64,000 nt of DNA from NCBI GenBank assembly GCA_017303335.1, contig JAFLBK010000001.1:811001-875000 (forward strand), given 5' to 3'. The position numbers were made by a program, and so were the translations under genes. Positions 1-64,000 of this stretch are shown here, one piece after another; position 1 is the first letter of the stretch, and each line of letters opens with the position of its first letter. Source of the DNA: Chitinophagales bacterium. GTDB lineage: Bacteria > Bacteroidota > Bacteroidia > Chitinophagales > Chitinophagaceae. The notes beneath the pieces were generated by a model. That model was not told the origin of the DNA, did not search any database, and was given only the letters and a program-made list of their open reading frames with translations.

Positions 1-1007
1 TAGCCGACAGCAAGCTGACTGTACTGTTCGACATGCTGGCTCCCTTTTATTTATTCAATGCCACTGAAAAGGCGAATGTCTATATCATAGCCAAAGAGAA
101 GGTGCCCATTTTAATACGAAAAGATCTTTTTGCTATGCCTCAACTCAGCTTCCGTGAGGCCGATTCCCTGAAACTGCAGGCCGACGCCATCGTGATTCCC
201 GCATTATCCATTCGCGACGAACACCAGGACCCTGAAGTGATCGACTGGATAAAGAGTCATTTTCTACCCGGTACCAAAATGCTTGCGATCTGCGACGGAT
301 CCGCCACCGCAGCCGCTACGGGATTATATGACGGCAAACCCATCACCACCCATGCGTCGGATTTTGCCAGTGTAAAAGCGCATTTTGATAAGCCGGTATG
401 GGTGCAGAATGTAACCGTCACAAAAAGCGGCAACCTGTTCAGCACCGCGGGTGTTTCGAATGCCGTGGAGGGAAGCCTTATCGTGATTGACGAACTGTTT
501 AGCAGCGACGTGATGAACAAAGTCTTGCAGGATGTCCGTTATCCTTCGCCTGTAGTGAAAACCGCTCATCGCAGTGTTGCACTTTCTGGCAGCGACAAAT
601 TCACGGCACTAAAAAAAGTTCTTCTCCGGAAGAACCGCGACATCGGCGCCCTGCTCGACAACGGGATCAACGAATTTGACATGGCCACGATCCTGGAATT
701 ATACGGACGCACGTTCCCCGCTTCATTCAAAACCTATATACTGAATGGTTCTGCCGTCACCACTAAATATGGCCTGACACTTATTTCCACCGGTGACAGC
801 AGGATGAACAGGCTGGATGAGCTGCACGTGGTAATGCCAGGCTTTCATGCCCGGCCGGATGCGTCGTATTTTAAACACACAAAAATCATCACCTATTCCG
901 ACAGCCGGGATAAATACCTGGTGAATACCTGCCTCGAGAGGATCGGTAAACAGTATGGCCGTCGTTTCGAAAACTTTGTAAAGATCTCTTTAGACTATAA
1001 CAACTAA
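1..1007 (+). CDS. DJ-1/PfpI family protein, N-terminus cut by window edge
   Basis: The reading frame is open from base 3, reading ADSKLTVLFD before the first internal ATG at 33, so the gene very probably starts left of the window. The N-terminal half has the glutamine-amidotransferase-like fold of DJ-1/PfpI proteins: an ICDGS nucleophile elbow with the conserved Cys, followed by a GLYDGKPITTHASD segment typical of this family. The C-terminal half (about residue 150 on) is a second region of similar length that I cannot assign; it is not an AraC-type DNA-binding domain. It is followed after 10 bases by a membrane protein gene and then by a GlxA-type regulator that carries the same N-terminal fold. 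Enzymatic role unknown. Confidence 0.75.
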   Translation, partial: ADSKLTVLFDMLAPFYLFNATEKANVYIIAKEKVPILIRKDLFAMPQLSFREADSLKLQADAIVIPALSIRDEHQDPEVIDWIKSHFLPGTKMLAICDGSATAAATGLYDGKPITTHASDFASVKAHFDKPVWVQNVTVTKSGNLFSTAGVSNAVEGSLIVIDELFSSDVMNKVLQDVRYPSPVVKTAHRSVALSGSDKFTALKKVLLRKNRDIGALLDNGINEFDMATILELYGRTFPASFKTYILNGSAVTTKYGLTLISTGDSRMNRLDELHVVMPGFHARPDASYFKHTKIITYSDSRDKYLVNTCLERIGKQYGRRFENFVKISLDYNN

Positions 1008-1017
1008 ACCATTAACC

Positions 1018-1464
1018 ATGTTTTCAGCTATTCTGATCGGATTCATCGGGGGCCTGCTCAATATTCTCTTATTCACGCTCCTGAAAAAACTGGAAAAAGG
1101 CACCCTGTATGGCCTGGTACTTACCGGGATCGGCTTCCTCTATGTTGGTTTCGTGTGGACCGATCTGCAGGCACTCATCATCAATTCTGCCCAGGCCATT
1201 GTATTTGTCTTCATCGCCTACTATGGAATAAAGAAGAGCACGTATATTCTTGCGGCCGGATATTTCCTGCACGGAACCTGGGACATTACCTACCAGCTGT
1301 TTCAAAACCCGGGATTGATACCGCCGCATTATGAATGGTTTTGTATGACCATCGACTTTGTCATCGGGATTTACATCCTGCTCTTTATTAAACAATTCTC
1401 CCCAAAACAGGCAAGGACTGAAACCAGGGAAAACTTTATTCAACCAAATAAACCATTGCCATGA
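1018..1464 (+). CDS. DUF6010-type four-helix membrane protein
   Basis: The 148-residue product is almost entirely hydrophobic, with about four transmembrane segments (roughly residues 3-20, 30-50, 55-75 and 105-125) and a polar C-terminal tail rich in Lys, Arg and Asn. Length, layout and the GTWDITYQ stretch fit the DUF6010 family of small bacterial inner-membrane proteins, whose function is not known. It begins 10 bases after the DJ-1 gene and its stop codon overlaps the next start in an ATGA arrangement, so the three genes probably form one transcript. The family name is from memory of sequence resemblance and not from a search. Confidence 0.6.
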   Translation: MFSAILIGFIGGLLNILLFTLLKKLEKGTLYGLVLTGIGFLYVGFVWTDLQALIINSAQAIVFVFIAYYGIKKSTYILAAGYFLHGTWDITYQLFQNPGLIPPHYEWFCMTIDFVIGIYILLFIKQFSPKQARTETRENFIQPNKPLP

Positions 1465-1673
1465 TAGAGATATTCAAAACGAACGTGCAAAATAAAACGC
1501 AGGCAAGACGAATCGTGGAAATACTGCAAAAAGGATTTTCCGGCGCCTGTATAAATTTCGACCTGGCCGACCGCGATAAAATACTCAGGGTTGACGGCAT
1601 CACCGAAGCCGGCACAAAAGCCATCATGAACAACCTGAACAGGTTGGGCTTCCGCTGCGAGGTGCTGAATTAA
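1461..1673 (+). CDS. small ferredoxin-like (HMA-like) protein without CxxC
   Basis: This 70-residue protein has the beta-alpha-beta-beta-alpha-beta pattern of heavy-metal-associated domains: IEIFKTNV, a helix with QARRIVEILQKGF, a strand CINFDLAD, a DKILRVDG strand, a helix KAIMNNLNRLGF and a final CEVLN strand. The metal-binding CxxC loop is absent; Cys residues occur only at other positions. Such CxxC-less versions are common in Bacteroidota and their role is unknown. The ATGA overlap with the preceding membrane protein suggests translational coupling. Confidence 0.6.
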   Translation: MIEIFKTNVQNKTQARRIVEILQKGFSGACINFDLADRDKILRVDGITEAGTKAIMNNLNRLGFRCEVLN

Positions 1674-1748
1674 CTGTTGCCGGTGCATTATTATCTGCTC
1701 CGTAACGCCGTCCGTCTTTACCTTTATTTAGTTATTAAACAATCCACC

Positions 1749-2666
1749 ATGCAAAAGATCGCTTTTATTATTCCGCCCACCGTTGAGTTGCTCGACCTTT
1801 CCGGTCCGGCACAGGTATTCACGGAAGCAAAGGTTTACGGAATGGAAGTAGAAATGGAATTCTATCAATACAGCGAGAACCCCATCAGCACCGCCGGCCT
1901 TGGGTTCGGGGAAATAGCCCATTTTAAAACGGCAGTATTGAAACGGGGTGATTTTGTTATCATGTCCGGAATGGACAACGAATACGTAAACAGCTTTTCA
2001 TTTAAAGCAGAAAAGGAATTCTTCCGTTGGCTGAAGGAATGTTCGGAAAGAGGCATAACGGTTTGTTCGATCTGTTCCGGCGCTTTTGCCCTGGGTCATG
2101 CCGGGTTACTGAAAGATACGGAGTGCACCACGCACTGGAGACGGGTGGATGCGTTGCAGAAGCAGTTTCCGCAGGCAAGGGTGCTGGCTGATATTCTTTA
2201 TATCAAAAGCAACAATGTTTACACAAGCGCCGGTATCAGCGCCGGAATCGATCTTTGCTTAGCGATCCTGGAAGACCTGAAAGGAGCCTTGTTCACGCAC
2301 AAGGTTGCACGGGGGCTTGTTGTATACCACCGCCGGAGCGGCAGGCATAAACAGCAAAGTGTTTATCTCGATTACCGGAATCACATCAACCCGCAGGTAC
2401 ACGAAGTGCAGGACTACCTGATCGATAACCTTTCCAAAGAGAATGATATTGAAACGCTGGCTTCGCTGGTGGGAATGAGCCCCCGTAACCTGAGCCGTGT
2501 ATTTAAAGAGAAGACGGGCTCCACGGTGCTTGAATACCTCACGCTTTTACGTATCGAGTACGCCAGCACCATGCTGAATAACCCGGAGTACACCATGGAG
2601 TACATAGCAACTCAATGTGGGTTTAAAACACCCCGGCAGCTGCAGCGGATATTGAAAAAAGCATAA
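1749..2666 (+). CDS. GlxA-type transcriptional regulator (DJ-1/PfpI + AraC)
   Basis: The N-terminal two thirds (residues about 1-190) is a DJ-1/PfpI domain with the nucleophile-elbow sequence CSICSGAFALGHAGLL followed by TTHW. The C-terminal 100 residues hold two helix-turn-helix motifs of the AraC type, including LASLVGMSPRNLSRVFKEKTG and the second recognition region IATQCGFKTPRQLQRIL. Such proteins act as cytoplasmic transcription regulators, probably sensing a small ligand through the amidotransferase-like domain. I chose ATG at 1749 over an in-frame TTG at 1677 because the upstream 24 residues do not resemble the family. It follows three small genes on the same strand and may regulate them. 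Confidence 0.85.
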   Translation: MQKIAFIIPPTVELLDLSGPAQVFTEAKVYGMEVEMEFYQYSENPISTAGLGFGEIAHFKTAVLKRGDFVIMSGMDNEYVNSFSFKAEKEFFRWLKECSERGITVCSICSGAFALGHAGLLKDTECTTHWRRVDALQKQFPQARVLADILYIKSNNVYTSAGISAGIDLCLAILEDLKGALFTHKVARGLVVYHRRSGRHKQQSVYLDYRNHINPQVHEVQDYLIDNLSKENDIETLASLVGMSPRNLSRVFKEKTGSTVLEYLTLLRIEYASTMLNNPEYTMEYIATQCGFKTPRQLQRILKKA

Positions 2667-2702
2667 CCCGGCCCGTATGGTTACAGGCAGGCAATCGGCC
2701 TG

Positions 2703-3599
2703 CTAGTATTCAACCTTCACCACCACATTGCCTTTTTTATGAAATCCCTCCACATAGGCATGCGCATCCCGTATCTGCTCCAGCGTATACGTGCGGTCGA
2801 TCACTGATTTCAGCTTTCCCGCATCGATGATCTCTTTCAGCAGCTGCAATGCGCCCTTACTCTTTTTCGGATTTCCTTTTACCGAAACAAAGGCCCCGCC
2901 TGTTGTAAGGATTTTTTTACAATCATTCCGGGACGCTTTTCCTACCGCGTCGAAAACAATATCATAGCGTTTCCCGGTTTGGGAAAAATCTTCTTTCGTA
3001 TAATCCACCACCGTATCGGCTCCCAGCGACCGAACCATGACTGCATTACCCGTGCTGCATACACCCGTGACAGTAGCGCCGAAATATTTTGCGAGTTGAA
3101 CCGCAAAAGTGCCCACACTGCCCGAAGCGCCATAGATCAGCACTTCCTGGCCGGCCTTGATGCCCGCCTGCTGTAAGAACCACAAGGCAGTCAGCCCCCC
3201 GATCGGAACGGCGGCCGCTTCTTCAAAACGCATGTTGGAAGGTTTATGTGCCACGAGGTCGTTCTCCGGGAGGCACTTGTATTCGGCATAGCCCCCGAAC
3301 TTCAGGCCGCAGGAAGCAAAAACGGCATCGCCCTTTTTAAAAGCCCTGACATCTTTACCCGTTTCTTCCACGGTTCCCGCAACTTCAAAACCCAGTACCT
3401 TAATTCGTCGTGGCCGGAACAGCCCGTTGAATATCCTTGCTAAAAATGGATCGGCTTTACGTAAACGCCAGTCGCCCGCTGTTACCGTCGTGGCATGCAC
3501 TTTTACGAGAAGTTCGTTGTCTTTGGGCGCCGGTTTCGGAATGTCTTTAAGTTCCAGCACATCCGGCGATCCATATCGTTCATAAACTACTGTTTTCAT
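2703..3599 (-). CDS. Zinc-independent quinone oxidoreductase-like dehydrogenase (MDR family)
   Basis: The protein is 298 residues with a GroES-like N-terminal domain ([22 protein letters not shown], then [12 protein letters not shown]) and a Rossmann domain with the NADPH-binding motif [16 protein letters not shown] near residue 155. The structural and catalytic zinc ligands of alcohol dehydrogenases are missing, which places it with the quinone oxidoreductase/zeta-crystallin branch of the medium-chain dehydrogenases. These cytoplasmic enzymes reduce quinones or alpha,beta-unsaturated carbonyls with NADPH. The substrate cannot be read from the sequence. The gene lies tail-to-tail with the GlxA-type regulator and is followed upstream on its own strand by two hydrolase genes. 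Confidence 0.85.
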
Positions 3600-3611
3600 T
3601 TTCCAACTTCT

Positions 3612-4694
3612 TTATTCGGTTTTTATTGCTTTGCATATTTCAAACTGTGCATCCAAAACCGCCTGGTTGAAACCATGGGCCGTTCCAGGTAACAAATAAT
3701 ATTTCTTGGTGGGCGCATTAATATGATCGAAATACCTTTTTGTCGCTTCCGGTGGCGTGAGCAGATCTTCCTTTCCCTGGATGAGATACACTGGAATCCT
3801 GAATGTGGCATTATCCCGTGGTATATTTATGATCGATCGCATGGATCTTACTTCCAGTTTCTTATCGCCAACATAGTTCACAAATGAAAAATCATCTCCG
3901 TCGCTGCGATTCTGGTTGTCTTTTTCATTGTTATAAGCCGGCGATACAACAAACCATGATTCCGGTGCAGGAGCTGAATGACGTTGTTCATACTTTTTTA
4001 CAATCCTGAATAACTTTCCTGCATTTCGGGCCTCCGAATAAGGAGGAAGACCGATTGTTCTTAGTAATTGTACAGATTCGGTATCCTTATTGGCTTCCGC
4101 CAGCTGGTATACTTTAACGTAAAGTTCCAGGTCGTCGGCCGGATCGGTAACCTGTGAGTGACCGATATAAGCAGAAAACAGGTCGGGCCTTTGTGTTGCC
4201 ATCTTAACCCCGAGCACCGAGCCCCAGGAAGTACCAAAGAGGATCAGTTTTTTCTTATCCAGCCTCTTTAATAGGTATTCAGCCACAGCAATCCCATCAG
4301 ATACCATTTGTTCTACGGTCAACAGGTTGCCCTTCAGGTATGCGGGTGTTAATTCATCCGGCGCTGTACGTCCGAATGTCTTCCCGGCACCCCGCTGATC
4401 CCATTGCACTATAATAAAATCCTTTTCCCAACTTTTATAAAGATTGGCTGAGTAGGGGCTGAGTGTGCTGCCGGGTCCTCCGTGAAGAAAGAAAATAACA
4501 GGCTTCGTGCTTTCTCCGTGAATGGTAACCCATTGTTCGATACCATTGATCCGTACAAACTGTTCTTCGTTAATCATTGTTCCGGGAAAAACTATACCTC
4601 CCGCTTTGGAAGTTACCGGGCCCGGCAAGATCAACAGAAAATAAAGGAGGGCTATCTTCACCCTACCCGGCAAAACGATCATTGTTTTCTTCAT
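3612..4694 (-). CDS. Secreted alpha/beta hydrolase, proline iminopeptidase-like
   Basis: The mature part has the classical alpha/beta-hydrolase features: oxyanion-hole motif FFLHGGPGS, nucleophile elbow GTSWGS, a catalytic Asp in GKEDLLTPP and a catalytic His in GTAHGF. HGGPG followed by WDQRGAG is typical of prolyl aminopeptidases (peptidase family S33), so removal of N-terminal proline or a related hydrolysis is plausible. I selected ATG at 4694, which gives a signal-like leader (MKKTMIVLPGRVKIALLYFLL) and leaves 50 bases to the neighbour; an in-frame GTG at 4754 would overlap the upstream gene. The next gene on the same strand is also a secreted hydrolase, so the two may be co-expressed. 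Confidence 0.85.
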   Translation of the reverse strand: MKKTMIVLPGRVKIALLYFLLILPGPVTSKAGGIVFPGTMINEEQFVRINGIEQWVTIHGESTKPVIFFLHGGPGSTLSPYSANLYKSWEKDFIIVQWDQRGAGKTFGRTAPDELTPAYLKGNLLTVEQMVSDGIAVAEYLLKRLDKKKLILFGTSWGSVLGVKMATQRPDLFSAYIGHSQVTDPADDLELYVKVYQLAEANKDTESVQLLRTIGLPPYSEARNAGKLFRIVKKYEQRHSAPAPESWFVVSPAYNNEKDNQNRSDGDDFSFVNYVGDKKLEVRSMRSIINIPRDNATFRIPVYLIQGKEDLLTPPEATKRYFDHINAPTKKYYLLPGTAHGFNQAVLDAQFEICKAIKTE

Positions 4695-4744
4695 ATGGAG
4701 ATTATTAAATCTATCCGGTAAAATCAACCCAACCACCGATGCAT

Positions 4745-5749
4745 TCAGAAGCACGCTTTCATGGCTTCTTTAACCATCGTCTCGAGTTCTTTTATTTCTT
4801 TTGCAGTGGGTGGCAATCCCAGCAAAAGATGTATCTGCCCGGCAAAACATTTATCCCATACTTTCACGCCGGCCTTACGGAGTTTTGCAGCGTACTGTAT
4901 CCCATCGTCCCGCAAGGGATCGAACTCGGCGGTAAGTACAACAGCCGGAGGCAAACCAGCAAGATCACTCGTAAGCAGTGGCGATAACTCGGGATTGTTC
5001 TTTACCCCGGGCGCATAATTTTCTACCGTGAAATAACAGGAAGCCTTTGTCAAAAAATAACCGGTCGCGTTTTCCTGGTAAGAAGGCGAAGTTTCCATGC
5101 GCTGCGGGCTCATATCGCCCGGAAGCCCGTTAAGCACCTGCAGTTTGATCTTTTTTACGATTCCTTCTTTCTTTGCCTTTTGCGTTATCACCGCCGCCAG
5201 GTTGGCTCCCGCACTGCTGCCCATCAATACGATGCGACTGATATCGCCGCCGAATTCACCTCCATGTGCCGCAATCCACTTGAACGCCGCATAACTATCA
5301 TTGACAGCGGCCGGGAATTTATGTTCAGGCGCAACCCGGTAATCAACCGCAAACACGATGGCGCCATAGGTCTTCGCGTCCTGCCAATAGGTAAACTCCA
5401 GTGCAGGGATCAGCGGGGCGATAAATCCTCCGCCGTGGTAATTAATAATGATGGGGAGATTGCCCGCTTTTGCCGGATTGAAGATCAGAACGGGTATACT
5501 GTCGGCCGTAATTTTGATCCGCTTCACATCGTCTTTCGGATAAGGCATCACCGGCAGGTTGGTAAACTTGAACTTTTCGACCGGTGTAGCCCGGAGTTCC
5601 TCGATAGTTTGATCCTTGAACCCGGATATTTTCATGAACAAGGCTGCCCGGGGATCCAGTTGCCGGGTGCCGCAGGATTGGGCGATTGCCGGTTGCGCCC
5701 CTACCGAAAGGCATAAAATCACCTGTACAAGTAGTGCTGTTTTATTCAT
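4745..5749 (-). CDS. Secreted esterase/lipase of the hormone-sensitive-lipase family
   Basis: The 334-residue protein opens with a signal peptide ending near AIAQSC. It carries the HGGG oxyanion motif (YHGGGFIAP), the nucleophile elbow GSSAGAN, the acid residue in AEFDPLRDDG and the catalytic His in QIHLLLG, in the order expected for the HSL (type IV) carboxylesterase family. It probably hydrolyses short-chain esters in the periplasm or outside the cell. The natural substrate is unknown. It lies directly upstream of the S33-type hydrolase and downstream of an acetyltransferase gene, all on the minus strand with short spacers. Confidence 0.88.
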   Translation of the reverse strand: MNKTALLVQVILCLSVGAQPAIAQSCGTRQLDPRAALFMKISGFKDQTIEELRATPVEKFKFTNLPVMPYPKDDVKRIKITADSIPVLIFNPAKAGNLPIIINYHGGGFIAPLIPALEFTYWQDAKTYGAIVFAVDYRVAPEHKFPAAVNDSYAAFKWIAAHGGEFGGDISRIVLMGSSAGANLAAVITQKAKKEGIVKKIKLQVLNGLPGDMSPQRMETSPSYQENATGYFLTKASCYFTVENYAPGVKNNPELSPLLTSDLAGLPPAVVLTAEFDPLRDDGIQYAAKLRKAGVKVWDKCFAGQIHLLLGLPPTAKEIKELETMVKEAMKACF

Positions 5750-5760
5750 GGTGGCCTTAT

Positions 5761-6324
5761 TTATGCTTGTTGGTTCTTGTGTTCATCCCATTCGCGTTTC
5801 AGCATGGCATATTGATATTCGCTTCCCCATTTACCCTTGAAAAAAATATTCTCAATGAAATGCCCCTCCAGGCGGAAGCCGGTACTCTTCAGAAGATTTA
5901 CCGATGCTTCATTTTCCGCATCCACGATCTCGGTTACCCGATGAACCTTCTTTTCATCAAAAAGGAAAGACAAGATAGCAAGCAGGACTTCTTTTGCATA
6001 ACCCTTTTTTTGTTCCAGGTGCGAAATGGTGATACCGATCTCGGCCAGCCGGGTATCGTATGCATCAAGTTTGATGGCGCAATCGCCGATCAGTCTCCCC
6101 GAAGCTTTGTCAGCAATGGCATACTGTACCCATTCGCCCGCTTTGCCGAAGCGCTTGCCTGCATTGCCGTTGATAAAGGCTTCCGCTTCTCCCAGGGTCA
6201 TCACGTCGAAGCCCTGGTATTTTGTAACATCCGGGTTAGATCGATAGGTATGAAAATCTTCCAGGTCGCTCAATACAAGGTGCCGGATGACAAGCCTGCT
6301 GGTTTCTATATACAGTAGTTCCAT
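5761..6324 (-). CDS. GNAT-family N-acetyltransferase (RimJ/RimL-like)
   Basis: The 187-residue protein begins with the ETSRLVIRHL strand that is typical of RimJ/RimL-type acetyltransferases and contains the acetyl-CoA-binding segment HLEQKKGYAKEVLLAILSFLF, followed by VHRVTEIVDAENEASVNLLKSTGFRLEG, the conserved C-terminal GNAT region. It would transfer an acetyl group from acetyl-CoA to an amine, either an N-terminal residue or a small molecule. The gene ends 12 bases before the start of the esterase gene on the same strand. The acceptor cannot be predicted. Confidence 0.88.
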   Translation of the reverse strand: MELLYIETSRLVIRHLVLSDLEDFHTYRSNPDVTKYQGFDVMTLGEAEAFINGNAGKRFGKAGEWVQYAIADKASGRLIGDCAIKLDAYDTRLAEIGITISHLEQKKGYAKEVLLAILSFLFDEKKVHRVTEIVDAENEASVNLLKSTGFRLEGHFIENIFFKGKWGSEYQYAMLKREWDEHKNQQA

Positions 6325-6376
6325 TGCATGAAAGTAGTTTGTTTTCCAAAATCAAATAGTACCTCTAACACTTTAT

Positions 6377-6684
6377 TCAGGCAAACTGTAAGTTACCTGC
6401 AACATAGCTCTTATACAAAGAATCAATTCTGGACTGAAATTCGGGTGATTGCTCGTTCACAATGATTGCTGGTTTGTATTTTACAATCTGGTCAGCGATG
6501 TCTTCAACCGCTACCTGGTATTTTTTATCCAGCACATCTATCTGGTCCATTTTATCTGTTTTGATCACATCCCGGTTGTGAAAGGCAAAATGGAATGTGC
6601 AGATGGTTAATACGCCTGTTTTTTTGATTGACCCTGTACTGAACCGGACAGGATCAGAAAAGCTGCTATTAATTTTTGTTTCAT
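6377..6684 (-). pseudogene. Broken remnant of a DUF5694-like secreted protein
   Basis: A start at 6684 gives a good signal peptide (MKQKLIAAFLILSGSVQGQS) and then runs into a stop after KKQAY. Shifting frame by one base inside the run of seven A residues (minus strand) restores KKTGVLTICTFHFAFHN, which continues into KMDQIDVLDKKYQ, ADQIVKYKPAIIVNEQ and SLYKSYVAGNLQ. These segments resemble the N-terminal part of DUF5694 proteins, which are normally several times longer. The frame then stops; a second shift would continue only four residues. The gene is therefore both frameshifted and truncated. The family match is by eye and moderate. Confidence 0.5.
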
Positions 6685-6743
6685 ATTAATGCGTTTTACT
6701 TGTTAAGTAGTCGGCACAGGGTTATGGTATTTTAAATAATGGA

Positions 6744-8111
6744 TCAGAACCGGTAATCCGCCTTAAATGATGCGTATGTAAGATCTTTTCCTTTACCTGT
6801 TTCTTTTACATAGTTGCCGGCAACAAAATACGATGCGTCAACAGCAAATGAAACATATTTATTCAGCAAAAAGCTGGTTTCAAGAACCCATAATGTTCCA
6901 ACCTGCTTTTTCCCTGATTGTAACAGGAATTCCGGGCCGGGCCGCATTTGTATAGCACCGGGAGAATAGATACCATCCTGGTTGCTCTGCCGCCACATGA
7001 AATTGACACCGGTGTAAATATTGATGCTCCGGTTTGGGTTGAATTTCAGATAAGGGTTTGCCGTTATCATGTTTGTTGCACCGATGGGAGCCGCCAGACC
7101 GTATTGTGGTTTGGAAAATAACAGATTGTATGTGTTCAATTGCCCGTCATCTTTATTCCTGTCGCCGGTTATGTAATTGCCCGCAATACCAACGAGCATA
7201 TTTTTACGGGGCAAGAGTTTATGATGCAGATCAAGAGCAATCCCGTAGGCGTTGATATGTAAATTATTGAATTTTCCAAACTGAAAGGAAGCCTCCAGCT
7301 CATAATTTAATACCGGTTTATCCGAAAATATCCTTATTCCGGCAATTTGCCTGTTTTCTTTTCCGGCAATAAAATTGTATTTCCTCCTTTTAGAATAATA
7401 ATTCATGGCGTAGTAATCGGCATTTAACCACTTTGGAATAAAGGTTTCACTTATATACACCCCTGTAATCCAGTCTTTGAAGGTTTGATCGTCAAACACC
7501 CCTTTTTGGGATATCACCGGTGAAATGGCCAGTAATTCGATTTTTCTTTTTCCCGACATATATTTCAGCAGAACACCGTCGAAAGTCAGTCTCGTATTCG
7601 GTCCCTCCCGGAATGTAATCAGCCTGTGACTACCATAACTTAACTCCTGTCTTCCTGTTCTCAGCAATAAGTTATTTTTATGTTTATAGTCAATAAAAGC
7701 CTGGTGTAAACTGAGATCATTTTGATCAATTTCCGGTGTCAATGGATTTGGATTGATAAAGCGGTGTGTGCTGCCTAACTGCATGAATACCCTGAAAGTT
7801 TCACTCACCCTGATATGGGCATGAATCATCTGCCTTTGCCAAAGCTGCCAGGTAGTTGATTTGCTGAAAGCGGGTGGTACATCGCCAAAGTTGATGTTGT
7901 GATAATACTGAAATTGTTCCCGCAGTTCACCGCCAATGGAGATGGTTGACCTACGATAAAGCTTCATGGATTTTAAATACTCTGTTCCTTTCCTTGAAAC
8001 GCTGTCTTTTAGCAGGTATTCAAAATCATCATTGTAGCGCAACAGGTTCACCTGGCTTTGGGTATTGAATCCTGTAATAACCAGGGCTGCTATGACTATT
8101 AACTGTTTCAT
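6744..8111 (-). CDS. Outer-membrane beta-barrel of the alginate-export (AlgE-like) family
   Basis: The 455-residue protein has a signal peptide ending near NTQSQV, then a short helical region and a long series of amphipathic strands finishing in an aromatic residue (SFKADYRF), the usual end of an outer-membrane barrel. The segments GELREQFQYY, LRTGRQELSYGSHRLI and REGPNTRLTFDG closely resemble the alginate-export family seen widely in Bacteroidota. Despite the family name, members there are general porin-like channels and there is no alginate gene nearby. It sits between the broken DUF5694-like gene and an SDR gene. Confidence 0.75.
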   Translation of the reverse strand: MKQLIVIAALVITGFNTQSQVNLLRYNDDFEYLLKDSVSRKGTEYLKSMKLYRRSTISIGGELREQFQYYHNINFGDVPPAFSKSTTWQLWQRQMIHAHIRVSETFRVFMQLGSTHRFINPNPLTPEIDQNDLSLHQAFIDYKHKNNLLLRTGRQELSYGSHRLITFREGPNTRLTFDGVLLKYMSGKRKIELLAISPVISQKGVFDDQTFKDWITGVYISETFIPKWLNADYYAMNYYSKRRKYNFIAGKENRQIAGIRIFSDKPVLNYELEASFQFGKFNNLHINAYGIALDLHHKLLPRKNMLVGIAGNYITGDRNKDDGQLNTYNLLFSKPQYGLAAPIGATNMITANPYLKFNPNRSINIYTGVNFMWRQSNQDGIYSPGAIQMRPGPEFLLQSGKKQVGTLWVLETSFLLNKYVSFAVDASYFVAGNYVKETGKGKDLTYASFKADYRF

Positions 8112-8170
8112 TGAATTTGAAAATTATGGGTCGCTACCGGCATTGCATAACGGCCCGGTTTTGCAGGGCC

Positions 8171-8767
8171 TTAATACGGTTTGATCACCTGCCCGGTATT
8201 GGCGCCAAAGATGCTTTTGCGGAAGCCATATTCCAGTTGTTTCATCGTCACCGGCATCTCGCCCGGGAAGAAAGGAAAATACTGCGGCGAATTCTCGATC
8301 ACGGTCGGGCTCACCGAATTGATGCGGATGCCGTTTTGCAGTTCGATGGCTGCCGCACGGACAAAGCCATCCACGGCAGCATTGGCTGCGGATGCGTTGG
8401 CAAAATTCTTTTGGGGTTCATGCGTCAATGCCCCGGATATCAGTGTGAACGAACCTTTGGGGTTTATATAGTGCTGACCGATCAGCACGAGGTTGATCTG
8501 CCCCATCATTTTACCTTCTACGCCATTGCGAAAGGTTTTATCGGTCAGGTTAATCCATGGACCAACATAGGTTGGGCCGGCTGTGCAGATCAGGGCATCA
8601 AATGAGCCAACGGTTTTGTACATGTTTTCGATAGATTCCGTGGAAGTAATATCCACCTTCACATCCTGCCCCTTTCTGTCAGCCCGTACAATTTCATGCT
8701 CTTTTTCCAAAACACCTGACAGGTAAGTGCCCATGGTGCCTGAAGCGCCTACGATGATAATTTTCAT
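8171..8767 (-). CDS. Atypical short-chain dehydrogenase/reductase lacking YxxxK
   Basis: The 198-residue protein has the Rossmann start MKIIIVGASGTMGTYL, an acidic residue after the second strand (RADRKG), the ICTAG segment that replaces NNAG, a catalytic-type Ser in TLISGAL, and the C-terminal NSVSPTVIENSP segment of SDR enzymes. The usual catalytic YxxxK is not there: the corresponding stretch is NASAANAAVDGF. Small SDRs of this kind exist in many bacteria with unproven activity. It may be a binding protein or use another acid. Its neighbours are an outer-membrane barrel gene on each side. Confidence 0.8.
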   Translation of the reverse strand: MKIIIVGASGTMGTYLSGVLEKEHEIVRADRKGQDVKVDITSTESIENMYKTVGSFDALICTAGPTYVGPWINLTDKTFRNGVEGKMMGQINLVLIGQHYINPKGSFTLISGALTHEPQKNFANASAANAAVDGFVRAAAIELQNGIRINSVSPTVIENSPQYFPFFPGEMPVTMKQLEYGFRKSIFGANTGQVIKPY

Positions 8768-8809
8768 GATTATTGATTTATTGTTGAATGAATAAAAAAG
8801 ATCTTATGC

Positions 8810-9484
8810 TTATCTCCCGGATGTTTTTTTCCGGGACGGGCCCGATACCTGCAAGCTGATATTGAGCATCCGGCTATAACGTTCCACATCACGGGATACA
8901 TTGACCAGGCCGTAGCCGTAGCGTACATCCAGCGTAAGGATAGAATGTTTCGTGTTGAAATTATAGCCGGCGCCTGCCTGTATACCTGCGTCCCAGCGTT
9001 TAAAGTCCCCCGCATTGTTACCAAATGACAATTTGGTCTTTGTGGCCGGACTGGCTGTTGTGCCATCGGTTTTCAAGCGGCCACCAATATGGTAAGATGC
9101 ATAGGGTCCAGCATTGAAGTACAGTTTTTTGATATGCACACGGGCCAATACCGGCATTTCAAAACTGTACAGCTTCAGGGTTGATTTGCGCACCGTTACG
9201 GAGTTGCCGGATTTCAATGTACCGCCTTTCATGGCGAAATACAGTTCGGGCACTACCGAAAAACGTTTGCTGATACCCGCCTGATAGGAAACTCCGGCCT
9301 GCAGACCACTGAAATTTCTTTTGTAGGATTGCAGGCTGCTGTTTGATTTACCGTAATTGAAATTAGTCGTCAGGGAATTAATAGATATCCCAAACTTGCT
9401 TGCTTGTGAATACGAGTTGAAAGCGAGTATAACAGACAGCGTTATTACTCCTAATACCTTTACCAAATTGATTTTTTGTTGCAT
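8810..9484 (-). CDS. PorT-family outer-membrane beta-barrel protein
   Basis: The 224-residue protein has a signal peptide ending near FNSYSQ, followed by alternating hydrophobic strands with FSVVPELYFAMKGG and KLYSFEMPVLARVHIKKLYFNAGPYASYHIGG. This pattern, with a PELYF... strand and a GPYASY strand, matches the small 8-stranded 'outer membrane beta-barrel' proteins of the PorT-like family in Bacteroidota. Most have unknown function. The C-terminal barrel strand is followed by a basic tail (PSRKKTSGR), which is somewhat unusual. Confidence 0.75.
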   Translation of the reverse strand: MQQKINLVKVLGVITLSVILAFNSYSQASKFGISINSLTTNFNYGKSNSSLQSYKRNFSGLQAGVSYQAGISKRFSVVPELYFAMKGGTLKSGNSVTVRKSTLKLYSFEMPVLARVHIKKLYFNAGPYASYHIGGRLKTDGTTASPATKTKLSFGNNAGDFKRWDAGIQAGAGYNFNTKHSILTLDVRYGYGLVNVSRDVERYSRMLNISLQVSGPSRKKTSGR

Positions 9485-9754
9485 GATTAGTTGTTTTAAA
9501 ATTGTTGACCATATTTTCGTTAGGGCAATGGTTTATCATCCCACCCTGCAGGTAGTTTTTTTAAGCGAACGTTTGTCGGTTGATTTCTGTAAGGCTATTC
9601 TGACTTAAATGCCTGCCTTTAACTTGATAGAACAAAGTTACCAACATCGCCCGCCCAGGCAGCAGGACGATTTGCTATTAAAATGGTATTTATGTCAAGT
9701 TGTTTGATAACCCGTTATGGTTATTTGTCCACTGTATCGCCTTACAGTTTTCTT
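9485..9754. other. Intergenic spacer, nothing recognised
   Basis: This AT-rich stretch lies between the outer-membrane protein gene and the frameshifted esterase region. It should hold the promoter of the minus-strand barrel gene. I see no RNA gene, repeat or convincing terminator in it. Confidence 0.4.
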
Positions 9755-9940
9755 TCATCGCCTTTCATTCAATTTCAATTGTTCCAGCTTTTTTCTTGTG
9801 GAGGGCAGTTCTTCCAGCGACAATGCTTTCAAATACATTTCTGCTGCCTTTTTCTTATCCTTTATTTCCAGGTAGAAATCTCCCATAGAGTCATACGCAT
9901 TTGCGCTTGAAGGAAAGTTTTCAAGGTTCAGCGAAAAAAA
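9755..9940 (-). pseudogene. TPR-like C-terminus of the esterase, separated by a frameshift
   Basis: Downstream of the esterase stop, another minus-strand frame continues SLNLENFPSSANAYDSMGDF and then YLEIKDKKKAAEMYLKALSLE, a tetratricopeptide-like helix pair, and stops at 9755. Adding one base to the run of seven T residues (minus strand) at about 9935-9941 joins it to the esterase so that KAYRFF is followed directly by SLNLENFPSSANAYDS, the usual sequence at the end of such esterases. This is either a real one-base deletion or a homopolymer sequencing error. Confidence 0.65.
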
Positions 9941-10980
9941 CGGTACGCTTTGCTGTAGTTTTTTCCGGAAAGAAAATTATATCCAAGAAAATTGACCGTT
10001 GCCTGGGAAGGCAGAACCTTATAATGAAGTAACCGGGATACAGTAAGATAATGCGTTTTGATGTAATCAACCGTTATGGAAGTATCGTTCATGTCTTTGT
10101 CCAACTCGTACCCTTTGAAGAGATATCGCAATGCGTCATACGTCGCAATTAGTGGAATGGATGAATGATTGTCTTCCGGATAAAACTTCCATCGCCACAG
10201 AAGGCTGCTGCTTTTACGCTCTAAAAGTAATTGGCGGAATTGAAGGTTATTTCTTACGTGAATATTTCCCCGGGTAGTATCCTGCATCACAAGGAATGTA
10301 TCTATGCTTTTACTCATGGTATTGGCGGATGCATAATAAAGGCTTTTATTGCCGAGGTCTTTATTTGGCAGTAGCTGAGCGGCTTTTTTCATCAGTGCCT
10401 GATTGTCCCACCATACACTTGGGTCGATGGCGACATAGCTGGTGAATAAAGATGTGTGATTAAGAAGTGAATTAAGTACCGTTAAGCCCCCCAATGAATG
10501 CCCGACGAACATGCGGTAAGGAGCTGTTTTGTAGACAGCGTCGACATAAGGAATGAGTTCATGTTCAATAAAGGAAATGAACTTTTCACCCCCGCCCGAA
10601 AATCCTAATGCGGCCGTATCCTCCTCTCCGTCCGACCAGCGTATAGAGTGGGTTGGCGTAAGATCCCTTACCCTGTTGGTATTGGCAATGCCCACCACAA
10701 TCATTTCCGGCATTTTGCCGGTACTGCTTAAATACTGTACCATACCTGTTACCGGATGGAAAAAAGATGGTCCGTCGAGGAGATACATAACAGGATAGTG
10801 AGTTTGGCTACCCGCGGCAAAGGATGCCGGTATATAAACCCAGACCTCCCGATCCTCTTTTAAAATAGCTGAATGAACGATCTTTTTAGTTCCAGCAACT
10901 ATCGACCTGTCATTTTGGGATAAATTCTGAGATAAACCAAATAATGGAAGCGCAAGCAGTATACAACAGATGTTCTTCAT
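9928..10980 (-). CDS. Secreted esterase of the enterochelin-esterase (Fes/IroE) type, C-terminally frameshifted
   Basis: The 350-residue frame has a signal peptide (MKNICCILLALPLFGLSQ) and an alpha/beta-hydrolase domain of the putative esterase (PF00756-like) group: VWVYIPASF at the start, VMYLLDGPSFFHP, the nucleophile elbow GHSLGG and the catalytic His region YPEDNHSS. These proteins hydrolyse carboxylic esters; siderophore cleavage is known for relatives, but there is no siderophore locus here. In Bacteroidota the same enzymes often end in TPR-like repeats, and such a tail is present downstream in a shifted frame, so the true gene probably ran to 9755. Confidence 0.8.
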   Translation of the reverse strand: MKNICCILLALPLFGLSQNLSQNDRSIVAGTKKIVHSAILKEDREVWVYIPASFAAGSQTHYPVMYLLDGPSFFHPVTGMVQYLSSTGKMPEMIVVGIANTNRVRDLTPTHSIRWSDGEEDTAALGFSGGGEKFISFIEHELIPYVDAVYKTAPYRMFVGHSLGGLTVLNSLLNHTSLFTSYVAIDPSVWWDNQALMKKAAQLLPNKDLGNKSLYYASANTMSKSIDTFLVMQDTTRGNIHVRNNLQFRQLLLERKSSSLLWRWKFYPEDNHSSIPLIATYDALRYLFKGYELDKDMNDTSITVDYIKTHYLTVSRLLHYKVLPSQATVNFLGYNFLSGKNYSKAYRFFR

Positions 10981-11119
10981 ATTGACTATACATTTTTTAT
11001 GGCATCGAAGATTTGTTAACGTATGAAATTCACTACAGACTTTAAGAAGAAAGATGAACTTCGAAACGCTTTTATATATAATTGCTCCTGATTTTGTGTA
11101 ATAGGATTTCTTTAATGAA

Positions 11120-11839
11120 CTACCCTGCCATACAATGACTATTGGTTTTAAATCCTTTTATAATAAGATAGACGCCCAGTGAAAATTCAAATACCGCTAC
11201 CGGCAACGCTGATAAGCCAGCCAACGGCGAAATGCGGTCTACAAACCCGAAGAGAATCGCAATATATCCCGCAACTAAGGGAAATGCCCCAGCAATCCCT
11301 ATAACAGAAAGCGCAGGGGGTACCAGCCGTGACTTGTACAATAGTATTCCCAACAGTAAATCATTTATCGCCGGAATAAATCCCTGGCCCAACAGGAATA
11401 TCCTGTCGTACAGTATAACAAAGGCACGACTCGTTGCCGTTGTATCGGTTTCTGGGCCCTTCTGGTGCAAACCAAGCGCCGTCAATAAAAACGCAACCCC
11501 TGCAAACATGGTGCTGGCCTCCAGTACCCGGGAAGCCACAAGCCCTAAAGCCAGCGTGTTGTTCTGTTTTCTGAGCAGGGGATATAAAATAACCGCCGTA
11601 GCAATTCCGGCAAGCGCCACTATGATTTCAAGCATTCCGCCAATGATGATATTATTGGCGTTGCCCGGATGCGATATGAAATCCGGTTCGTGTATGGGGG
11701 CATACAGGCTGAGCGTTGGAATAGAAACAAAAGTGAGCAGGTAGAATATCCCTGCAGGTAATGATATTTTTCTGCCGGCATTGATAGCCGTATTCTGTAA
11801 AGTGGCCGGCAGTGCTTCTGTATTGATGTTTCTGGTCAT
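11120..11839 (-). CDS. DUF4386-type integral membrane protein
   Basis: The 239-residue protein has about six transmembrane segments. The opening RKISLPAGIFYLLTFVSIP, the GMLEIIVALAGIATAVILYPLLRKQN stretch, and later VASRVLEASTMFAGV and LYKSRLVPPALSVIG follow the pattern of the DUF4386 family, common in Bacteroidota and Actinobacteria and of unknown function. The gene stands alone between the esterase and a flavoprotein gene on the same strand, with moderate spacers on both sides. Confidence 0.75.
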   Translation of the reverse strand: MTRNINTEALPATLQNTAINAGRKISLPAGIFYLLTFVSIPTLSLYAPIHEPDFISHPGNANNIIIGGMLEIIVALAGIATAVILYPLLRKQNNTLALGLVASRVLEASTMFAGVAFLLTALGLHQKGPETDTTATSRAFVILYDRIFLLGQGFIPAINDLLLGILLYKSRLVPPALSVIGIAGAFPLVAGYIAILFGFVDRISPLAGLSALPVAVFEFSLGVYLIIKGFKTNSHCMAG

Positions 11840-11915
11840 GCTATTCGATTAAACATTATGAAAATATCCTGGCAGCAAGCGGAGATCCGCCCCTGTATGT
11901 AAGAACCGGTTCGGA

Positions 11916-12914
11916 TCAAAAACTTTCTTCGATCAACTCCCTGTTCAGCGCTATACCGGTGGTGGTACCCGATGAAACCGCGTTCGCTACGGTACGCATA
12001 CGGCTGGTATTATCGCCACAGGCAAATACGCCGGGCACCGTGGTCCGTTGCGCCGGGTCGGTTTTAATATACCCTTCCGGTGTGATCTCGCAGCCCAGTG
12101 CAGCCGGAATACCGGAATGCTGTACAAAGGGCAGGCGTGCATAGAGGGCTTTCAGCGGCGCTTTTTCTCCATTCCCGAAAACCATATTTTGTATGTAGCC
12201 TTTTTCCTGTTCGATCTTTTCAATCACCGATTCATTGATCGCAATACCATGCTTTACAAATCTTGCCGCTTGTTCCCGGGAGATTGTTGAAGTTCCGTTT
12301 GTATATACCGTGAGATTGTTCGTCCAGTTGGAAATAAGCGTTGCCAGTTCAACCGCGGGTTCTCCATTGGCAAGGATCCCGGTTGGCTGTTGCCTTACTT
12401 CGTAACCATGGCAATAAGGGCAATGCAGCACGCTGATGCCCCAGCTTTCGGCAAAACCCGGGATAGCGGGCATTTCATCTTTGATACCTGTGGCAAATAC
12501 AAGTTTCCGGGCCTTGAATTCCTTACCGGTCGACAGTTCGATCACAAAACCTCCGGCTGCTTTTCTTCCCGCGATGGCCCGGTCGTTCAGGAACTCCACC
12601 GTATCATACGCTTCTACCTGTTTCCTTGCCTGCCGGGCAATCTCCCCGGGGGGCGTTCCGTCCTGGGTAAGGAAATTATGTGAGTGGGGTGTTTGGCGGT
12701 TGCAGGGCATTCCGCTGTCGATGATCAGCACCCTGCGCAGGGCCCGCCCCAGGGCCATACCCGCTGCAAGTCCGGCATAACTGCCGCCGATAATGATCAC
12801 GTCGTATCTGTTGTCTTGTTTCATCTTACCTGATTTGGTTTGCATCCATTCCGGAATCATCAGTCCGCCGATTGCCATGCTGGCCTGGCTTATGAATTCA
12901 GCCCTGGACAGCAT
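11916..12914 (-). CDS. Thioredoxin-reductase-like FAD/NAD(P)-dependent oxidoreductase
   Basis: The core begins YDVIIIGGSYAGLAAGMALGRA (FAD-binding), has the redox pair CPYCHGYE near residue 170, and ends with VFACGDNTSR (second FAD motif), the architecture of low-molecular-weight thioredoxin reductases. Relatives usually begin at the second methionine used here (MKQDNRYDV, base 12824). The ATG at 12914 adds 30 residues that look like a degenerate Tat leader (MLSRAEFISQASMAIGGLMI, with RA in place of RR) and overlaps the upstream small membrane protein gene by 17 bases. The longer form may be exported; the start is uncertain. There is no adjacent thioredoxin gene, so its partner is unknown. 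Confidence 0.8.
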   Translation of the reverse strand: MLSRAEFISQASMAIGGLMIPEWMQTKSGKMKQDNRYDVIIIGGSYAGLAAGMALGRALRRVLIIDSGMPCNRQTPHSHNFLTQDGTPPGEIARQARKQVEAYDTVEFLNDRAIAGRKAAGGFVIELSTGKEFKARKLVFATGIKDEMPAIPGFAESWGISVLHCPYCHGYEVRQQPTGILANGEPAVELATLISNWTNNLTVYTNGTSTISREQAARFVKHGIAINESVIEKIEQEKGYIQNMVFGNGEKAPLKALYARLPFVQHSGIPAALGCEITPEGYIKTDPAQRTTVPGVFACGDNTSRMRTVANAVSSGTTTGIALNRELIEESF

Positions 12915-13149
12915 TCCGGTTTCCTGTTTTTTGTTTTTCGTTTCCTGCCAGCCTTCGAAACAACAGATCCAGTGCGGGTACGCCTACGAACATCATCCAG
13001 GGTACCAGGGAAATGGTGAGTATGAAGGTGCGAAGGTATAAGGGCAGGGCAGCCAATGGTTCGCCAAAGAGAAAAAGAAACAACGTTATCGACGGGTAGA
13101 TGACCATCCAGATTTTAAGGCTGGCCAGCAGTTTCTGTTTTGTTTTCAT
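12898..13149 (-). CDS. Small two-helix membrane protein
   Basis: An 83-residue product starting MKTKQKLLASLKIWMVIYPS contains two hydrophobic segments (about residues 10-30 and 40-60) and a basic, polar tail. It resembles short Bacteroidota membrane proteins of unknown function found near AraC regulators and oxidoreductases. I chose ATG at 13149: the longer open frame runs back into the tandem repeat region and shows no sensible protein there. Its 3' end overlaps the longer start of the flavoprotein gene, which suggests co-transcription. Confidence 0.6.
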   Translation of the reverse strand: MKTKQKLLASLKIWMVIYPSITLFLFLFGEPLAALPLYLRTFILTISLVPWMMFVGVPALDLLFRRLAGNEKQKTGNRNAVQG

Positions 13150-13249
13150 GATGCTGTTTTTAACGGTGATTATTTCGTTCACAAAATTAGAAACAACAAA
13201 TACCCCGGGGCAGGACGCGTATGAAGTTGGACAGGACTTATTTGAAATT

Positions 13250-13632
13250 CTCTCGAAATGCGCCTCCGGCGATTGGCTTATCCTGAGCGAAGTCGAAGAC
13301 CAACCTGCCTTACTTGGCATTCTTCCGGAACGTCTCCGGCGACTGGCTTATCCTGAGCGAAGTCGAGGGATTGATGGTCTGAGCGAAGTCGAAGACCAGC
13401 CTGCCTTACTTGGTATTCTTCCGGAACGTCTCCGGCGACTGGCTTATCCTGAGCGAAGTCGAAGGATTGATGGTTTGAGCGAAGTCGAAGACCAACCTGC
13501 CTTACTTGGCATTCTTCCGGAACGTCTCCGGCGACTGGCTTATCCTGAGCGAAGTCGAGGGATTGATGGTCTGAGCGAAGTTGAAGACCAGCCTGCCTTA
13601 CTTGGCATTCTTCCGGAACGCCTCCGGCGAAT
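13250..13632. repeat. 96-bp tandem repeat derived partly from the end of the AraC gene
   Basis: The 14-mer CCTGCCTTACTTGG (third base variants aside) recurs at 13304, 13400, 13496 and 13592, an exact 96-base period. Each unit contains a copy of the AraC gene's last codons (minus-strand SPEAFRKNAK plus stop) and two copies of the motif TGAGCGAAGTCGAAG. The last copy is the true 3' end of the AraC gene; a more diverged partial unit begins near 13260. Because 96 is a multiple of three, a long open frame crosses the array, but I regard it as non-coding. Confidence 0.85.
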
Positions 13633-14461
13633 AGCCCGTTTGCTTTTTAAAAAAGCGCACAAAATAAGAGGGGTCTTCATAGCCCAATTGATCGGCGATC
13701 TCTTTCACCTGGCTGGAGCTGGCCAGCAAATATCGCTTTGCTTCGAGTACGATCTGTTCATTGATGAGTTCCGAAACCGTTTTGCCTACCGAGGTTTTGG
13801 TGATGGAGTTCAGCTGGTATATGGAAAGATTGAGCAGGGCCGCGTATTCCGAAACGCTTTTTATGCTTCCGATATGGCTTTCCAGGAGGCGCATCAGGTC
13901 TTCGAAGCGATCCTGGGTATAATTGCTTTCGCCACTGATGCTGCCGTTCGGATTATGACTCTGCCTGAGGTATTCGATAAAAAACAGATCCAGGTTGGCT
14001 TTGATCGCTTCGGTATAGCCTTCCTGTTTGCTGTTGTATTCCTGTAACATATTGGCCAGCGCCGTGTGCAATCGCCGGAAGCGGGATTTTTCCACCTCGC
14101 AATGGCTTTTCCCTGTTGCCGCTTTCCAGCGACGGTTACTGATCCGGTCGGAAGGCTGGTAGAATGCTGAATCAAATTCAAGTAAGAAACCCGTACTATC
14201 TGCCTTCAGTTCCAGCCGGTGCACCTGGCCGGGCCGCAGGATGAACAGGGAATGATCCCGCACTTCGTACCGGACAAAATCGATCTCATGAATTCCTTTC
14301 CCCTTTTCCAGCGCCAGGATGAAGAAGAAATTATGCCGGTGCAGTTCGTGCAGCATGTCGTGCCCGTTCAGCACCTGTTCCAGGCTTCGGATGCTGAATC
14401 TCCCGGTATTGGTTTGCTGACTATGAGCCGGGGCGATCTCCTTAACGGGAATGGGTTTCAT
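13598..14461 (-). CDS. AraC-family transcriptional regulator
   Basis: The 287-residue protein has an N-terminal cupin-like ligand domain (HNFFFILALEKGKGIHEIDF, then HSLFILRPGQVH) and a C-terminal pair of helix-turn-helix motifs: SEYAALLNLSIYQLNSITK and IADQLGYEDPSYFVRFFKKQTGYSPEAFR, the signature of AraC/XylS regulators. It is a cytoplasmic DNA-binding protein; the effector is unknown. The genes downstream on its strand encode a small membrane protein and a flavoprotein, which are reasonable targets. Its 3' end has been duplicated into the 96-bp tandem array. Confidence 0.9.
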   Translation of the reverse strand: MKPIPVKEIAPAHSQQTNTGRFSIRSLEQVLNGHDMLHELHRHNFFFILALEKGKGIHEIDFVRYEVRDHSLFILRPGQVHRLELKADSTGFLLEFDSAFYQPSDRISNRRWKAATGKSHCEVEKSRFRRLHTALANMLQEYNSKQEGYTEAIKANLDLFFIEYLRQSHNPNGSISGESNYTQDRFEDLMRLLESHIGSIKSVSEYAALLNLSIYQLNSITKTSVGKTVSELINEQIVLEAKRYLLASSSQVKEIADQLGYEDPSYFVRFFKKQTGYSPEAFRKNAK

Positions 14462-14604
14462 GTGACCAATTTACAGTATTTAGTGATTATGTTCCGGTTA
14501 TAGCGGCATGAACAGGCCCAGGCATAATTTAATTCCTGTTTCGGCATCTAAAGCCTACCTTCACCGGGGTTTCAGTACGCCCGACTTCATCATAACACTA
14601 CTAC

Positions 14605-15060
14605 ATGGCCAAATCAAAGGACAGTTTCTTCAAACGCGAAAAAGAGAAAAAACGCTTGCAGGACCGCAAAGAAAAAGAGGAGCGGAAAATACAACGCAAG
14701 GCCGAGGCCCAGAAAGGGTTGGGCATAGACAGCATGATGGCCTATGTGGATGAATACGGCAATCTTTCCTCCACACCACCCGACCCCCGCAATAAAATCG
14801 AGATCAAGGCCGAAGACATACAGATCAGCATTCCGCCGCTGAGCCAGCGTACCGAAGAAGAACGGATGCACAAAGGCATCGTATCGGGCTTCAACGAAGA
14901 AAAAGGCTATGGCTTTATCCGCGACCTGCACAGCAACGAAAGTTATTTTGTACACGTGAACTCCCTGCGGGAACCCATCAAACCGGGCAATAAAGTAAGT
15001 TTTCTCTCCGAACGCGGACCCAAGGGCATGGTGGCGGTTGATGTGCAGAAACTGGTTTAG
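14605..15060 (+). CDS. Cold-shock-domain protein with charged N-terminal extension
   Basis: Residues about 88-151 form a cold-shock domain: GIVSGFNEEKGYGFIRD carries the RNP1-like KGYGFI and SYFVHV the RNP2-like FVHV motif, followed by VSFLSERGPKGMVAVDVQ. The first 40 residues are highly basic and probably helical (KREKEKKRLQDRKEKEERK), a layout seen in many Bacteroidota CSD proteins and likely to add nucleic-acid affinity. It would act as an RNA chaperone in the cytoplasm. It lies 680 bases upstream of an RRM protein gene on the same strand, separated by repeats. Confidence 0.9.
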   Translation: MAKSKDSFFKREKEKKRLQDRKEKEERKIQRKAEAQKGLGIDSMMAYVDEYGNLSSTPPDPRNKIEIKAEDIQISIPPLSQRTEEERMHKGIVSGFNEEKGYGFIRDLHSNESYFVHVNSLREPIKPGNKVSFLSERGPKGMVAVDVQKLV

Positions 15061-15065
15061 TGGTT

Positions 15066-15102
15066 CACTTGTTTATTTGTTTACTGGTTTATATGTTTAC
15101 TG
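15066..15102. repeat. AT-rich intergenic repeat units (TTTATTTG/TTTACTGG family)
   Basis: Short units built on TTTATTTGTTTACTGGTTTA occur here and again at 15337-15385, 19344-19396, 19640-19683 and 20799-20838 (the last three in reverse orientation). They always lie in gene-free DNA beside the longer palindromic repeats. Confidence 0.7.
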
Positions 15103-15144
15103 GTGGTGAATGCCTTGAGCATTGAATATTGAACATTTCACCGT

Positions 15145-15326
15145 CATCCTTCGACTCCGCTCAGGACGAGCAGGGGCCAGCGAAGCGATCTCCTTACCCT
15201 AGCGTCATTGCGACTCCGCCAAGGCGGGGGAAGCAATCCCCCCATTAGTATGTCATGCTTTCTTTTTTGTCATTCTGATCCCGCCCTGGCGGGGAGCCTG
15301 CCTGCCGATAGGCATGGAAGAATCTC
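15145..15326 (+). repeat. Interspersed repeat, copy A (inverted relative to 19403-19588)
   Basis: This stretch and the reverse complement of 19403-19588 share, in the same order, the CTTCGACTCCGCTCAGGACGAGC block, CTCCTTACCCTAGCGTCATTGCGA, a CCGCC...GGCGG hairpin, TAGTATGTCA and a GATCCCGCCCTGGCGGG hairpin. These are palindrome-rich, non-coding modules of the sort scattered through Bacteroidota genomes. Confidence 0.8.
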
Positions 15327-15601
15327 TATGAGGTTCATTGGTTTAGTAGTTTATCTGTTTATTGATTAATTAGTTTATTAGTGAATGACTTGAATATTTC
15401 GTTTTGAACATTGATTATTGCACATACAACATTCAGCATTCAACATAAAGCTTAAAGCATTCATTCTTCCCCCAACCCGCTCCACAGCTGTTTTCCCGTC
15501 ATTTACCAGGAAAGGCTTCACGAACGAACCCGCTTACCGGCTGGTTAGCAGTTGATTACCCGTTACATTGAAATAAATGCAGGCAATCCCGTTCTTTCGG
15601 C

Positions 15602-15609
15602 TATCTTTG
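15602..15609 (+). promoter_or_regulatory. Putative -7 element of the RRM gene
   Basis: TATCTTTG is a perfect match to the Bacteroidota -7 consensus TAnnTTTG. Transcription from it would give an untranslated leader of about 130 bases before the RRM gene, long enough to allow cold-type post-transcriptional control. I see no clear -33 box. Confidence 0.4.
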
Positions 15610-15743
15610 AGCCGTGATAATAGTTCTATAAGCTCGCTCCGTCAGTGTAACGTTTTACTTTCTTCTCCGAAAATTTTACTCTTCCCTTGTTTGCTTCTAT
15701 CTACCGTCATCACGTGTATTATTTTATCATTTAAAAAAGTATT

Positions 15744-16046
15744 ATGAAGATTTATGTTTCTAATTTAAGCTACAACACCGGAGACGCTGAGCTTAATGAC
15801 CTGTTCGCCGCTCATGGCGAAGTAACCTCTGCCAAAGTGATCACCGACCGCGAAACGGGCCGTTCCCGTGGATTTGGTTTTGTGGAAATGAACTCCGACG
15901 CCGATGGCAACGCCGCCATTGCCGCCCTCAACGATAAAGAAGTGGAAGGACGCACTATGAACGTATCCATCGCCCGCGAGAGAACCGATAACGGATTCAA
16001 CCGCAACCAGGGAAACCGCGGCGGTTATGGTAACAGGCGCTGGTAA
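15744..16046 (+). CDS. RRM-type RNA-binding protein
   Basis: The 100-residue protein is a single RNA-recognition motif with RNP2 (IYVSNLSY, residues 3-10) and RNP1 (RGFGFVEM, about residues 42-49), followed by a short Gly/Arg/Asn tail ending GNRGGYGNRRW. Such stand-alone RRM proteins are frequent in Bacteroidota and bind single-stranded RNA; some serve as global post-transcriptional regulators. It is preceded by a long untranslated stretch and followed by a strong terminator, so it is probably transcribed alone. Confidence 0.93.
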   Translation: MKIYVSNLSYNTGDAELNDLFAAHGEVTSAKVITDRETGRSRGFGFVEMNSDADGNAAIAALNDKEVEGRTMNVSIARERTDNGFNRNQGNRGGYGNRRW

Positions 16047-16192
16047 AATACCAGGGCCAAACAGCCCTCAGCAACAGCCATTGCTTCTGAAATTGTTGTG
16101 AACCAGCGATGGTTCCCGCATACCTACCCGCCCAATTGAGTTACCCGCGCTTATTCTTTGATGAGTCCGGGGGGCCGGTATAAAAGTAAAAG

Positions 16193-16225
16193 AGGGTCAT
16201 ACGCCTGGCGTGTGGCCCTTTTTTA
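16193..16225 (+). terminator. Rho-independent terminator of the RRM gene
   Basis: An 11-bp stem (16193-16203 with 16209-16219, two G-U pairs) closes a five-base loop and is followed directly by a run of T residues (16219-16224). It is oriented for plus-strand transcription. Confidence 0.75.
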
Positions 16226-16271
16226 TTTCCGGGCTTGCCGTGGTGGGAGCAACCCCCTCATAACAAGTTGT

Positions 16272-18890
16272 TTATACCCACTCCTGGTAAGCGCAGCCGT
16301 AATGATAATTGGAGCAGCCGTAAAAAGCCCATTCTTTTCCGTTTTTAACTCCCTTACGCAATACCAGATCGGCTGTTTTGCACTTGGGGCATTTTCGAAT
16401 CGTTGCATGGGTAACACCCAATTCCAATTCGGTAATGAATTTAGACTTCAGATAACTATCGGTTACAAAGTAAACACATTCCTTTGCCCGGGTCATGGCA
16501 ACATAGAAAAGCCTTCTTTCTTCTCCATTCTCATACTTGTCGGCCTCACTTAATAACAGGTTCAATACTTCATCATCCGAAACGCCGGAAGGAAACCCGT
16601 ATTTGCCGGAATTACAGTTCAAAATGATAACAAAATCAGCTTCCAGGCCTTTGGCTTTATGAACGGTCATAAATTGAGCCGATAGCGTCAACGTTTCCCC
16701 CTGGTTGTTTTCGCATGCATAATTGATTATTTCCTTTTCCTTATCGATATGAAAAATACCATCCTCGTTTTTTACGCGGTCAAAATCAAAGGAATAACGG
16801 CCGAGTACCTGTACTGTTTTTCCCTTGGATTTGCCGGATAAGAGGAGTTCATCAAATATTTCTTTAATCGCATAGCTGTCATCCTGGTTATCAGTATTAG
16901 TATAAACAATCTTATACTGTGTCGATTTACCAGCGCTAAATCCCCGAAGTTGCTTTTTACTCTGGTTAGGGTTTTTTAAAATAAATGCACTTGATATCGA
17001 GAGGAGTGGATTATGAAAGCGGTATGTTGTTTCAATTTTGGCGTTCACGGTATAACCGAAATATTTATCAAACTCCTTAAAGAGAGCCAGATCGCTGCCA
17101 CTGAACCGGTAAATGGATTGCCAATCATCTCCCACACAAAACAGCTTGCAACCGGGGTTGCTTTCCTTTATTGCCTTTACCAGCTGATACCTGCCAATGG
17201 ATATGTCCTGGAACTCATCAATGATCACATAGTTGAATTTCCTGTTGTAGCGCCCAGTGGCAATATAGGATACCGCCTTGTTGATCATATCACTGAAATC
17301 GATCTCCTTTCTGGAGGCTAATAATTGCTGGTACTTTTGATATATTGGTGAAAGAATATCCAGGAATAATTTATTACGCTGCTTAAGAAAACTGTTTTTT
17401 GTTTCGGAGTTTCTCGCTTCCACATCCTCGATCGAATAGTTGTTCGACTTCATGAGTGAAATAAAGGATTGAAATAGCATAATCAGGTTTTCCACTTCCT
17501 CTTTGGCAGACTGGTTAATAATCTGCCATATTTCTTCCGGGGGTTTTGGGTGTAGTTTTATTCCCACTTCAGTAAGTCGCTTTGACAACTTGTCAAAAAG
17601 CTTGTCATCAGCCATTTCGTGGCTATATGTTTCGATCAATACAGTATTATATTTTGTGTGCAAGCTTCGTTTCCATTCGATTCCCTGCTTGTACTTTGTT
17701 GTTGCCTCTTGAAGGGTTTCTCCTTTAGCTTCATCAGCAAAAAACGGGGGTACCGTACCGTTTTTATTGATGGCAAAATGCTCAATATATATCCTGCGAT
17801 TTCCATCAAACAGCGTAAAGTCAGGCTTGTATTGCCTGTATGCCGAAGTATTGGTGTCGTGTTCGTAGGGATATTCATATTCGTACTTAAGTCCGTTGAA
17901 TAGTAAAAAATTGGCAATGCGGCATTCTTCAATACTTTTTACCACTTCTCTTTTATAGGTAGTGCGGTTATGTTGTCTAAACGGCTTCAGCCTGTACGTA
18001 CTAAAGTCCAAATCCTTTAAATACTGAATATACGCACCCTGTGTTTTAAATTCATCCTGTGTTTTAATGGGTTTCAGAAAGTTTGTGAAAAATGTTGTGG
18101 CTTTTCGAATGTATTCAGGCTCACGTAAAAGTTCTTGAAAGAATCCCGAAATCCGGGCTTTGAATTGCTTTTCATCGAAAATACTGGGCTGGCTATCTTC
18201 AACTTGCGTAATTACGTCTTTGCCGAACTTATGAAATGTTTTTACCTCGATCCCCGGTATTCGTATCCGGTCTGCCAGGTCTGATGCCGATTTATTGGTA
18301 AAGGAAATCAGCAAGATCTGATCGGCGGGTATCGCATACCGGTCTGTTATATATGCCACTTTACCAACAATCGTTGTTGTTTTCCCCGATCCGGCTCCAG
18401 CGATCACTATGCTGTTGTCTTCATCCGATATAATGGCAATCCGTTGATCCGTATCAAGTTTTCGGCCTTCTATATTATCAAAGAAATCTTTGTATCTCTT
18501 AAGTTCTGAGGAGATAAACTCCTTGTTGTATTTTTCCCTTAGGTTTTGTCCAGATTCGTAGAAGTTCAGGAACTGGTTAATTGCCTCAGTTTCGCTTTCT
18601 GGTAAACCACAGGATTCAAAATGTTTTTCATTAAAAACATCCCTTAACCCAGCATAGCTTTTTTTCCAATCGGCTAAGATTGATTGTGTAAAATATCCTT
18701 TGTCGAATGAATGGGTGTTTGCATGAAAGCTGGCATTTGCAGCGTGTATATTTTCTAAATGTGGGAGATAATAATCCAGCCAATTTTTCTGGTCTTCTAA
18801 ACGCTTACGTTGCTTTTGCTGTTCTGTTTTATACCAGAAAAAGGAAATACTTGCAATAAGCCCAAGTAGTAAAAAGCCAAACACGCCCAT
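16272..18890 (-). CDS. Membrane-anchored UvrD/HelD-like helicase with inserted nuclease-like domain and C4 zinc finger
   Basis: The 872-residue protein starts with a hydrophobic segment (GVFGFLLLGLIASISFFWY) that could anchor it in the membrane. Superfamily 1 motifs follow: AGAGSGKTTT (Walker A, about residue 165), IIDEFQDIS (Walker B), GDDWQSIYRF, and VHKAKGLEADFV with VAMTRAKE near the end. Between the first motifs lies an insert with IANFLLFNGLKYEYEYPY and YKPDFTLFDGNRRIYIEHF, which resembles a PD-(D/E)xK fold whose catalytic Lys is missing; this insert is known in helicase IV relatives. The last 40 residues contain CPKC and a later C/C pair typical of topoisomerase-type zinc fingers. It unwinds DNA 3'-5' by family inference. 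Confidence 0.85.
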   Translation of the reverse strand: MGVFGFLLLGLIASISFFWYKTEQQKQRKRLEDQKNWLDYYLPHLENIHAANASFHANTHSFDKGYFTQSILADWKKSYAGLRDVFNEKHFESCGLPESETEAINQFLNFYESGQNLREKYNKEFISSELKRYKDFFDNIEGRKLDTDQRIAIISDEDNSIVIAGAGSGKTTTIVGKVAYITDRYAIPADQILLISFTNKSASDLADRIRIPGIEVKTFHKFGKDVITQVEDSQPSIFDEKQFKARISGFFQELLREPEYIRKATTFFTNFLKPIKTQDEFKTQGAYIQYLKDLDFSTYRLKPFRQHNRTTYKREVVKSIEECRIANFLLFNGLKYEYEYPYEHDTNTSAYRQYKPDFTLFDGNRRIYIEHFAINKNGTVPPFFADEAKGETLQEATTKYKQGIEWKRSLHTKYNTVLIETYSHEMADDKLFDKLSKRLTEVGIKLHPKPPEEIWQIINQSAKEEVENLIMLFQSFISLMKSNNYSIEDVEARNSETKNSFLKQRNKLFLDILSPIYQKYQQLLASRKEIDFSDMINKAVSYIATGRYNRKFNYVIIDEFQDISIGRYQLVKAIKESNPGCKLFCVGDDWQSIYRFSGSDLALFKEFDKYFGYTVNAKIETTYRFHNPLLSISSAFILKNPNQSKKQLRGFSAGKSTQYKIVYTNTDNQDDSYAIKEIFDELLLSGKSKGKTVQVLGRYSFDFDRVKNEDGIFHIDKEKEIINYACENNQGETLTLSAQFMTVHKAKGLEADFVIILNCNSGKYGFPSGVSDDEVLNLLLSEADKYENGEERRLFYVAMTRAKECVYFVTDSYLKSKFITELELGVTHATIRKCPKCKTADLVLRKGVKNGKEWAFYGCSNYHYGCAYQEWV

Positions 18891-19096
18891 AACCTAATCT
18901 ATAGATTAAAACTAAGCACTTTTTTTCTTAAGCAAACAAGTTGATCGATTATTACTACCCGACTCCTTTTCAATCACTATTAGACTTGTACTCAGGGCGT
19001 TGAACCTCATGTAAACTACCCCCGGTATTCCCAACGACTGGTTGGCTGCAGCTTTATCATGGCACAATTCAGCCTCCGGTTTTTAATGCCACAAAA

Positions 19097-19136
19097 TTTG
19101 TGTCAACGTTTTCAATTTTGAAAAGTTTGACACAAA
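19097..19136. repeat. Near-perfect 19-bp palindrome around TTTGTGTCA
   Basis: The arms 19097-19115 and 19118-19136 are reverse complements at 17 of 19 positions with a two-base centre. The outer TTTGTGTCA half-site recurs nearby as TGTGTCAG and TTTGTGTCGG around 19158-19175. It could be an operator or the centre of a small inverted-repeat element. Confidence 0.55.
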
Positions 19137-19402
19137 AAAACCGGGTGGTGCGCTGTGTCAGTTTTTGTGTCGGAAAAATCAGAAAAGGGTTTACCTGGCA
19201 CAAAAAATACGGGCGTGATTTTCAGTCGGTTAGCCGCTGCAGGGTATAAGGCTGCCTGCAGCCAGTAGTTGGAGACATTGCGGGAAGGAGACTTTTTAGG
19301 AAATGCTCATTATTCAATTTTCAACGGCCAATGTTCAAGGCAATCACCAATAAACAAATAAACTACTAAACCGGTAAACTGATAAACCAATAAACATCAC
19401 AG

Positions 19403-19588
19403 GAGATTCTTCCATGCCTATCGGCAGGCAGGCTCCCCGCCAGGGCGGGATCAGAATGACAAAAAAGAAAGCGTGACATACTAATTGGGGGATTGCTTCC
19501 CCCGCCTTGGCGGGGTCGCAATGACGCTAGGGTAAGGAGATTGCGTCGCTCGCCCCTGCTCGCTCGTCCTGAGCGGAGTCGAAGAATG
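19403..19588 (-). repeat. Interspersed repeat, copy B (inverted relative to 15145-15326)
   Basis: This is the reverse-oriented partner of copy A with the same modules in reverse order and only scattered differences. The two copies face each other across the RRM and helicase genes, about 4 kb apart. Confidence 0.8.
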
Positions 19589-19862
19589 GCGGGTGGAATG
19601 TTCAATACTCAATTTTCAACGGCCAAAGTTCAAGGGAATCACCAATAAACAAATAAACTACTAAACCGGTAAACCAATAAACACCGCGAGAGATGCTTCT
19701 CCCGCCAGGGCGGGATCAGCATGACAAACTAATGGGGAGATTGCTTCGTCGTTCACTGCCTGCGGCAGTTCACTCCTCGCAATGACGTTTTGCGAAGGCC
19801 CGCACAAAAAAAAGGCAGCCATAGAGAATGGCCGCCGAAGTAAATATACACATGAGAATTCG

Positions 19863-20627
19863 TTACTGGTACTCGAAGGTTTGCTGCGAGTTGCCGTCGT
19901 TGCTGGTTAGGGCATAGCCGGCTGCATCGTAGGTATAGGCAATATTGACCGTTTCGTCGTTGGCGGTACCGGGAAAATCGAGGAACACCCTGGTTACTTC
20001 ATTGCGTGCGGTAAACTGCAGTGAGTAACCCGCGGGATCCAACACCCAGTTGATGGCCCGGGGATATACCGGCTTTTTTGTTCCGTAGGTTATTTCGGTA
20101 ATCACAGGAAACATACCGTCGCCCGCCACCCGCGTCAGATTGCCATTGGTATAGCTGAGGATATAGTTTATTTCCACGCCACCCAGCATCGTCATTTTGA
20201 TCTTGCTGACCTGGTTGTTGCTGACTGTATAATCCAGCACATTGTCTTCATTGAGTGTTCCGGGAAGGCCACCGCTGATGTCCCAGCTTTTCTGGGTGCC
20301 GTTCACGGGGATATTGTTCACATAGGCGTAGGTGTACACATTGCGTACATCGGCATCCTGCTGTTCCAGCTTTACCAGGTTACCGGCCGCGTCATAGGTG
20401 AGTTGTACAAACTCCTTGTTGTCGGTACTCTTGTACGAGAGCAACCTGCCGGCCGCATCGTAGGTAATGTTGTAAACGGTGGTGGCTCCCGCCTCTGTTT
20501 TCGTAACCTTCTTCAGTTTCTTCTCTGTAACAGGGGTTGGGTTAACGGGCGAGGGATCGCTTTTTTTGCAGGCCGCGAACATAAAAAGGGCCGACATCGC
20601 CGAAGCGAAAAAAAGTTTTTGTTTCAT
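19863..20627 (-). CDS. Lipoprotein with RHS/YD-like repeats
   Basis: From ATG at 20627 the product has a lipoprotein signal with FMFAACKKSD, so the mature protein should be anchored by a lipidated Cys. The body contains at least three copies of a YDAAGRL/YDAAGNL/YDAAGYAL motif spaced through about 230 residues, a YD-repeat-like pattern found in Bacteroidota lipoproteins. The longer frame upstream of this ATG shows no leader and is ignored. The function is unknown. A similar protein occurs at 31425-32198 in this window (CKKED lipobox and comparable length), suggesting a paralogous family. Confidence 0.75.
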   Translation of the reverse strand: MKQKLFFASAMSALFMFAACKKSDPSPVNPTPVTEKKLKKVTKTEAGATTVYNITYDAAGRLLSYKSTDNKEFVQLTYDAAGNLVKLEQQDADVRNVYTYAYVNNIPVNGTQKSWDISGGLPGTLNEDNVLDYTVSNNQVSKIKMTMLGGVEINYILSYTNGNLTRVAGDGMFPVITEITYGTKKPVYPRAINWVLDPAGYSLQFTARNEVTRVFLDFPGTANDETVNIAYTYDAAGYALTSNDGNSQQTFEYQ

Positions 20628-20941
20628 GGCTGATTTGTTTTTGGGTATACTTTCGGATGCAATGTTACAGGAGGGCGTTAAACCGCTGAACGCCCCGGGT
20701 GATGAACTGATCTTTCCGACGGATGAATTGTAACTAAACAAGCCCGCGGCGTTGGGATGGGAAATGTTCAACAAGCAATACTCAACGATCTAGGAGGCTA
20801 CCAGTAAACAAATAAACCACTAAACCAGTAAACAGATAACCCCACCCAACATCTTAAACTTTCTATAACAATCTTCCCCGAAACCAGCCCGCCTTTTGCC
20901 TTTCCCGGCCATGTCTATTGATAACAATAAAAACACGAACC
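20628..20941. other. Divergent intergenic region with AT-rich repeat units
   Basis: The region separates two divergent lipoprotein genes and must carry both promoters. At 20799-20838 it holds another copy of the AGTAAACAAATAAACCAC-type units that occur beside the 15 kb and 19 kb repeats. Confidence 0.5.
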
Positions 20942-21391
20942 ATGAAAAAGATCTTTACCTATTCATTACTGGTGGTACTGGCAGCCGTTGTATTTACCAG
21001 TTGCCGGAAAGAAAAAGTGTACTATGATGACCATTCATACTGGTTTTCGCAGGAGCGGGGCGATGTGGTATACAGCAGTAACGCCTGCGGGTTCTATGTG
21101 GTGGAAACCAATTATGGTTACACCATTATTCAAAACCTCGATGGATTGCGAACCTACGATGGCGATATCGTGTATGGCGACTTCGGCGCTTACGGTACCC
21201 GTACTTTCTATAATTATTCCGCCGATGTGCTCACCCGGGGAAACGTGGTGGAATACGATCTTTCGTACAGCCAGGCCCAGGCCGCGATTGATTACTATTG
21301 CCCCTACGGTAAAACAAACGGGCTGAAGATCCGGGAAAGCGCAACGGCACACCATAAAGCCGCCAGAACCGTAGCTCCGTTGAAACAATAA
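20942..21391 (+). CDS. Small lipoprotein of unknown function
   Basis: The 149-residue product from ATG at 20942 begins MKKIFTYSLLVVLAAVVFTSCRKE, a clear lipoprotein signal with the modified Cys in TSCRKE. The mature protein is rich in Tyr, Gly and Asp (NYGYTIIQNLDGLRTYDGDIVYGDF) and ends with a basic stretch. I do not recognise the family. It is followed within 20 bases by a perfect hairpin. Confidence 0.7.
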   Translation: MKKIFTYSLLVVLAAVVFTSCRKEKVYYDDHSYWFSQERGDVVYSSNACGFYVVETNYGYTIIQNLDGLRTYDGDIVYGDFGAYGTRTFYNYSADVLTRGNVVEYDLSYSQAQAAIDYYCPYGKTNGLKIRESATAHHKAARTVAPLKQ

Positions 21392-21410
21392 CAGGATCTT
21401 TCACTGTTTC

Positions 21411-21435
21411 ATAGCCCCGCCTGCAGCGGGGCTAT
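21411..21435. terminator. Hairpin, probable terminator without T run
   Basis: A perfect 10-bp GC-rich stem (21411-21420 with 21426-21435) closes a five-base loop 20 bases after the lipoprotein stop. There is no T tract after it, so efficient intrinsic termination is uncertain. Confidence 0.5.
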
Positions 21436-21612
21436 GCCGTTTGGGATGGCGTTGAAAGTTTAGTACATAATTGCAGGCAGGACGCCAATAAACCCTATAC
21501 GCCTGAATAAGAAAACGACCAGCAGGAAGCGTCCCGGGCCGCTGGTGGATTCGGCCGTAACCCGGAGCTGAAAGCTCAGCAATTGTGGTTATATTCAATA
21601 GAAAGTTCTGCC

Positions 21613-23058
21613 ATGATTCAACAAGCCGCCATCGCTGCATTCCTTTTTTTGTCTTTCCCCGCTTTTTCCCAATCACCGGAAACGGCCGCCCAAAAACTGG
21701 ATTCCATTTTTTCGGTGTACACCAACCAAACGCCCGGCGCCGCCGTAGCCATCGTAAAAGACGGAAGGGTTGTATTTAAAAAGGGCTATGGCATGGCCGA
21801 CCTGGAGCAGGATAAACCCATCACCCCGCAAACCGTTTTCAACATCGCTTCCGTTTCCAAACAGTTTACCGCTTTTGCCATTTACCTGCTCGAGAGCGAG
21901 GGCAGGCTCTCGTTCGAAGACGATATCAGAAAATACATTTCTGAATTGCCCGCTTACAGCAAGCCCATCCGTATCCGGCACCTGCTTTCGCATACAAGCG
22001 GCCTGCGGGATCAATGGGCCCTGTTGGGACTGGCCGGCTGGCGGCAGGATGATGTGTTTACCACCGAACAGATCCTGAAACTGCTGGCCCGCCAAAAAGA
22101 ACTCAATCACGTTCCGGGTACCACCTTCAGTTACTGCAACAGCGGCTATACCCTGCTCGCCGAAATCGTTCGCCGCGTCAGCGGTAGAAGTTTTGCCGAT
22201 TATACCCGCGAAAAGATCTTTACCCCGCTGGGCATGACGAACACCCGGTTTTACGATAACCACGAAAGCCTGGTTAAGAACAGGGCCCAATCCTACGAAC
22301 GCGTGGGCAACACCTACTACCTCAAACCGATCAATGTTTCCACAGCCGGCCCTTCCAACCTGATGACCACCGTGGAAGATCTTACCAAATGGGTACTCAA
22401 CTTTGAGAACCCTGTAGTAGGAAACGCAAAGATGATACAGGCTTTTAACGAGCCTTCCTGTTTCGACGACGGCAAAAAAGTAGTGATGCGAATATTTGGT
22501 CCGGGCGACAGCTTGTTCCAGGCCAAGGGGCAAAACCTGGGCAGCCATAAAGGCGTACCGATGATCACCCACGGCGGTCATACGGCCGGCTTCCGCACAT
22601 TCATGGGTCGTTTCCCCGGGCAGCGGCTTGCCATCATTGCCCTCAGTAATGATGAACACAATGAACGGCTGAACGCCCGCTGGCAGCTGGCCGACTATTA
22701 TATCAAAGACCACTTACAGGAAGAGCCAGCAGCAAGCCCCGCTGCCACTGTTCCGAAACCGGCACCGGCGCCGCCAGTATATACAACAGGTCTCCGGCAA
22801 TTTGAGGGAGACTACCACAACGATGAATTGCTGACCAGCTACTCCATTGAAGTACGGAATGATCTGCTTGTCATGACACATATGCGGCTGCCTGATCTTG
22901 TATTGAAAAGAACCGGCGAAAACAGATTCTCGGGTTCTGGTCCGCAAACGTTTCCCTTCGAGCTGGAATTCCTGAAAAGCGAAACAGGGACGATCACGGG
23001 TTTCCTGATCTCCAACTTCGGGGTGAAGAATATGCTGTTCGCAAAAAAAGGCCGTTGA
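21613..23058 (+). CDS. Secreted serine beta-lactamase-like hydrolase (class C/PBP4* fold)
   Basis: From ATG at 21613 the 481-residue protein has a signal peptide ending near FPAFSQS. The active-site motifs of the class C beta-lactamase/DD-peptidase fold are present: SVSK (SxxK, about residue 78), YCN (YxN) and HGGHTAG (HxG). This family includes esterases, D-aminopeptidases and penicillin-binding proteins, so beta-lactam resistance should not be assumed. A proline/alanine-rich linker (PAASPAATVPKPAPAPP) leads to a C-terminal beta domain of about 100 residues. It appears to be a single-gene transcript. Confidence 0.88.
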   Translation: MIQQAAIAAFLFLSFPAFSQSPETAAQKLDSIFSVYTNQTPGAAVAIVKDGRVVFKKGYGMADLEQDKPITPQTVFNIASVSKQFTAFAIYLLESEGRLSFEDDIRKYISELPAYSKPIRIRHLLSHTSGLRDQWALLGLAGWRQDDVFTTEQILKLLARQKELNHVPGTTFSYCNSGYTLLAEIVRRVSGRSFADYTREKIFTPLGMTNTRFYDNHESLVKNRAQSYERVGNTYYLKPINVSTAGPSNLMTTVEDLTKWVLNFENPVVGNAKMIQAFNEPSCFDDGKKVVMRIFGPGDSLFQAKGQNLGSHKGVPMITHGGHTAGFRTFMGRFPGQRLAIIALSNDEHNERLNARWQLADYYIKDHLQEEPAASPAATVPKPAPAPPVYTTGLRQFEGDYHNDELLTSYSIEVRNDLLVMTHMRLPDLVLKRTGENRFSGSGPQTFPFELEFLKSETGTITGFLISNFGVKNMLFAKKGR

Positions 23059-23203
23059 TGCTATCCTTCCTTTTTCTCAGTAATGCTTCGCACCGGGCCC
23101 TATAGCTGGCCGGGAAGTGGAATACTGATCATCTTCACAGCCCAATCCCCCAAGGGTCATTGTTCCGGCTTACCGGCCTGTATACCTTTACCAAAAAGCG
23201 GAA

Positions 23204-24010
23204 ATGAGCAGGTATGTAGTAGTATATGGTCTGCTCCTGTGGATGGGTTTAAGTAGTTGCAAAACCTTGTTCAATATGCAGCTACCGCCGGCGGTAAACG
23301 ATAGTTTCCGGTCCGGTAAGATCTATCCCCGGCCGCTTCACCAAACGGGTACCTCGGTACTGGGTTACCGGGTTATCAGCGATTCCACCCTTGCCTGTAC
23401 CCGGGGCGATACGGTTGTAAGTGCGGGCATCATCTTACCCCGTTCGCGGCTGACCGGGGTGAAAACAACCCAAAGCCGTGTTTTCGGCAGCGATAGCCTG
23501 GTATACCGGCTGCGCTACAGCACCCAGGATATTTACCTGTTGGCCGAAACACATTCCATCCTCGGTGATATCATCCTGCCACCCGACAAATACAAGCGCA
23601 GTTACAGCAATGAGGAACCGCCACAGGTAACCTATTACTACCGTTATTTCAGCGGCTCCTTTATATATGATGTTCAAAAAGATTCGGCCCGCTTTTACTT
23701 TGAGGAGATAAAGGCTAAAAAAGATCCCGACGCGGCTTTCATTCACGGCCGCATTTACTACAGCAACGATTCACTGGTTGTACAGACTTATTATATTCCT
23801 TCCACGAAAAAAGAAGAGCAGGCTAACATCGTTTACCTGCTGGAGGGTTTTGGTTTTTACAAGCAAGGCCGCCTGCTGGGCTTCCTGCAACATGCGCCCC
23901 TGGTTGAACCCGGCCGCGAAAAGCTGCATCTCCGCAGTGATGCCAGCGCCGAGGAACAATTGCTGATCGCCGTGTATGCAACCTTGTGGTACGACCAGTA
24001 TTACAAATAA
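23204..24010 (+). CDS. Lipoprotein of unknown function
   Basis: The 268-residue product begins MSRYVVVYGLLLWMGLSSCKTL, a lipoprotein signal with the modified Cys in SSCKT. The rest is soluble and rich in Tyr and Ser with several beta-like stretches (YYYRYFSGSFIYDVQKDSARF). No known domain is recognised. A hairpin with T/A-rich flanks (24050-24079) follows and separates it from the convergent T9SS gene. Confidence 0.65.
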   Translation: MSRYVVVYGLLLWMGLSSCKTLFNMQLPPAVNDSFRSGKIYPRPLHQTGTSVLGYRVISDSTLACTRGDTVVSAGIILPRSRLTGVKTTQSRVFGSDSLVYRLRYSTQDIYLLAETHSILGDIILPPDKYKRSYSNEEPPQVTYYYRYFSGSFIYDVQKDSARFYFEEIKAKKDPDAAFIHGRIYYSNDSLVVQTYYIPSTKKEEQANIVYLLEGFGFYKQGRLLGFLQHAPLVEPGREKLHLRSDASAEEQLLIAVYATLWYDQYYK

Positions 24011-24049
24011 CCAATACGCTCTTCCAGCCAGCAATAAACCAGGCAAAAA

Positions 24050-24079
24050 AAGGCGCCGGCTTTCCAGGGCCGGCACCTT
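24050..24079. terminator. Bidirectional terminator between convergent genes
   Basis: An 11-bp stem (24050-24060 with 24069-24079, one G-U pair when read on the minus strand) is preceded by a run of A residues at 24045-24051, giving a T run after the hairpin for minus-strand transcription. It lies between two convergent genes. Confidence 0.65.
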
Positions 24080-24117
24080 CGAACAACCAATCGGTCTTTC
24101 ATGGCGAACAAAAGTCC

Positions 24118-25065
24118 TTATTGTATGACGGCTCTTCCACTTAATTCCTTGTTCCCTGCCAACCGGAGCAGGTAAGATCCGGGTAAAAGCGGCTTTAGTT
24201 GTACCGGGATATTATCCTGGATGGATTGCTGCTGCACCAGCCTGCCGTTCATATCGTAAACATGCAACTGATCCGCTTTACCGATCCCTGTTACCAGCAC
24301 ACTCACCGGTCCGGTAGACGGCACCGGCCAGATTTGCATGCTTGCCTGGTTGCTTTCGCCGTTTACCCAGCGTATGACCGAGTGCAGCGTTCTGCCATCG
24401 ATATCTTCCTGCTTCAGCCGGTAATAGGCCTTCCCCGCAAAGTCATTGTTATCCGGGTAGCGGTACTTTAGGGGTTGGTTGCTGTTTCCACCGGCTGCAG
24501 CGGTTGACACAAACCCGATCGTACGGAAATCGCTTTCATTTTCTTTCTTCCGCTCAATATGAAATCCCCGGTTGCTGATCTCCTGCACGGTTTTCCAGTT
24601 CAGCTGTACCTGGTTCTTACCGGTACGTTTGGCGTAGAATTCGAGTCCGCTCACCGGCAAGGCGCTTCCGCTGCTATAGGGTTGAAGAATACCCTGCGTA
24701 AGCATATTGTTGGCATTGACATACGTAAGGCTGGCAAACTCCCCTACCGTGAATTCGAGCAGGGTGCTACCCGCGATGAATGTGGTTCCTGCATTATCGA
24801 TTCCATTGCCGCTGCTCAGTGTTACATTGTTGATGAAGGGTATGCTGCTTGTGGTACCCGCGTCGGGCTGCAGGAAATCCTGCGTGTACAGGAAACCACT
24901 ACCGCTTATACTACTTACCAGCAAACCACCGAGCGCATCTTCCAGCACAATAGCTCCCGCCGCTTTGTGGTTGCCGCCGCTGTTGATTGTTTGCGGAACC
25001 AGCTGCTGTGCTTTTGCAGTCAGCGTTATGCACAATCCTGCAACGACCATGATCTTTTTACACAT
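24118..25065 (-). CDS. Secreted protein with type IX secretion C-terminal sorting domain
   Basis: The 315-residue protein has a signal peptide (MCKKIMVVAGLCITLTAKAQQ), a beta-rich middle part with LEFYAKRTGKNQVQLNWKTVQEISNRGFHIERK (a fibronectin-like pattern common in these proteins), and a C-terminal domain of about 75 residues containing IWPVPSTGPVSV, VYDMNGRLVQQQ and GSYLLRLAGN. That last part is the type A sorting domain that directs export by the type IX (Por) system and surface attachment. Presence of this domain places the organism in a T9SS-bearing Bacteroidota lineage. It follows the 25090-26019 gene on the same strand and may be co-transcribed with it. Confidence 0.88.
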   Translation of the reverse strand: MCKKIMVVAGLCITLTAKAQQLVPQTINSGGNHKAAGAIVLEDALGGLLVSSISGSGFLYTQDFLQPDAGTTSSIPFINNVTLSSGNGIDNAGTTFIAGSTLLEFTVGEFASLTYVNANNMLTQGILQPYSSGSALPVSGLEFYAKRTGKNQVQLNWKTVQEISNRGFHIERKKENESDFRTIGFVSTAAAGGNSNQPLKYRYPDNNDFAGKAYYRLKQEDIDGRTLHSVIRWVNGESNQASMQIWPVPSTGPVSVLVTGIGKADQLHVYDMNGRLVQQQSIQDNIPVQLKPLLPGSYLLRLAGNKELSGRAVIQ

Positions 25066-25089
25066 GATGTATGATTATCGGGTTTAGAA

Positions 25090-26019
25090 TTACTGGTAAA
25101 CCATTACATAGCCGCTAACCCAGTCGTTGTTATTGATGGGTATTTGGGTATTGTTTCGTACGGCAAATCCAACCTTGTAGGTGCCAGGGACATTTATCAA
25201 CGTTGAGCTGGTAATGGAAATGCTGGTCTTTGTGGTGCTTACCGGCCCAGACGGAAAGTTACCGGGATTAAAGATCGTGATGGTACCAGGCGTGGGTGTG
25301 GAAATTAACTGGTAGGCCGGCATCAGGGATACATCATTTGCCAGCTGGCCGGTTGTTGAATGACCCAGGATGGCCGTTCCCCCGGCTACCAGGATGGTGG
25401 GTTTGGTGATGGTTATGGTAGCATACCCGTTACTGATGAATGCCCACTGCGCTGAGGGAGCGATAGCGCTGATCAGGCCGGCAATATTGGTGACTGTTGG
25501 TACAGAAACCGAAGCCGGTTTCCAGGCATTCTCGGCAACGTTCCAGCGCATCACATCGCCGTCGTTGGGTACAATTGAGTTATCTACATAGCGCCCGCCA
25601 AGATTTACAGCGTCGATGGATTTTTTGGCTGCAAATGCATACGGTACGGTGGCGAGGGTTTGATTGCCCATCTCGGTGAACACGCCGCTGTTGTTTACAT
25701 CCAGTTCTACTTTCAATGTAATAGCCGGGGTATTGTTCAGCCAGTAGATGCTGGTGAAATCGCCACTGGTAGCCGTAGCCCCGCTGCTGCCGATCTGCAC
25801 ATTGAATAAACCCAGCGCATTGGTGGTAACGGTCCTGGTTTCGCTGTACAGGGTGGTAGCGCCGCGGATGATACTGAGCCGGGTTTTGATGGTTTGGTTG
25901 GCCAGCGCCTGTCCGCTGTTATTGCGGGCTACCGCCTGGTAATTGATGGTTTCGGGCATCTGTGCGGAAACAACCCCTGCCAGAGATAACGCAAAAAGTG
26001 TAGAGAGTATCTTTTTCAT
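25090..26019 (-). CDS. Secreted Bacteroidota repeat-type protein, candidate LytTR target
   Basis: From ATG at 26019 the product has a signal peptide (MKKILSTLFALSLAGVVSAQ) followed by MPETINYQAVARNNSGQAL, the opening shared by many secreted Bacteroidota proteins with tail-fibre or C1q-like ends. The middle has TVPYAFAAKKSIDA, another hallmark of that group. The C-terminal 120 residues are beta-rich and probably form a trimeric or jelly-roll head. The gene is divergent from the LytS-like kinase gene, and a tandem half-site pair lies 82 bases upstream of its start. Only 24 bases separate it from the T9SS gene, so both may be one operon. Confidence 0.75.
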   Translation of the reverse strand: MKKILSTLFALSLAGVVSAQMPETINYQAVARNNSGQALANQTIKTRLSIIRGATTLYSETRTVTTNALGLFNVQIGSSGATATSGDFTSIYWLNNTPAITLKVELDVNNSGVFTEMGNQTLATVPYAFAAKKSIDAVNLGGRYVDNSIVPNDGDVMRWNVAENAWKPASVSVPTVTNIAGLISAIAPSAQWAFISNGYATITITKPTILVAGGTAILGHSTTGQLANDVSLMPAYQLISTPTPGTITIFNPGNFPSGPVSTTKTSISITSSTLINVPGTYKVGFAVRNNTQIPINNNDWVSGYVMVYQ

Positions 26020-26100
26020 GTTGTTGATTTTTGTGCTGTAAAATTTCATCGCGGCCGGCAGGCTTCGAAATTTATCCGCAACGAAAGGAAGATTTACCGA

Positions 26101-26130
26101 TTGAAGTGTAAGAAACAAGCATTAAAGTGT
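26101..26130 (-). promoter_or_regulatory. Candidate LytTR operator for the 25090-26019 gene
   Basis: Read on the plus strand, TTGAAGTGT (26101-26109) and TTAAAGTGT (26122-26130) are 9-base direct repeats 12 bases apart. That spacing is the known arrangement of LytTR-domain binding sites. The pair is inverted relative to 26218-26247. Confidence 0.55.
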
Positions 26131-26217
26131 AACCGGCTCCCGGAAGGGTTATGGCGTCTGAGCCGGTGCAGGTCATGCAGGCAAACGGGCTGGCTGACGC
26201 GGTAGAAATATCTCATT

Positions 26218-26247
26218 ACACTTCAACCGCATTTTGCCACACTTCAA
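26218..26247 (+). promoter_or_regulatory. Candidate LytTR operator for the kinase/regulator operon
   Basis: ACACTTCAA occurs identically at 26218-26226 and 26239-26247, 12 bases apart, and ends 27 bases before the putative -33 box of the kinase gene. It is the mirror image of the pair at 26101-26130. Confidence 0.6.
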
Positions 26248-26274
26248 GCCTGATTTTGCAGGCGGGTGGCTCAA

Positions 26275-26307
26275 TTTTTTGCCGCTCCTGCTTTTGTAAT
26301 TAATTTG
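26275..26307 (+). promoter_or_regulatory. Putative promoter of the kinase gene
   Basis: A TTTTTTG box (26275-26281) and TAATTTG (26301-26307) are separated by 19 bases, matching Bacteroidota -33/-7 spacing. The -7 box ends five bases before the ATG at 26313, so the transcript may be leaderless. Confidence 0.45.
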
Positions 26308-26312
26308 TACGC

Positions 26313-29300
26313 ATGAGCGGTCTGCGCTATCATATTATTACCATCCTTGTTTTACTGCTTCCTTTTGCAGGCATATGCCAATCGCGGGCCCTGAATTTTC
26401 ACCACGTGACGGTGAAAGACGGACTCAATGACGGCATCATCAACGCCATCACCGAAGACAAATATGGTTTCATGTGGTTCGCCTCGTACGGAGCGCTCAA
26501 CCGTTTCAACGGCACCGGCATCAAAAAATACAAACATGTATTGGGCGATAGCGGCTCGGCGCCCGGGGGCATTGTGTACACACTGTATTGCAACAGCAAG
26601 GGTCGCCTCTTCATTGGCAGCGGTGAAGGGCTCAGCGAATATGATTACAACAGCAACCGGTTCAGCAACATCCCTGTCTTCTCCGGCAATCGTATAACAT
26701 CCATACTGGAGCTGGAATCCGGAAAACTACTGCTCATCGCCGACAGCAAACCCTGGCTTTTTGATCCTGAGTCGGGAAAGAAACAAGTACTCGCTCCGGC
26801 AAACAACGCGGATCTTTTCCGCAGCTTCGGTGTTTATAGTTTATTCCGGAAAGAAAATACTGTATACATGGGATCCGGGGGTGGTTATATTATCTATAAC
26901 AGTAAAAACGGAACCGCCGGATTCAAACCGGTACAGTTACTGGCTGGCGCCCGGGCCGACGCGGTGATCACCGACGCGATGAATAACGTTTGGGTGAGCA
27001 ATCTCTTCCTGTTCAAACTGATCCGTATCGACGACCCCAGCGGAAAGGAAACGGCGATCGACCAATTGCCCGCCATTGCCGGCAAAGGGGTACAGCAGCA
27101 GTTTCTTGAACTGGTGGCCGATGCCGACAATGTGTGGATCGCTACATCCACCCAAGGTCTGCTCCAATACAATATCCGCAACAACAGCGTACAATACCAC
27201 CAGAAGGATATTCGTAAACCAGCGAGCATTGCCGACAATATTCTCAGAACCCTTCACCGCACGAAAGATGGAACGATCTGGATCAGCATGCTGGGCGGGA
27301 TCGATTATTTTCACCCGGGTAAAAATGTATTCGATGTACTGTTTCCCTTTCCTTCGTATGACGCCAACCAGTTTGCCCGGGGTTTTGCCGAAGACCGCCT
27401 GGGCCATTACTGGTTCAGTACGGGTAACGGCGTAACCCGTTTCGATCCGCGAACCAATCAATACCGGATCTGGCAGAATGAAAGCGGGAAAACACCTGCC
27501 ATCTATTACAATTCTTCCCGGGCCGTCCTGGCTGATGGTAACAATGTTTGGATCGCTACGGGCAAGGGGATCAACCGCTACGACCTATCGGCCGACAAGA
27601 TGCAGTTCATGACGATCCGCGATTCGCTGCCGGAGATCTTCTACCTCAACATCAATAAAGACTCGAAAGGATTCACCTGGTTCTGCAGCAATATGGCGGA
27701 TGGGCTTTATTACCTGGCCCCGGCCGATGGAAAGATTCACAGCATACGAAATCACCCCGTTCTGAAGCGGTACACCGGTTATGGTGTACGCCGGGTTTTC
27801 GAAGACCATAAACACCGGCTCTGGCTGGGTTTTTCCGGTAAAGGATACGCGGTATACGACCCGGCAAACAATACCACGAAGTATTGGTTCAACCGGTCGG
27901 GAAACGACAGCAGTTTCAACAGCAACCTCGTGATCGACATTACCGAAGACAAACAGGGGGTTGTCTGGCTTACCACGTTCAACGGGGTGAATGGCATCGA
28001 CCTGGATCGCAACCAGGTATACCGGCTTTCTGTTTCCGACGGACTTCCATCGAATGTAACCAATGGTATACGCTGTGACCGGTATGGTCGGTTATGGATC
28101 GGCACGAGCGCTGGCCTGGCCCTGGTCGACAGCAGCCGTACAAATATCTATCACTTCGATGAATCGCACGGTTTTCCCAGCCTCGAGTTCCCCGAACACC
28201 AGGCACACGAAACTTCGGGTGGTTCTTTCGTCTTTCCCTCCAACAAGGGGTATATCGTATTTGATCCATCAGCGCTGCCTCCAACCGTAAACCGCTTTCC
28301 TTTTTTTATAGACAATATTGCTGTGGAAGGAAGACCGGGTACTGATTTTATAAACTTCAGGGAACAACGCAGTTTGCAACTGAAGGCCGATGAGAATTTC
28401 TTCAGCATTACCCTTGAAGGGCTGAATTACAGCAACCCGGGCCAAACCTGGTATGCCTATAAAATGGATGGCCTCGAAAAGGAATGGCATTATACCAAAG
28501 ACCCCCGTGCCGTATACACCAGTGTTCCCGGGGGCACCTACACATTCCGGTACAAAGCGGCTTCGGGCAATGGCAACTGGAATATGGAGGAAAAAACCTT
28601 CGTGATCAAGGTGGCAGCCGTGTTTTACAAAACCGCCTGGTTCTGGAGCCTCGTAGCCCTTGCGGCTCTTACATTGCTATATCTCCTGTACCGATACCGG
28701 TTGCAGCAGCAGGAAAAACTATTCCTGCTCGAGGGCAAGGCGCAACGGCTGGAAAAGGAAAAAACGCAGGTAATGTACGATAGCCTGAAGCAGCAACTGA
28801 ACCCGCATTTTCTGTTCAATTCGCTCACGTCGTTATCGGGATTGATTGAAACCGATCAACGGCTGGCGGGGAATTTCCTGAAGCAGATGTCGAAAATCTA
28901 CCGTTACATTCTCCAGAGCCGCGACAGCGAGACCGTGAAACTGAAAGAAGAGATCGACTTTGTTCAGACCTATATCAGCCTGCAGCAAACGCGGTTTAAA
29001 AAAGGGCTGGAAGTGCACATGGATGTTTCGGAAGAAGCCCTCGGCAGAAGGATTCCGCCCGTTACCCTGCAGAACATGATCGAAAACGCGATCAAGCACA
29101 ATATCATCGACGCGGAATCGCCGCTGGTCATCCGCATCAGCGATGAGAATGATTACCTGGTGATCCGGAACAATCTCCAGAAAAAACACATGGTGGAAAC
29201 ATCCAACAGGCAAGGCCTGGCAAGCCTGCAGTCGCTCTATAGTTTCCTGAGTAAGAAGCCGATCATCATTGAAGAGGACGTATCCGAATTCCGCATCCGG

Positions 29301-29315
29301 ATACCCCTGATTTAA
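26313..29315 (+). CDS. LytS-type sensor histidine kinase with periplasmic beta-propeller
   Basis: The 1,000-residue protein has a signal peptide (to about residue 23), a long periplasmic region of two-component-propeller repeats (ITEDKYGFMWFAS, RTKDGTIWISMLGG, EDKQGVVWLTTFNG, CDRYGRLWIGTSAG), a Y_Y_Y domain (YKMDGLEKEWHY ... GGTYTFRYKA), one transmembrane segment (AWFWSLVALAALTLLYLLY, about residue 775-795) and a cytoplasmic His_kinase domain with QLNPHFLFNSL (His about residue 832) and an N-box MIENAIKHN. It would sense an extracytoplasmic signal, often a glycan in related proteins, and phosphorylate the LytTR regulator encoded 12 bases downstream. Two operator-like pairs upstream suggest autoregulation. 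Confidence 0.93.
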   Translation: MSGLRYHIITILVLLLPFAGICQSRALNFHHVTVKDGLNDGIINAITEDKYGFMWFASYGALNRFNGTGIKKYKHVLGDSGSAPGGIVYTLYCNSKGRLFIGSGEGLSEYDYNSNRFSNIPVFSGNRITSILELESGKLLLIADSKPWLFDPESGKKQVLAPANNADLFRSFGVYSLFRKENTVYMGSGGGYIIYNSKNGTAGFKPVQLLAGARADAVITDAMNNVWVSNLFLFKLIRIDDPSGKETAIDQLPAIAGKGVQQQFLELVADADNVWIATSTQGLLQYNIRNNSVQYHQKDIRKPASIADNILRTLHRTKDGTIWISMLGGIDYFHPGKNVFDVLFPFPSYDANQFARGFAEDRLGHYWFSTGNGVTRFDPRTNQYRIWQNESGKTPAIYYNSSRAVLADGNNVWIATGKGINRYDLSADKMQFMTIRDSLPEIFYLNINKDSKGFTWFCSNMADGLYYLAPADGKIHSIRNHPVLKRYTGYGVRRVFEDHKHRLWLGFSGKGYAVYDPANNTTKYWFNRSGNDSSFNSNLVIDITEDKQGVVWLTTFNGVNGIDLDRNQVYRLSVSDGLPSNVTNGIRCDRYGRLWIGTSAGLALVDSSRTNIYHFDESHGFPSLEFPEHQAHETSGGSFVFPSNKGYIVFDPSALPPTVNRFPFFIDNIAVEGRPGTDFINFREQRSLQLKADENFFSITLEGLNYSNPGQTWYAYKMDGLEKEWHYTKDPRAVYTSVPGGTYTFRYKAASGNGNWNMEEKTFVIKVAAVFYKTAWFWSLVALAALTLLYLLYRYRLQQQEKLFLLEGKAQRLEKEKTQVMYDSLKQQLNPHFLFNSLTSLSGLIETDQRLAGNFLKQMSKIYRYILQSRDSETVKLKEEIDFVQTYISLQQTRFKKGLEVHMDVSEEALGRRIPPVTLQNMIENAIKHNIIDAESPLVIRISDENDYLVIRNNLQKKHMVETSNRQGLASLQSLYSFLSKKPIIIEEDVSEFRIRIPLI

Positions 29316-29327
29316 ATACGCAGATTT

Positions 29328-30101
29328 ATGAAAGCAGTTATTATTGAAGACGAAGAGATCATAGCCCGTGTGCTGGTGAATACGATCAAAAAAGTGGACA
29401 GCAGTATTGAGGTGGTGGAGATCATTCCCAGTCTGAAAGTAGCCCGGAAATGGTTTGGCGTCAATGCCGAGCCGGATATATTATTTATGGACATTCAGCT
29501 AAGCGATGGGGTAAGCTTCGACCTGCTGGAACATTTTTCGCTCCGCTGCCCGATCATCTTCACTACGGCTTATGATGAATATGCCCTCCGGGCCTTTAAG
29601 GTGAATGGGGTAGATTACCTGCTGAAGCCGGTGGAAGAAGATGACCTGCGGCGTGCGATCGGCAAGTGCAAAGACATCATCAGTAACCGGGCTGCTCCTA
29701 CGGCTGATATCCAGAGCCTGCTGCAAAGCATCGCTTCGCCGGGCTCGGTGAGCAGCCGGTATAAGCAACGTTTCATTGTTCACATGCGCAACCAGTGGAT
29801 GCCGGTACCGGTAAAAGACATTGCTTGTTTTTCGAAGGAAGTACTCAACTACATCTATCTCTTCAATGGCGAGCGGTACACGGTGGATATCAATACGCTC
29901 GATGAGGTGGAGGAACTGCTCGATCCCGGTCAGTTTTACCGGGCCAACAGGCAATACATCATCAATATCGACGCCGTGCAGTCGGTGAAGCCGGTGGAGA
30001 ATTCCAAGCTCATCATCCGCCTGAAAGAACCCAACCATAAGTTCGAAATCGACATGAGCCGGGAAAAAGCGCCCGTTTTCAAGAAGTGGATGGACAGGTA
30101 A
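29328..30101 (+). CDS. LytTR-family response regulator
   Basis: Residues 1-120 are a receiver domain with acidic pocket EDEE, phospho-acceptor Asp55 in LFMDIQLSDG, Thr in FTTAYDEYA and Lys in YLLKPVEED. Residues about 150-257 are a LytTR DNA-binding domain (VKDIACFSKEVLNYIYLFNG, FYRANRQYIINIDAVQSVK). It is cytoplasmic and binds paired 9-bp direct repeats by family knowledge. It forms an operon with the LytS-type kinase. The two half-site pairs at 26101-26130 and 26218-26247 are the obvious candidate targets. Confidence 0.95.
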   Translation: MKAVIIEDEEIIARVLVNTIKKVDSSIEVVEIIPSLKVARKWFGVNAEPDILFMDIQLSDGVSFDLLEHFSLRCPIIFTTAYDEYALRAFKVNGVDYLLKPVEEDDLRRAIGKCKDIISNRAAPTADIQSLLQSIASPGSVSSRYKQRFIVHMRNQWMPVPVKDIACFSKEVLNYIYLFNGERYTVDINTLDEVEELLDPGQFYRANRQYIINIDAVQSVKPVENSKLIIRLKEPNHKFEIDMSREKAPVFKKWMDR

Positions 30102-30130
30102 CCGGATAAAAAGCGAATGGCATAATTATG

Positions 30131-30137
30131 TAACTTG
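30131..30137 (+). promoter_or_regulatory. TAnnTTG box five bases before a start codon
   Basis: TAACTTG ends five bases before the ATG at 30143, the same position as the -7-like boxes before four other genes in this window. No clear -33 box is visible. Confidence 0.3.
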
Positions 30138-30142
30138 ACCCC

Positions 30143-31306
30143 ATGCTGAACAGAAAGATCATACTACTGCCTCTGTTGATCATCCTGGGCTTTATAGCCG
30201 GCTTTGTTTTCCTGCTGCGGGGCTGCCTGCAAAAACACAACAATTACGGAGTAACCGGCGTACCTGTTGTAAGCGCCGATGGACGGCTGCTGGTAGTGGT
30301 GGTCGCCGAAAACGAAGCCACCACGTATTCGCAGAATGGGGGCTATCGCAGAACCACGTACAGCACCAGCTACTGGCTCAAACAATACGATACCGAAACG
30401 GGGAAATTGCTGAAGAAGAAAAAACTGGTCAAGGCCTCCGAACTTAACAACCGTTCGGTAGCATGCTATGGCGCCTACGAAGGATATATCTGGCTGCATA
30501 CGGATCAACTCAGGGCTTACGAGGTAGGCAGCCTGGATGAAAAGTACAACGAAGAAAAGATCGCGGCAGCGGGTAATATCAACCCGGATATTTTCCCGTA
30601 TGAAGAACGCTTGATCCGGCCGGCCGTTGAAAACGGGTATATCGATTTTTTCTCCAACAGCGGCGAAGAATACCGGTTAACATTATCCCGGCTGGAAATC
30701 ATTCCCAGGGCGGATTTACCGGAAGAAAAAAACACTAAATCAGCAAGTACAAGCCGCGTTTTTCACCAGGATGATTATGGGGTTCGGAGTGATAGTCTGC
30801 ATGGCAAGATGTTCATTTTTGCCAAAGACAGCATAGAAGCCAGGAATTCAAGCCCCGATAGCTATAGCTTGCACGAAGTATCGTACCGGATGAAACTATT
30901 CACGGCAACCTATACAAGCCGGATGTTCGGCTCGCACAGGATATTTTCCTATGATGTTGTACAACGTACCGGCGAAGCCACGTATCTCAATCCCTGCTTT
31001 GCCAAAGACAGTTACCAGGACAAGGTCATACAGCTTACAAATCCGGATGGCTTCCTGGTGATCCAGCAGGATGTACTGGGAAATAATTCCAGGGCGGTAT
31101 TCACCCGTATCGACACCGCCAACCGGAAAGTTTGGGAAACCAAAAGCCCGGTAAGCACAAAAATTGCCGACTGCATTTTTACAGGCAACTACTGCATCAT
31201 TACCACCAATAAAGACTACGCTTTCAGCCCGTTCATCGGTAAAGATGCGCTCTGCATCATTAATACCGGAAACGGGAAACTGGTTCTTCCCTCCTTAAAA
31301 GACTAA
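30143..31306 (+). CDS. Membrane-anchored PA2928-like protein of unknown function
   Basis: The 387-residue protein starts with a single transmembrane helix (ILLPLLIILGFIAGFVFLL) followed by RGCLQKHN and a large beta-rich extracytoplasmic domain with repeated VVSADGRLLVVV- and YDTETGKLLKKKKL-type strands, suggestive of a beta-propeller. The layout resembles PA2928-family proteins, about which little is known. The match is by impression. It follows the LytTR regulator by about 40 bases with its own putative -7 box. Confidence 0.55.
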   Translation: MLNRKIILLPLLIILGFIAGFVFLLRGCLQKHNNYGVTGVPVVSADGRLLVVVVAENEATTYSQNGGYRRTTYSTSYWLKQYDTETGKLLKKKKLVKASELNNRSVACYGAYEGYIWLHTDQLRAYEVGSLDEKYNEEKIAAAGNINPDIFPYEERLIRPAVENGYIDFFSNSGEEYRLTLSRLEIIPRADLPEEKNTKSASTSRVFHQDDYGVRSDSLHGKMFIFAKDSIEARNSSPDSYSLHEVSYRMKLFTATYTSRMFGSHRIFSYDVVQRTGEATYLNPCFAKDSYQDKVIQLTNPDGFLVIQQDVLGNNSRAVFTRIDTANRKVWETKSPVSTKIADCIFTGNYCIITTNKDYAFSPFIGKDALCIINTGNGKLVLPSLKD

Positions 31307-31424
31307 GAACCGGAACGGTTTATTTCAATTTCTGCACACCTCATTGGGCGGATAAGCGCTTCGCCGGGTAATATTTTTAAGCCGGGCGGCGGGATATCAT
31401 CTTTGCCCTGTAAAAAATAAAACC

Positions 31425-32198
31425 ATGAAAAAAATATTCGCGTTGATGTTTGCAGGAGCCGTTATCCTTGTATCCTGTAAAAAAGAAGATTCCATTATTG
31501 CCAGTCAGTCACAACCCGTACAGTCAGAAAAAAAGATGAAGCAGGCCAGCCAGCTGAATTCGGATGGAAGTACAGAACTCGACTACTTTGTATACGATTC
31601 AGAAGGCAAACTGAAAGAATGGCGTACGCAAAGCTTCCTGTTCCTGTTCGATTACCATACAGCGGGAAAGCTGTTCGTTTCAAAAACCAATACCCAAAGC
31701 GGTACGATCGAAATGAAATATGATTGCGAACTGAACAGCAAGGGGATGGTTACGAAAGTAGAGATCAAATATCCTGATGGAGTGCTCTACGGAACCTATG
31801 CCTATTTTTACAATGCCGATGACTATGTAACCGGCTATGCATACGTACCGGTATCGGGCAGCGGTTTCTCGGTTCAGTATACGCTGATCAATGGAAACAT
31901 CACCGGCCACAAGCAAACCAATGCAGCCAGCGGAAAAACATATACCGCCACGTACAGCTACCTGGATGGTACACGCAATACACACAACTACACACACGCC
32001 GGTTATTTCCCGGGCAGCATGTTCGGGAAAACAAGCAGGAACCTTATTGCGGTTTATCATGTAAAGAATGAAGATGGCAGCACCAGTTTCAGGGCCGACC
32101 ATACCTACGAATTAGATGGAAGCGGATTTCTGAAAAAAGAACGGATCGATTACCCCGTGAACGGCTACTGGAATGAAATCAATTACAATTTTGAATAA
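31425..32198 (+). CDS. Lipoprotein, paralogue-like to the one at 19863-20627
   Basis: The 257-residue product begins MKKIFALMFAGAVILVSCKKEDS, a lipoprotein signal with CKKED. The body has beta-hairpin repeats such as LDYFVYDSEGKLKEW and LNSKGMVTKVEIKYPDG that recall YD repeats. The overall plan matches the lipoprotein at 19863-20627. No function is known. An ATCATCTTTG stretch about 20 bases upstream could be its -7 region. Confidence 0.7.
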   Translation: MKKIFALMFAGAVILVSCKKEDSIIASQSQPVQSEKKMKQASQLNSDGSTELDYFVYDSEGKLKEWRTQSFLFLFDYHTAGKLFVSKTNTQSGTIEMKYDCELNSKGMVTKVEIKYPDGVLYGTYAYFYNADDYVTGYAYVPVSGSGFSVQYTLINGNITGHKQTNAASGKTYTATYSYLDGTRNTHNYTHAGYFPGSMFGKTSRNLIAVYHVKNEDGSTSFRADHTYELDGSGFLKKERIDYPVNGYWNEINYNFE

Positions 32199-32230
32199 CC
32201 CTGCCCTGCAGGCAACAGGAATGCTATAAA

Positions 32231-32656
32231 ATGGAAAGCAAGTACACGGAATTAACGGCGCAGCAAATACAGTTGATCAGGCGATCCTGGCGGTCGCTGC
32301 GTGGAATCAATCCCGTACTGCTCGCCGATATCTTTTACGCCAAGCTATTTTCGGATACTCCCCGATTACGCAAACTGTTTCCCAAAGACATGCAGCCGCA
32401 GTATGGCAAGCTGGTCGACATGCTGAACAAAATGATCTTACAACTGGATAACCCGTCGATGCTGGAGCAGGAAATTGAAGATATGTCGCGGCGGCACATG
32501 GGGTATGGCGTACGGCCCGCTCATTATACCCTGGTCGGCAACGCCTTGCTGTGGACCCTGGAAAAAGGATTGGGGCAAGACTGGAATGCTGAAACTGCGG
32601 AAGCCTGGAAGCGTTGTTACCAGCTCATTACCGAACCCATGCTTTATTGCAGGTAG
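32231..32656 (+). CDS. Single-domain globin
   Basis: The 141-residue protein shows the globin fold: ELTAQQIQLIRRSWRSL (A helix), FYAKLFSDTPRLRKLFP (B-C helices), and the F-G region YGVRPAHYTLVGNALLWTLEKGLG, where the His in PAHY is the proximal haem ligand. Length and pattern fit bacterial haemoglobins of the flavohaemoglobin/protoglobin-related single-domain type. Oxygen binding, NO detoxification or sensing are all possible. It has no reductase domain, so an external electron donor would be needed. It lies directly upstream of the PfkB-type kinase. Confidence 0.88.
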   Translation: MESKYTELTAQQIQLIRRSWRSLRGINPVLLADIFYAKLFSDTPRLRKLFPKDMQPQYGKLVDMLNKMILQLDNPSMLEQEIEDMSRRHMGYGVRPAHYTLVGNALLWTLEKGLGQDWNAETAEAWKRCYQLITEPMLYCR

Positions 32657-32726
32657 GTTCATTGCAGATTCCCCAGGTGATGCAAGCCCGGAAATGTGTA
32701 GGTTTGTTTACCGAATCTGCCCGTAT

Positions 32727-33653
32727 ATGCCAGCCATTGTTACCCTCACGTTCAGTCCCTGCATCGATAAAACAGCTTCTGTTCCGCACCTGGAAGCAGA
32801 AAAAAAATTACACTGCTCAGCGCCCACACTGGAGCCGGGCGGCGGTGGTATCAATGTAGCAAGGGTGATCAAGCGGCTGGGCCTTCCGGTTATTGCCGTT
32901 TATCCATCGGGAGGGTATTCCGGGAAATTCCTCGATCACCTGATGCGCAAAGAAGAAGTAGAATCGGTGACCATTGAAACAGAAAATGAAACGAGGGAGA
33001 ACATCATCATCGTTGATGAATCTGCCAACAATCAATACCGGTTTGGTATGCCCGCCAATGCACTCAGTGAGCATGAATGGAAAGCCTGCCTGGATGCGGT
33101 AACCCATATACCAGCGATGGATTACCTGGTTGTGAGTGGAAGTATGCCGCCCGGTGTTCCATTGAGTGTATTCAAAGAATTGCCGGCCATAGCCCGGTCG
33201 AAGAATGCACGGTTGGTTGTTGATACATCCGGGCCTGCATTGAAAGAAGCCATTCATCAGGGTGTTTACATGCTGAAGCCAAACCTCGGTGAGCTCAGTT
33301 CGCTTGCCGGTACCAAGAGGCTTGGTATCGACAAGGTAGAAGAAACGGCCAGACATGTATTGAACGAGTACGGTTGTGAAATACTGGTGGTGTCGATGGG
33401 GAAAGATGGAGCGATGCTTGTGAGCAAAGACGAAGCCTTTATTGCCCGCTCTCCGGATGTTCCGAGGAAGAGTACCGTAGGGGCCGGCGACAGTATGGTA
33501 GCAGGTATTGTTTATAGTCTTGCCAGAGAAAAAAGTCTAAAGAATGCCTTGCTCTATGGCATAGCCTGCGGTACAGCCGCGACCATGAACCCGGGAACAG
33601 AGTTATGTCACAAAGATGATGCAGACAGGTTGTACAGGATGATCGCTGGCTGA
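32727..33653 (+). CDS. pfkB: PfkB-family phosphofructokinase
   Basis: From ATG at 32727 the 308-residue protein reads VTLTFSPCIDKTASVP, then PGGGGINVARVIKRLG (substrate and Gly-rich motif 1), VVSGSMPPGVP and the ATP/anion-hole motif STVGAGDSMVAG with the catalytic Asp. This is the ribokinase-fold PfkB family, closest by motif to 1-phosphofructokinase/6-phosphofructokinase isozyme 2. It would phosphorylate fructose phosphates in glycolysis, in the cytoplasm. The longer frame starting at 32475 overlaps the globin and was rejected. Confidence 0.9.
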   Translation: MPAIVTLTFSPCIDKTASVPHLEAEKKLHCSAPTLEPGGGGINVARVIKRLGLPVIAVYPSGGYSGKFLDHLMRKEEVESVTIETENETRENIIIVDESANNQYRFGMPANALSEHEWKACLDAVTHIPAMDYLVVSGSMPPGVPLSVFKELPAIARSKNARLVVDTSGPALKEAIHQGVYMLKPNLGELSSLAGTKRLGIDKVEETARHVLNEYGCEILVVSMGKDGAMLVSKDEAFIARSPDVPRKSTVGAGDSMVAGIVYSLAREKSLKNALLYGIACGTAATMNPGTELCHKDDADRLYRMIAG

Positions 33654-33763
33654 ATACAGAAAGGGGAAATCGAGCGATAAGATTAGTATTTTAACATATT
33701 CACAAAAGTCTTGGTGCGAATTTTGTTAACAAGTGGGCTCTTACACTAAATACTGCCTTAGCC

Positions 33764-34228
33764 ATGCACAAAAGAGACAAAAAACTCCGCTTCCTTCAGA
33801 AGAAGATCGGTGAAATAAGCCTGGCCATGTTCCGGGCCGAAACTGATTCCCTGCTTCAATTTCCGAACAACATCATTAGCCCGCTTCGTACCGATGAGGA
33901 GGGCAATGTATGGTTTTTCACCGCTTACAAAGGCGAGTTCAGCAAGGTTGCAGAAACATCGTTTCCTGCCTGTCTTGAATTTTATAGAAAGGGGGTCGAC
34001 GGTCGTCTTTTCACCAATGGGCTGGCGTCGGTCATCCGTGACGACAATAGCCAAGAGCCCGGAAAAATTCTTATCCGCTTCCGGATCGTGCATGCCCGTT
34101 ACAGTAAAAACCGTAACCGGTTCTACAACTCACTCAAAACACGAATCAGTAATTTCTTCAGGGGATTATTTGCAACGCCGCAGTTCCAGGAATTTGACCT
34201 GCAGGAAGCCATGGTGCAAAGCAGGTAA
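33764..34228 (+). CDS. Pyridoxamine-5'-phosphate-oxidase-fold (split-barrel) stress protein
   Basis: The 154-residue protein has the pattern of flavin-binding split barrels: an N-terminal helix (LRFLQKKIGEISLAMFR), ISPLRTDEEGNVWFFTAYKGEF resembling the small-strand region of general-stress FMN-binding proteins, and ASVIRDDN. The basic C-terminal tail (NRFYNSLKTRISNFFRG) is an extra. I infer the fold by resemblance; enzymatic activity is not shown. Confidence 0.5.
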   Translation: MHKRDKKLRFLQKKIGEISLAMFRAETDSLLQFPNNIISPLRTDEEGNVWFFTAYKGEFSKVAETSFPACLEFYRKGVDGRLFTNGLASVIRDDNSQEPGKILIRFRIVHARYSKNRNRFYNSLKTRISNFFRGLFATPQFQEFDLQEAMVQSR

Positions 34229-34562
34229 GACGATTGGCAGGTTTATGGTCAGACGAACGTTAGGCCATAAGCGAAAAAAGTGGTTTTTCATCAGGTATTG
34301 TATCCACTCGGTTAGCCAACAAGTTTTGCAGGCACTACAATACACAAGGCTGAAATAATATAAGGATGGTTGCAGTTTTGCAAGGAAGCATGTCCGGATT
34401 TTGCCGGGGCGGTAATTGGTAAAGAATATTGACGATTGATTGATATCACTTGTACTGCACAACAACTGATATGAACTGGCGCAAATATAGAGTGGCATTT
34501 CTCAACACAATCAACCATTTATGCACAATGTTGATAACCGGTGCATTCATGTCGACAGGGTT
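34229..34562. other. Intergenic spacer, nothing recognised
   Basis: This 334-base stretch separates the split-barrel gene from the convergent Rieske gene. I find no gene, tRNA, strong hairpin or repeat in it. Confidence 0.4.
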
Positions 34563-34997
34563 CTACAGGTCTGGTATATTAACGTACACACCATCTGCCT
34601 TTTCTTCAATAGCGAATGTTTTAAGGAAAAAGCCTTCGCCGCTTACATTGCGCCCATTGCGGGGATCAAACTTATACCGATGCAACGGGCATACAATGTT
34701 TCCGAGAGAATCGATGTAGCCATCAGCGAGGATTCCCCCCGCATGCGGACATTTATGTGCACAGGCAATAAGTTGTCCGTTGCATATACCAACAGTGATT
34801 GCTTTCCCGGCCGCCGTACGAATCGCCAGGCCATTGGGCGAAAAGTGTATTTCTGCAACACTCTCCGCTATTTTATACCAGGAAGAATCGTTTAGTGATT
34901 TAATGACGTACCTGTTTATGGTGATGGGTGATAATCTGCTAATAGAAAAACTCGGCTTTATACGGATACCTGACCCGGTACATTTCCCGAACCTCAT
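34563..34997 (-). CDS. Rieske-type [2Fe-2S] protein
   Basis: The C-terminal 100 residues form a Rieske domain with both ligand boxes, CPHAGG and CPLHRYKFD, and the GRNVSGEGFFLKTF segment common in small ferredoxin-type Rieske proteins. It would carry electrons for an oxygenase or other redox partner. The only ATG in frame (34997) gives a 144-residue form that overlaps the end of hflX by 59 bases; relatives begin near SWYKIAES, so an alternative non-ATG start around 34880-34910 is possible. No oxygenase gene is close by. Confidence 0.8.
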   Translation of the reverse strand: MRFGKCTGSGIRIKPSFSISRLSPITINRYVIKSLNDSSWYKIAESVAEIHFSPNGLAIRTAAGKAITVGICNGQLIACAHKCPHAGGILADGYIDSLGNIVCPLHRYKFDPRNGRNVSGEGFFLKTFAIEEKADGVYVNIPDL

Positions 34998-36132
34998 TCA
35001 GAATCGACTGGCGCAGGCCGTCGATATTGTTTCGTTCCGTAGCGGATACAAATACACAATGTCCGTGCGTTTCATTCTGCCAGCGTTGCTTCAAATCGTT
35101 CAATATCTCCTGTTTTACCTCGGGTTGCAGCCATTGGTCAAAAGCCTGCTCTTCGTATTTATCCATTTTGTTGAATACCGTAATGGTTGGTTTCTCAGCG
35201 GCCCCAAGTTCAGCAAGTGTTTTGTTAACCACATTTAATTGGTCTTCGTAATGCGCATGGGAAATATCCACCACATGCAATAAAACATCCGCTTCACGCA
35301 CTTCATCGAGGGTGCTTTTGAAACTCTCCACCAGGTGATGCGGAAGTTTACGGATAAACCCAACGGTGTCGCTTAATAAAAAGGGCGTTTGTTCAAACAC
35401 CACCTTACGGGTGGTGGTATCCAGCGTGGCAAAGAGTTTATTTTCTGCGAACACGTCACTCTTGCTGAGTACATTCATCAGGGTGGATTTGCCCACGTTG
35501 GTGTATCCAACCAATGCCACCCGAATGAACTCACCCCGGTCCTTACGTTGCGTGTATGCCTGTTTATCGATCTCGGCCAGCCGCTTGCGCAACAAACTGA
35601 TCTTATCCTTAACGATACGCCGATCGGTTTCGATCTCCGTTTCGCCAGGACCCCGGGTTCCAACACCACCCCCCTGGCGCTCCAGGTGTTTCCACATACC
35701 TTTAAGGCGGGGCAGTATGTATTGGTACTGGGCGAGCTCTACCTGTGTTTTAGCCTGGGCTGTTTTAGCTCTGCTGGCAAAGATGTCGAGGATCAGATCA
35801 CTCCGGTCGATCACTTTTACTTTCAGTTCCTTCTCAATATTCTGGATCTGCGCCCCGGTAAGCTCATCGTCAAAAATCACCAGGCTGATGTTTCCTTTAA
35901 AAAGAATGAATTGCCGGATTTCTTCCAGTTTACCTTTTCCCACGAATATCTTACTGTCGGGATGGGGCAGTTTCTGCGTAAATCGCTTTACCGCTTTGGC
36001 TCCGGCTGTTTCAGCCAGGAATGTCAGCTCGTCGAGGTATTCGTTTACCATATCCTCGGTTTGTTCTTTGTAGATGACACCCACGAGGATCGCGTTTTCT
36101 TCTTCCCTGATTATTTTTTTATTCTCGATCAA
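34939..36132 (-). CDS. hflX: GTPase HflX
   Basis: The 397-residue protein contains the HflX N-terminal nucleotide-binding domain (KIFVGKGKLEEIRQFI, VIFDDELTGAQIQNIE), the linker KGMWKHLERQGGGVGTRGPGETEIE, and the G domain with GYTNVGKST (G1), DTVGFIRKLP (G3) and NKMD (G4). HflX binds ribosomes and splits stalled or hibernating ones under stress. Translation seems to start at TTG (36132), which gives the usual MIENKKI opening; no ATG fits better. It stands alone between the Rieske gene and the SurA-like gene. Confidence 0.95.
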   Translation of the reverse strand: MIENKKIIREEENAILVGVIYKEQTEDMVNEYLDELTFLAETAGAKAVKRFTQKLPHPDSKIFVGKGKLEEIRQFILFKGNISLVIFDDELTGAQIQNIEKELKVKVIDRSDLILDIFASRAKTAQAKTQVELAQYQYILPRLKGMWKHLERQGGGVGTRGPGETEIETDRRIVKDKISLLRKRLAEIDKQAYTQRKDRGEFIRVALVGYTNVGKSTLMNVLSKSDVFAENKLFATLDTTTRKVVFEQTPFLLSDTVGFIRKLPHHLVESFKSTLDEVREADVLLHVVDISHAHYEDQLNVVNKTLAELGAAEKPTITVFNKMDKYEEQAFDQWLQPEVKQEILNDLKQRWQNETHGHCVFVSATERNNIDGLRQSILNEVREMYRVRYPYKAEFFY

Positions 36133-36187
36133 TTAAACCTGTTTTTATATTTACCAGCCTTGTGATGGCTGCGTTATTCCCAAAATT

Positions 36188-36218
36188 AAAGCGTTCCGGG
36201 GTTTTGCCGGAACGCTTT
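36188..36218 (-). terminator. Terminator between surA-like gene and hflX
   Basis: A perfect 12-bp stem (36188-36199 with 36207-36218) closes a seven-base loop just downstream of the SurA-like gene on the minus strand and is followed by TAATTTTG. Confidence 0.7.
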
Positions 36219-36235
36219 CTTCTATTTCAGTGATT

Positions 36236-37612
36236 TTATTTATTGGATGCGGTGTTTTCGGACAACCACTTTTTCAATTCCGGGCAACCTTTAAAATCTT
36301 CGTCTATCACCAGGTGATACGTAGCTACTTTCTTTTTAAACCATTGCTCCAGTACATCATTTTTCTTCTCTTCCAGGGCCCGCTGCGAAATACGGTCGTA
36401 ATCATCCTTCAGGTTTTCCCGGTGGGGTTCAGATTTTGATTTCAGGTATACAATGCGAACACCTTTTCTGCCGCGTTCGTCGGTAAATTCGGTCGGTTGC
36501 GAATACTGGCCCACCTTCAGTTTCTGCAGCATCAATACCATGTCTTTGTCCAGTTGATCGATCGTGAGGAAGCCGCTTCCATCCCGGCCAAATACCTGGC
36601 CGGCGGTGAACTTATGCTCTTCATCATTGCTATACTTGTTTACGGCTTCGCCAAAGTCGATGGTACCGGCTATCAGTTTGGCACGAACAGAATCCAGTTT
36701 TTCCATTTCAGTCCTTACCTCAACAGATGTTACCTGCGGGATGAGCAGGAGATGGCGTACCGCCGCATCATCTCCATTACGGCTTACGAGCTGCATGATG
36801 TGATAACCGAAGCGTGTTTTAAACGGACTGGAAACCTGCCCTTCTTTCAGCGAGAAGGCCTTGCCAAGCCAGATTGGATCCAGCTCTTTGGAATACCGGT
36901 TTACTTCATAATAACCACCCGTTTCCTTACTGCCTGGATCCTGGGTATAGATGCTGGCCAGGGATTGAAATGTTTTCTTCCCGGATTCGATCTGCTCTTT
37001 GAATTCCCGTAACTGCTGGACACAATATTCTTCCGCATCCCTGTGCGCTTTGGGATAAACCACGATCTGGCTTATCTGCAATTCGCTTTCATAATAGAAC
37101 AAACTGTCTTTCGGAATCTTATTGAAATAGGCGGCTACTTCATTGGGAGTGATCCGGACATTTTCAACTACTTTATTCCGCATGGCCTTTGCCAGTTCCT
37201 GATCACGGATGGGCTCCTTGAAATCCTCTTTCAGTTGGTAGATGGTCTTGCCGGCGATTTTCTCCAGTTCGTCTTTGGAACCGAATTGCTGGATAAAACT
37301 GCGGATACGGTTATCGATGATGGTTTCCACATCCTCGTCCGTTATCGGCAAGGAGTCTTTTTCGGCCTGTAATACCAGCGCCTTGATTCCCATTGCCTGG
37401 TCGAGCAACTGACAACGTGCATTTTCGGGCACTTCCACACCCTGGCGGATCATGTCGATGATGCTGTTATCAATATCACTTTGCATAACAATCTTATCGC
37501 CTACCACAGCGAGTATCTTGTCTGCCACCACGCCTTTGGGTTTTGTTTGCTGGGCTTGTGCGAGGAAAGAAAACCCGGTTGCCAGCACAACGAGTAAAAT
37601 GTATTTCTTCAT
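36236..37612 (-). CDS. SurA-like periplasmic peptidyl-prolyl isomerase
   Basis: The 458-residue protein has a signal peptide (MKKYILLVVLATGFSFLAQAQ), a SurA N-terminal region (VADKILAVVGDKIVMQSDIDN), and two parvulin domains: one at about 175-275 (LQISQIVVYPKA ... WLGKAFSLKEGQVSSPFKTRFGYHIMQLV) and a second after it (VRHLLLIPQVTS). It would assist folding of outer-membrane proteins in the periplasm. It is followed by a clear terminator. A TATTTTTG box about 30 bases upstream of the start (37640-37647, minus strand) is a plausible -7 element. Confidence 0.9.
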   Translation of the reverse strand: MKKYILLVVLATGFSFLAQAQQTKPKGVVADKILAVVGDKIVMQSDIDNSIIDMIRQGVEVPENARCQLLDQAMGIKALVLQAEKDSLPITDEDVETIIDNRIRSFIQQFGSKDELEKIAGKTIYQLKEDFKEPIRDQELAKAMRNKVVENVRITPNEVAAYFNKIPKDSLFYYESELQISQIVVYPKAHRDAEEYCVQQLREFKEQIESGKKTFQSLASIYTQDPGSKETGGYYEVNRYSKELDPIWLGKAFSLKEGQVSSPFKTRFGYHIMQLVSRNGDDAAVRHLLLIPQVTSVEVRTEMEKLDSVRAKLIAGTIDFGEAVNKYSNDEEHKFTAGQVFGRDGSGFLTIDQLDKDMVLMLQKLKVGQYSQPTEFTDERGRKGVRIVYLKSKSEPHRENLKDDYDRISQRALEEKKNDVLEQWFKKKVATYHLVIDEDFKGCPELKKWLSENTASNK

Positions 37613-37711
37613 GAATGATTATTTAAGCAGTGCCTGTCGTCAAAAATAGACTACTGCCGGAGATCCCTGCCGGAGCAGGGATTCATTTAACAAAAGATTG
37701 AGGCCGGCCAG

Positions 37712-40489
37712 TTACAACGTACGCTTAACTTCCACTTCTTCAAACGCCTCCACGATGTCGCCCACCTTAATGTCGTTATAATTCTTCACGGTCAATCCGC
37801 ATTCCATGCTGGAGGTAACTTCTTTTGCATCATCTTTAAAGCGCTTCAGACTACCCAGTTCCCCGGTAAAGATCACGATGCCGTCGCGTACCAATCGTAT
37901 GCGGTTGTTACGGGCCATTTTACCGTCGAGTACAAAACAACCTGCAACGGTCGCTTTGTCGAACTTATACACTTCCCTGATCTCCACGTTACCCAGAATC
38001 TTCTCTTCCACAGTGGGTTCCAGCATACCTTCCATCGCACTCTTGATTTCTTCAATCGCGTTGTAAATGATGGAGTACAATTTGATCTGGATGGCTTCAT
38101 TTTCGGCCATCCGGGCTGCCTGGAGAGTAGGTCGTACATTGAAGCCGATGATGATCGCGTCGGATGCGTTAGCGAGTGTAACATCACTCTCTGTGATCGC
38201 ACCCACCGCTTTATGGATTACCCGTACCACAATTTCCTCGGTACTCAGTTTTTGTAATGAGTCGCTCAGGGCCTCCACCGAACCATCCACATCACCCTTG
38301 ATGATCACATTAAGCTCTTTGAAGCTTCCCAATGCAAGGCGGCGGCCGATCTCGTCGAGCGTGATGTGCTTCTTCGCACGCATACCCTGCTCACGCAGAA
38401 TCTGACCACGTTTGTACGCCATCGCCCGGGCGTCGCTTTCGTTTTCATATACCTTGAATGTTTCACCTGCCTGCGGGGCGCCGTTCAGGCCCAATATCAA
38501 CACCGGCGTTGAAGGCGGCGCCGTGTTCACACGCTGGTTGCGTTCATTGTACATGGCTTTCACTTTACCAAAGTATTGACCGGAAACGATCATATCGCCC
38601 ACGCTCAACGTACCATTCTGTACCAGGATGGTTGCCACGTAGCCCCGGCCTTTATCAAGCGTAGCTTCTATGATGGTACCGCTTGCTTCCCGGTCGGGGT
38701 TGGCTTTCAGTTCAAGAATATCGGCCTCGAGCAGAATTTTTTCGAGCAGGAGGTCGATGTTCATGCCTTTTTTCGCACTGATATCCTGGCTCTGGTATTT
38801 ACCGCCCCAGCTTTCCACAAGTATATTCATCGCGGCGAGTTGCTCTTTGATCTTTTCCGGGTTCGCACCGTCCTTATCCACCTTATTGATGGCAAAGATC
38901 ATCGGCACACCCGCGGCCTGCGCATGAGAGATGGCTTCCTTGGTTTGCGGCATCACCGCGTCGTCGGCCGCTACCACGATCACCGCAATATCCGTAACCT
39001 TGGCACCCCGTGCACGCATGGCTGTAAAGGCCTCGTGACCCGGTGTATCCAGGAATGTAATATTACGTCCGTTGGCGAGCGTTACTTCATACGCCCCGAT
39101 ATGCTGCGTGATACCTCCGGCTTCTCCGGCGATCACATTTGTATTGCGGATATAGTCGAGTAATGATGTTTTGCCATGGTCTACGTGACCCATGATCGTT
39201 ACGATCGGCGCCCTTGATTTAAGGTCTTCTTCCTGGTCTTCTTCTTCATCTCCTTCCATTTCGTTGGCATCTTCCACGCCGATGAATTCCACTTCATAAT
39301 TAAATTCGCTGGCCACCAGTTCGATCACGTCTGCTTCGAGGCGTTGATTGATCGAAACCATGATCCCGAGGCTCATGCATTTGCTGATCACATCGGCAAA
39401 ACTCACGTCCATCAGGTTAGCGAGTTCGCTTACCGATATGAATTCAGTTACCTGCAGTTTGTTTCCTTGTTCCCGGTCGGCACTGGCATGATCGGCATGT
39501 TCTTCCCGTTTGGCTTTGCGGTATTTAGCCTTCAGGCTCTTTCCGCGGCCTCCGGCGCCCGCCAGTTTTGCCTGGGTTTCGCGGAGCTTATCCTGGATTT
39601 CCTTTTCGTCGATGATCTTCTCTTCCCTTCTTCCGCCTCCGCTGGGTTTGTTGCGGTTAAACCGGTTATCGCCACGCCCCTGTGCGGCACCATGCCGGTT
39701 GTCGGTTTCACCGGGTTTCCTAGCCGGCGCGGAACCGGGTTGATCAGCTTTACGCTCGACCGGAATGCGTTTCCGCTTACGCTTCTCATCACCATCTTTC
39801 TTCGGACGTGTATCGTTATCCACCGGCAATTCGATCTTGCCCATGATCTTGGGACCCGAAAGTTTTGCCGCCTGGATATTCTCAATTACAGGTGCCGGCG
39901 GTTCCACCGGTTTTACTACTTCTTCAACCGGGGGTTGTTCTTCTTTCTTCGCTTTTGCCGCTGGTTTCTTTTCCTCTTCTTGTTTTTCCTCGGTTGCTTT
40001 GGCCGTTTTTTTCGTTGTTTTCTTCGGTCGTGTGGAAGAATCTATCGAGTCCAGGTCGATCTTATCCAGCACCTTGGGTGTTTCGATTTCCGGCGCTTTG
40101 ATCTTGGTTACTTCCGGCTCTTCTTCCTTTGCAGCTTTTTTCTCAGGTTCTGCCGGTTTTACTTCTTCCACCGGTTTTTGTTCGGCCGGTTTGGTTTCTT
40201 TAGGCGTTTCTTTTTTCTTGAAAGAAAGGTCTTCTTCGTCTTTTTTCTTTTTGGGTTCGCCAACGGTTGCGCCCTTGGGCAGATCGATCTGCTGGGCTTT
40301 TTGCTTGGCTACTTTATCCTGCTGGAATTCGGTCTGCAGAACACGGTACATCGGCTCTGTCAGTTTTGAAGTGGGCTTAAGGTCCTCTTCATTGAATCCT
40401 TTGGACACAAGGAAGTCTACCAGGGTGTCTTTCCCGATATTAAACTCCTTGGCCGCGGCCATCAACCTTGGTGTTGTTACTTCTGCCAT
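37712..40489 (-). CDS. infB: Translation initiation factor IF-2
   Basis: The 925-residue protein starts with an IF2 N-terminal domain ([21 protein letters not shown]), then a long charged Lys/Glu/Pro linker (about residues 75-300) and the GTPase core with [13 protein letters not shown] (G1), DTPGHEAF (G3) and NKVDKDGA (G4), followed by the domains that bind fMet-tRNA (ending [13 protein letters not shown]). IF-2 brings initiator tRNA to the small ribosomal subunit. It follows nusA on the same strand by about 55 bases in the conserved rimP-nusA-infB order. Confidence 0.98.
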
Positions 40490-40544
40490 TCGATATTTGT
40501 TTGCCGTTACCGGCCTTTTTATTGCTGAACGTTATCGTTCAATA

Positions 40545-41795
40545 CTATTCCTTATCAAATTCTTCCTTGAGGATACGCCGAACCTCTGTAATGGTTTCTT
40601 TCTCCAGGTCGGTTCTGCGCTCCAGTTCTTCAGCGGTAAGATCAAGCACGGAACGGCCGGTGTCGCAACCAACCCGCTTGAGCTCATCGATGATCCAGGG
40701 TTCGATCTCGTCGGTAAATTCATCGAGGTCGATATCAAATTCTTCTTCTTCGCCTTCATTATCGCGGAACACATCGATCTCGTAACCTGTAAGCTCACAA
40801 GCCAGCTTGATGTTTACACCACGGCGCCCGATGGCCAGGGAAACCTGGTCGGGGCGGAGGAATACATTGGCGTGCATTTTCTCGTTGTCCAATTCCATAC
40901 TGGTGATCTTGGCCGGTGTCAGGGAGCGCTGGATCAACAGCTGTGTATTGCTGGTCCAGTTGATCACATCGATGTTCTCATTCTTCAATTCGCGAACGAT
41001 ACCGTGAATGCGGCTACCTTTCATACCCACGCAGGCGCCCACCGGATCGATACGATCGTCGTAGCTTTCCACGGCTACTTTGGCTCTTTCGCCCGGATCC
41101 CGTACGATCTTTTTCACCACGATAAGCCCATCGAATATTTCGGGAACTTCTATCTCCAGCAACTTCTCCAGGAATACCGGGCTTGTGCGGGAGATAATGA
41201 TTACAGCCTGGTTATTCTTCAGCTCCACTTTCTTTACCACACCACGAACCGTTTCCCCTTTTTTAAAGTAGTCGGAAGGGATCTGCTCCGATTTGGGAAG
41301 AAGCATTTCATTTCCTTCCTCGTCGAGCAGCAGCACTTCTTTCTTCCAAACCTGGTATACTTCACCGCTGACGATCTCGCCCACACGGTCTTCGTATTTT
41401 TTGATCAGGATATTCTTTTTCAGGTCGTTGATCCGGGCAGCCAGTGTTTGTTTGCCGGCCAGGATGGCCCGGCGGCCGAATTCTTTCTGGATATCCACCT
41501 CCTCATACAATTCCTCACCCACCTGGTAATCGGGTTCTATTTTGATGGCGTCCTTGTATTCAATCTCGGTAAGCGTATTGTAGAGATCGTCATCTTCCAC
41601 AATGGTACGACGGCGGAAAATCTCCAGGTCGCCCTTCTGGTCGTTAACGATCACGTCGAAACACTCGTCGCTGCCGTATTTTTTACGGATAAGTGTTTTG
41701 AACACATCTTCCATCACCTTCATCAACGTAGGCCGGTCGATGTTTTCCGCGTCTTTGAATTCCTGGAAGGAATCAATCAGGTTGATACTTGCCAT
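40545..41795 (-). CDS. nusA: Transcription termination/antitermination factor NusA
   Basis: From ATG at 41795 the product has the NusA N-terminal RNA-polymerase-binding domain (INLIDSFQEFKDAENIDR), an S1 domain (GEIVSGEVYQVWKKEVLLLD), and KH domains with DPVGACVGMKGSRIHGIVREL and LAIGRRGVNIKLACELTGYEIDV. The C-terminal end carries an acidic stretch. It modulates RNA-polymerase pausing and termination. It lies between rimP and infB in the standard operon order. Confidence 0.97.
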   Translation of the reverse strand: MASINLIDSFQEFKDAENIDRPTLMKVMEDVFKTLIRKKYGSDECFDVIVNDQKGDLEIFRRRTIVEDDDLYNTLTEIEYKDAIKIEPDYQVGEELYEEVDIQKEFGRRAILAGKQTLAARINDLKKNILIKKYEDRVGEIVSGEVYQVWKKEVLLLDEEGNEMLLPKSEQIPSDYFKKGETVRGVVKKVELKNNQAVIIISRTSPVFLEKLLEIEVPEIFDGLIVVKKIVRDPGERAKVAVESYDDRIDPVGACVGMKGSRIHGIVRELKNENIDVINWTSNTQLLIQRSLTPAKITSMELDNEKMHANVFLRPDQVSLAIGRRGVNIKLACELTGYEIDVFRDNEGEEEEFDIDLDEFTDEIEPWIIDELKRVGCDTGRSVLDLTAEELERRTDLEKETITEVRRILKEEFDKE

Positions 41796-41847
41796 AATCC
41801 TCACCGGCCTTGTTTATCCCCTGCCGGTGCCGGGGTTTTGTTTAGAT

Positions 41848-42312
41848 TTAAAATGTAACCAGTACCCTGGTTTGTTTGATATCAGTAAAACCGATTGTTT
41901 CGGTTTTCGTTTCTGCTTTTTTTCCTTTTCCGGTTGTGAATTCAAGGGTGATCGCATCGTCGGAAACCCCTGCCAGTTTACCCTCTTTTCGCAGGTCATC
42001 GTTTGTTATCACTTCCACGTTCCGGCCAATATTCTTGCGGTATTGCCGAAGCAGCTTGAGCGGTTCGTCGATACCCGGGCTGGATACTTCCAGCGAAAAA
42101 TCGCCATTCGGGTACCAGCCTTTTTCCTCGATCTGTTTATAAAGCGCCCGGTTGATCCGTATGCACTTTTCAATGCCCAGGCCGTTATCGGCATCCAGGT
42201 ATATTTTGAAATTGTTGGTGGGTTTGATCCGTGCCGATACCAGGAATACATCCTCCCCGAGGAACGGTTCCAGCAGTTTTTCAATTGCCTGTAAATGTGC
42301 TTCCTGGCTCAT
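41848..42312 (-). CDS. rimP: Ribosome maturation factor RimP
   Basis: From ATG at 42312 the 154-residue protein has the RimP layout: an N-terminal alpha/beta domain (LEPFLGEDVFLVSARIKPTNNFKIYLDADNGLGIEKCIRINRAL) with the hallmark YLDADNG..., the SLEVSSPGIDEPL motif, and a C-terminal SH3-like domain. It aids 30S subunit maturation. It heads the rimP-nusA-infB operon. The longer frame to 42369 is rejected because MSQEAHLQAIEKLL is the natural start. Confidence 0.95.
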   Translation of the reverse strand: MSQEAHLQAIEKLLEPFLGEDVFLVSARIKPTNNFKIYLDADNGLGIEKCIRINRALYKQIEEKGWYPNGDFSLEVSSPGIDEPLKLLRQYRKNIGRNVEVITNDDLRKEGKLAGVSDDAITLEFTTGKGKKAETKTETIGFTDIKQTRVLVTF

Positions 42313-42463
42313 GATAAAAGAAGAAGGGAACGCCTCCGTTCCCTTCCATTGTTTCTTTGTCCGTTGCAAATATACGTTACCGGCGGATATTTGCCAAAAC
42401 CCGGGGCTAAATTAGCCGGGCCCGGTTATTTTTATTTTAACAGGTTATCTCCCCCCGTGAGAT

Positions 42464-42471
42464 TAACTTTG
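42464..42471 (+). promoter_or_regulatory. Putative -7 box of the DUF4834 gene
   Basis: TAACTTTG matches the Bacteroidota -7 consensus TAnnTTTG and ends four bases before the ATG at 42476, suggesting a leaderless transcript. No TTTG -33 box is evident. Confidence 0.45.
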
Positions 42472-42475
42472 GGAC

Positions 42476-42718
42476 ATGAGTATTTTCAGAGTCCTTTTTG
42501 AGCTCCTCGTTCTATACCTGCTCTATAAGTTCATTTTCGATTTTATCATACCCGTGTACCAAACCACCAAGCAGGTGAAGCGTAAAATGGGGGAAATGCA
42601 GGAACAAATGAACGAAACCGTCCGGAAACAGCAGGCAAGCAACCCAGCACCGGGGCAACAGCCGGGCCCAAGAGCCTCTAAAGAAGCGGATTATATCGAG
42701 TTTGAAGAGATCAAATAA
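42476..42718 (+). CDS. DUF4834-type small membrane protein
   Basis: The 80-residue protein has one N-terminal hydrophobic helix (FRVLFELLVLYLLYKFIFDFIIPVY) followed by a charged region with TTKQVKRKMGEMQEQMNE, a Pro/Gln-rich linker and a conserved end ADYIEFEEIK. This matches DUF4834, a Bacteroidota-specific family of unknown function. It is convergent with the HAD hydrolase gene, only four bases apart at the stop codons. Confidence 0.8.
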   Translation: MSIFRVLFELLVLYLLYKFIFDFIIPVYQTTKQVKRKMGEMQEQMNETVRKQQASNPAPGQQPGPRASKEADYIEFEEIK

Positions 42719-42722
42719 TCGT

Positions 42723-43337
42723 TTACCAACCCAGGTTCTCGATCCGTTCCCCGGGCAGCAGCAAGTGTGTTTTTATGCCCAGTCGGGCCGCGGCATCGGT
42801 ATTTTTCGGCAGGTCATCAATGAAAATCGTTTCCCCGGCGAGGATCCCGGCGCTGGCCAGGGCGTATTCAAATAGCTGGGCATCCGGCTTTCGCATACCT
42901 ACCTGGTGCGAGTACCAGGCCCGGGTAAAACAATCATCAAAAAAGCGGTTTCCAAATTTTTCCCGGAACTGCTGCTGGAAGGCATCGTAGTGTATACGGT
43001 TCGTATTGCTTAACAGGTAGATATTGTATTGCTCTTTCAATGAAGCAAGGCGTTCAATGCTTTCCGTCCTGAATTCAAGTATGAGGGCATTCCATGCATC
43101 CCGTATTTCCTGATCCAGCAGCTGCAATCCCGCCTTCCGGCGTATGGCTTCATAAAATGCCGCTTCTTCAATATGACCTTTCTCCAGTTCATCAAACAGG
43201 GAGTCAGCTTTTTGAAGTGTGTACTGGTTTTGAAAACCGGTCACACCCAGTTTAGCAAAAGCCTCATTGGTTCTGCCTGTATCGATATCAAGCAAAACAC
43301 CGCCGAGGTCGAAGATGATATTTTTGATCGTTGCCAT
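42723..43337 (-). CDS. HAD-superfamily hydrolase (HAD-IA)
   Basis: The 204-residue protein has haloacid-dehalogenase motifs in order: FDLGGVLLDID (motif I, nucleophile Asp near residue 10), LLSNTNRIHYDAF (motif II), and IFIDDLPKNTDAAARLGI (motif IV), with KPD for motif III. It probably dephosphorylates a small metabolite such as a sugar phosphate. It lies directly beside the tRNA fragment that marks the element junction. A hairpin terminator lies between it and the tRNA. Confidence 0.9.
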   Translation of the reverse strand: MATIKNIIFDLGGVLLDIDTGRTNEAFAKLGVTGFQNQYTLQKADSLFDELEKGHIEEAAFYEAIRRKAGLQLLDQEIRDAWNALILEFRTESIERLASLKEQYNIYLLSNTNRIHYDAFQQQFREKFGNRFFDDCFTRAWYSHQVGMRKPDAQLFEYALASAGILAGETIFIDDLPKNTDAAARLGIKTHLLLPGERIENLGW

Positions 43338-43346
43338 GCACGAAAA

Positions 43347-43369
43347 AAGCGGAATCCTTTATTCCGCTT
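43347..43369 (-). terminator. Intrinsic terminator of the interrupted tRNA gene
   Basis: AAGCGGAAT (43347-43355) pairs perfectly with ATTCCGCTT (43361-43369) around a five-base loop and is followed on the minus strand by a T run (48 down to 43). It sits one base after the tRNA 3' end and now has no intact tRNA upstream. Confidence 0.7.
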
Positions 43370-43370
43370 G

Positions 43371-43414
43371 TGGGCCCACCTGGGCTCGAACCAGGGACCC
43401 TCTGATTATGAGTC
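43371..43414 (-). tRNA. 3' half of a tRNA with CAT anticodon, left attachment site
   Basis: On the minus strand the sequence gives anticodon loop CTCATAA, a TCAGA anticodon 3' strand, a full T-arm (CCTGG TTCGAGC CCAGG) and the acceptor 3' strand TGGGCCCA. The 5' half is missing: the bases before the anticodon loop do not pair beyond two positions. This is the junction where the element inserted; an intact copy should exist at its right end. The CAT anticodon could be tRNA-Met or tRNA-Ile(CAU). Confidence 0.85.
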
Positions 43415-43519
43415 TAGGAAAATCTGGTTTTATATGTATTGATATGGGCTGAAAGTCAATAAAGACGGGCTTTTTTCAAAACAAATAAACCACATGACAA
43501 CACAAAAAACCATGTTTCT

Positions 43520-43744
43520 TGTGCAAATCCTGTGCAAATTTTTCTTTAATAATTTAAGAGCTTCACTGGCGCAAAGATAGGCATTTCAAGATAGAACTTT
43601 CAAAATAGAACTTCATCTGCGTAACCCTTACCAGACAAGCACTTCAAGCAATTGTTAATGGAGATTATTTGTCTTTAATACCTGCTCTTATTTCGCAAAA
43701 AGAGATGAAGCCGAGTATCATTAAATAAGCGTTCCTGTGCAAAT
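43520..43744 (+). promoter_or_regulatory. Three TGTGCAAAT direct repeats, candidate recombinase arm sites
   Basis: The 9-mer TGTGCAAAT occurs at 43520-43528, 43531-43539 and 43736-43744, all in the same direction between the junction and the recombinase gene. The second and third are part of a 15-base identity, CCTGTGCAAATTTTT. Tandem repeats in this position are typical arm-type binding sites for tyrosine recombinases. Confidence 0.45.
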
Positions 43745-43765
43745 TTTTGTAAATTGGATTCTGCA

Positions 43766-45028
43766 ATGAATACAAACATCGTCATATCACTTGATACCCG
43801 GCGGTCAAAGAAGGACGGCTCATATCCGCTTGTCATGCGGCTTGGTCACAATGAGAGAACGACCTCGATCCCCCTTAATATCAGCCTGCTTGAAAAGGAC
43901 TGGAACGAAAACGAGAGGGTCGTAAAAAACACATACAAGGGTACAAATTCCGTTACCTGGGTGAATAACCGCATTCAGAAGAGTAAAGCGGATGCGATGG
44001 ATATTATCCTTAAACTTAATGAGGCCGGAAAACTTGACGGCTTATCTGTGGTTGAACTCCGTGATAAAATAGTAAAGAAAAACAATGAAGCTTCATTTTT
44101 TGAGTATGCAAAAGAGATAATAAAAGACCTTAAATCAGCTAACCGGATCGGAACTGCCCGGTCATATCAGGATGTTTTTAATGTCCTCAGCAACTTCAAT
44201 GACAAAAAGGACTTATCCTTCAAAGATGTAAATTATAAGTTCCTTATTAAACTGGAAGGGACGCATTTGGGGAAGGGGAACTCCTATAATGGTCTTGCTG
44301 TTTATATGCGAACCATCCGGGCAATCTTCAACAAGGCTGTAAAGGCTGGCGTTGTTGAGAAAGAGTTTTACCCGTTTGCAGACTATAAAATTAAGACCGT
44401 TCCCACTGAAAAGCGGGCTTTGGAAATTGATTTGCTGAAAGCAATCATTACTAAAAACCTTCCCCAAAATCATAAATGCTTTAATGCCCGGAATTACTTT
44501 GTCGCCAGCTATATGATGTACGGCATGAATTTTACCGACATGGCTTTTTTGAAGAAATCAGATATTGTTGACGGACGCATTCAATACCGCCGCCGCAAGA
44601 CAAGCAAGCTGTACGATATTAAGATCACGGACAATCTTAAAACTATTCTGGACTTCTATATTGCCAAAAACCCGGACAGTGAGTTTGTATTTCCTATTTT
44701 AAAAAGGGAAGGGCTGGCTAATCAATTCAGAGACATTGAATGGGATCGGAAGCGGTACAATAAGAAGCTAAGGGTATTGGCAGGGCTTTGTGGTATCGAA
44801 CAGAACCTGACCAGCTATGTAAGCCGACATTCTTTTGCAACCCAGGCAATGCTTCAACAAGTGCCTTTGAATGCGATTAGTTCAATGCTTGGGCATTCAA
44901 GTTTGAAGACAACGGAAATCTACCTTAAAAGCCTTCCGAACAATATCCTTGATGATTATAACGATAAGATTTTGCTTGCATCCAAAGACACTAAGAAAAC
45001 AAAATCAAAAGCACCTGCTAAAAAGTGA
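43766..45028 (+). CDS. Tyrosine recombinase (integrase)
   Basis: From ATG at 43766 the 420-residue protein has the Bacteroidota integrase plan: an N-terminal arm-binding domain (VISLDTRRSKKDGSYPLVMRLGHNERTTSIPL), a SAM-like core-binding domain (about 110-210) and a catalytic domain with SRHSFAT, LGHSSLKTTEIYL and the nucleophile Tyr in that last motif. The position of the first catalytic Arg reads YGMNFTDMA, with no Arg, as is known for some Bacteroidota recombinases such as IntDOT. An in-frame TTG at 43754 is a less likely start. Its position next to the tRNA junction marks it as the element's integrase. Confidence 0.93.
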   Translation: MNTNIVISLDTRRSKKDGSYPLVMRLGHNERTTSIPLNISLLEKDWNENERVVKNTYKGTNSVTWVNNRIQKSKADAMDIILKLNEAGKLDGLSVVELRDKIVKKNNEASFFEYAKEIIKDLKSANRIGTARSYQDVFNVLSNFNDKKDLSFKDVNYKFLIKLEGTHLGKGNSYNGLAVYMRTIRAIFNKAVKAGVVEKEFYPFADYKIKTVPTEKRALEIDLLKAIITKNLPQNHKCFNARNYFVASYMMYGMNFTDMAFLKKSDIVDGRIQYRRRKTSKLYDIKITDNLKTILDFYIAKNPDSEFVFPILKREGLANQFRDIEWDRKRYNKKLRVLAGLCGIEQNLTSYVSRHSFATQAMLQQVPLNAISSMLGHSSLKTTEIYLKSLPNNILDDYNDKILLASKDTKKTKSKAPAKK

Positions 45029-45216
45029 GATAGCTTTTTTCTTTTGCCAGCAAAAATCCCTGCGTTAGTGATTGCAGTGGAAATCCTTTAATGGGCTATA
45101 CAGGCAAAGATTGAAACGAAAAGCACGACCCATTCAGTCTAATTTGTGATGGGTAACGCCCTATAAATCATAACTATTCGCCTAAAACACCCTAAGTTTA
45201 TAATTATCACTATATA

Positions 45217-45231
45217 GGTACTGTGAGTACC
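45217..45231. promoter_or_regulatory. Palindromic operator-like site 1 of the AbiE operon
   Basis: GGTAC-TGTGA-GTACC is a perfect inverted repeat. Thirteen of its 15 bases recur at 45289-45303. AbiEi antitoxins are known to repress their own promoter through inverted repeats. Confidence 0.5.
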
Positions 45232-45258
45232 TTAAAACGGACATATTTAAACTATTTA

Positions 45259-45290
45259 TTTGCATTAGTTTAAAAAAGATGCTATCTTGG
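45259..45290 (+). promoter_or_regulatory. Putative promoter of the AbiE operon
   Basis: TTTG (45259-45262) and TATCTTGG (45283-45290) are 20 bases apart. TATCTTGG differs by one base from the -7 consensus and ends four bases before the ATG, overlapping operator-like site 2. Confidence 0.5.
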
Positions 45291-45303
45291 TACTATGAGT
45301 TCC
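45289..45303. promoter_or_regulatory. Operator-like site 2 overlapping the AbiEi start codon
   Basis: GGTACTATGAGTTCC repeats site 1 with two changes and contains the start codon ATG (45295). A repressor bound here would cover the -7 box and the transcription start. Confidence 0.45.
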
Positions 45304-46077
45304 GAAAACACATCAAAAATAAACCAATTACTCAGTTCACAACCTCCGGGCGTAGTGATGCAATCTTTTTGGTTAGCGGAGCAGGGGTATAGCCTCGACC
45401 TTCAGAAACGCTACAAGAAGAGCAAATGGCTACAATCCATAGGTACAGGGGCGTTAATACGTGCCGGGGATCAGGTTGGATATGAAGGCGCAATCTATGC
45501 CTTACAACGAGAGAGTGGCTCTACGGTGCATCCAGGGGGCAAGACGGCAATGGCTTTTCTGGGCATGTCCCACTATTTAGAGCTTTCGCCGCAAAGCGTC
45601 ACAGTTTTTGGCGGTAAAACTGAAAACCTTCCTCAATGGTTCAAAAAACATGATTGGGGAACAAAAGTTAATTATTACAAGACATCATTCTTACCGTCCG
45701 ACATGGGTTTGACAGAAAAAGAACTCAAAAATTTTTCGATCAAAATATCGAATGCACCGAGGGCACTCATGGAGTGTTTATACCTTGTACCGGATGAACA
45801 AGACCTGATGGAATGTTTTCATCTCATGGAAAGCATGAACAATATCAGGCCGACTCTTGTTCAGGGATTGCTTGAAAAATGCGAGTCAATAAAAGTGAAA
45901 CGTTTGTTTCTCTATCTTGCTGAAAAAGTAAAACATGATTGGTTCACCCGCCTTGATCTTGAAAAAATAGATTTAGGAAAGGGTAAAAGAAGCATCATAA
46001 AAAATGGTGCTTATAATTCAAAGTATCAAATAACCGTATCAAAAGAACTCGAACAAGATGATCAAAGAAGAATATAA
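45295..46077 (+). CDS. AbiEi-type antitoxin/transcriptional regulator
   Basis: The 260-residue protein has an N-terminal winged-helix region (VVMQSFWLAEQGYSLDLQKRYKKSKWLQSIGTGALIRAG) and the AbiEi C-terminal domain with AIYALQRESGSTVHPGGKTAMAFLG and FSIKISNAPRALMECLYLVPDE. AbiEi is the antitoxin of the type IV toxin-antitoxin system AbiE and represses its own promoter. Two operator-like sites and a promoter lie upstream. The gene overlaps the toxin gene by 20 bases, as expected for a coupled pair. AbiE systems give phage resistance and stabilise mobile elements. Confidence 0.9.
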   Translation: MSSENTSKINQLLSSQPPGVVMQSFWLAEQGYSLDLQKRYKKSKWLQSIGTGALIRAGDQVGYEGAIYALQRESGSTVHPGGKTAMAFLGMSHYLELSPQSVTVFGGKTENLPQWFKKHDWGTKVNYYKTSFLPSDMGLTEKELKNFSIKISNAPRALMECLYLVPDEQDLMECFHLMESMNNIRPTLVQGLLEKCESIKVKRLFLYLAEKVKHDWFTRLDLEKIDLGKGKRSIIKNGAYNSKYQITVSKELEQDDQRRI

Positions 46078-46981
46078 AAAACAGGTGCAGCTTTTATTGG
46101 CTGTGATGCCGGAGGTAGTAAAAGAAGATTGCTTTGCGCTTCACGGTGGGACGGCTATTAACCTGTTCATCCGCAACATGCCCAGGCTTTCAGTTGATAT
46201 TGACCTCACCTATTTACCATTAGAAGATTTTGAAACATCGCGTGTGAATATCAATGCTGCCCTGCAAAGAATAATGGGCAACGTTAAAAAAGTATTACCT
46301 GATGTAAAGATTACTTACGAGGAAAAAAATTCCAAGCTTTATATCAATGCTAAAGGCGTTCTCGTAAAAGTGGAAGTAAACCTAACAGGAAGGGGTAGCC
46401 TTCATGCTCCTGTAATGATGGACTTGTGCCAAAAGGCGCAGGAAGAATTTGACGCTTTTGTAAGTATGAGGCTTCTGCCGCAGGGTCAAATATTCGGAAG
46501 TAAGATATGTGCTGCATTAGACAGGCAGCATCCAAGAGATTTGTTTGATGTAGATTACCTTCTAAAAAATGAGGGAATAACAAAAGAAGTAAAAGAAGGG
46601 TTTCTGTTTTATTTGTTAGGACATGGCAGACCAATTAATGAAGTACTTGCACCAAATTGGAAAGATCAGACACAGGCAATGGAAACGCAGTTTGCAGGAA
46701 TGTCCGTTGACAATTTTACTTATGAAGATTACGAGCAAACAAGAGTTGCACTGCTAAAAGCACTTCATGAAACTTTGACTGATGAGGATAGGAATTTCCT
46801 GTTAAGTCTCAAAAACCTTGCACCTGACTGGACAGTATATGATTTTGAACGTTTTCCCGGTATCGCCTGGAAACTGGAGAACTTGCAAAAGTTAAAAGAC
46901 AACAATCCAGAAAAACACGCAAAGCTGTTTGAAGCGTTGAAACAAAAACTGTATCCACCACCTGCAGAATCCCAAACTTGA
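46058..46981 (+). CDS. AbiEii-type nucleotidyltransferase toxin
   Basis: The 307-residue protein carries the DUF1814/AbiEii nucleotidyltransferase motif: ALHGGTAINLFIRNMPRLSVDIDLTYL, where GG-x-T and the D-x-D (DID) pair are the expected catalytic residues, followed by KLYINAKGVLVKVEVN with the third acidic position. In characterised AbiE systems this toxin transfers nucleotides to tRNA or other targets and stops growth. It overlaps the AbiEi gene and ends 49 bases before the LytTR-like gene. Confidence 0.9.
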   Translation: MIKEEYKKQVQLLLAVMPEVVKEDCFALHGGTAINLFIRNMPRLSVDIDLTYLPLEDFETSRVNINAALQRIMGNVKKVLPDVKITYEEKNSKLYINAKGVLVKVEVNLTGRGSLHAPVMMDLCQKAQEEFDAFVSMRLLPQGQIFGSKICAALDRQHPRDLFDVDYLLKNEGITKEVKEGFLFYLLGHGRPINEVLAPNWKDQTQAMETQFAGMSVDNFTYEDYEQTRVALLKALHETLTDEDRNFLLSLKNLAPDWTVYDFERFPGIAWKLENLQKLKDNNPEKHAKLFEALKQKLYPPPAESQT

Positions 46982-47030
46982 TAAGTGATATGAACTTATA
47001 CCTTAGCGTTTAATTTAATCACCATTGATA

Positions 47031-47657
47031 ATGACTAATTGCGAGGAAGAATTAAGGCTTGCTAAAGAGCGAATAAAGATGCTTGAAGAAAACGAGATAG
47101 ATTTCTCGTTACGGCTGTGGTTAGCGTTAGAAGACATTCTCGAAAAAGACAAAGGCTTCTACCATCCCGACAATTTAGAACTCAGCGTGTTTGACAATGA
47201 CTTTGAAGTTAACAGGACAATTGCAATAAGCCCAAAGGATTTAATTTGTGTTATCACAGACAAAAACCAAGACGTAAAAGGAAATAACAGGAGAAAAAAA
47301 CAGCTTTTCGTTAAAGATGTTTCTGTAGGTAGCGATAACAAGGTCAGAACATACACCCTAAATAACAATGCTTTGAACTTTAAAAAGCTTTGCAATCAGC
47401 TTGACCCACTATCCCATTTTTTAATTGTTGTCTCAAAAAATTCTATAGTTAATGTGAAATTCTATGACCAAATCCAAAACTATGAATTAAAAGTGAACCT
47501 GACTGATGAACTTCCAGAGGCAGTAAAAACAATTGCCGTTTCAGATTCCAAAATCCACCGTGAAAATTTCACTAAAATTAAAGAGGCGTACAATTACAGG
47601 GTTTTGTTACAAAAAAAGGTAATTGGTTACAAGTATTCGATAGGCATTGACGGGTAA
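47031..47657 (+). CDS. LytTR-like DNA-binding protein without receiver domain
   Basis: The first 40 residues form a short predicted coiled coil (CEEELRLAKERIKMLEENEIDF). Residues about 65-190 follow the LytTR domain: AISPKDLICVITDKN, KQLFVKDVSVG, YTLNNNALNFKKLCNQLDP, HFLIVVSKNSIVNVKFYDQI and IAVSDSKIHRENFTKI, which mirror the usual strand-helix order and the RxxIVN motif (here KNSIVN). No phospho-receiver is present. I selected ATG at 47031 over TTG at 47025. It is probably a transcription regulator; its target is unknown. It follows the AbiE pair and precedes a small ORF and terminator. Confidence 0.55.
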   Translation: MTNCEEELRLAKERIKMLEENEIDFSLRLWLALEDILEKDKGFYHPDNLELSVFDNDFEVNRTIAISPKDLICVITDKNQDVKGNNRRKKQLFVKDVSVGSDNKVRTYTLNNNALNFKKLCNQLDPLSHFLIVVSKNSIVNVKFYDQIQNYELKVNLTDELPEAVKTIAVSDSKIHRENFTKIKEAYNYRVLLQKKVIGYKYSIGIDG

Positions 47658-47689
47658 TTTATTTTTAGGGTTCAACAAACATTTTACAA

Positions 47690-47845
47690 ATGGGAAAAAA
47701 CTCTAATCAACGGGCTAACGTAAAAAACCCGAACAATGTTGCTTTCAAAGCGGCGACAGACAATCGCTCTGTTCAGATGAATACTCCGGCAATCACCGCA
47801 AAGTCGGGATCACAAAAATTATCAACGGAGAGCAAGAAAAAGTAA
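47690..47845 (+). CDS. Small basic protein of 51 residues
   Basis: The frame MGKNSNQRANVKNPNNVAF continues to 51 residues rich in Asn, Lys and Ser with no hydrophobic core, so it is likely unstructured. It ends five bases before a perfect terminator. I recall similar short Asn/Lys-rich proteins in Bacteroidota but no function. It is too short for a firm call. Confidence 0.45.
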   Translation: MGKNSNQRANVKNPNNVAFKAATDNRSVQMNTPAITAKSGSQKLSTESKKK

Positions 47846-47850
47846 CCCAA

Positions 47851-47879
47851 AAGATGGCTGTAATTTCTACAGCCATCTT
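47851..47879. terminator. Bidirectional terminator between convergent gene sets
   Basis: AAGATGGCTGTA (47851-47862) pairs perfectly over 12 bases with 47868-47879 around a five-base loop, with T/A-rich sequence on both sides. It separates the plus-strand AbiE/LytTR group from the minus-strand defence operon. Confidence 0.85.
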
Positions 47880-47890
47880 TTATTTATGTA

Positions 47891-48556
47891 TTATAAATCT
47901 TTTCTTTTAATGTCTTTATCATAGCCCACTTGCCAAAAATACATATCCAACACCTTCATAACCGGATAATGCCTTTGTATCTTTTGTTGAATAAGTGTTT
48001 GGCATTTGTTTATTTCGGTTTTGTTGTCGTTTATAAAAGTAAAGAGTTCCTTTAATGAGTCGGCATTAAACTTCGAGTGCTTCAAACCAGCCTCATTCAG
48101 GCCATTTATAAAGTATCGGTCATAGGCCGGGACACAGGCAAAAGTACCTAAAAGTATCTTACTTATTAAAGTATCCGTAGGCGTAATTGGCTTCTGCAAT
48201 GCAGAGCCGCGAGTAAATAAAATATTGCTGTAATGAGTAGCTAACTTTTTTTGAATTTGCAAAATATGTGGAATTTTTTCAGGCGACATTTCTTGCTTAG
48301 AGCTGCATTTTAAAGGCAGATTTTCTTTTGAAAAAAGAATTTCAACAGCCCCTTGATGTATCAAATGGTTCTTTTGTAATAAGCCGCTTGACCCTCTATA
48401 CATACCCCAGCTTGCCAAATAAAAAGCCAATTCCAGGCAATGTTTATCGGTAGGGGTATCTCCTAAAAAAGCCTGATGACAATTATCCCATGACCTGTAT
48501 CTATGAAACGGATCGGAAGTAATTCCCAATAAGTATTTTTCAATGATGGGTATCAT
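47891..48556 (-). CDS. Conserved protein of unknown function, last gene of the defence-type operon
   Basis: The 221-residue protein is soluble and largely helical. The segments RYRSWDNCHQAF and AFYLASWGMYRGSSGLLQKNHLIH look like a conserved core: I recall related 'RSW...C...F' and 'ASWGMYRGSS' stretches in unannotated bacterial proteins, but no function. Its start is 17 bases downstream of the UDG-like gene, and it is on the same strand as the large helicase/methyltransferase genes, so it belongs to their operon. The bidirectional terminator lies just after it. Confidence 0.65.
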   Translation of the reverse strand: MIPIIEKYLLGITSDPFHRYRSWDNCHQAFLGDTPTDKHCLELAFYLASWGMYRGSSGLLQKNHLIHQGAVEILFSKENLPLKCSSKQEMSPEKIPHILQIQKKLATHYSNILFTRGSALQKPITPTDTLISKILLGTFACVPAYDRYFINGLNEAGLKHSKFNADSLKELFTFINDNKTEINKCQTLIQQKIQRHYPVMKVLDMYFWQVGYDKDIKRKDL

Positions 48557-48573
48557 TCAAAAAGTTGTTTAAA

Positions 48574-49224
48574 TCAATTTCTAATTATCTGCCCAAGTTT
48601 CGCTTTATCAATGCCGCCGCCATTTTGTGAAATGTCACCAATGTCGTTTAGAGTTTTTATAATTTTATTATCAATAAGAACTTTTGAAATAAGGTTTTCA
48701 AAGTTCTTTTTTACTCGTGCGTAGCGAAAAAAAGTTTTGATGTTTGCTGATTTTTTCTCTGCAATCGCTTTGATTTTTTTCTCAAAGAATGTCGGAACTG
48801 TCAAACTAACTAATTTTCGATACTGTGTTGTCGTCAGGCTACGATAGTTTATTGCAGTGTCGTATGGGTTAAGTGGAAAGGGTGAAATGTCTACAACCAA
48901 TAAACCAATTTCATTACAAACTTTAATAAAATCTTTTTTATCGGGTATGTGCCTGTTTAGTATGTCGCCCAAATCGCTACGATAGAAAAACTGAGAGTTG
49001 TTAATTTCTGGATTGTAGATATATTTTTTAGCTTTCCCCCAAAGCGGTGCTTCTGCAATCATTAAATAATTTACGACCTTAATTTGGTTAAGGTTATTAA
49101 GCCAAATTTTGTAAATGTCACTAAATGCCTTTTCTAGATAGATGCTGTCTTTGGCAAACTTGTCCGAAAGCCCATTTTGGTCATAGAAAGTTTTTAGGAA
49201 TATTTTATTTTCAACGTAGTTCAT
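48574..49224 (-). CDS. Protein resembling the uracil-DNA-glycosylase fold
   Basis: The 216-residue protein contains YLMIAEAPLWGK near residue 53, followed by an N...FFYRSDLG stretch and later LLVVDISPFPLNPYD. This order resembles UDG-superfamily proteins, where a GEAPG-type loop is followed by an aromatic pocket and an internal strand. The canonical catalytic Asp/His set is not evident. It lies 24 bases after the Res gene and 17 before the next. A role in recognising modified or damaged DNA within the defence operon is inference. Confidence 0.45.
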   Translation of the reverse strand: MNYVENKIFLKTFYDQNGLSDKFAKDSIYLEKAFSDIYKIWLNNLNQIKVVNYLMIAEAPLWGKAKKYIYNPEINNSQFFYRSDLGDILNRHIPDKKDFIKVCNEIGLLVVDISPFPLNPYDTAINYRSLTTTQYRKLVSLTVPTFFEKKIKAIAEKKSANIKTFFRYARVKKNFENLISKVLIDNKIIKTLNDIGDISQNGGGIDKAKLGQIIRN

Positions 49225-49248
49225 TTATGAAGGTTCTGTTGAATTCTC

Positions 49249-52200
49249 TTATCGTATTACAATGTCAATAATTTTTTGAATATAGGATTGACGTTGTTCT
49301 TTTTGAAACAAGACATGATTCTTATTAAAATCGTCCATACTTTCTTGACCTTTCCAATGTGTCAGTTCGGTGAAAGGGGTATTGGAAATAATGAAGGAGT
49401 TTAATTCGATATTAGGATCGTTTAATTTAGGTTGAATAGTTGTTTTGATAGACTTGTGTAATTGAATTTTAGGGTCTGTTAAACCTTGAATTTGTCTTAG
49501 TCCTTTAGGATCAACAAATGATACATACTGCTTATCGCCAATTACTAACCACAGAATAAAATCGGGAAAGAAATTATTTGCTTCAAAAAAACCAATTCCT
49601 TTTTTACTCATGTTGCGAAGTAGGTAAAATTGTTTGTCTTTGAAAAAATCTGCGTTGTTGTGGAAGTACAATTTAAGATCCTCAACCAGGTTCCGTTCCC
49701 CTATGTTTAAAGGTACTGGCTGAATCTTGATAACTTCTTCATATCGTCCTTTATCAATGTAGATTAATGGTTGATAAAGATGGAGCCCTGCATATAGAGC
49801 TTCAAAGTCTGTATCTATTTTGAAGTTTTCCTGAAATTCCTTCTTGCGAACAACTTCTTTAAGCTCTTTTATTTTTCCAATTAATCTGTCTTCGGTTTTC
49901 TTCACCAAAAAATTATACTCAGATTCAAAATTCGGGTTGTGAATATCTAGGATAGCAACTTCTATCTTATCACTATAAAACTTGCTCTTTTGATAATTAT
50001 AAAGCCTCTCAATAAATGATTTAAGCAAGGTAAGAGACAACTCATGCCATAGCTTTACTTTGCTGTAATCGCGTGGTTCAAGTTCGGTGGATGGAATTTG
50101 AAGCGTGTACCAATCCGGGCTTAATAAAATATCTTCTAATGCCTCAATTGATAAGTTTACGTTATACCAACTTCTTTCATTTTTGAACTTCTGAATTTCA
50201 AAATAAATTCTGTTCCAGTCTAAAAATGCTGTGTGAATGCGATCAAGTTTACCTTCTTCAATCGTTACAACGGTTGAGACATTTGTAAGTTTTGAACTTT
50301 TCAATACTTGCACTTTGGGATACCAATCTATTAAGACCGGTGGCACTTTTTCAGAAATAACAGCATCAACTAAAACATCACGTTTAAAGTTTGATCCGTC
50401 TTTAACCCGGATATATTTCAACTTCTTTTCTGATAAGTCAGTGATTGTTGGCAAAATATCAACGGTGATTTTTTCAAAGTCTGAGTCAGTAGGCAAGCCT
50501 TCTTCTTCCAGGTAGTCTTTAAACTGCTGCATGTAGTCAGCACGTAACCCAAAAATATTCAGGGTTTCAAGTATTGGTAAAACGCCTGGAATAAATGCAG
50601 GTCGCAAACTTGCATCTAAAGCTGTGCTGCGTTTGAGTGAGAACTTATACCCTTTTAAGCGAACGCCTCTTCCAAACAATTGAATGATTTCGGAGCCTTC
50701 GCCACGCCCAATATTCAATAAGCCCATTGTGCTAACTCGCCAACTACTCCAACCCTCGGAGAATTTCTTTGAGCCAATCAGTACATTTACTTTACTGCTC
50801 TTGCTATTGATGTCGTGGAAGAGGGATGTCGAAAAGTCTTTTTCATCTACCAACATCTTATGAGCTTCACAAATCTTCAATAGACCTTTATCGTCTCCAA
50901 CATTGATAACGCCAAAATAATCAGCGTTACCAATTCGTAAACCGATTTCACCATCTTGTCCTTTTAGGTTATCAATATGTAGTGACGCACCAGCGACTTC
51001 TGAGTTAAAGACTTCTTTTAATACGTCATGGAAAACAGCCTGTGCATTTTTTCCTGACTTGCGAATTTCTTTGAAGGCATTTCTAAAAATGGAGTGCCCG
51101 GTTTCGTTATTCAAACCATCTTTGGCATCCAGAAGTAATTTAATTCTCTCTATTGATTGGCGGTCGTCTTTTACAAAGGCTTCCAAAAACTTCAACACTT
51201 CGACAACATCAGAAGCAGTCTCTTTGCTGATGCTTTTGGTAACTTTTCCGCCAACAAAAATCGCCAGGGGTTTATCTATTAAGAATGGCTCAATCTCTTT
51301 CCCGTTTTCTTTAAATACCAACAATTGCTCATAGAACGAAAGGATACATGCTGTAAGGTAAAGCGAGACATATCCTTCCTGCCAATTTTGGTTAAGATTT
51401 AATATCTGGTAATCTTTACCGTATCCATCGTTGTAAAAATAACGGTAGGAGTAATCAAACAATGTGGCTTTGCCGTATTCATCAATCAATACTTTTTGTT
51501 TAGCACCTGACAAAGCGTGAACAGCCTGACCAAAGGTTGCAGAATATTCAAAGGAAAAACCTTCTTCGCATAAGCGATTTCTTTTGTCCTTCCATTCAGT
51601 ACCACCTGCGCCCCTGTGTCCTTCATCAACCAGAACTAAATTGTTTCCTTCAAAGGCTTCCACAGCCACCGTTTTATTTCCGCTTGTTTCTTCAAGTTTA
51701 TGAATGTCTATAATTTCAATTTTTTGTCCTACAAACAAGGCACCTCCGGTCTTATCAAACAATTCAGCTTCCATCCCTGACTGTGCAAATTCTTTCAAAT
51801 GCTGTTTTGATAAACCTTCATTGGGAGTAAGTACAATAATCCTGTTTAAGCCTTTCTCAATATTGTGCAATTTCAGATAATACCGATACTGCAAAATATT
51901 AATGTGCATAAGTAAGGTTTTGCCTGAGCCTGTTGCATTCCAATAGGCAAGTTTATTTAGATCGTTTGCAGATGAATCTAACCGAAATTCAGAAATAGAT
52001 TTAAAATCGTTTCCGTTTTTTCCATGATTGAATTCAAGAAATTTGTTTAATTCAGTTTGTAAAACAACAGGATCAGAAAAATATTTATCTAAATAAATCT
52101 CTGTAAACAGCAGGGCGATGTATTGGAAGTATTTCCATTTAATAGGTTCGTTTCTTTTCTCGGAAATAGCTTGTGTGTGAGAAAAAATGTTTTGATCGTA

Positions 52201-52401
52201 CTGCAACAACAATTCTTTGGGCAAATTTGCATTACTGTAAAATCTTGCAACTAATGCATGGTGGAAATGAGAAATATTGTTTTCATCATTTCCTTCAAGT
52301 GAGGAATCCTTTAAGTCCAAAGACAGAGTTTCCAAATCTGTTACGCCAAACAGATTTAAAATATATTTATTAAGTACGAGTGATGAACTGAGTTTTGCCA
52401 T
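49249..52401 (-). CDS. Type III Res-like helicase with C-terminal PD-(D/E)xK nuclease
   Basis: The 1,050-residue protein has a Walker A ATGSGKT at 156-162, DEGH Walker B at 259-262, and later helicase motifs including FSEGWSSWRVSTMGLLNIGRGEGSEIIQLFGRGVRLKG (motif V/VI region). Near the C-terminus FFPDFILWL has Asp947 and FVDPKG has Asp964-x-Lys966, the PD...(D/E)xK nuclease pattern of type III Res subunits. It would translocate on DNA and cut it when partnered with the methyltransferase encoded 12 bases upstream. It belongs to the minus-strand operon that begins with the XRE gene. AT-rich composition agrees with its neighbours on the element. Confidence 0.88.
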   Translation of the reverse strand: MAKLSSSLVLNKYILNLFGVTDLETLSLDLKDSSLEGNDENNISHFHHALVARFYSNANLPKELLLQYDQNIFSHTQAISEKRNEPIKWKYFQYIALLFTEIYLDKYFSDPVVLQTELNKFLEFNHGKNGNDFKSISEFRLDSSANDLNKLAYWNATGSGKTLLMHINILQYRYYLKLHNIEKGLNRIIVLTPNEGLSKQHLKEFAQSGMEAELFDKTGGALFVGQKIEIIDIHKLEETSGNKTVAVEAFEGNNLVLVDEGHRGAGGTEWKDKRNRLCEEGFSFEYSATFGQAVHALSGAKQKVLIDEYGKATLFDYSYRYFYNDGYGKDYQILNLNQNWQEGYVSLYLTACILSFYEQLLVFKENGKEIEPFLIDKPLAIFVGGKVTKSISKETASDVVEVLKFLEAFVKDDRQSIERIKLLLDAKDGLNNETGHSIFRNAFKEIRKSGKNAQAVFHDVLKEVFNSEVAGASLHIDNLKGQDGEIGLRIGNADYFGVINVGDDKGLLKICEAHKMLVDEKDFSTSLFHDINSKSSKVNVLIGSKKFSEGWSSWRVSTMGLLNIGRGEGSEIIQLFGRGVRLKGYKFSLKRSTALDASLRPAFIPGVLPILETLNIFGLRADYMQQFKDYLEEEGLPTDSDFEKITVDILPTITDLSEKKLKYIRVKDGSNFKRDVLVDAVISEKVPPVLIDWYPKVQVLKSSKLTNVSTVVTIEEGKLDRIHTAFLDWNRIYFEIQKFKNERSWYNVNLSIEALEDILLSPDWYTLQIPSTELEPRDYSKVKLWHELSLTLLKSFIERLYNYQKSKFYSDKIEVAILDIHNPNFESEYNFLVKKTEDRLIGKIKELKEVVRKKEFQENFKIDTDFEALYAGLHLYQPLIYIDKGRYEEVIKIQPVPLNIGERNLVEDLKLYFHNNADFFKDKQFYLLRNMSKKGIGFFEANNFFPDFILWLVIGDKQYVSFVDPKGLRQIQGLTDPKIQLHKSIKTTIQPKLNDPNIELNSFIISNTPFTELTHWKGQESMDDFNKNHVLFQKEQRQSYIQKIIDIVIR

Positions 52402-52413
52402 TTGCGTACTTAT

Positions 52414-55400
52414 TTAAATAGTTTCAAACATTTTTTTCTTAAACTCTTCCTCAATCAATACTACCTTCCATCGTTCATCACCTGTTTTCAGGTTTTCTAC
52501 ATTGTTATCGCCATTCACATAGATGCGGTCATACTCGCTGTCTAAAGGATTGTATTTACTCTTTTCAAGGAATTGGTTGAGAGCAGTGCTGTTGTGTTGT
52601 GTGCAATCACGCCAAACGACTAAAATACTTTCACCAGCAAGGTTTTTGCCTGTAACAACCACATATCCTTCTTTGGGTACGGCATAACTTTCTACTACCA
52701 GTCCAATCAGGTAGTTAAAAGTTTCTACTAAATCCACTTTTGTAGGCTGTAGTTCATTACTCTTGGTAATATTTAGGAAGCAGTTAAATGGATTTACAAA
52801 CCATTCTATATTGAGCAGACTACCCTGCGTTTCTACATCCAACATATAATCGAGCATATAGCCTTCTTTAAATGCTGGATTAATAGCTAAGGTCTGTTGC
52901 TGTATTTCAGATTGCTTCAGGGATAGGTTGTTGAGTGTATCTTCATAACTTTCTAAACGTATATATTTAAAGCAATGGCTAATACCTTCACGACTGATTG
53001 GTTTGCCTTCACTCCAATCTTTGCTGTATATCACTTTTTGAACTCTTGGTTTGGTTATACTGTCAAAGTATTCTCCCATTTCAACTAAGATAAACTTTCG
53101 ATTTCCCTGGTCGATGCGATTTAAATTAATAACAGCATGTCCTGTAGTTCCTGAACCGGAAAAATAGTCTAATACTAAGCCTTGTTTTTGTTTTAATCCG
53201 CTGATAAGCAAGGTGTCTTCAACTGCATAAATCGATTTAGGGTAGGAAAAATTATTAACAGGGAATAAATCTTTCAATGGTTTAGTCCCATGTTCAGTCG
53301 CTGAATATTTTGAGTCAGCCCAAAATGTAAGTGGCGTAACACCATCTTCATTTGGTCTGTACTTATAGTATATTTGAATGCCTTCGCTTTGTTTTTTTGC
53401 ATAGAATTGAGAATAATCTTTTTTTACATTTTCCCAACTCCAACGCCAATTCTTTTCAATTCCATCGTCATTAATTGGATAGATTACTTTTTCAGCATTA
53501 AGCGGTTTGTCAATGATACCCCAAAGTTCTGTATCGTCATTCCATTCCATTTCTGGAACTCTAAGGCTTAAACTTTCTTCATGAACATAAATTGGATACC
53601 ACTGCCTTTTGCCATCAGCCCTGTTTGAATTTGAGCCTTCCCTACGAAAATTCCTTTGTTCGTATAGCCCGTCTTTATCGGTCAGATTAAAACGCTTCTT
53701 TTGTTCATCCGACCTCTCAATTTTTATAATCTTAGAGGCTTGGGAATTTTTGACCATTATGGCATACTCATGCGATAATGCTAATCCGTCAGTTGTAGGT
53801 CTTCCGGATGGATTAATCCTAATTGCTACAACGCCAGCGATGTTTTCTCTTGTATAGATAGATTCTAATAAAAAGTGTAATTCTTTAACTTCAACATCAT
53901 CAATAGTTACTGTTTTAATTCCATCTTCTTTTAGAAAATCTCTGCCAAGCAGCAATCGGTCGTACATTAGGCAAAGCCAAGAAGAGTGCTTATAATTATT
54001 TTTATAAACTATTTCAGATGCACTTGTATTGTAAGGTGGGTCGATATAAATCGTGTTGGCTTGTTGAGAGTATCTATCTTTTATCAATCGTAGTGCTTGA
54101 TAGTTATCAGAATTAATCAATAGCGAATCACACTTTTGGTCAAACATTTCAATACTTGAAATTAATTTCCATTTAAAAATTTCGGTAAAGAAAGCCGTAT
54201 CTACTAACAAGAATTGATTTTGATTTAAAAACTCTGTTGTTAATGGATTTGTAAATCCAATAATTTCGTTTGAAAACAATCCACTAGCTTTTTGCTTTTT
54301 TATATTATCAATTGCAAACAGCTTTACCCACTCTTGTATCTGTGCCTGGTTGTTAAGTATTTCTGGGTATAGTTCTTTGGGAATACGATCAAGAGTAATG
54401 CAGTAATTGCATTCTACTACCATTTTCTTTTTCAGCCATAACTTCTTCTGAAAGTTTTCTAATTGCGCCAAGAAGGTGATAATTTTCTCACCAATTTTTT
54501 TAATGGCTTTTATCTTGCTCAGTTGTTTTAAAAACTCTTGTTCATCACGAGTGTTCAGGTCGTCAATAAACAGCACTTCATTTTTAATATAAAAATCGAG
54601 TTCACGTCCAAGAAAACCAGCCAAGTCTTTGTGTATAAAATAATCAAAAGTGTTACGGGCCGTGTAGTCTAACAAATGCTTCTGTAGCAGGGTGCGTTGT
54701 TTATCCTTTTCAGTAGGGCGCAAACTTAGCAGTTCAGTAAAGCCTTCTGGTATTTGTTTTTTAACTACATCAAAGGCAGTTTCAAGCAAATCACTTTGCT
54801 TTACTTTTTTATCTGTAGGCTCGTATGTGAAATATATTTTGAATTCATCAGCAACGGTTTCACAAACCTTATCCGAATAAATTGCAAATCGTCTTTCTTT
54901 ATCACCCTGCGACTTATTATTATTTTGTTCAGTGCTGGCTTCTATCAATTCAAAAGTCACTGTTTTTGCATTGCTTAGTTTAAAACGGTAAACTTTAAAA
55001 TACTCACTGGTTTTAATATAATATTGGTCAGCATTCGCCCAATGCAGTTTTACTTCTTCACCTTCGTAGGGAATGGCATATACGTCCTTTTTGTATCTGC
55101 GTATTGATATAAAATCACCATCATCGAAATAGCGTTTAAAGAAATTCGCCAGTAATGAGAAAACTTCATTTTCAATGCCAACCATATCCGCAGCTTCACC
55201 CAAGCGCTTTTTCAGGTCTTGAACTTTAGGCAAGGTGTTTGGATCGGCGCCTAAAGCTTGTGCCGATTTAATGGCTTCGTCTAATTCCTTTTGCAAAGAT
55301 TGTTTATCAACGGAAAGGCTTTCCGATAAAACCTTTTGCACTTGCGGCACTAAATCCACTTCCAAAAACTGTTCAATATCTTTTCGTTTTTGGTTCATGA

Positions 55401-55485
55401 TGCGGTAGATACCAAAATCAAGCTCTGCCTTATCGAGCATGAACACTTCTTTGAGTGTATTAATGAGTTTGTCGTAGTTTGTCAT
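52414..55485 (-). CDS. Type III-like site-specific DNA adenine methyltransferase, very long
   Basis: The 1,023-residue protein has DPPYNT (motif IV) at 482-487 and DYFSGSGTTGHA (motif I) at about 771-782, the order of beta-class N6-adenine methyltransferases such as type III Mod. The length exceeds classical Mod (about 600-650): some 450 residues before the catalytic core form a largely helical extension of unknown role (KEVFMLDKAELDFGIYRI at the start is common in such long versions). It would methylate adenine in a short sequence and, in a complex with Res, decide where to cut. It sits two bases after the SNF2 gene. Confidence 0.9.
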   Translation of the reverse strand: MTNYDKLINTLKEVFMLDKAELDFGIYRIMNQKRKDIEQFLEVDLVPQVQKVLSESLSVDKQSLQKELDEAIKSAQALGADPNTLPKVQDLKKRLGEAADMVGIENEVFSLLANFFKRYFDDGDFISIRRYKKDVYAIPYEGEEVKLHWANADQYYIKTSEYFKVYRFKLSNAKTVTFELIEASTEQNNNKSQGDKERRFAIYSDKVCETVADEFKIYFTYEPTDKKVKQSDLLETAFDVVKKQIPEGFTELLSLRPTEKDKQRTLLQKHLLDYTARNTFDYFIHKDLAGFLGRELDFYIKNEVLFIDDLNTRDEQEFLKQLSKIKAIKKIGEKIITFLAQLENFQKKLWLKKKMVVECNYCITLDRIPKELYPEILNNQAQIQEWVKLFAIDNIKKQKASGLFSNEIIGFTNPLTTEFLNQNQFLLVDTAFFTEIFKWKLISSIEMFDQKCDSLLINSDNYQALRLIKDRYSQQANTIYIDPPYNTSASEIVYKNNYKHSSWLCLMYDRLLLGRDFLKEDGIKTVTIDDVEVKELHFLLESIYTRENIAGVVAIRINPSGRPTTDGLALSHEYAIMVKNSQASKIIKIERSDEQKKRFNLTDKDGLYEQRNFRREGSNSNRADGKRQWYPIYVHEESLSLRVPEMEWNDDTELWGIIDKPLNAEKVIYPINDDGIEKNWRWSWENVKKDYSQFYAKKQSEGIQIYYKYRPNEDGVTPLTFWADSKYSATEHGTKPLKDLFPVNNFSYPKSIYAVEDTLLISGLKQKQGLVLDYFSGSGTTGHAVINLNRIDQGNRKFILVEMGEYFDSITKPRVQKVIYSKDWSEGKPISREGISHCFKYIRLESYEDTLNNLSLKQSEIQQQTLAINPAFKEGYMLDYMLDVETQGSLLNIEWFVNPFNCFLNITKSNELQPTKVDLVETFNYLIGLVVESYAVPKEGYVVVTGKNLAGESILVVWRDCTQHNSTALNQFLEKSKYNPLDSEYDRIYVNGDNNVENLKTGDERWKVVLIEEEFKKKMFETI

Positions 55486-55487
55486 GC

Positions 55488-58340
55488 TTATACTATTTTC
55501 CAGTTGATGGTAAATAAATGGGTCTTGCTTATTTCTTGCTTCATTCGTTTCTGAATATCAGCAATCATCTTGTCTCTCATTTCCGCGATTTCATCTTCCA
55601 CAATAAATATTTCCTGCCGCTGCTTTTTCTGTTTTCTTGATTCATCCTGTAATTGCTCTTGCATTTTTAGTAGTAAAACAGGGTCTGTTGTTTTTTGAGA
55701 TTCACGGTTTAGCTCTTTTATTTTAGCTTTGGTTTCTTTAATGGCTAATTCAGCAGCATTCATTCTATCCTCAGCCCATTTAGTTAGCTTCTCCGTCTCA
55801 AACTTCATGTAGTTACTGTCTTTTTCCGATAAGGATTTCAGTAAAGATTCTAAATAAGTCTCCCCCGTTTTACTCACTAATCCTTTATCAACTACATTTT
55901 CATTTTCATTTATATTAATACTTGGCAAAGTAAGCAATCTCTTAGCCTGGTCTTCGGTTAATTTGGTACCATTATTAGCAATGCCAAAGGCCATTAAGTA
56001 ATCCGAGGATTCAAATGAATCCACACTTACTGCCATTACACTTATCCAACCGCTTTGGCCTTTCAATTCGTCCAAAATAGCCACATTGCCTTGATAGTTT
56101 GTTAAGTCGAATGTTAGTGTCGATGGGGGTAGTTCCTTTGATTTTAATTTTTCTAAAACAGCTTGCGCCAAAGGATGTCCCATTCTGTAAACGTGGGCTT
56201 CGGTGTTTGGCTTTCCAAGTTTAAAGGGTTCCGTGGGAAAGCTTTCTTCCGGGTAAGGCTGTTTGGTGAGTTGAAAGCTTAAGTCCTTATTATTGAATTT
56301 TGCAGACCCATTCAATTCAAACTTAGTGACAGCCCACAACCATTGTTCGTATTTGTTGATGTATTCCTTGCTCTCGGAAAGTCTGATTTTTAATTTATCC
56401 AATACTTCATCATCGAAATTCGCCAATAGAGTTTCTCGTGTTGAAAGCATCTTATTACTGATCTGCTCGTCTAATTCCTTTTGCAGCAAGTCAAACTGAT
56501 CAATAATTTCCTTTTCAGTTCTGTATTTTTGATAAATCTCAGCAATGCGTTTTTCAAAGTCTACCCCTGATTCAATGCTACCTAATACATCATCGCTTGC
56601 ACCAAAAACACCGCTAAATAATTTGAATTTTTCATCGAGCAATTGAAAAACACGAATGTCAGCGGCATTTTTTACGTTCAAAAAATTTACGACAACGACA
56701 TCAAACTTTTGTCCGTAGCGATGGCAACGACCAATGCGCTGTTCTATACGTTGAGGATTCCAGGGTAAGTCGAAATTAATAAGCAAAGAGCAAAATTGTA
56801 AATTGATGCCTTCCGCAGCAGCTTCTGTTGCGATCATAATAGTTGCATCGTTTCTAAAATGCTCAACCAGTGCTGCTCTTTTGTCAGCGGTTGGAGAACC
56901 AGTTACTTTATCGGTGCCTTTATTCTGGCTTAACCATGTTTTATAAACTTTGTTAGATGTTTCGTCAGTGTTTGAGCCGTTAAACAATACTATTTTATTC
57001 GGATAATATTCATTCAATAAATTGAATAAATAATTTTGTGTTCTTGTAGACTCAGTAAAAATAATAGCCTTTTGGTTTGCTTGCTTATCCATTTTAGCAA
57101 AGCCTTCTTTCAAGGCTGTCAATAATTTATCACCTTTAGTATTGTGCTTAATGGATTCGGCTAAATCTCTGTATTTTTCTAGCTCAGCTATTTCTTGGCG
57201 AATGGATTCAAAATCCGCTTCAGTTAGCTTATCATCTTCTGTTACTTGTTCTTCATCCCATTCCTCGGCTTGCTCATCAAGCAATTCATAGTCTTCAGAA
57301 ATATCTTCTGATACATCCACTCTTTCATTATCTTGAATTACCTGATTTAATTTTTTGATTAAGCTATTTAATGTTCCAGCAATAGCGAATGATGAAGAGG
57401 CTAGAAGCTTTCTCAAAATCAAAGTCATTAAATGTCTTTGACCTGCTGGCAAAGCATATAATAATTCTCTTTGCAGATAGTCACTTACATCTTCATAAAG
57501 TTTTTGTTCGTTTTCTGATGGCTCAAACTTTATTGTAATGGGAATTCTATTGGTATAACGAATATATTCCTGAACTTGTCTGCGAAGGTTGCGAATGCAA
57601 ATAGATTTTAGCCTATCTCTTAAATCCTGGTAATTTTCTCCATCGACAGTTCTGAGGAACTGGCTTCTAAAACTTTTTATGTCGCCAAAAGTATGTTCAT
57701 CAATAATGCTTACTAAGCCGTATAACTCAAGTAAGGAGTTTTGAAGAGGTGTAGCTGTAAGTAAAGCTTTTCTTGAATGCGATAACGCTTCTTTTATTGC
57801 ATTACCAATTTTGTTTGTAGGTTTATAAACATTGCGTAAGCGATGTGCTTCATCAATTACAGCCAAATCCCAAGAAACTAATTGCATTAAATCAGCTTTG
57901 GCTCTTGCAAACTGATAAGAGCAGATAACTATTTTGTCCTGCTCAAACGGGTTTTTGTTACCCGACTTCTTGAAGTCATTAAAATTTTTATTTTCTAAAA
58001 TAGTTGAATCGAGAAAAAACTTTTCTTGTAATTCCTGACTCCATTGTTTGCGCAAATTCGCCGGGCAAATAATTAAGAGTTTTTTTCTGCGTTCAGCCCA
58101 TAATTGAGATAGTAAAATACCGGCCTCGATGGTTTTTCCCAGCCCAACTTCGTCTGCTAGGATCGCACCTTTAGAAAGGGGAGATTTGAATGCAAAGAGT
58201 GCAGCTTCTACCTGATGAGGGTTTAAATCAACCTGTGCGTCCATCAATGCGACGTTAAACTTCTCGCTACTCCCCGAAGGAAATCGCCTTGTAAGTTCAT
58301 AAGCAATATATTTTGCCTGGTATGGTGTCAAATCTGTCAC
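55488..58340 (-). CDS. SNF2/RapA-family helicase of the restriction-like operon
   Basis: The 950-residue protein shows SNF2 motifs: DEVGLGKT (63-70, Walker A), DEAH (163-166), TATPLQNS (motif III), and EQRIGRCHRYGQ (motif VI, about residue 540). An acidic insert of about 50 residues (near 345-395, rich in Asp/Glu) separates the two lobes. The C-terminal third has long coiled-coil-like stretches. SNF2 proteins remodel or translocate on DNA; related ones occur in DISARM class 1 and other defence loci. The start overlaps the XRE stop by four bases, and the methyltransferase follows after two, so the three are tightly coupled. Confidence 0.9.
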   Translation of the reverse strand: MTDLTPYQAKYIAYELTRRFPSGSSEKFNVALMDAQVDLNPHQVEAALFAFKSPLSKGAILADEVGLGKTIEAGILLSQLWAERRKKLLIICPANLRKQWSQELQEKFFLDSTILENKNFNDFKKSGNKNPFEQDKIVICSYQFARAKADLMQLVSWDLAVIDEAHRLRNVYKPTNKIGNAIKEALSHSRKALLTATPLQNSLLELYGLVSIIDEHTFGDIKSFRSQFLRTVDGENYQDLRDRLKSICIRNLRRQVQEYIRYTNRIPITIKFEPSENEQKLYEDVSDYLQRELLYALPAGQRHLMTLILRKLLASSSFAIAGTLNSLIKKLNQVIQDNERVDVSEDISEDYELLDEQAEEWDEEQVTEDDKLTEADFESIRQEIAELEKYRDLAESIKHNTKGDKLLTALKEGFAKMDKQANQKAIIFTESTRTQNYLFNLLNEYYPNKIVLFNGSNTDETSNKVYKTWLSQNKGTDKVTGSPTADKRAALVEHFRNDATIMIATEAAAEGINLQFCSLLINFDLPWNPQRIEQRIGRCHRYGQKFDVVVVNFLNVKNAADIRVFQLLDEKFKLFSGVFGASDDVLGSIESGVDFEKRIAEIYQKYRTEKEIIDQFDLLQKELDEQISNKMLSTRETLLANFDDEVLDKLKIRLSESKEYINKYEQWLWAVTKFELNGSAKFNNKDLSFQLTKQPYPEESFPTEPFKLGKPNTEAHVYRMGHPLAQAVLEKLKSKELPPSTLTFDLTNYQGNVAILDELKGQSGWISVMAVSVDSFESSDYLMAFGIANNGTKLTEDQAKRLLTLPSININENENVVDKGLVSKTGETYLESLLKSLSEKDSNYMKFETEKLTKWAEDRMNAAELAIKETKAKIKELNRESQKTTDPVLLLKMQEQLQDESRKQKKQRQEIFIVEDEIAEMRDKMIADIQKRMKQEISKTHLFTINWKIV

Positions 58341-58618
58341 TTTTTTATCACTTTATTTAACGCCATTTCTAAGGCTTGCACTGAATGTTTTTCATTCTCT
58401 ACTAACTGTAATATTTTATCTGCTAACCAAATAGGCACGAGTTCATTTTCGGGAACACCATAAAGCTTTGATAGTTTTGTCAGGTGAATTCGGCTTACTG
58501 GTTTTTCGTTATGCTCCATTTTGCTGATATATGCAGTGTCCACTTGTAAATCAGCCGCAACTTGTCTTTGGACAAGTCCCTTTGCTTCTCTTAATTTTTT
58601 CAGTTTTTCACCGAGCAT
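58337..58618 (-). CDS. XRE-family regulator heading the defence operon
   Basis: The 93-residue protein is a single XRE helix-turn-helix domain (KLKKLREAKGLVQRQVAADLQVDTAYISKMEHNEKPVS) followed by a short tail. It is likely an autorepressor of the six-gene operon, similar to the C-proteins of restriction systems, which delay endonuclease until methylation is established. An inverted repeat that overlaps the putative promoter lies 20-35 bases upstream of its start. The gene overlaps the SNF2 gene. Confidence 0.9.
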   Translation of the reverse strand: MLGEKLKKLREAKGLVQRQVAADLQVDTAYISKMEHNEKPVSRIHLTKLSKLYGVPENELVPIWLADKILQLVENEKHSVQALEMALNKVIKK

Positions 58619-58636
58619 TTTTTACCAGTTTTGGTC

Positions 58637-58659
58637 TTGTCCTGCAAAGGACAAATATA
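58637..58659 (-). promoter_or_regulatory. Operator-like inverted repeat overlapping the XRE promoter
   Basis: TTGTCC-TGCAAA-GGACAA (58637-58654) is a perfect 6-bp inverted repeat. On the minus strand a consensus -7 box TATATTTG (58659 to 58652) runs into it. Binding by the XRE protein there would shut off its own operon. Confidence 0.5.
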
Positions 58660-58791
58660 CATGTTTGAAGTTATAGAGATTTATTATTGCACTGTACAAT
58701 TATTTTCTATGTATTTTCCAGTTTATTTTAATTGGCATATTGACATAAGCGATGCGGGTACGAATTGATATTATTCACGGATGTAAGCGAA

Positions 58792-58823
58792 TTTTGTCGT
58801 TTTATAATGTTCATTTATATTTG
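58792..58823 (+). promoter_or_regulatory. Putative promoter of the HTH gene
   Basis: TTTTG (58792-58796) and TATATTTG (58816-58823) are separated by 19 bases, a full match to Bacteroidota -33/-7 promoters. The -7 box ends five bases before the ATG at 58829. Confidence 0.55.
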
Positions 58824-58828
58824 AATGA

Positions 58829-59098
58829 ATGGAAATAATCTGTCTTGAAGAAGCCGCTTTTTACAAGCTCGTTGAGCAGGTGGTTGAACGCCTTAAAGGT
58901 TCTCAGGGAGGCAAAAAAGATAAATGGATTTCAGATGAAGAAGCGATGGAGCTTTTAAACATCAAATCGAAAACAACCCTTCAAAAACTTCGGGATGAAG
59001 GAAAAATACGGTTTTCTCAACCACAGAAAAAAATAATTCTTTACGACCGTGACTCTATTGACGAATACCTAGAAAAAAATGCACGTAATACATTTTAG
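58829..59098 (+). CDS. Excisionase-like helix-turn-helix protein
   Basis: The 89-residue protein has a short helical N-terminus and a winged-helix DNA-binding part: WISDEEAMELLNIKSKTTLQKLRDEGKIRFSQPQKKIILYDRDSIDEYL. This HTH_17/MerR-like form is carried by most Bacteroidota integrative elements and often controls excision or transfer genes. It is divergent from the XRE gene and is followed two bases later by another small gene. It is likely a switch of the element's transfer region. Confidence 0.85.
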   Translation: MEIICLEEAAFYKLVEQVVERLKGSQGGKKDKWISDEEAMELLNIKSKTTLQKLRDEGKIRFSQPQKKIILYDRDSIDEYLEKNARNTF

Positions 59099-59100
59099 TT

Positions 59101-59379
59101 ATGCCAGAAGATCAATCATCTGAATTAAATTATAAAAAAGGTTTTAACGAAGGTTATCTCATTACGAAGCACTTGCCTGAACTTTCCGACCAACTGTCAC
59201 AGATAAAAAACGAAACTCCCCGAATTGATGGGTTCAAGGATGGTAGGAATGAATTTTTCCAGGAAAAAGCAAAAGAGCGAATGGGTCACTTCCTGAAAAA
59301 AGACCAGGTGAAAGAAGGGGACAAATCTATCCAGCCTTCAAAACCAAAGGAAAATAAGGATGATTTAGAAAAGGAATAA
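59101..59379 (+). CDS. Small charged protein of unknown function
   Basis: The 92-residue protein is hydrophilic (KKGFNEGYLITKHLPELSDQLSQI, then DGRNEFFQEKAKERMGHFLKK) and mostly helical. It starts two bases after the HTH gene and must be co-transcribed. I do not recognise it. Neighbouring genes suggest a role in transfer or element maintenance. Confidence 0.6.
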   Translation: MPEDQSSELNYKKGFNEGYLITKHLPELSDQLSQIKNETPRIDGFKDGRNEFFQEKAKERMGHFLKKDQVKEGDKSIQPSKPKENKDDLEKE

Positions 59380-59387
59380 TCAGGGAA

Positions 59388-59957
59388 TTATTCTCTATCA
59401 TCTTTACCGCCAGATTTCTCCTTACTTAATTGTTGGTTCTGTTCTTTTGATAAAAATTTCGAGTGATTTAACGACTCTGCAAATCTTGTTGAAACTGTTT
59501 GGGTAGGCTGTTCTTTTTGAGTCACTGACTCAGGGTTTTTTTCCCGTGCATAGTTAGCCTTTAATTTATTCAGGTATTCCTGTGAGTCTGAAATATCCTT
59601 TCTTTCTTTTCCCATCGCGTCAAGTTGCTTCTGATCGACTTCTTTATAAAGTTCTTTAATTACGTCTTTTCTAACCTTCTGTTGCTCTTCAAGGGGCATA
59701 GTATGCGTAATCTTATCGGTCGTTTTGATGGCATCTGCTTTGATACGTTCAATGCTGGTTTCTATTTTTTCTTTATCAATAGCATTTTGGCGATGATCAA
59801 TATTCGGCATTCCGGGTGGGTTATAGTTAAGCCGGATCGTTCCTCTGCCTTCTAATTTCTTGATGTCATTTTCAAGCTTAGTAATGTTTTCTGTTGCGTC
59901 TTTAACTATTTTATTCACCTGAATCTCTTCTGGTGAAAGTCTTTTATTATCATCCAC
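59388..59957 (-). CDS. Coiled-coil protein of unknown function
   Basis: The 189-residue protein is highly charged and predicted helical, with a coiled-coil-like part (ENITKLENDIKKLEGRG, then KEKIETSIERIKADAIKTTDKI) and a disordered Ser/Lys/Gln-rich tail. It has no known domain. It is the only minus-strand gene among the transfer genes and is convergent with the small charged gene, nine bases apart. Function unknown. Confidence 0.6.
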   Translation of the reverse strand: MDDNKRLSPEEIQVNKIVKDATENITKLENDIKKLEGRGTIRLNYNPPGMPNIDHRQNAIDKEKIETSIERIKADAIKTTDKITHTMPLEEQQKVRKDVIKELYKEVDQKQLDAMGKERKDISDSQEYLNKLKANYAREKNPESVTQKEQPTQTVSTRFAESLNHSKFLSKEQNQQLSKEKSGGKDDRE

Positions 59958-59991
59958 AATCCAATTTTTTTATTGAATAATCAGGGTATTT

Positions 59992-60780
59992 ATGCTAATA
60001 TATGAAAATAATAAAACTATAAAAGGGAAGGACGGTTCAATGGCGATTTTTGAAGATACAGAATTTGGTTTGATTGAAACCGATGAACCTATACCTCCGA
60101 GAATAGATATAAAAAAGTTTGGCGATGAGAACCGTCAGGAATTCATTGATAAATATTTTAATGGGGATGTTGAAAAGTATCGTACCGATACCGAGCAATA
60201 CAATCGCAATATCATTAGTTGGCAGGAACTGGTCGATTACGACAGCCTTTATCCAGAGCATAAGGAGAGAGCAAAGAAACTCATCCGCATTTGTTTAGGT
60301 TATATGCCACCTGAAGTTGGAACTTTCTTTTATAATGAATCCAAAATTCGTAAAGCTATTGAACGTTACAATATTGAAAAATACAGTGAGCAAAAGCATT
60401 TTGATGAAGTTTATGCCATCGCAACAATCATGCGCAACGAAGACATGAAAATAGATAACTTTTGCAGATTAGAATATGATGAAAGGGATATGAGAGCCTA
60501 TACAAGCACCGGCCTAATCCCCTACAGCCAGATTGCAAGAGATCGGCTTGCCCATTTTTTAGGCTATTATCCCGATTTAAAGTTTTCTTTAGAAGCAGAA
60601 CTTTTCCTGCGCTATTACCTTGCAGATGACAATCTTATTCCAAAGGAAAAAATCACAGCCTACGATTTACGAGCGATGACAATCGTAAAGTATAGAGAAG
60701 TTCTTTTAAAAGAAGGACAAGTGGCGGCTGATAAATCTCCACTTATCGGCTTTCAAAGAATTGTGGAATTAAGGTCATAA
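59992..60780 (+). CDS. Conserved element protein of unknown function
   Basis: The 262-residue protein has an acidic N-terminus and then several helical stretches (RAKKLIRICLGYMPPEVGTFFYNESKIRKAIERYNIEKY is central). It has no signal peptide or membrane segment and no motif I recognise. It precedes the coupling ATPase by 64 bases on the same strand, so it may be part of the transfer operon. Confidence 0.65.
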   Translation: MLIYENNKTIKGKDGSMAIFEDTEFGLIETDEPIPPRIDIKKFGDENRQEFIDKYFNGDVEKYRTDTEQYNRNIISWQELVDYDSLYPEHKERAKKLIRICLGYMPPEVGTFFYNESKIRKAIERYNIEKYSEQKHFDEVYAIATIMRNEDMKIDNFCRLEYDERDMRAYTSTGLIPYSQIARDRLAHFLGYYPDLKFSLEAELFLRYYLADDNLIPKEKITAYDLRAMTIVKYREVLLKEGQVAADKSPLIGFQRIVELRS

Positions 60781-60844
60781 AAAACCGCGTTTCCACTGTC
60801 CTATTTTTCGGGAATTTTTTGTACACTTGTTGCATAAGCAATAT

Positions 60845-62356
60845 ATGCAACTAACTGAATTTAATCTTGATACCTGTCTGATCGAGTTTCCTGGCAACCA
60901 GGGTAATGAATCTTGGACAATCCGTGATGCTGTCGAAGGTGTTCAAATCTTTGGTGGTATTGGGTCAGGCAAAACGTCTGGCTCTGGGCGAATGCTTGCT
61001 CTTAAATATCTTGCTGCTGGATTTGGTGGTTTAGTGTTAACGGTTAAAGCGGATGAAAGAGAAGTATGGGAAGATTACTGCCGTAAGACAGGCCGTGAAA
61101 AGGATCTAATTATAGTTGAGCCTGGAGGGAAAAATACTTTCAACTTCCTAGAATATGAATCTAATTCAATCAGTGAAAAAAAATCAAGTGCCGTAAATAT
61201 TGTTCAGGTACTTAAAACGGTCATTCGTGCAAGTGAAGAAAAGTCCGGCGGTAAAAGTGATGATCCTTTTTGGGAAACTGCATTGGACATGCTTATTTCA
61301 AACATTATTGATCTATGCCTTCTTGCCTATGGTACGGTTTCCGTGCGGATGCTCTATGATATAGCGCAGTCTGTTCCAAGAAAAGACCGTATTGAAACTG
61401 GTGAGCAAAAAACTAAAAATCCATTTGATAAGGCGTTTGTCGCTGCTGTTGAAAATGTAACAAAACAAATCGCGGCTTATGAGTCGGGATTGACCCAAGC
61501 TGAAAGAGAACGATTGTATAACAACGACTCCTATGATGATGAACTATGCAACATCATTCCTGATGCGCGAACATTAAAATTCGTTGACCAATTCTTCACT
61601 GAAAGTTTTTTAAACCTTAGTGAAAAGACCCGTTCTATAATTGATTTTTCATTTTCAGGGTTTTTATTCAGCCTTTTAAGAGAGCCGATCTTCTCTTTGT
61701 TTTGCCGCTATCATTCTACCTTTACCCCGGAAGATTGCCTGAAAGGAAAAATAATCCTAATTGACCTGCCGGTTAAGTTTCATCATAAAGTCGGGCGGGA
61801 TAGCCAAATACTTTTTAAATATGTCTGGCAACGGGCTATGGAGAAAAGACAGGTAAAAGATAATGGTCGCCCTGTGTTTCTTTGGGCTGACGAAGCCCAA
61901 CACTTCCTTCACGAGTATGACCCGGAATACCAGGCGACAGCCAGAAGCAGCCGTATTGCAACTGTATATATTTCTCAAAACCTGCCAAACTACCTTGCCA
62001 ATATGGGAGGCGCAAAATCTGAGTTTAGGGTTAAAAGTTTCTTAGGGACACTCGGAACAAAGATATTTCATGCCAATGCGGATATTGAAACAAATAAGTA
62101 TGCGTCAGAACTTATTGGTGATGGTTTATTTGAAGATAAATCGGAAACTGCCACCGCCGCCGGTCAATTCTCCGCATCACAAACAAAATCTATTAAAATA
62201 CAGCGGATCGTCCGGCCTGAAGAATTCGTCAGGCTTAGGACAGGGGGATCACAAAACAATTTTCGTGTAGACGGGTATTTGCATGTACAGGGTAGTACAC
62301 TTAAAAATGGCTTTAACCATTTAAAAATACAATTCAATCAAAATTTCACCAATTAA
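60845..62356 (+). CDS. VirD4/TraG-like coupling ATPase
   Basis: From ATG at 60845 the 503-residue protein has Walker A GGIGSGKT (37-44), a VLTVKADERE strand, KIILIDLPVKFH, and a Walker B-like FLWADEAQHF, followed by SRIATVYISQNLPNYLANMGG, the TraM-recognition-type region. These are the features of type IV coupling proteins, which bring the relaxase-DNA complex to the secretion channel. Unlike VirD4 there is no N-terminal membrane anchor; the next gene encodes a membrane protein that could supply it. An upstream in-frame TTG (60827) is possible. Confidence 0.85.
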   Translation: MQLTEFNLDTCLIEFPGNQGNESWTIRDAVEGVQIFGGIGSGKTSGSGRMLALKYLAAGFGGLVLTVKADEREVWEDYCRKTGREKDLIIVEPGGKNTFNFLEYESNSISEKKSSAVNIVQVLKTVIRASEEKSGGKSDDPFWETALDMLISNIIDLCLLAYGTVSVRMLYDIAQSVPRKDRIETGEQKTKNPFDKAFVAAVENVTKQIAAYESGLTQAERERLYNNDSYDDELCNIIPDARTLKFVDQFFTESFLNLSEKTRSIIDFSFSGFLFSLLREPIFSLFCRYHSTFTPEDCLKGKIILIDLPVKFHHKVGRDSQILFKYVWQRAMEKRQVKDNGRPVFLWADEAQHFLHEYDPEYQATARSSRIATVYISQNLPNYLANMGGAKSEFRVKSFLGTLGTKIFHANADIETNKYASELIGDGLFEDKSETATAAGQFSASQTKSIKIQRIVRPEEFVRLRTGGSQNNFRVDGYLHVQGSTLKNGFNHLKIQFNQNFTN

Positions 62357-62371
62357 TTAAACCCTAACTGT

Positions 62372-63136
62372 ATGCAAAAGAATCTTTATTTCCGTTCGGT
62401 GCTACGGCGCGAAAATTTAATTAAAAAATTTATTCTAGGCCTTTTCGGGTCGATTGCTTCTTACCCCCGGATGCTGCTTGAAGTTTTTATCAGAAAAGAC
62501 TTTGGGGAGCGTTATTTTAACCTTGCTTCGGCAATATATTTTGCCCTTTTCACGGCAGCTTTACCCTTAGTCGCTAAAGGTTTTATGAGGTATTTTAGTG
62601 ATGATGAACCTTCTTCCTTCTGGTGGCACTATGCCACATGGTATATTTTCCTTGTGTTGTTTTTAGTTAAAAGCTTCCAGCACTACCAAACAATGAAACG
62701 CAGCCCTTCGGTTTACGACTTTGCCAGGTATAGTTTGAGCAGCGGTCAATTTCACCCCCAGTTCTTCAAAATCCAGTTACCCGGTATCAAACCCGACAGG
62801 CGTAATATTGAAATTTTGTTGGAGCCTGGACTCTTTTTTGTCTTAGGAATTGTCCTCTGGCTGATCGGTCAAAAGGTGGGAGTCCTACTGACCATTTGCA
62901 GCATATTTTACAGTTTTAGCTACCAACTGGCCTATCATAATGGCGACAATTTTGTCATGGATAAGATTGATGAAATTATCTGTAACGAGGAACTCAAAAA
63001 GAGCTTTGTGGATGATGCCAGTCAAGATGAAACAAGGGGTTTCCAGTTCATTGGGCGTAGGCCTGAAAGTAAGGAAATGCGGGAAAAATTGATGCCTTTA
63101 ATTCTCGAAGATGACGAAGCTTTAGACGCAAAATAG
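62372..63136 (+). CDS. Membrane protein next to the coupling ATPase
   Basis: The 254-residue protein has about four transmembrane segments, in two pairs (near 50-70 and 85-103, FWWHYATWYIFLVLFLV; and 153-171 and 175-190, GLFFVLGIVLWLIGQKVGVLLTI), and a charged cytoplasmic tail. It has no family I can name. It starts 16 bases after the coupling ATPase, which lacks its own anchor, so a partnership is likely. This is inference. Confidence 0.7.
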   Translation: MQKNLYFRSVLRRENLIKKFILGLFGSIASYPRMLLEVFIRKDFGERYFNLASAIYFALFTAALPLVAKGFMRYFSDDEPSSFWWHYATWYIFLVLFLVKSFQHYQTMKRSPSVYDFARYSLSSGQFHPQFFKIQLPGIKPDRRNIEILLEPGLFFVLGIVLWLIGQKVGVLLTICSIFYSFSYQLAYHNGDNFVMDKIDEIICNEELKKSFVDDASQDETRGFQFIGRRPESKEMREKLMPLILEDDEALDAK

Positions 63137-63295
63137 CCTCCTAAGCTGTGCTTAGGGAAGATGTCTGATGCTTTTTATTTAATGGTCATTAATGGATAGG
63201 TTAGCTCAGCCCAAGCTGTGTAAACGGCATTATTTGTTATATACCAAAACAGAATACCCCGGCTGCATTTCAAAAACAGTGTAAAATAATTTTAC
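63137..63295. other. Hairpin-rich spacer before the relaxase, candidate oriT
   Basis: Within 159 bases there are three inverted repeats: CCTAAG-5-CTTAGG (63140-63156), TTAATG-2-CATTAA (63179-63192), and GTAAAAT-A-ATTTTAC (63281-63295), which abuts the relaxase start. AAGCTGTG occurs twice. Transfer origins usually lie next to the relaxase gene and contain such repeats; no nick site can be assigned. Confidence 0.4.
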
Positions 63296-64000
63296 ATGAT
63301 CCGCATGATTCAAAGCCGTTCAGCCGGGCACGCAAAAGCGTACTTTTCGGATGCCCTGTCGAAGTCCGATTACTATGTCAGTGATCAGGAACTTGCAGGC
63401 TATTGGCAGGGTCGTCTTGCAGATCGTTTGGGGTTAGAAGGGATAACAACAAAGGAATCTTTTTTTGCTCTTTGCGAGAACAAACACCCGGAAACTGGCG
63501 AGCATTTAACACCCCGGACAAAGGAGGAAAGAACAACCGGGTACGACATAAATTTTCACTGCCCAAAATCAGTTTCAGTCTTGCATGTGATGTCGGGCGA
63601 TAACCACATTTTGGATGCCTTTCAACAAAGCGTGACCGAAACGATGAGGGATGTGGAAGCGGATAGTAAAACACGGGTGAGGAAGGATGGGGTTTATGAT
63701 GATCGACCTACCGGCGAATTGGTATGGGCTAATTTCGTTCACCAAACCGCCCGACCTGTTGAGGGATTTTCCCCTGATCCTCACCTGCATAGTCACTGCT
63801 TTGTTTTCAATGCGACATGGGATGAAAAAGAGCAACGGGTAAAGGCAGGGCAGTTTAGGGATATTAAACGCGACATGCCTTATTACCAGGCAATCTTCCA
63901 CAAAAGGTTATCGGATAAATTAATTGATCTTGGCTACCAGATAGAAAAGACCGACAAATCTTTTGAGGTGAAAGGCGTACCTAAACAGGTTGTTGACCTG
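63296..64000 (+). CDS. MobF-family relaxase, N-terminal part (gene runs off the window)
   Basis: The frame is open from ATG 63296 to the window end (235 residues). It opens MIRMIQSRSAGHAKAYFSDAL and continues to Tyr26/Tyr27 in SDYYVSD, which are candidate catalytic tyrosines. GYDINFHCPKSVSVLH and DPHLHSHCFVFN (three His at 163, 165 and 167) are the hallmark MobF/TrwC relaxase motifs that bind metal. The protein would nick DNA at oriT and remain covalently attached during transfer. A C-terminal helicase domain is expected but outside the window. It is part of the same region as the coupling ATPase. Confidence 0.93.
   Translation, partial: MIRMIQSRSAGHAKAYFSDALSKSDYYVSDQELAGYWQGRLADRLGLEGITTKESFFALCENKHPETGEHLTPRTKEERTTGYDINFHCPKSVSVLHVMSGDNHILDAFQQSVTETMRDVEADSKTRVRKDGVYDDRPTGELVWANFVHQTARPVEGFSPDPHLHSHCFVFNATWDEKEQRVKAGQFRDIKRDMPYYQAIFHKRLSDKLIDLGYQIEKTDKSFEVKGVPKQVVDL

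What the first reader, a model, noticed from the sequence alone, without database searches (positions are those of the whole stretch)
47891..58618. Six-gene restriction-like operon: XRE, SNF2 helicase, long type III Mod, Res nuclease-helicase, UDG-like protein, unknown protein
All six minus-strand genes are separated by at most 24 bases or overlap, and an XRE regulator heads them. A plain type III system has only Mod and Res. DISARM has drmA/drmB/drmC, and BREX has pglZ and brxC; none of these is present. An SNF2 helicase fused by operon to a Mod-Res pair plus a UDG-like and an unknown protein is a distinct arrangement that looks like a defence system on a mobile element.
Basis: partly seen in the sequence, partly recalled or inferred. 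Interest (0 to 1): 0.8.

Follow-up and report, generated by a model that had tools for sequence, protein, structure and literature searches.

The report
Type III restriction system plus SNF2
A mobile element in this Bacteroidota genome carries a DNA restriction system in which the usual pair of type III genes is preceded by a third, motor-protein gene; that trio recurs in at least thirteen bacterial phyla and on plasmids, while the last two genes of the reported six-gene operon are passengers found in no related locus.

Summary
The six genes are real and at the stated coordinates: all on the minus strand, four gaps of 2-24 bp and one 4-bp overlap, with a strong terminator-like hairpin only after the last. 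The six-gene set is not the unit. I fetched 80 relatives of the SNF2 gene from other genomes. Of 53 with 9 kb or more downstream, 51 carry a type III Mod and a Res on the same strand; none of the 80 carries the 'UDG-like' or the unknown gene. The conserved core is SNF2 > Mod > Res (60 complete loci, 13 named phyla, also conjugative plasmids), sometimes headed by an XRE gene. Co-directional cargo genes of defence type often sit between the core genes (41 of 60). One SNF2 clade serves three type III Mod-Res families: SNF2 proteins 85% identical can have essentially unalignable Res partners. Within the window's subfamily, Mod residues ~450-800 are swapped between close relatives. The SNF2 is RapA-like over its full length but lacks RapA's N-terminal domain; it fails both NCBI DrmD cut-offs, and drmA/B/C are absent. 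The 'UDG' label found no support. Best reading: a three-subunit type III-like restriction-modification system on a ~32-kb integrative element at tRNA-Met. I found no paper naming it.

The parts
58337..58618 (-). XRE-family (HTH_3) regulator, 93 aa, 4-bp overlap with SNF2; optional head of the operon
   Evidence: ORF; HTH_3 6.8e-11; homologue directly upstream of SNF2 in 12 of 75 loci
55488..58340 (-). SNF2/RapA-like dsDNA translocase-type ATPase, 950 aa, GTG start, no nuclease domain; core gene 1
   Evidence: Pfam SNF2-rel_dom 8.3e-40; NCBIfam DrmD_b 688 bits against cut-off 950; motifs I, II, III and VI intact in 80/80 relatives; AF2 model pLDDT 77.8 matches RapA over residues 4-950
52414..55485 (-). 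Type III Mod methyltransferase, 1023 aa (long subfamily, class A), DPPY at aa 482 and FSGSGTT at 775; core gene 2; aa ~450-800 is an exchangeable specificity segment
   Evidence: PADLOC MTase_III PDLC03646 1.9e-229; PDB relatives EcoP15I Mod, Mbo45V, 6k0w; segment swap; motifs
49249..52401 (-). Type III Res: SF2 helicase plus C-terminal PD-(D/E)xK nuclease, 1050 aa; core gene 3
   Evidence: PADLOC REase_III PDLC03654 1.3e-214; ResIII 5.7e-10; motifs in 15/15 relatives
48574..49224 (-).
   Evidence: no family at E<0.01; no PDB match; found only in the window's own genome in two searches of 345 and 249 genomes and in none of the related loci
47891..48556 (-). 221-aa protein of unknown function with conserved FYLASWGMxRGSS; rare family, cargo, not core
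   Evidence: homologues in 2 of 394 other genomes, neither next to restriction genes in the stretches read; no Pfam hit
47848..47882 (-). terminator-like hairpin after the last gene (16-pair stem, also reads on the + strand)
43754..45028 (+). tyrosine recombinase (integrase) of the carrying element
   Evidence: Phage_integrase 1.1e-13, Phage_int_SAM_5 1.8e-20
43369..43400 (.). left attachment repeat (32 bp, tRNA-Met 3' end); identical copy at contig position corresponding to window coordinate 75602-75633, at an intact tRNA-Met

Best explanation
The functional core is a three-subunit, type III-like restriction-modification system: Mod recognises a short site and methylates self DNA (adenine is likely but not shown); Res, a helicase plus PD-(D/E)xK nuclease guided by Mod, cuts unmethylated invading DNA; and the RapA-like SNF2 protein is a dedicated ATP-driven dsDNA motor that works with, but is not specific to, a given Mod-Res pair. 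Shown here: family identity, intact motifs, the fixed gene order SNF2 > Mod > Res, exchange of the whole Mod-Res pair under a conserved SNF2, exchange of the Mod specificity segment, the mobile carrier, and variable cargo inside the operon. Inferred: restriction of phage or plasmid DNA. More weakly inferred: that SNF2 acts as an accessory translocase which clears or remodels proteins on the target DNA, or recycles stalled Res/Mod complexes, so that cleavage is completed. Because it accompanies three very different Res families, its job is probably common to all of them (acting on DNA or on the blocked complex) rather than a subunit-specific fit. The two last genes are co-transcribed cargo.
For: Of 53 related loci with >=9 kb downstream, 51 have both Mod and Res after SNF2. 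There are 60 complete loci in 13 named phyla, with empty-slot gaps mostly under 50 bp. Type III HMM hits and motifs. SNF2 tree: three Mod-Res classes need at least 6 changes of label; L019 and L020 have SNF2 85% identical but Mod 32% and Res alignable over only 81 aa. Mod aa ~450-800 falls to about 20-40% between systems otherwise mostly 75-95% identical; L013 v L008: SNF2 97%, Res 98%, Mod 76%. The class A Res tree needs 3 changes of SNF2 presence, read as one gain and two losses. RapA match over residues 4-950, 730 aligned, rmsd 4.2, with RapA 1-122 missing. Same order on plasmids, several of them conjugative.
Against: About half of class A Mod-Res pairs in the phylum lack the SNF2 (10 with, 12 without, 3 at contig ends), and two sublineages appear to have lost it, so SNF2 is not strictly required for Mod-Res. 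No activity has been tested here. The role of SNF2 rests on fold and genetics only.
Confidence: 0.72

Rival explanations
1. SNF2 is a separate defence effector or a chaperone-like neighbour that merely rides next to ordinary two-subunit type III systems, as one more item of a defence island.
For: Mod-Res pairs of the same families occur without SNF2; Mod-Res pairs are exchanged under SNF2, as expected for independent modules; other defence genes also sit in the operon.
Against: In this SNF2 clade the partnership is nearly invariant in order, orientation and (where no cargo intervenes) short spacing (51/53), while true cargo varies from locus to locus; three different Mod-Res families appear always in the same position.
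Confidence: 0.2
2. It is a divergent DISARM: SNF2 = DrmD, Mod = DrmM, with Res replacing DrmA.
For: The best PADLOC and NCBIfam match of SNF2 is DrmD (684 and 688 bits).
Against: It fails both NCBIfam DrmD cut-offs (688<950, 285<610), there is no drmB/drmC hit and no better-than-DrmD drmA hit in the operon, and no DUF1998/MZB domain anywhere in the genome. Mod and Res are classical type III families.
Confidence: 0.03
3. All six genes form one system in which a base-excision (UDG-like) activity of the fifth gene adds an abasic-site step to restriction.
For: Tight spacing and no strong terminator between Res and the last two genes.
Against: The last two genes are absent from all related loci; there is no homology support for UDG; the fifth gene has no detectable relative in the genomes searched.
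Confidence: 0.04

Closest known systems
Type III restriction-modification (EcoP15I, EcoP1I, Mbo45V)
   Same: Mod with DPPY and FxGSGTT in the order DPPY-TRD-FxG, Res with SF2 helicase plus PD-(D/E)xK nuclease, adjacent genes; class B partners match PADLOC models of about EcoP15I size
   Different: A third core gene, a RapA-like SNF2, precedes Mod; Mod is about 1020 aa with a ~440-aa N-terminal extension in class A; cargo genes are often inserted between core genes
DISARM class 1 (DrmD + DrmMI + DrmABC)
   Same: SNF2 protein closest to DrmD among named families; a methyltransferase next to it
   Different: No DrmA/DrmB/DrmC; a type III Res is present instead; SNF2 below both NCBIfam DrmD cut-offs
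RapA, RNA polymerase recycling ATPase
   Same: Full-length domain order from the SNF2 core to the C-terminus
   Different: Lacks RapA residues 1-122, the N-terminal domain; encoded with Mod and Res
CglI / NgoAVII three-gene restriction systems (PMC4267653, PMC5737866)
   Same: Methyltransferase, nuclease and a separate helicase-like ATPase gene
   Different: There the nuclease depends on the separate ATPase for its motor; here Res has its own helicase and the extra ATPase is SNF2/RapA-like
Hma / BREX-related systems (PMC8565338, PMC12839542)
   Same: SNF2 helicase plus methyltransferase in one operon; embedded GmrSD-like genes reported
   Different: No DUF499 ATPase and no nuclease fused to the SNF2 here; Res is type III
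GmrSD-type genes embedded in a type I RM operon (TgvAB, PMC11411939)
   Same: Defence cargo embedded co-directionally within a restriction operon
   Different: Host operon here is SNF2-Mod-Res; cargo is more varied (AAA_21+DUF4276, YhcG/DUF1016, Schlafen-like, AIPR)

Membership tests
Type III restriction-modification | Mod subunit of a type III family with intact catalytic motifs | tested here: met
   MTase_III 762 bits; DPPY 482, FSGSGTT 775; phmmer match to EcoP15I Mod 3e-25
Type III restriction-modification | Res subunit with SF2 helicase and PD-(D/E)xK nuclease | tested here: met
   REase_III 713 bits; GSGKT, DEGH, QLFGRG, PDF...DPK
Type III restriction-modification | only two subunits, Mod and Res | tested here: inconclusive
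   A conserved third gene, SNF2, precedes Mod in this lineage and is lost in some sublineages. Whether it is a physical subunit of the enzyme is untested
Type III restriction-modification | methylation of one strand and cleavage 25-27 bp from the site, needing two sites | not testable with these tools
   needs SMRT sequencing and cleavage assays
DISARM | DrmA, DrmB and DrmC present | tested here: not met
   PADLOC scan of all six proteins: only the SNF2 hits Drm models, best DrmD; no MZB/DUF1998 (PF09369) in the whole genome
DISARM | DrmD above curated cut-off | tested here: not met
   688 against 950 and 285 against 610 bits
BREX | PglZ and BrxC in the operon | tested here: not met
   no such hit among the operon proteins
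Hma / BREX-related | DUF499 ATPase (HmaC) with SNF2 and methyltransferase | tested here: not met
   no such protein in the operon
RapA | N-terminal RNA-polymerase-contacting domain | tested here: not met
   the alignment begins at RapA residue 122-123 with model residue 3-4; that this domain contacts RNA polymerase is from memory
Uracil-DNA glycosylase superfamily (fifth gene) | detectable UDG domain by profile or fold | tested here: inconclusive
   no Pfam, PHROGs or PDB hit; AF2 model unusable, pLDDT 38.9

The most novel reading that the evidence does not exclude
A RapA-like SNF2 motor is a general third subunit of a large branch of type III restriction systems: it coordinates or completes restriction for interchangeable Mod-Res cassettes of three very different families, and the operon doubles as a receptacle for embedded defence genes, so that specificity, nuclease and cargo are swapped while the motor stays constant.
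Probability: 0.45. Interest if true: 0.72.

Novelty: new variant of a known kind. Interest (0 to 1): 0.52.

Why it matters
Scanners that look for Mod + Res would call these loci plain type III, and SNF2 would be reported as DrmD or RapA (annotations on plasmids do the latter). If the SNF2 is a working part, a common class of restriction system has a missing subunit in its textbook description, and experiments with Mod-Res alone would miss it. The swapping of whole Mod-Res pairs under one SNF2 makes a direct test possible: does the same SNF2 support restriction by unrelated type III enzymes? The operon's internal slots are also a place to look for new defence genes. A compact copy without cargo lies on an E. 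coli plasmid, so a tractable laboratory host is at hand.

Tried and rejected
UDG identity of gene 5: Pfam to E 10, PHROGs, PDB phmmer, AF2 single sequence, IMG/VR scan, plasmids, two whole-genome searches; nothing. Gene 6: one PHROG match of unknown function at 8e-4 and two distant homologues without restriction neighbours in the stretches read; the PDB nanobody matches are weak (E 0.017 or worse) and not credible. DISARM, BREX and Hma membership: rejected on missing defining genes. First guess that ~990-aa genes upstream of some SNF2-free Mods were divergent SNF2s: rejected; by reading the sequences they are a ribonucleotide reductase-like protein and NACHT-like proteins with a C-terminal FGE-like domain. 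My first motif patterns for Mod motif I and ResC Walker A were wrong and were corrected. XRE as an obligatory head: rejected, 12 of 75. P. intermedia Pin17FIII with an upstream SNF2 (PMC5608340) is described as a type IIG system, not this. Literature: nine searches found no paper naming the trio; a Cronobacter integrative element lists Res, Mod and SNF2 among cargo without linking them (PMC12757443). bioRxiv and most subscription papers were not searchable, so absence of a name is not proof.
Full report
OBSERVATION. The six ORFs are at the stated coordinates on the minus strand with 2-24 bp gaps and one 4-bp overlap. HMM scans give HTH_3, SNF2-rel_dom, type III Mod (PADLOC PDLC03646, 762 bits), type III Res (PDLC03654, 713 bits) and no family for the last two proteins. 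The strong minus-strand terminator-like hairpin follows the last gene, so co-transcription of all six is plausible.

IS THE SIX-GENE SET THE UNIT? No. Using an alignment of three SNF2 proteins as the probe, I fetched 80 loci from species-level genomes (peptide patterns KYE[QT]WLW and [LI]TPY[QH]AKY, so the sample is this SNF2 clade, 45-90% identical). Profiles built from the loci show Mod and Res downstream on the same strand in 51 of 53 loci with at least 9 kb of downstream sequence. None of these loci encodes the 216-aa or the 221-aa protein. The XRE head occurs in 12 of 75. Sixty loci hold all three core genes, in 13 named phyla. Empty-slot spacings are mostly below 50 bp.

THREE TYPE III FAMILIES, ONE SNF2. 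The partners fall into three classes: A (Mod ~1020 aa / Res ~1050 aa, PDLC03646/03654, the window), B (PDLC03634/03647) and C (PDLC03636/03648). My Mod profile labelled 'ModB' covers both B and C; the class is set by Res. On the SNF2 tree the three labels need at least 6 changes, where 2 would be the minimum. Direct pairs: L019 and L020 have SNF2 85% identical, yet Mod 32% and Res alignable only over 81 residues; L040 and L051 have SNF2 80%, Mod 28%, Res alignable over 107 residues. The Mod-Res pair has therefore been replaced under a conserved SNF2, repeatedly.

SPECIFICITY SWAPPING. Within the window's subfamily, Mod residues ~450-800, containing DPPY, the presumed target recognition domain and FSGSGTT, drop to about 20-40% identity between systems whose flanks and SNF2/Res are otherwise mostly 75-95% identical. 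L013 v L008: SNF2 97%, Res 98%, Mod 76%. This is what is expected for a working system that changes its recognition site.

CONVERSE. In 395 genomes of the phylum, 25 class A Mod genes were found. With up to about 20 kb around each, 10 have SNF2 directly upstream, 12 do not and 3 are undecided at contig ends. On the Res tree the SNF2 association needs 3 changes, read here as one gain and two losses (quick trees, unrooted, some long branches). So SNF2 of this clade goes with Mod-Res nearly always, while Mod-Res can do without SNF2.

CARGO SLOTS. In 34 of 60 loci genes lie between SNF2 and Mod, in 22 of 60 between Mod and Res; both slots are empty in 19. The 104 inserted ORFs of 100 aa or more that I collected are co-directional with the core; only five opposite-strand ORFs of that size were seen in these intervals. 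Pfam and PADLOC tallies: AAA_15/AAA_21 ATPases, DUF4276, YhcG/DUF1016 (PDC-S02), Schlafen AlbA_2 with HATPase_c_4, GmrSD_N, DUF3696, AIPR, PHP, PLDc. In the window both internal slots are empty and the two unknown genes follow Res; 12 of 45 testable loci have some co-directional gene within 60 bp after Res. Cargo embedded in restriction operons is known (TgvAB, PMC11411939, which also cites earlier work on embedded defences).

PLASMIDS. The same order is on plasmids of Salmonella, Escherichia, Aeromonas, Rhizobium and Deinococcus, several of them conjugative; Klebsiella plasmids carry both the SNF2 and the long Mod at neighbouring positions. The E. coli plasmid pEC316_2 carries HTH-SNF2-Mod-Res with no cargo; two of 5,426 complete E. 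coli genomes hold it in full.

STRUCTURE OF SNF2. AF2 with 57 sequences gives pLDDT 77.8. RapA ranks first in Foldseek, and VIA-align covers residues 4-950 of the model with RapA 123-966, 730 aligned, rmsd 4.2, Z 20.9. RapA's N-terminal domain is missing. SNF2-core-only matches have similar or higher Z, so the core by itself is not diagnostic; the full-length cover is. No nuclease domain was detected.

THE LAST TWO GENES. The 216-aa protein has no relative in two sets of 345 and 249 genomes, in plasmids or in IMG/VR by the tools used, no UDG hit and no usable model. The stretch YLMIAEAPLWGKAKKYIYNP may have prompted the UDG reading; it is a by-eye resemblance only. The 221-aa protein belongs to a rare family (FYLASWGMxRGSS) with homologues outside restriction loci.

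MOBILE ELEMENT. A perfect 32-bp repeat at 43369-43400 and at window-equivalent 75602-75633 is the 3' part of a tRNA-Met that is intact at the right end. GC is 0.32-0.45 inside and 0.46-0.50 in the adjacent flanks. Inside are an integrase, AbiEi/AbiEii, a TraG-like coupling protein, a protein that reads like a TrwC-type relaxase (by sequence, not scanned against Pfam), and a Gabija-type GajA/GajB pair. This is a ~32-kb integrative element, probably mobilisable.

MECHANISM. Shown: families, motifs, order, swapping, carrier. Established knowledge: type III Mod methylates one strand of a short asymmetric site, and Res needs Mod and ATP to cleave unmethylated DNA. Inferred: the SNF2 is a dsDNA motor that helps restriction by very different Res enzymes, most likely by clearing or remodelling what sits on the DNA, or by resetting stalled complexes. 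Confidence in a three-gene restriction system about 0.72; in this particular role of SNF2 about 0.35-0.4.

NOVELTY. Nine literature searches found no named system. The trio appears unremarked in PMC12757443. PADLOC profiles would call Mod-Res type III and SNF2 DrmD. I class it as a new variant of a known kind.

Noticed in passing
window 43369-43400 and contig position equivalent to window 75602-75633 (L136:12703-12734): 32-bp direct repeat of the tRNA-Met 3' end bounds a ~32-kb integrative element; intact tRNA-Met at the right end, its 3' part at the left.
   Followed up: yes
L136:8758-12559 (window-equivalent 71657-75458, beyond the window): The same element carries a Gabija-type GajA (653 bits) and GajB (496 bits) pair.
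   Followed up: partly
window 45295-46981: AbiEi/AbiEii type IV toxin-antitoxin pair next to the integrase.
   Followed up: partly
L136:7536-8732: A second integrase-like gene (398 aa) inside the element, next to the Gabija genes: possibly a nested element.
   Followed up: no
L125, L126, L130: In SNF2-free class A loci, a 992-995 aa NACHT-like protein with a C-terminal FGE-like domain (read by eye) sits upstream of Mod, where SNF2 stands in relatives.
   Followed up: partly
L005:1200-9476: Downstream of SNF2-Mod-Res in a Chitinophaga pinensis MAG locus: a 369-aa protein, a 1633-aa protein that looks like a large ATPase and a 751-aa helicase-like protein, all co-directional; possible further defence genes.
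   Followed up: no
window 47025-47657: 210-aa gene convergent to the operon, no family in Pfam or PADLOC; shares the bidirectional hairpin at 47849-47881.
   Followed up: no
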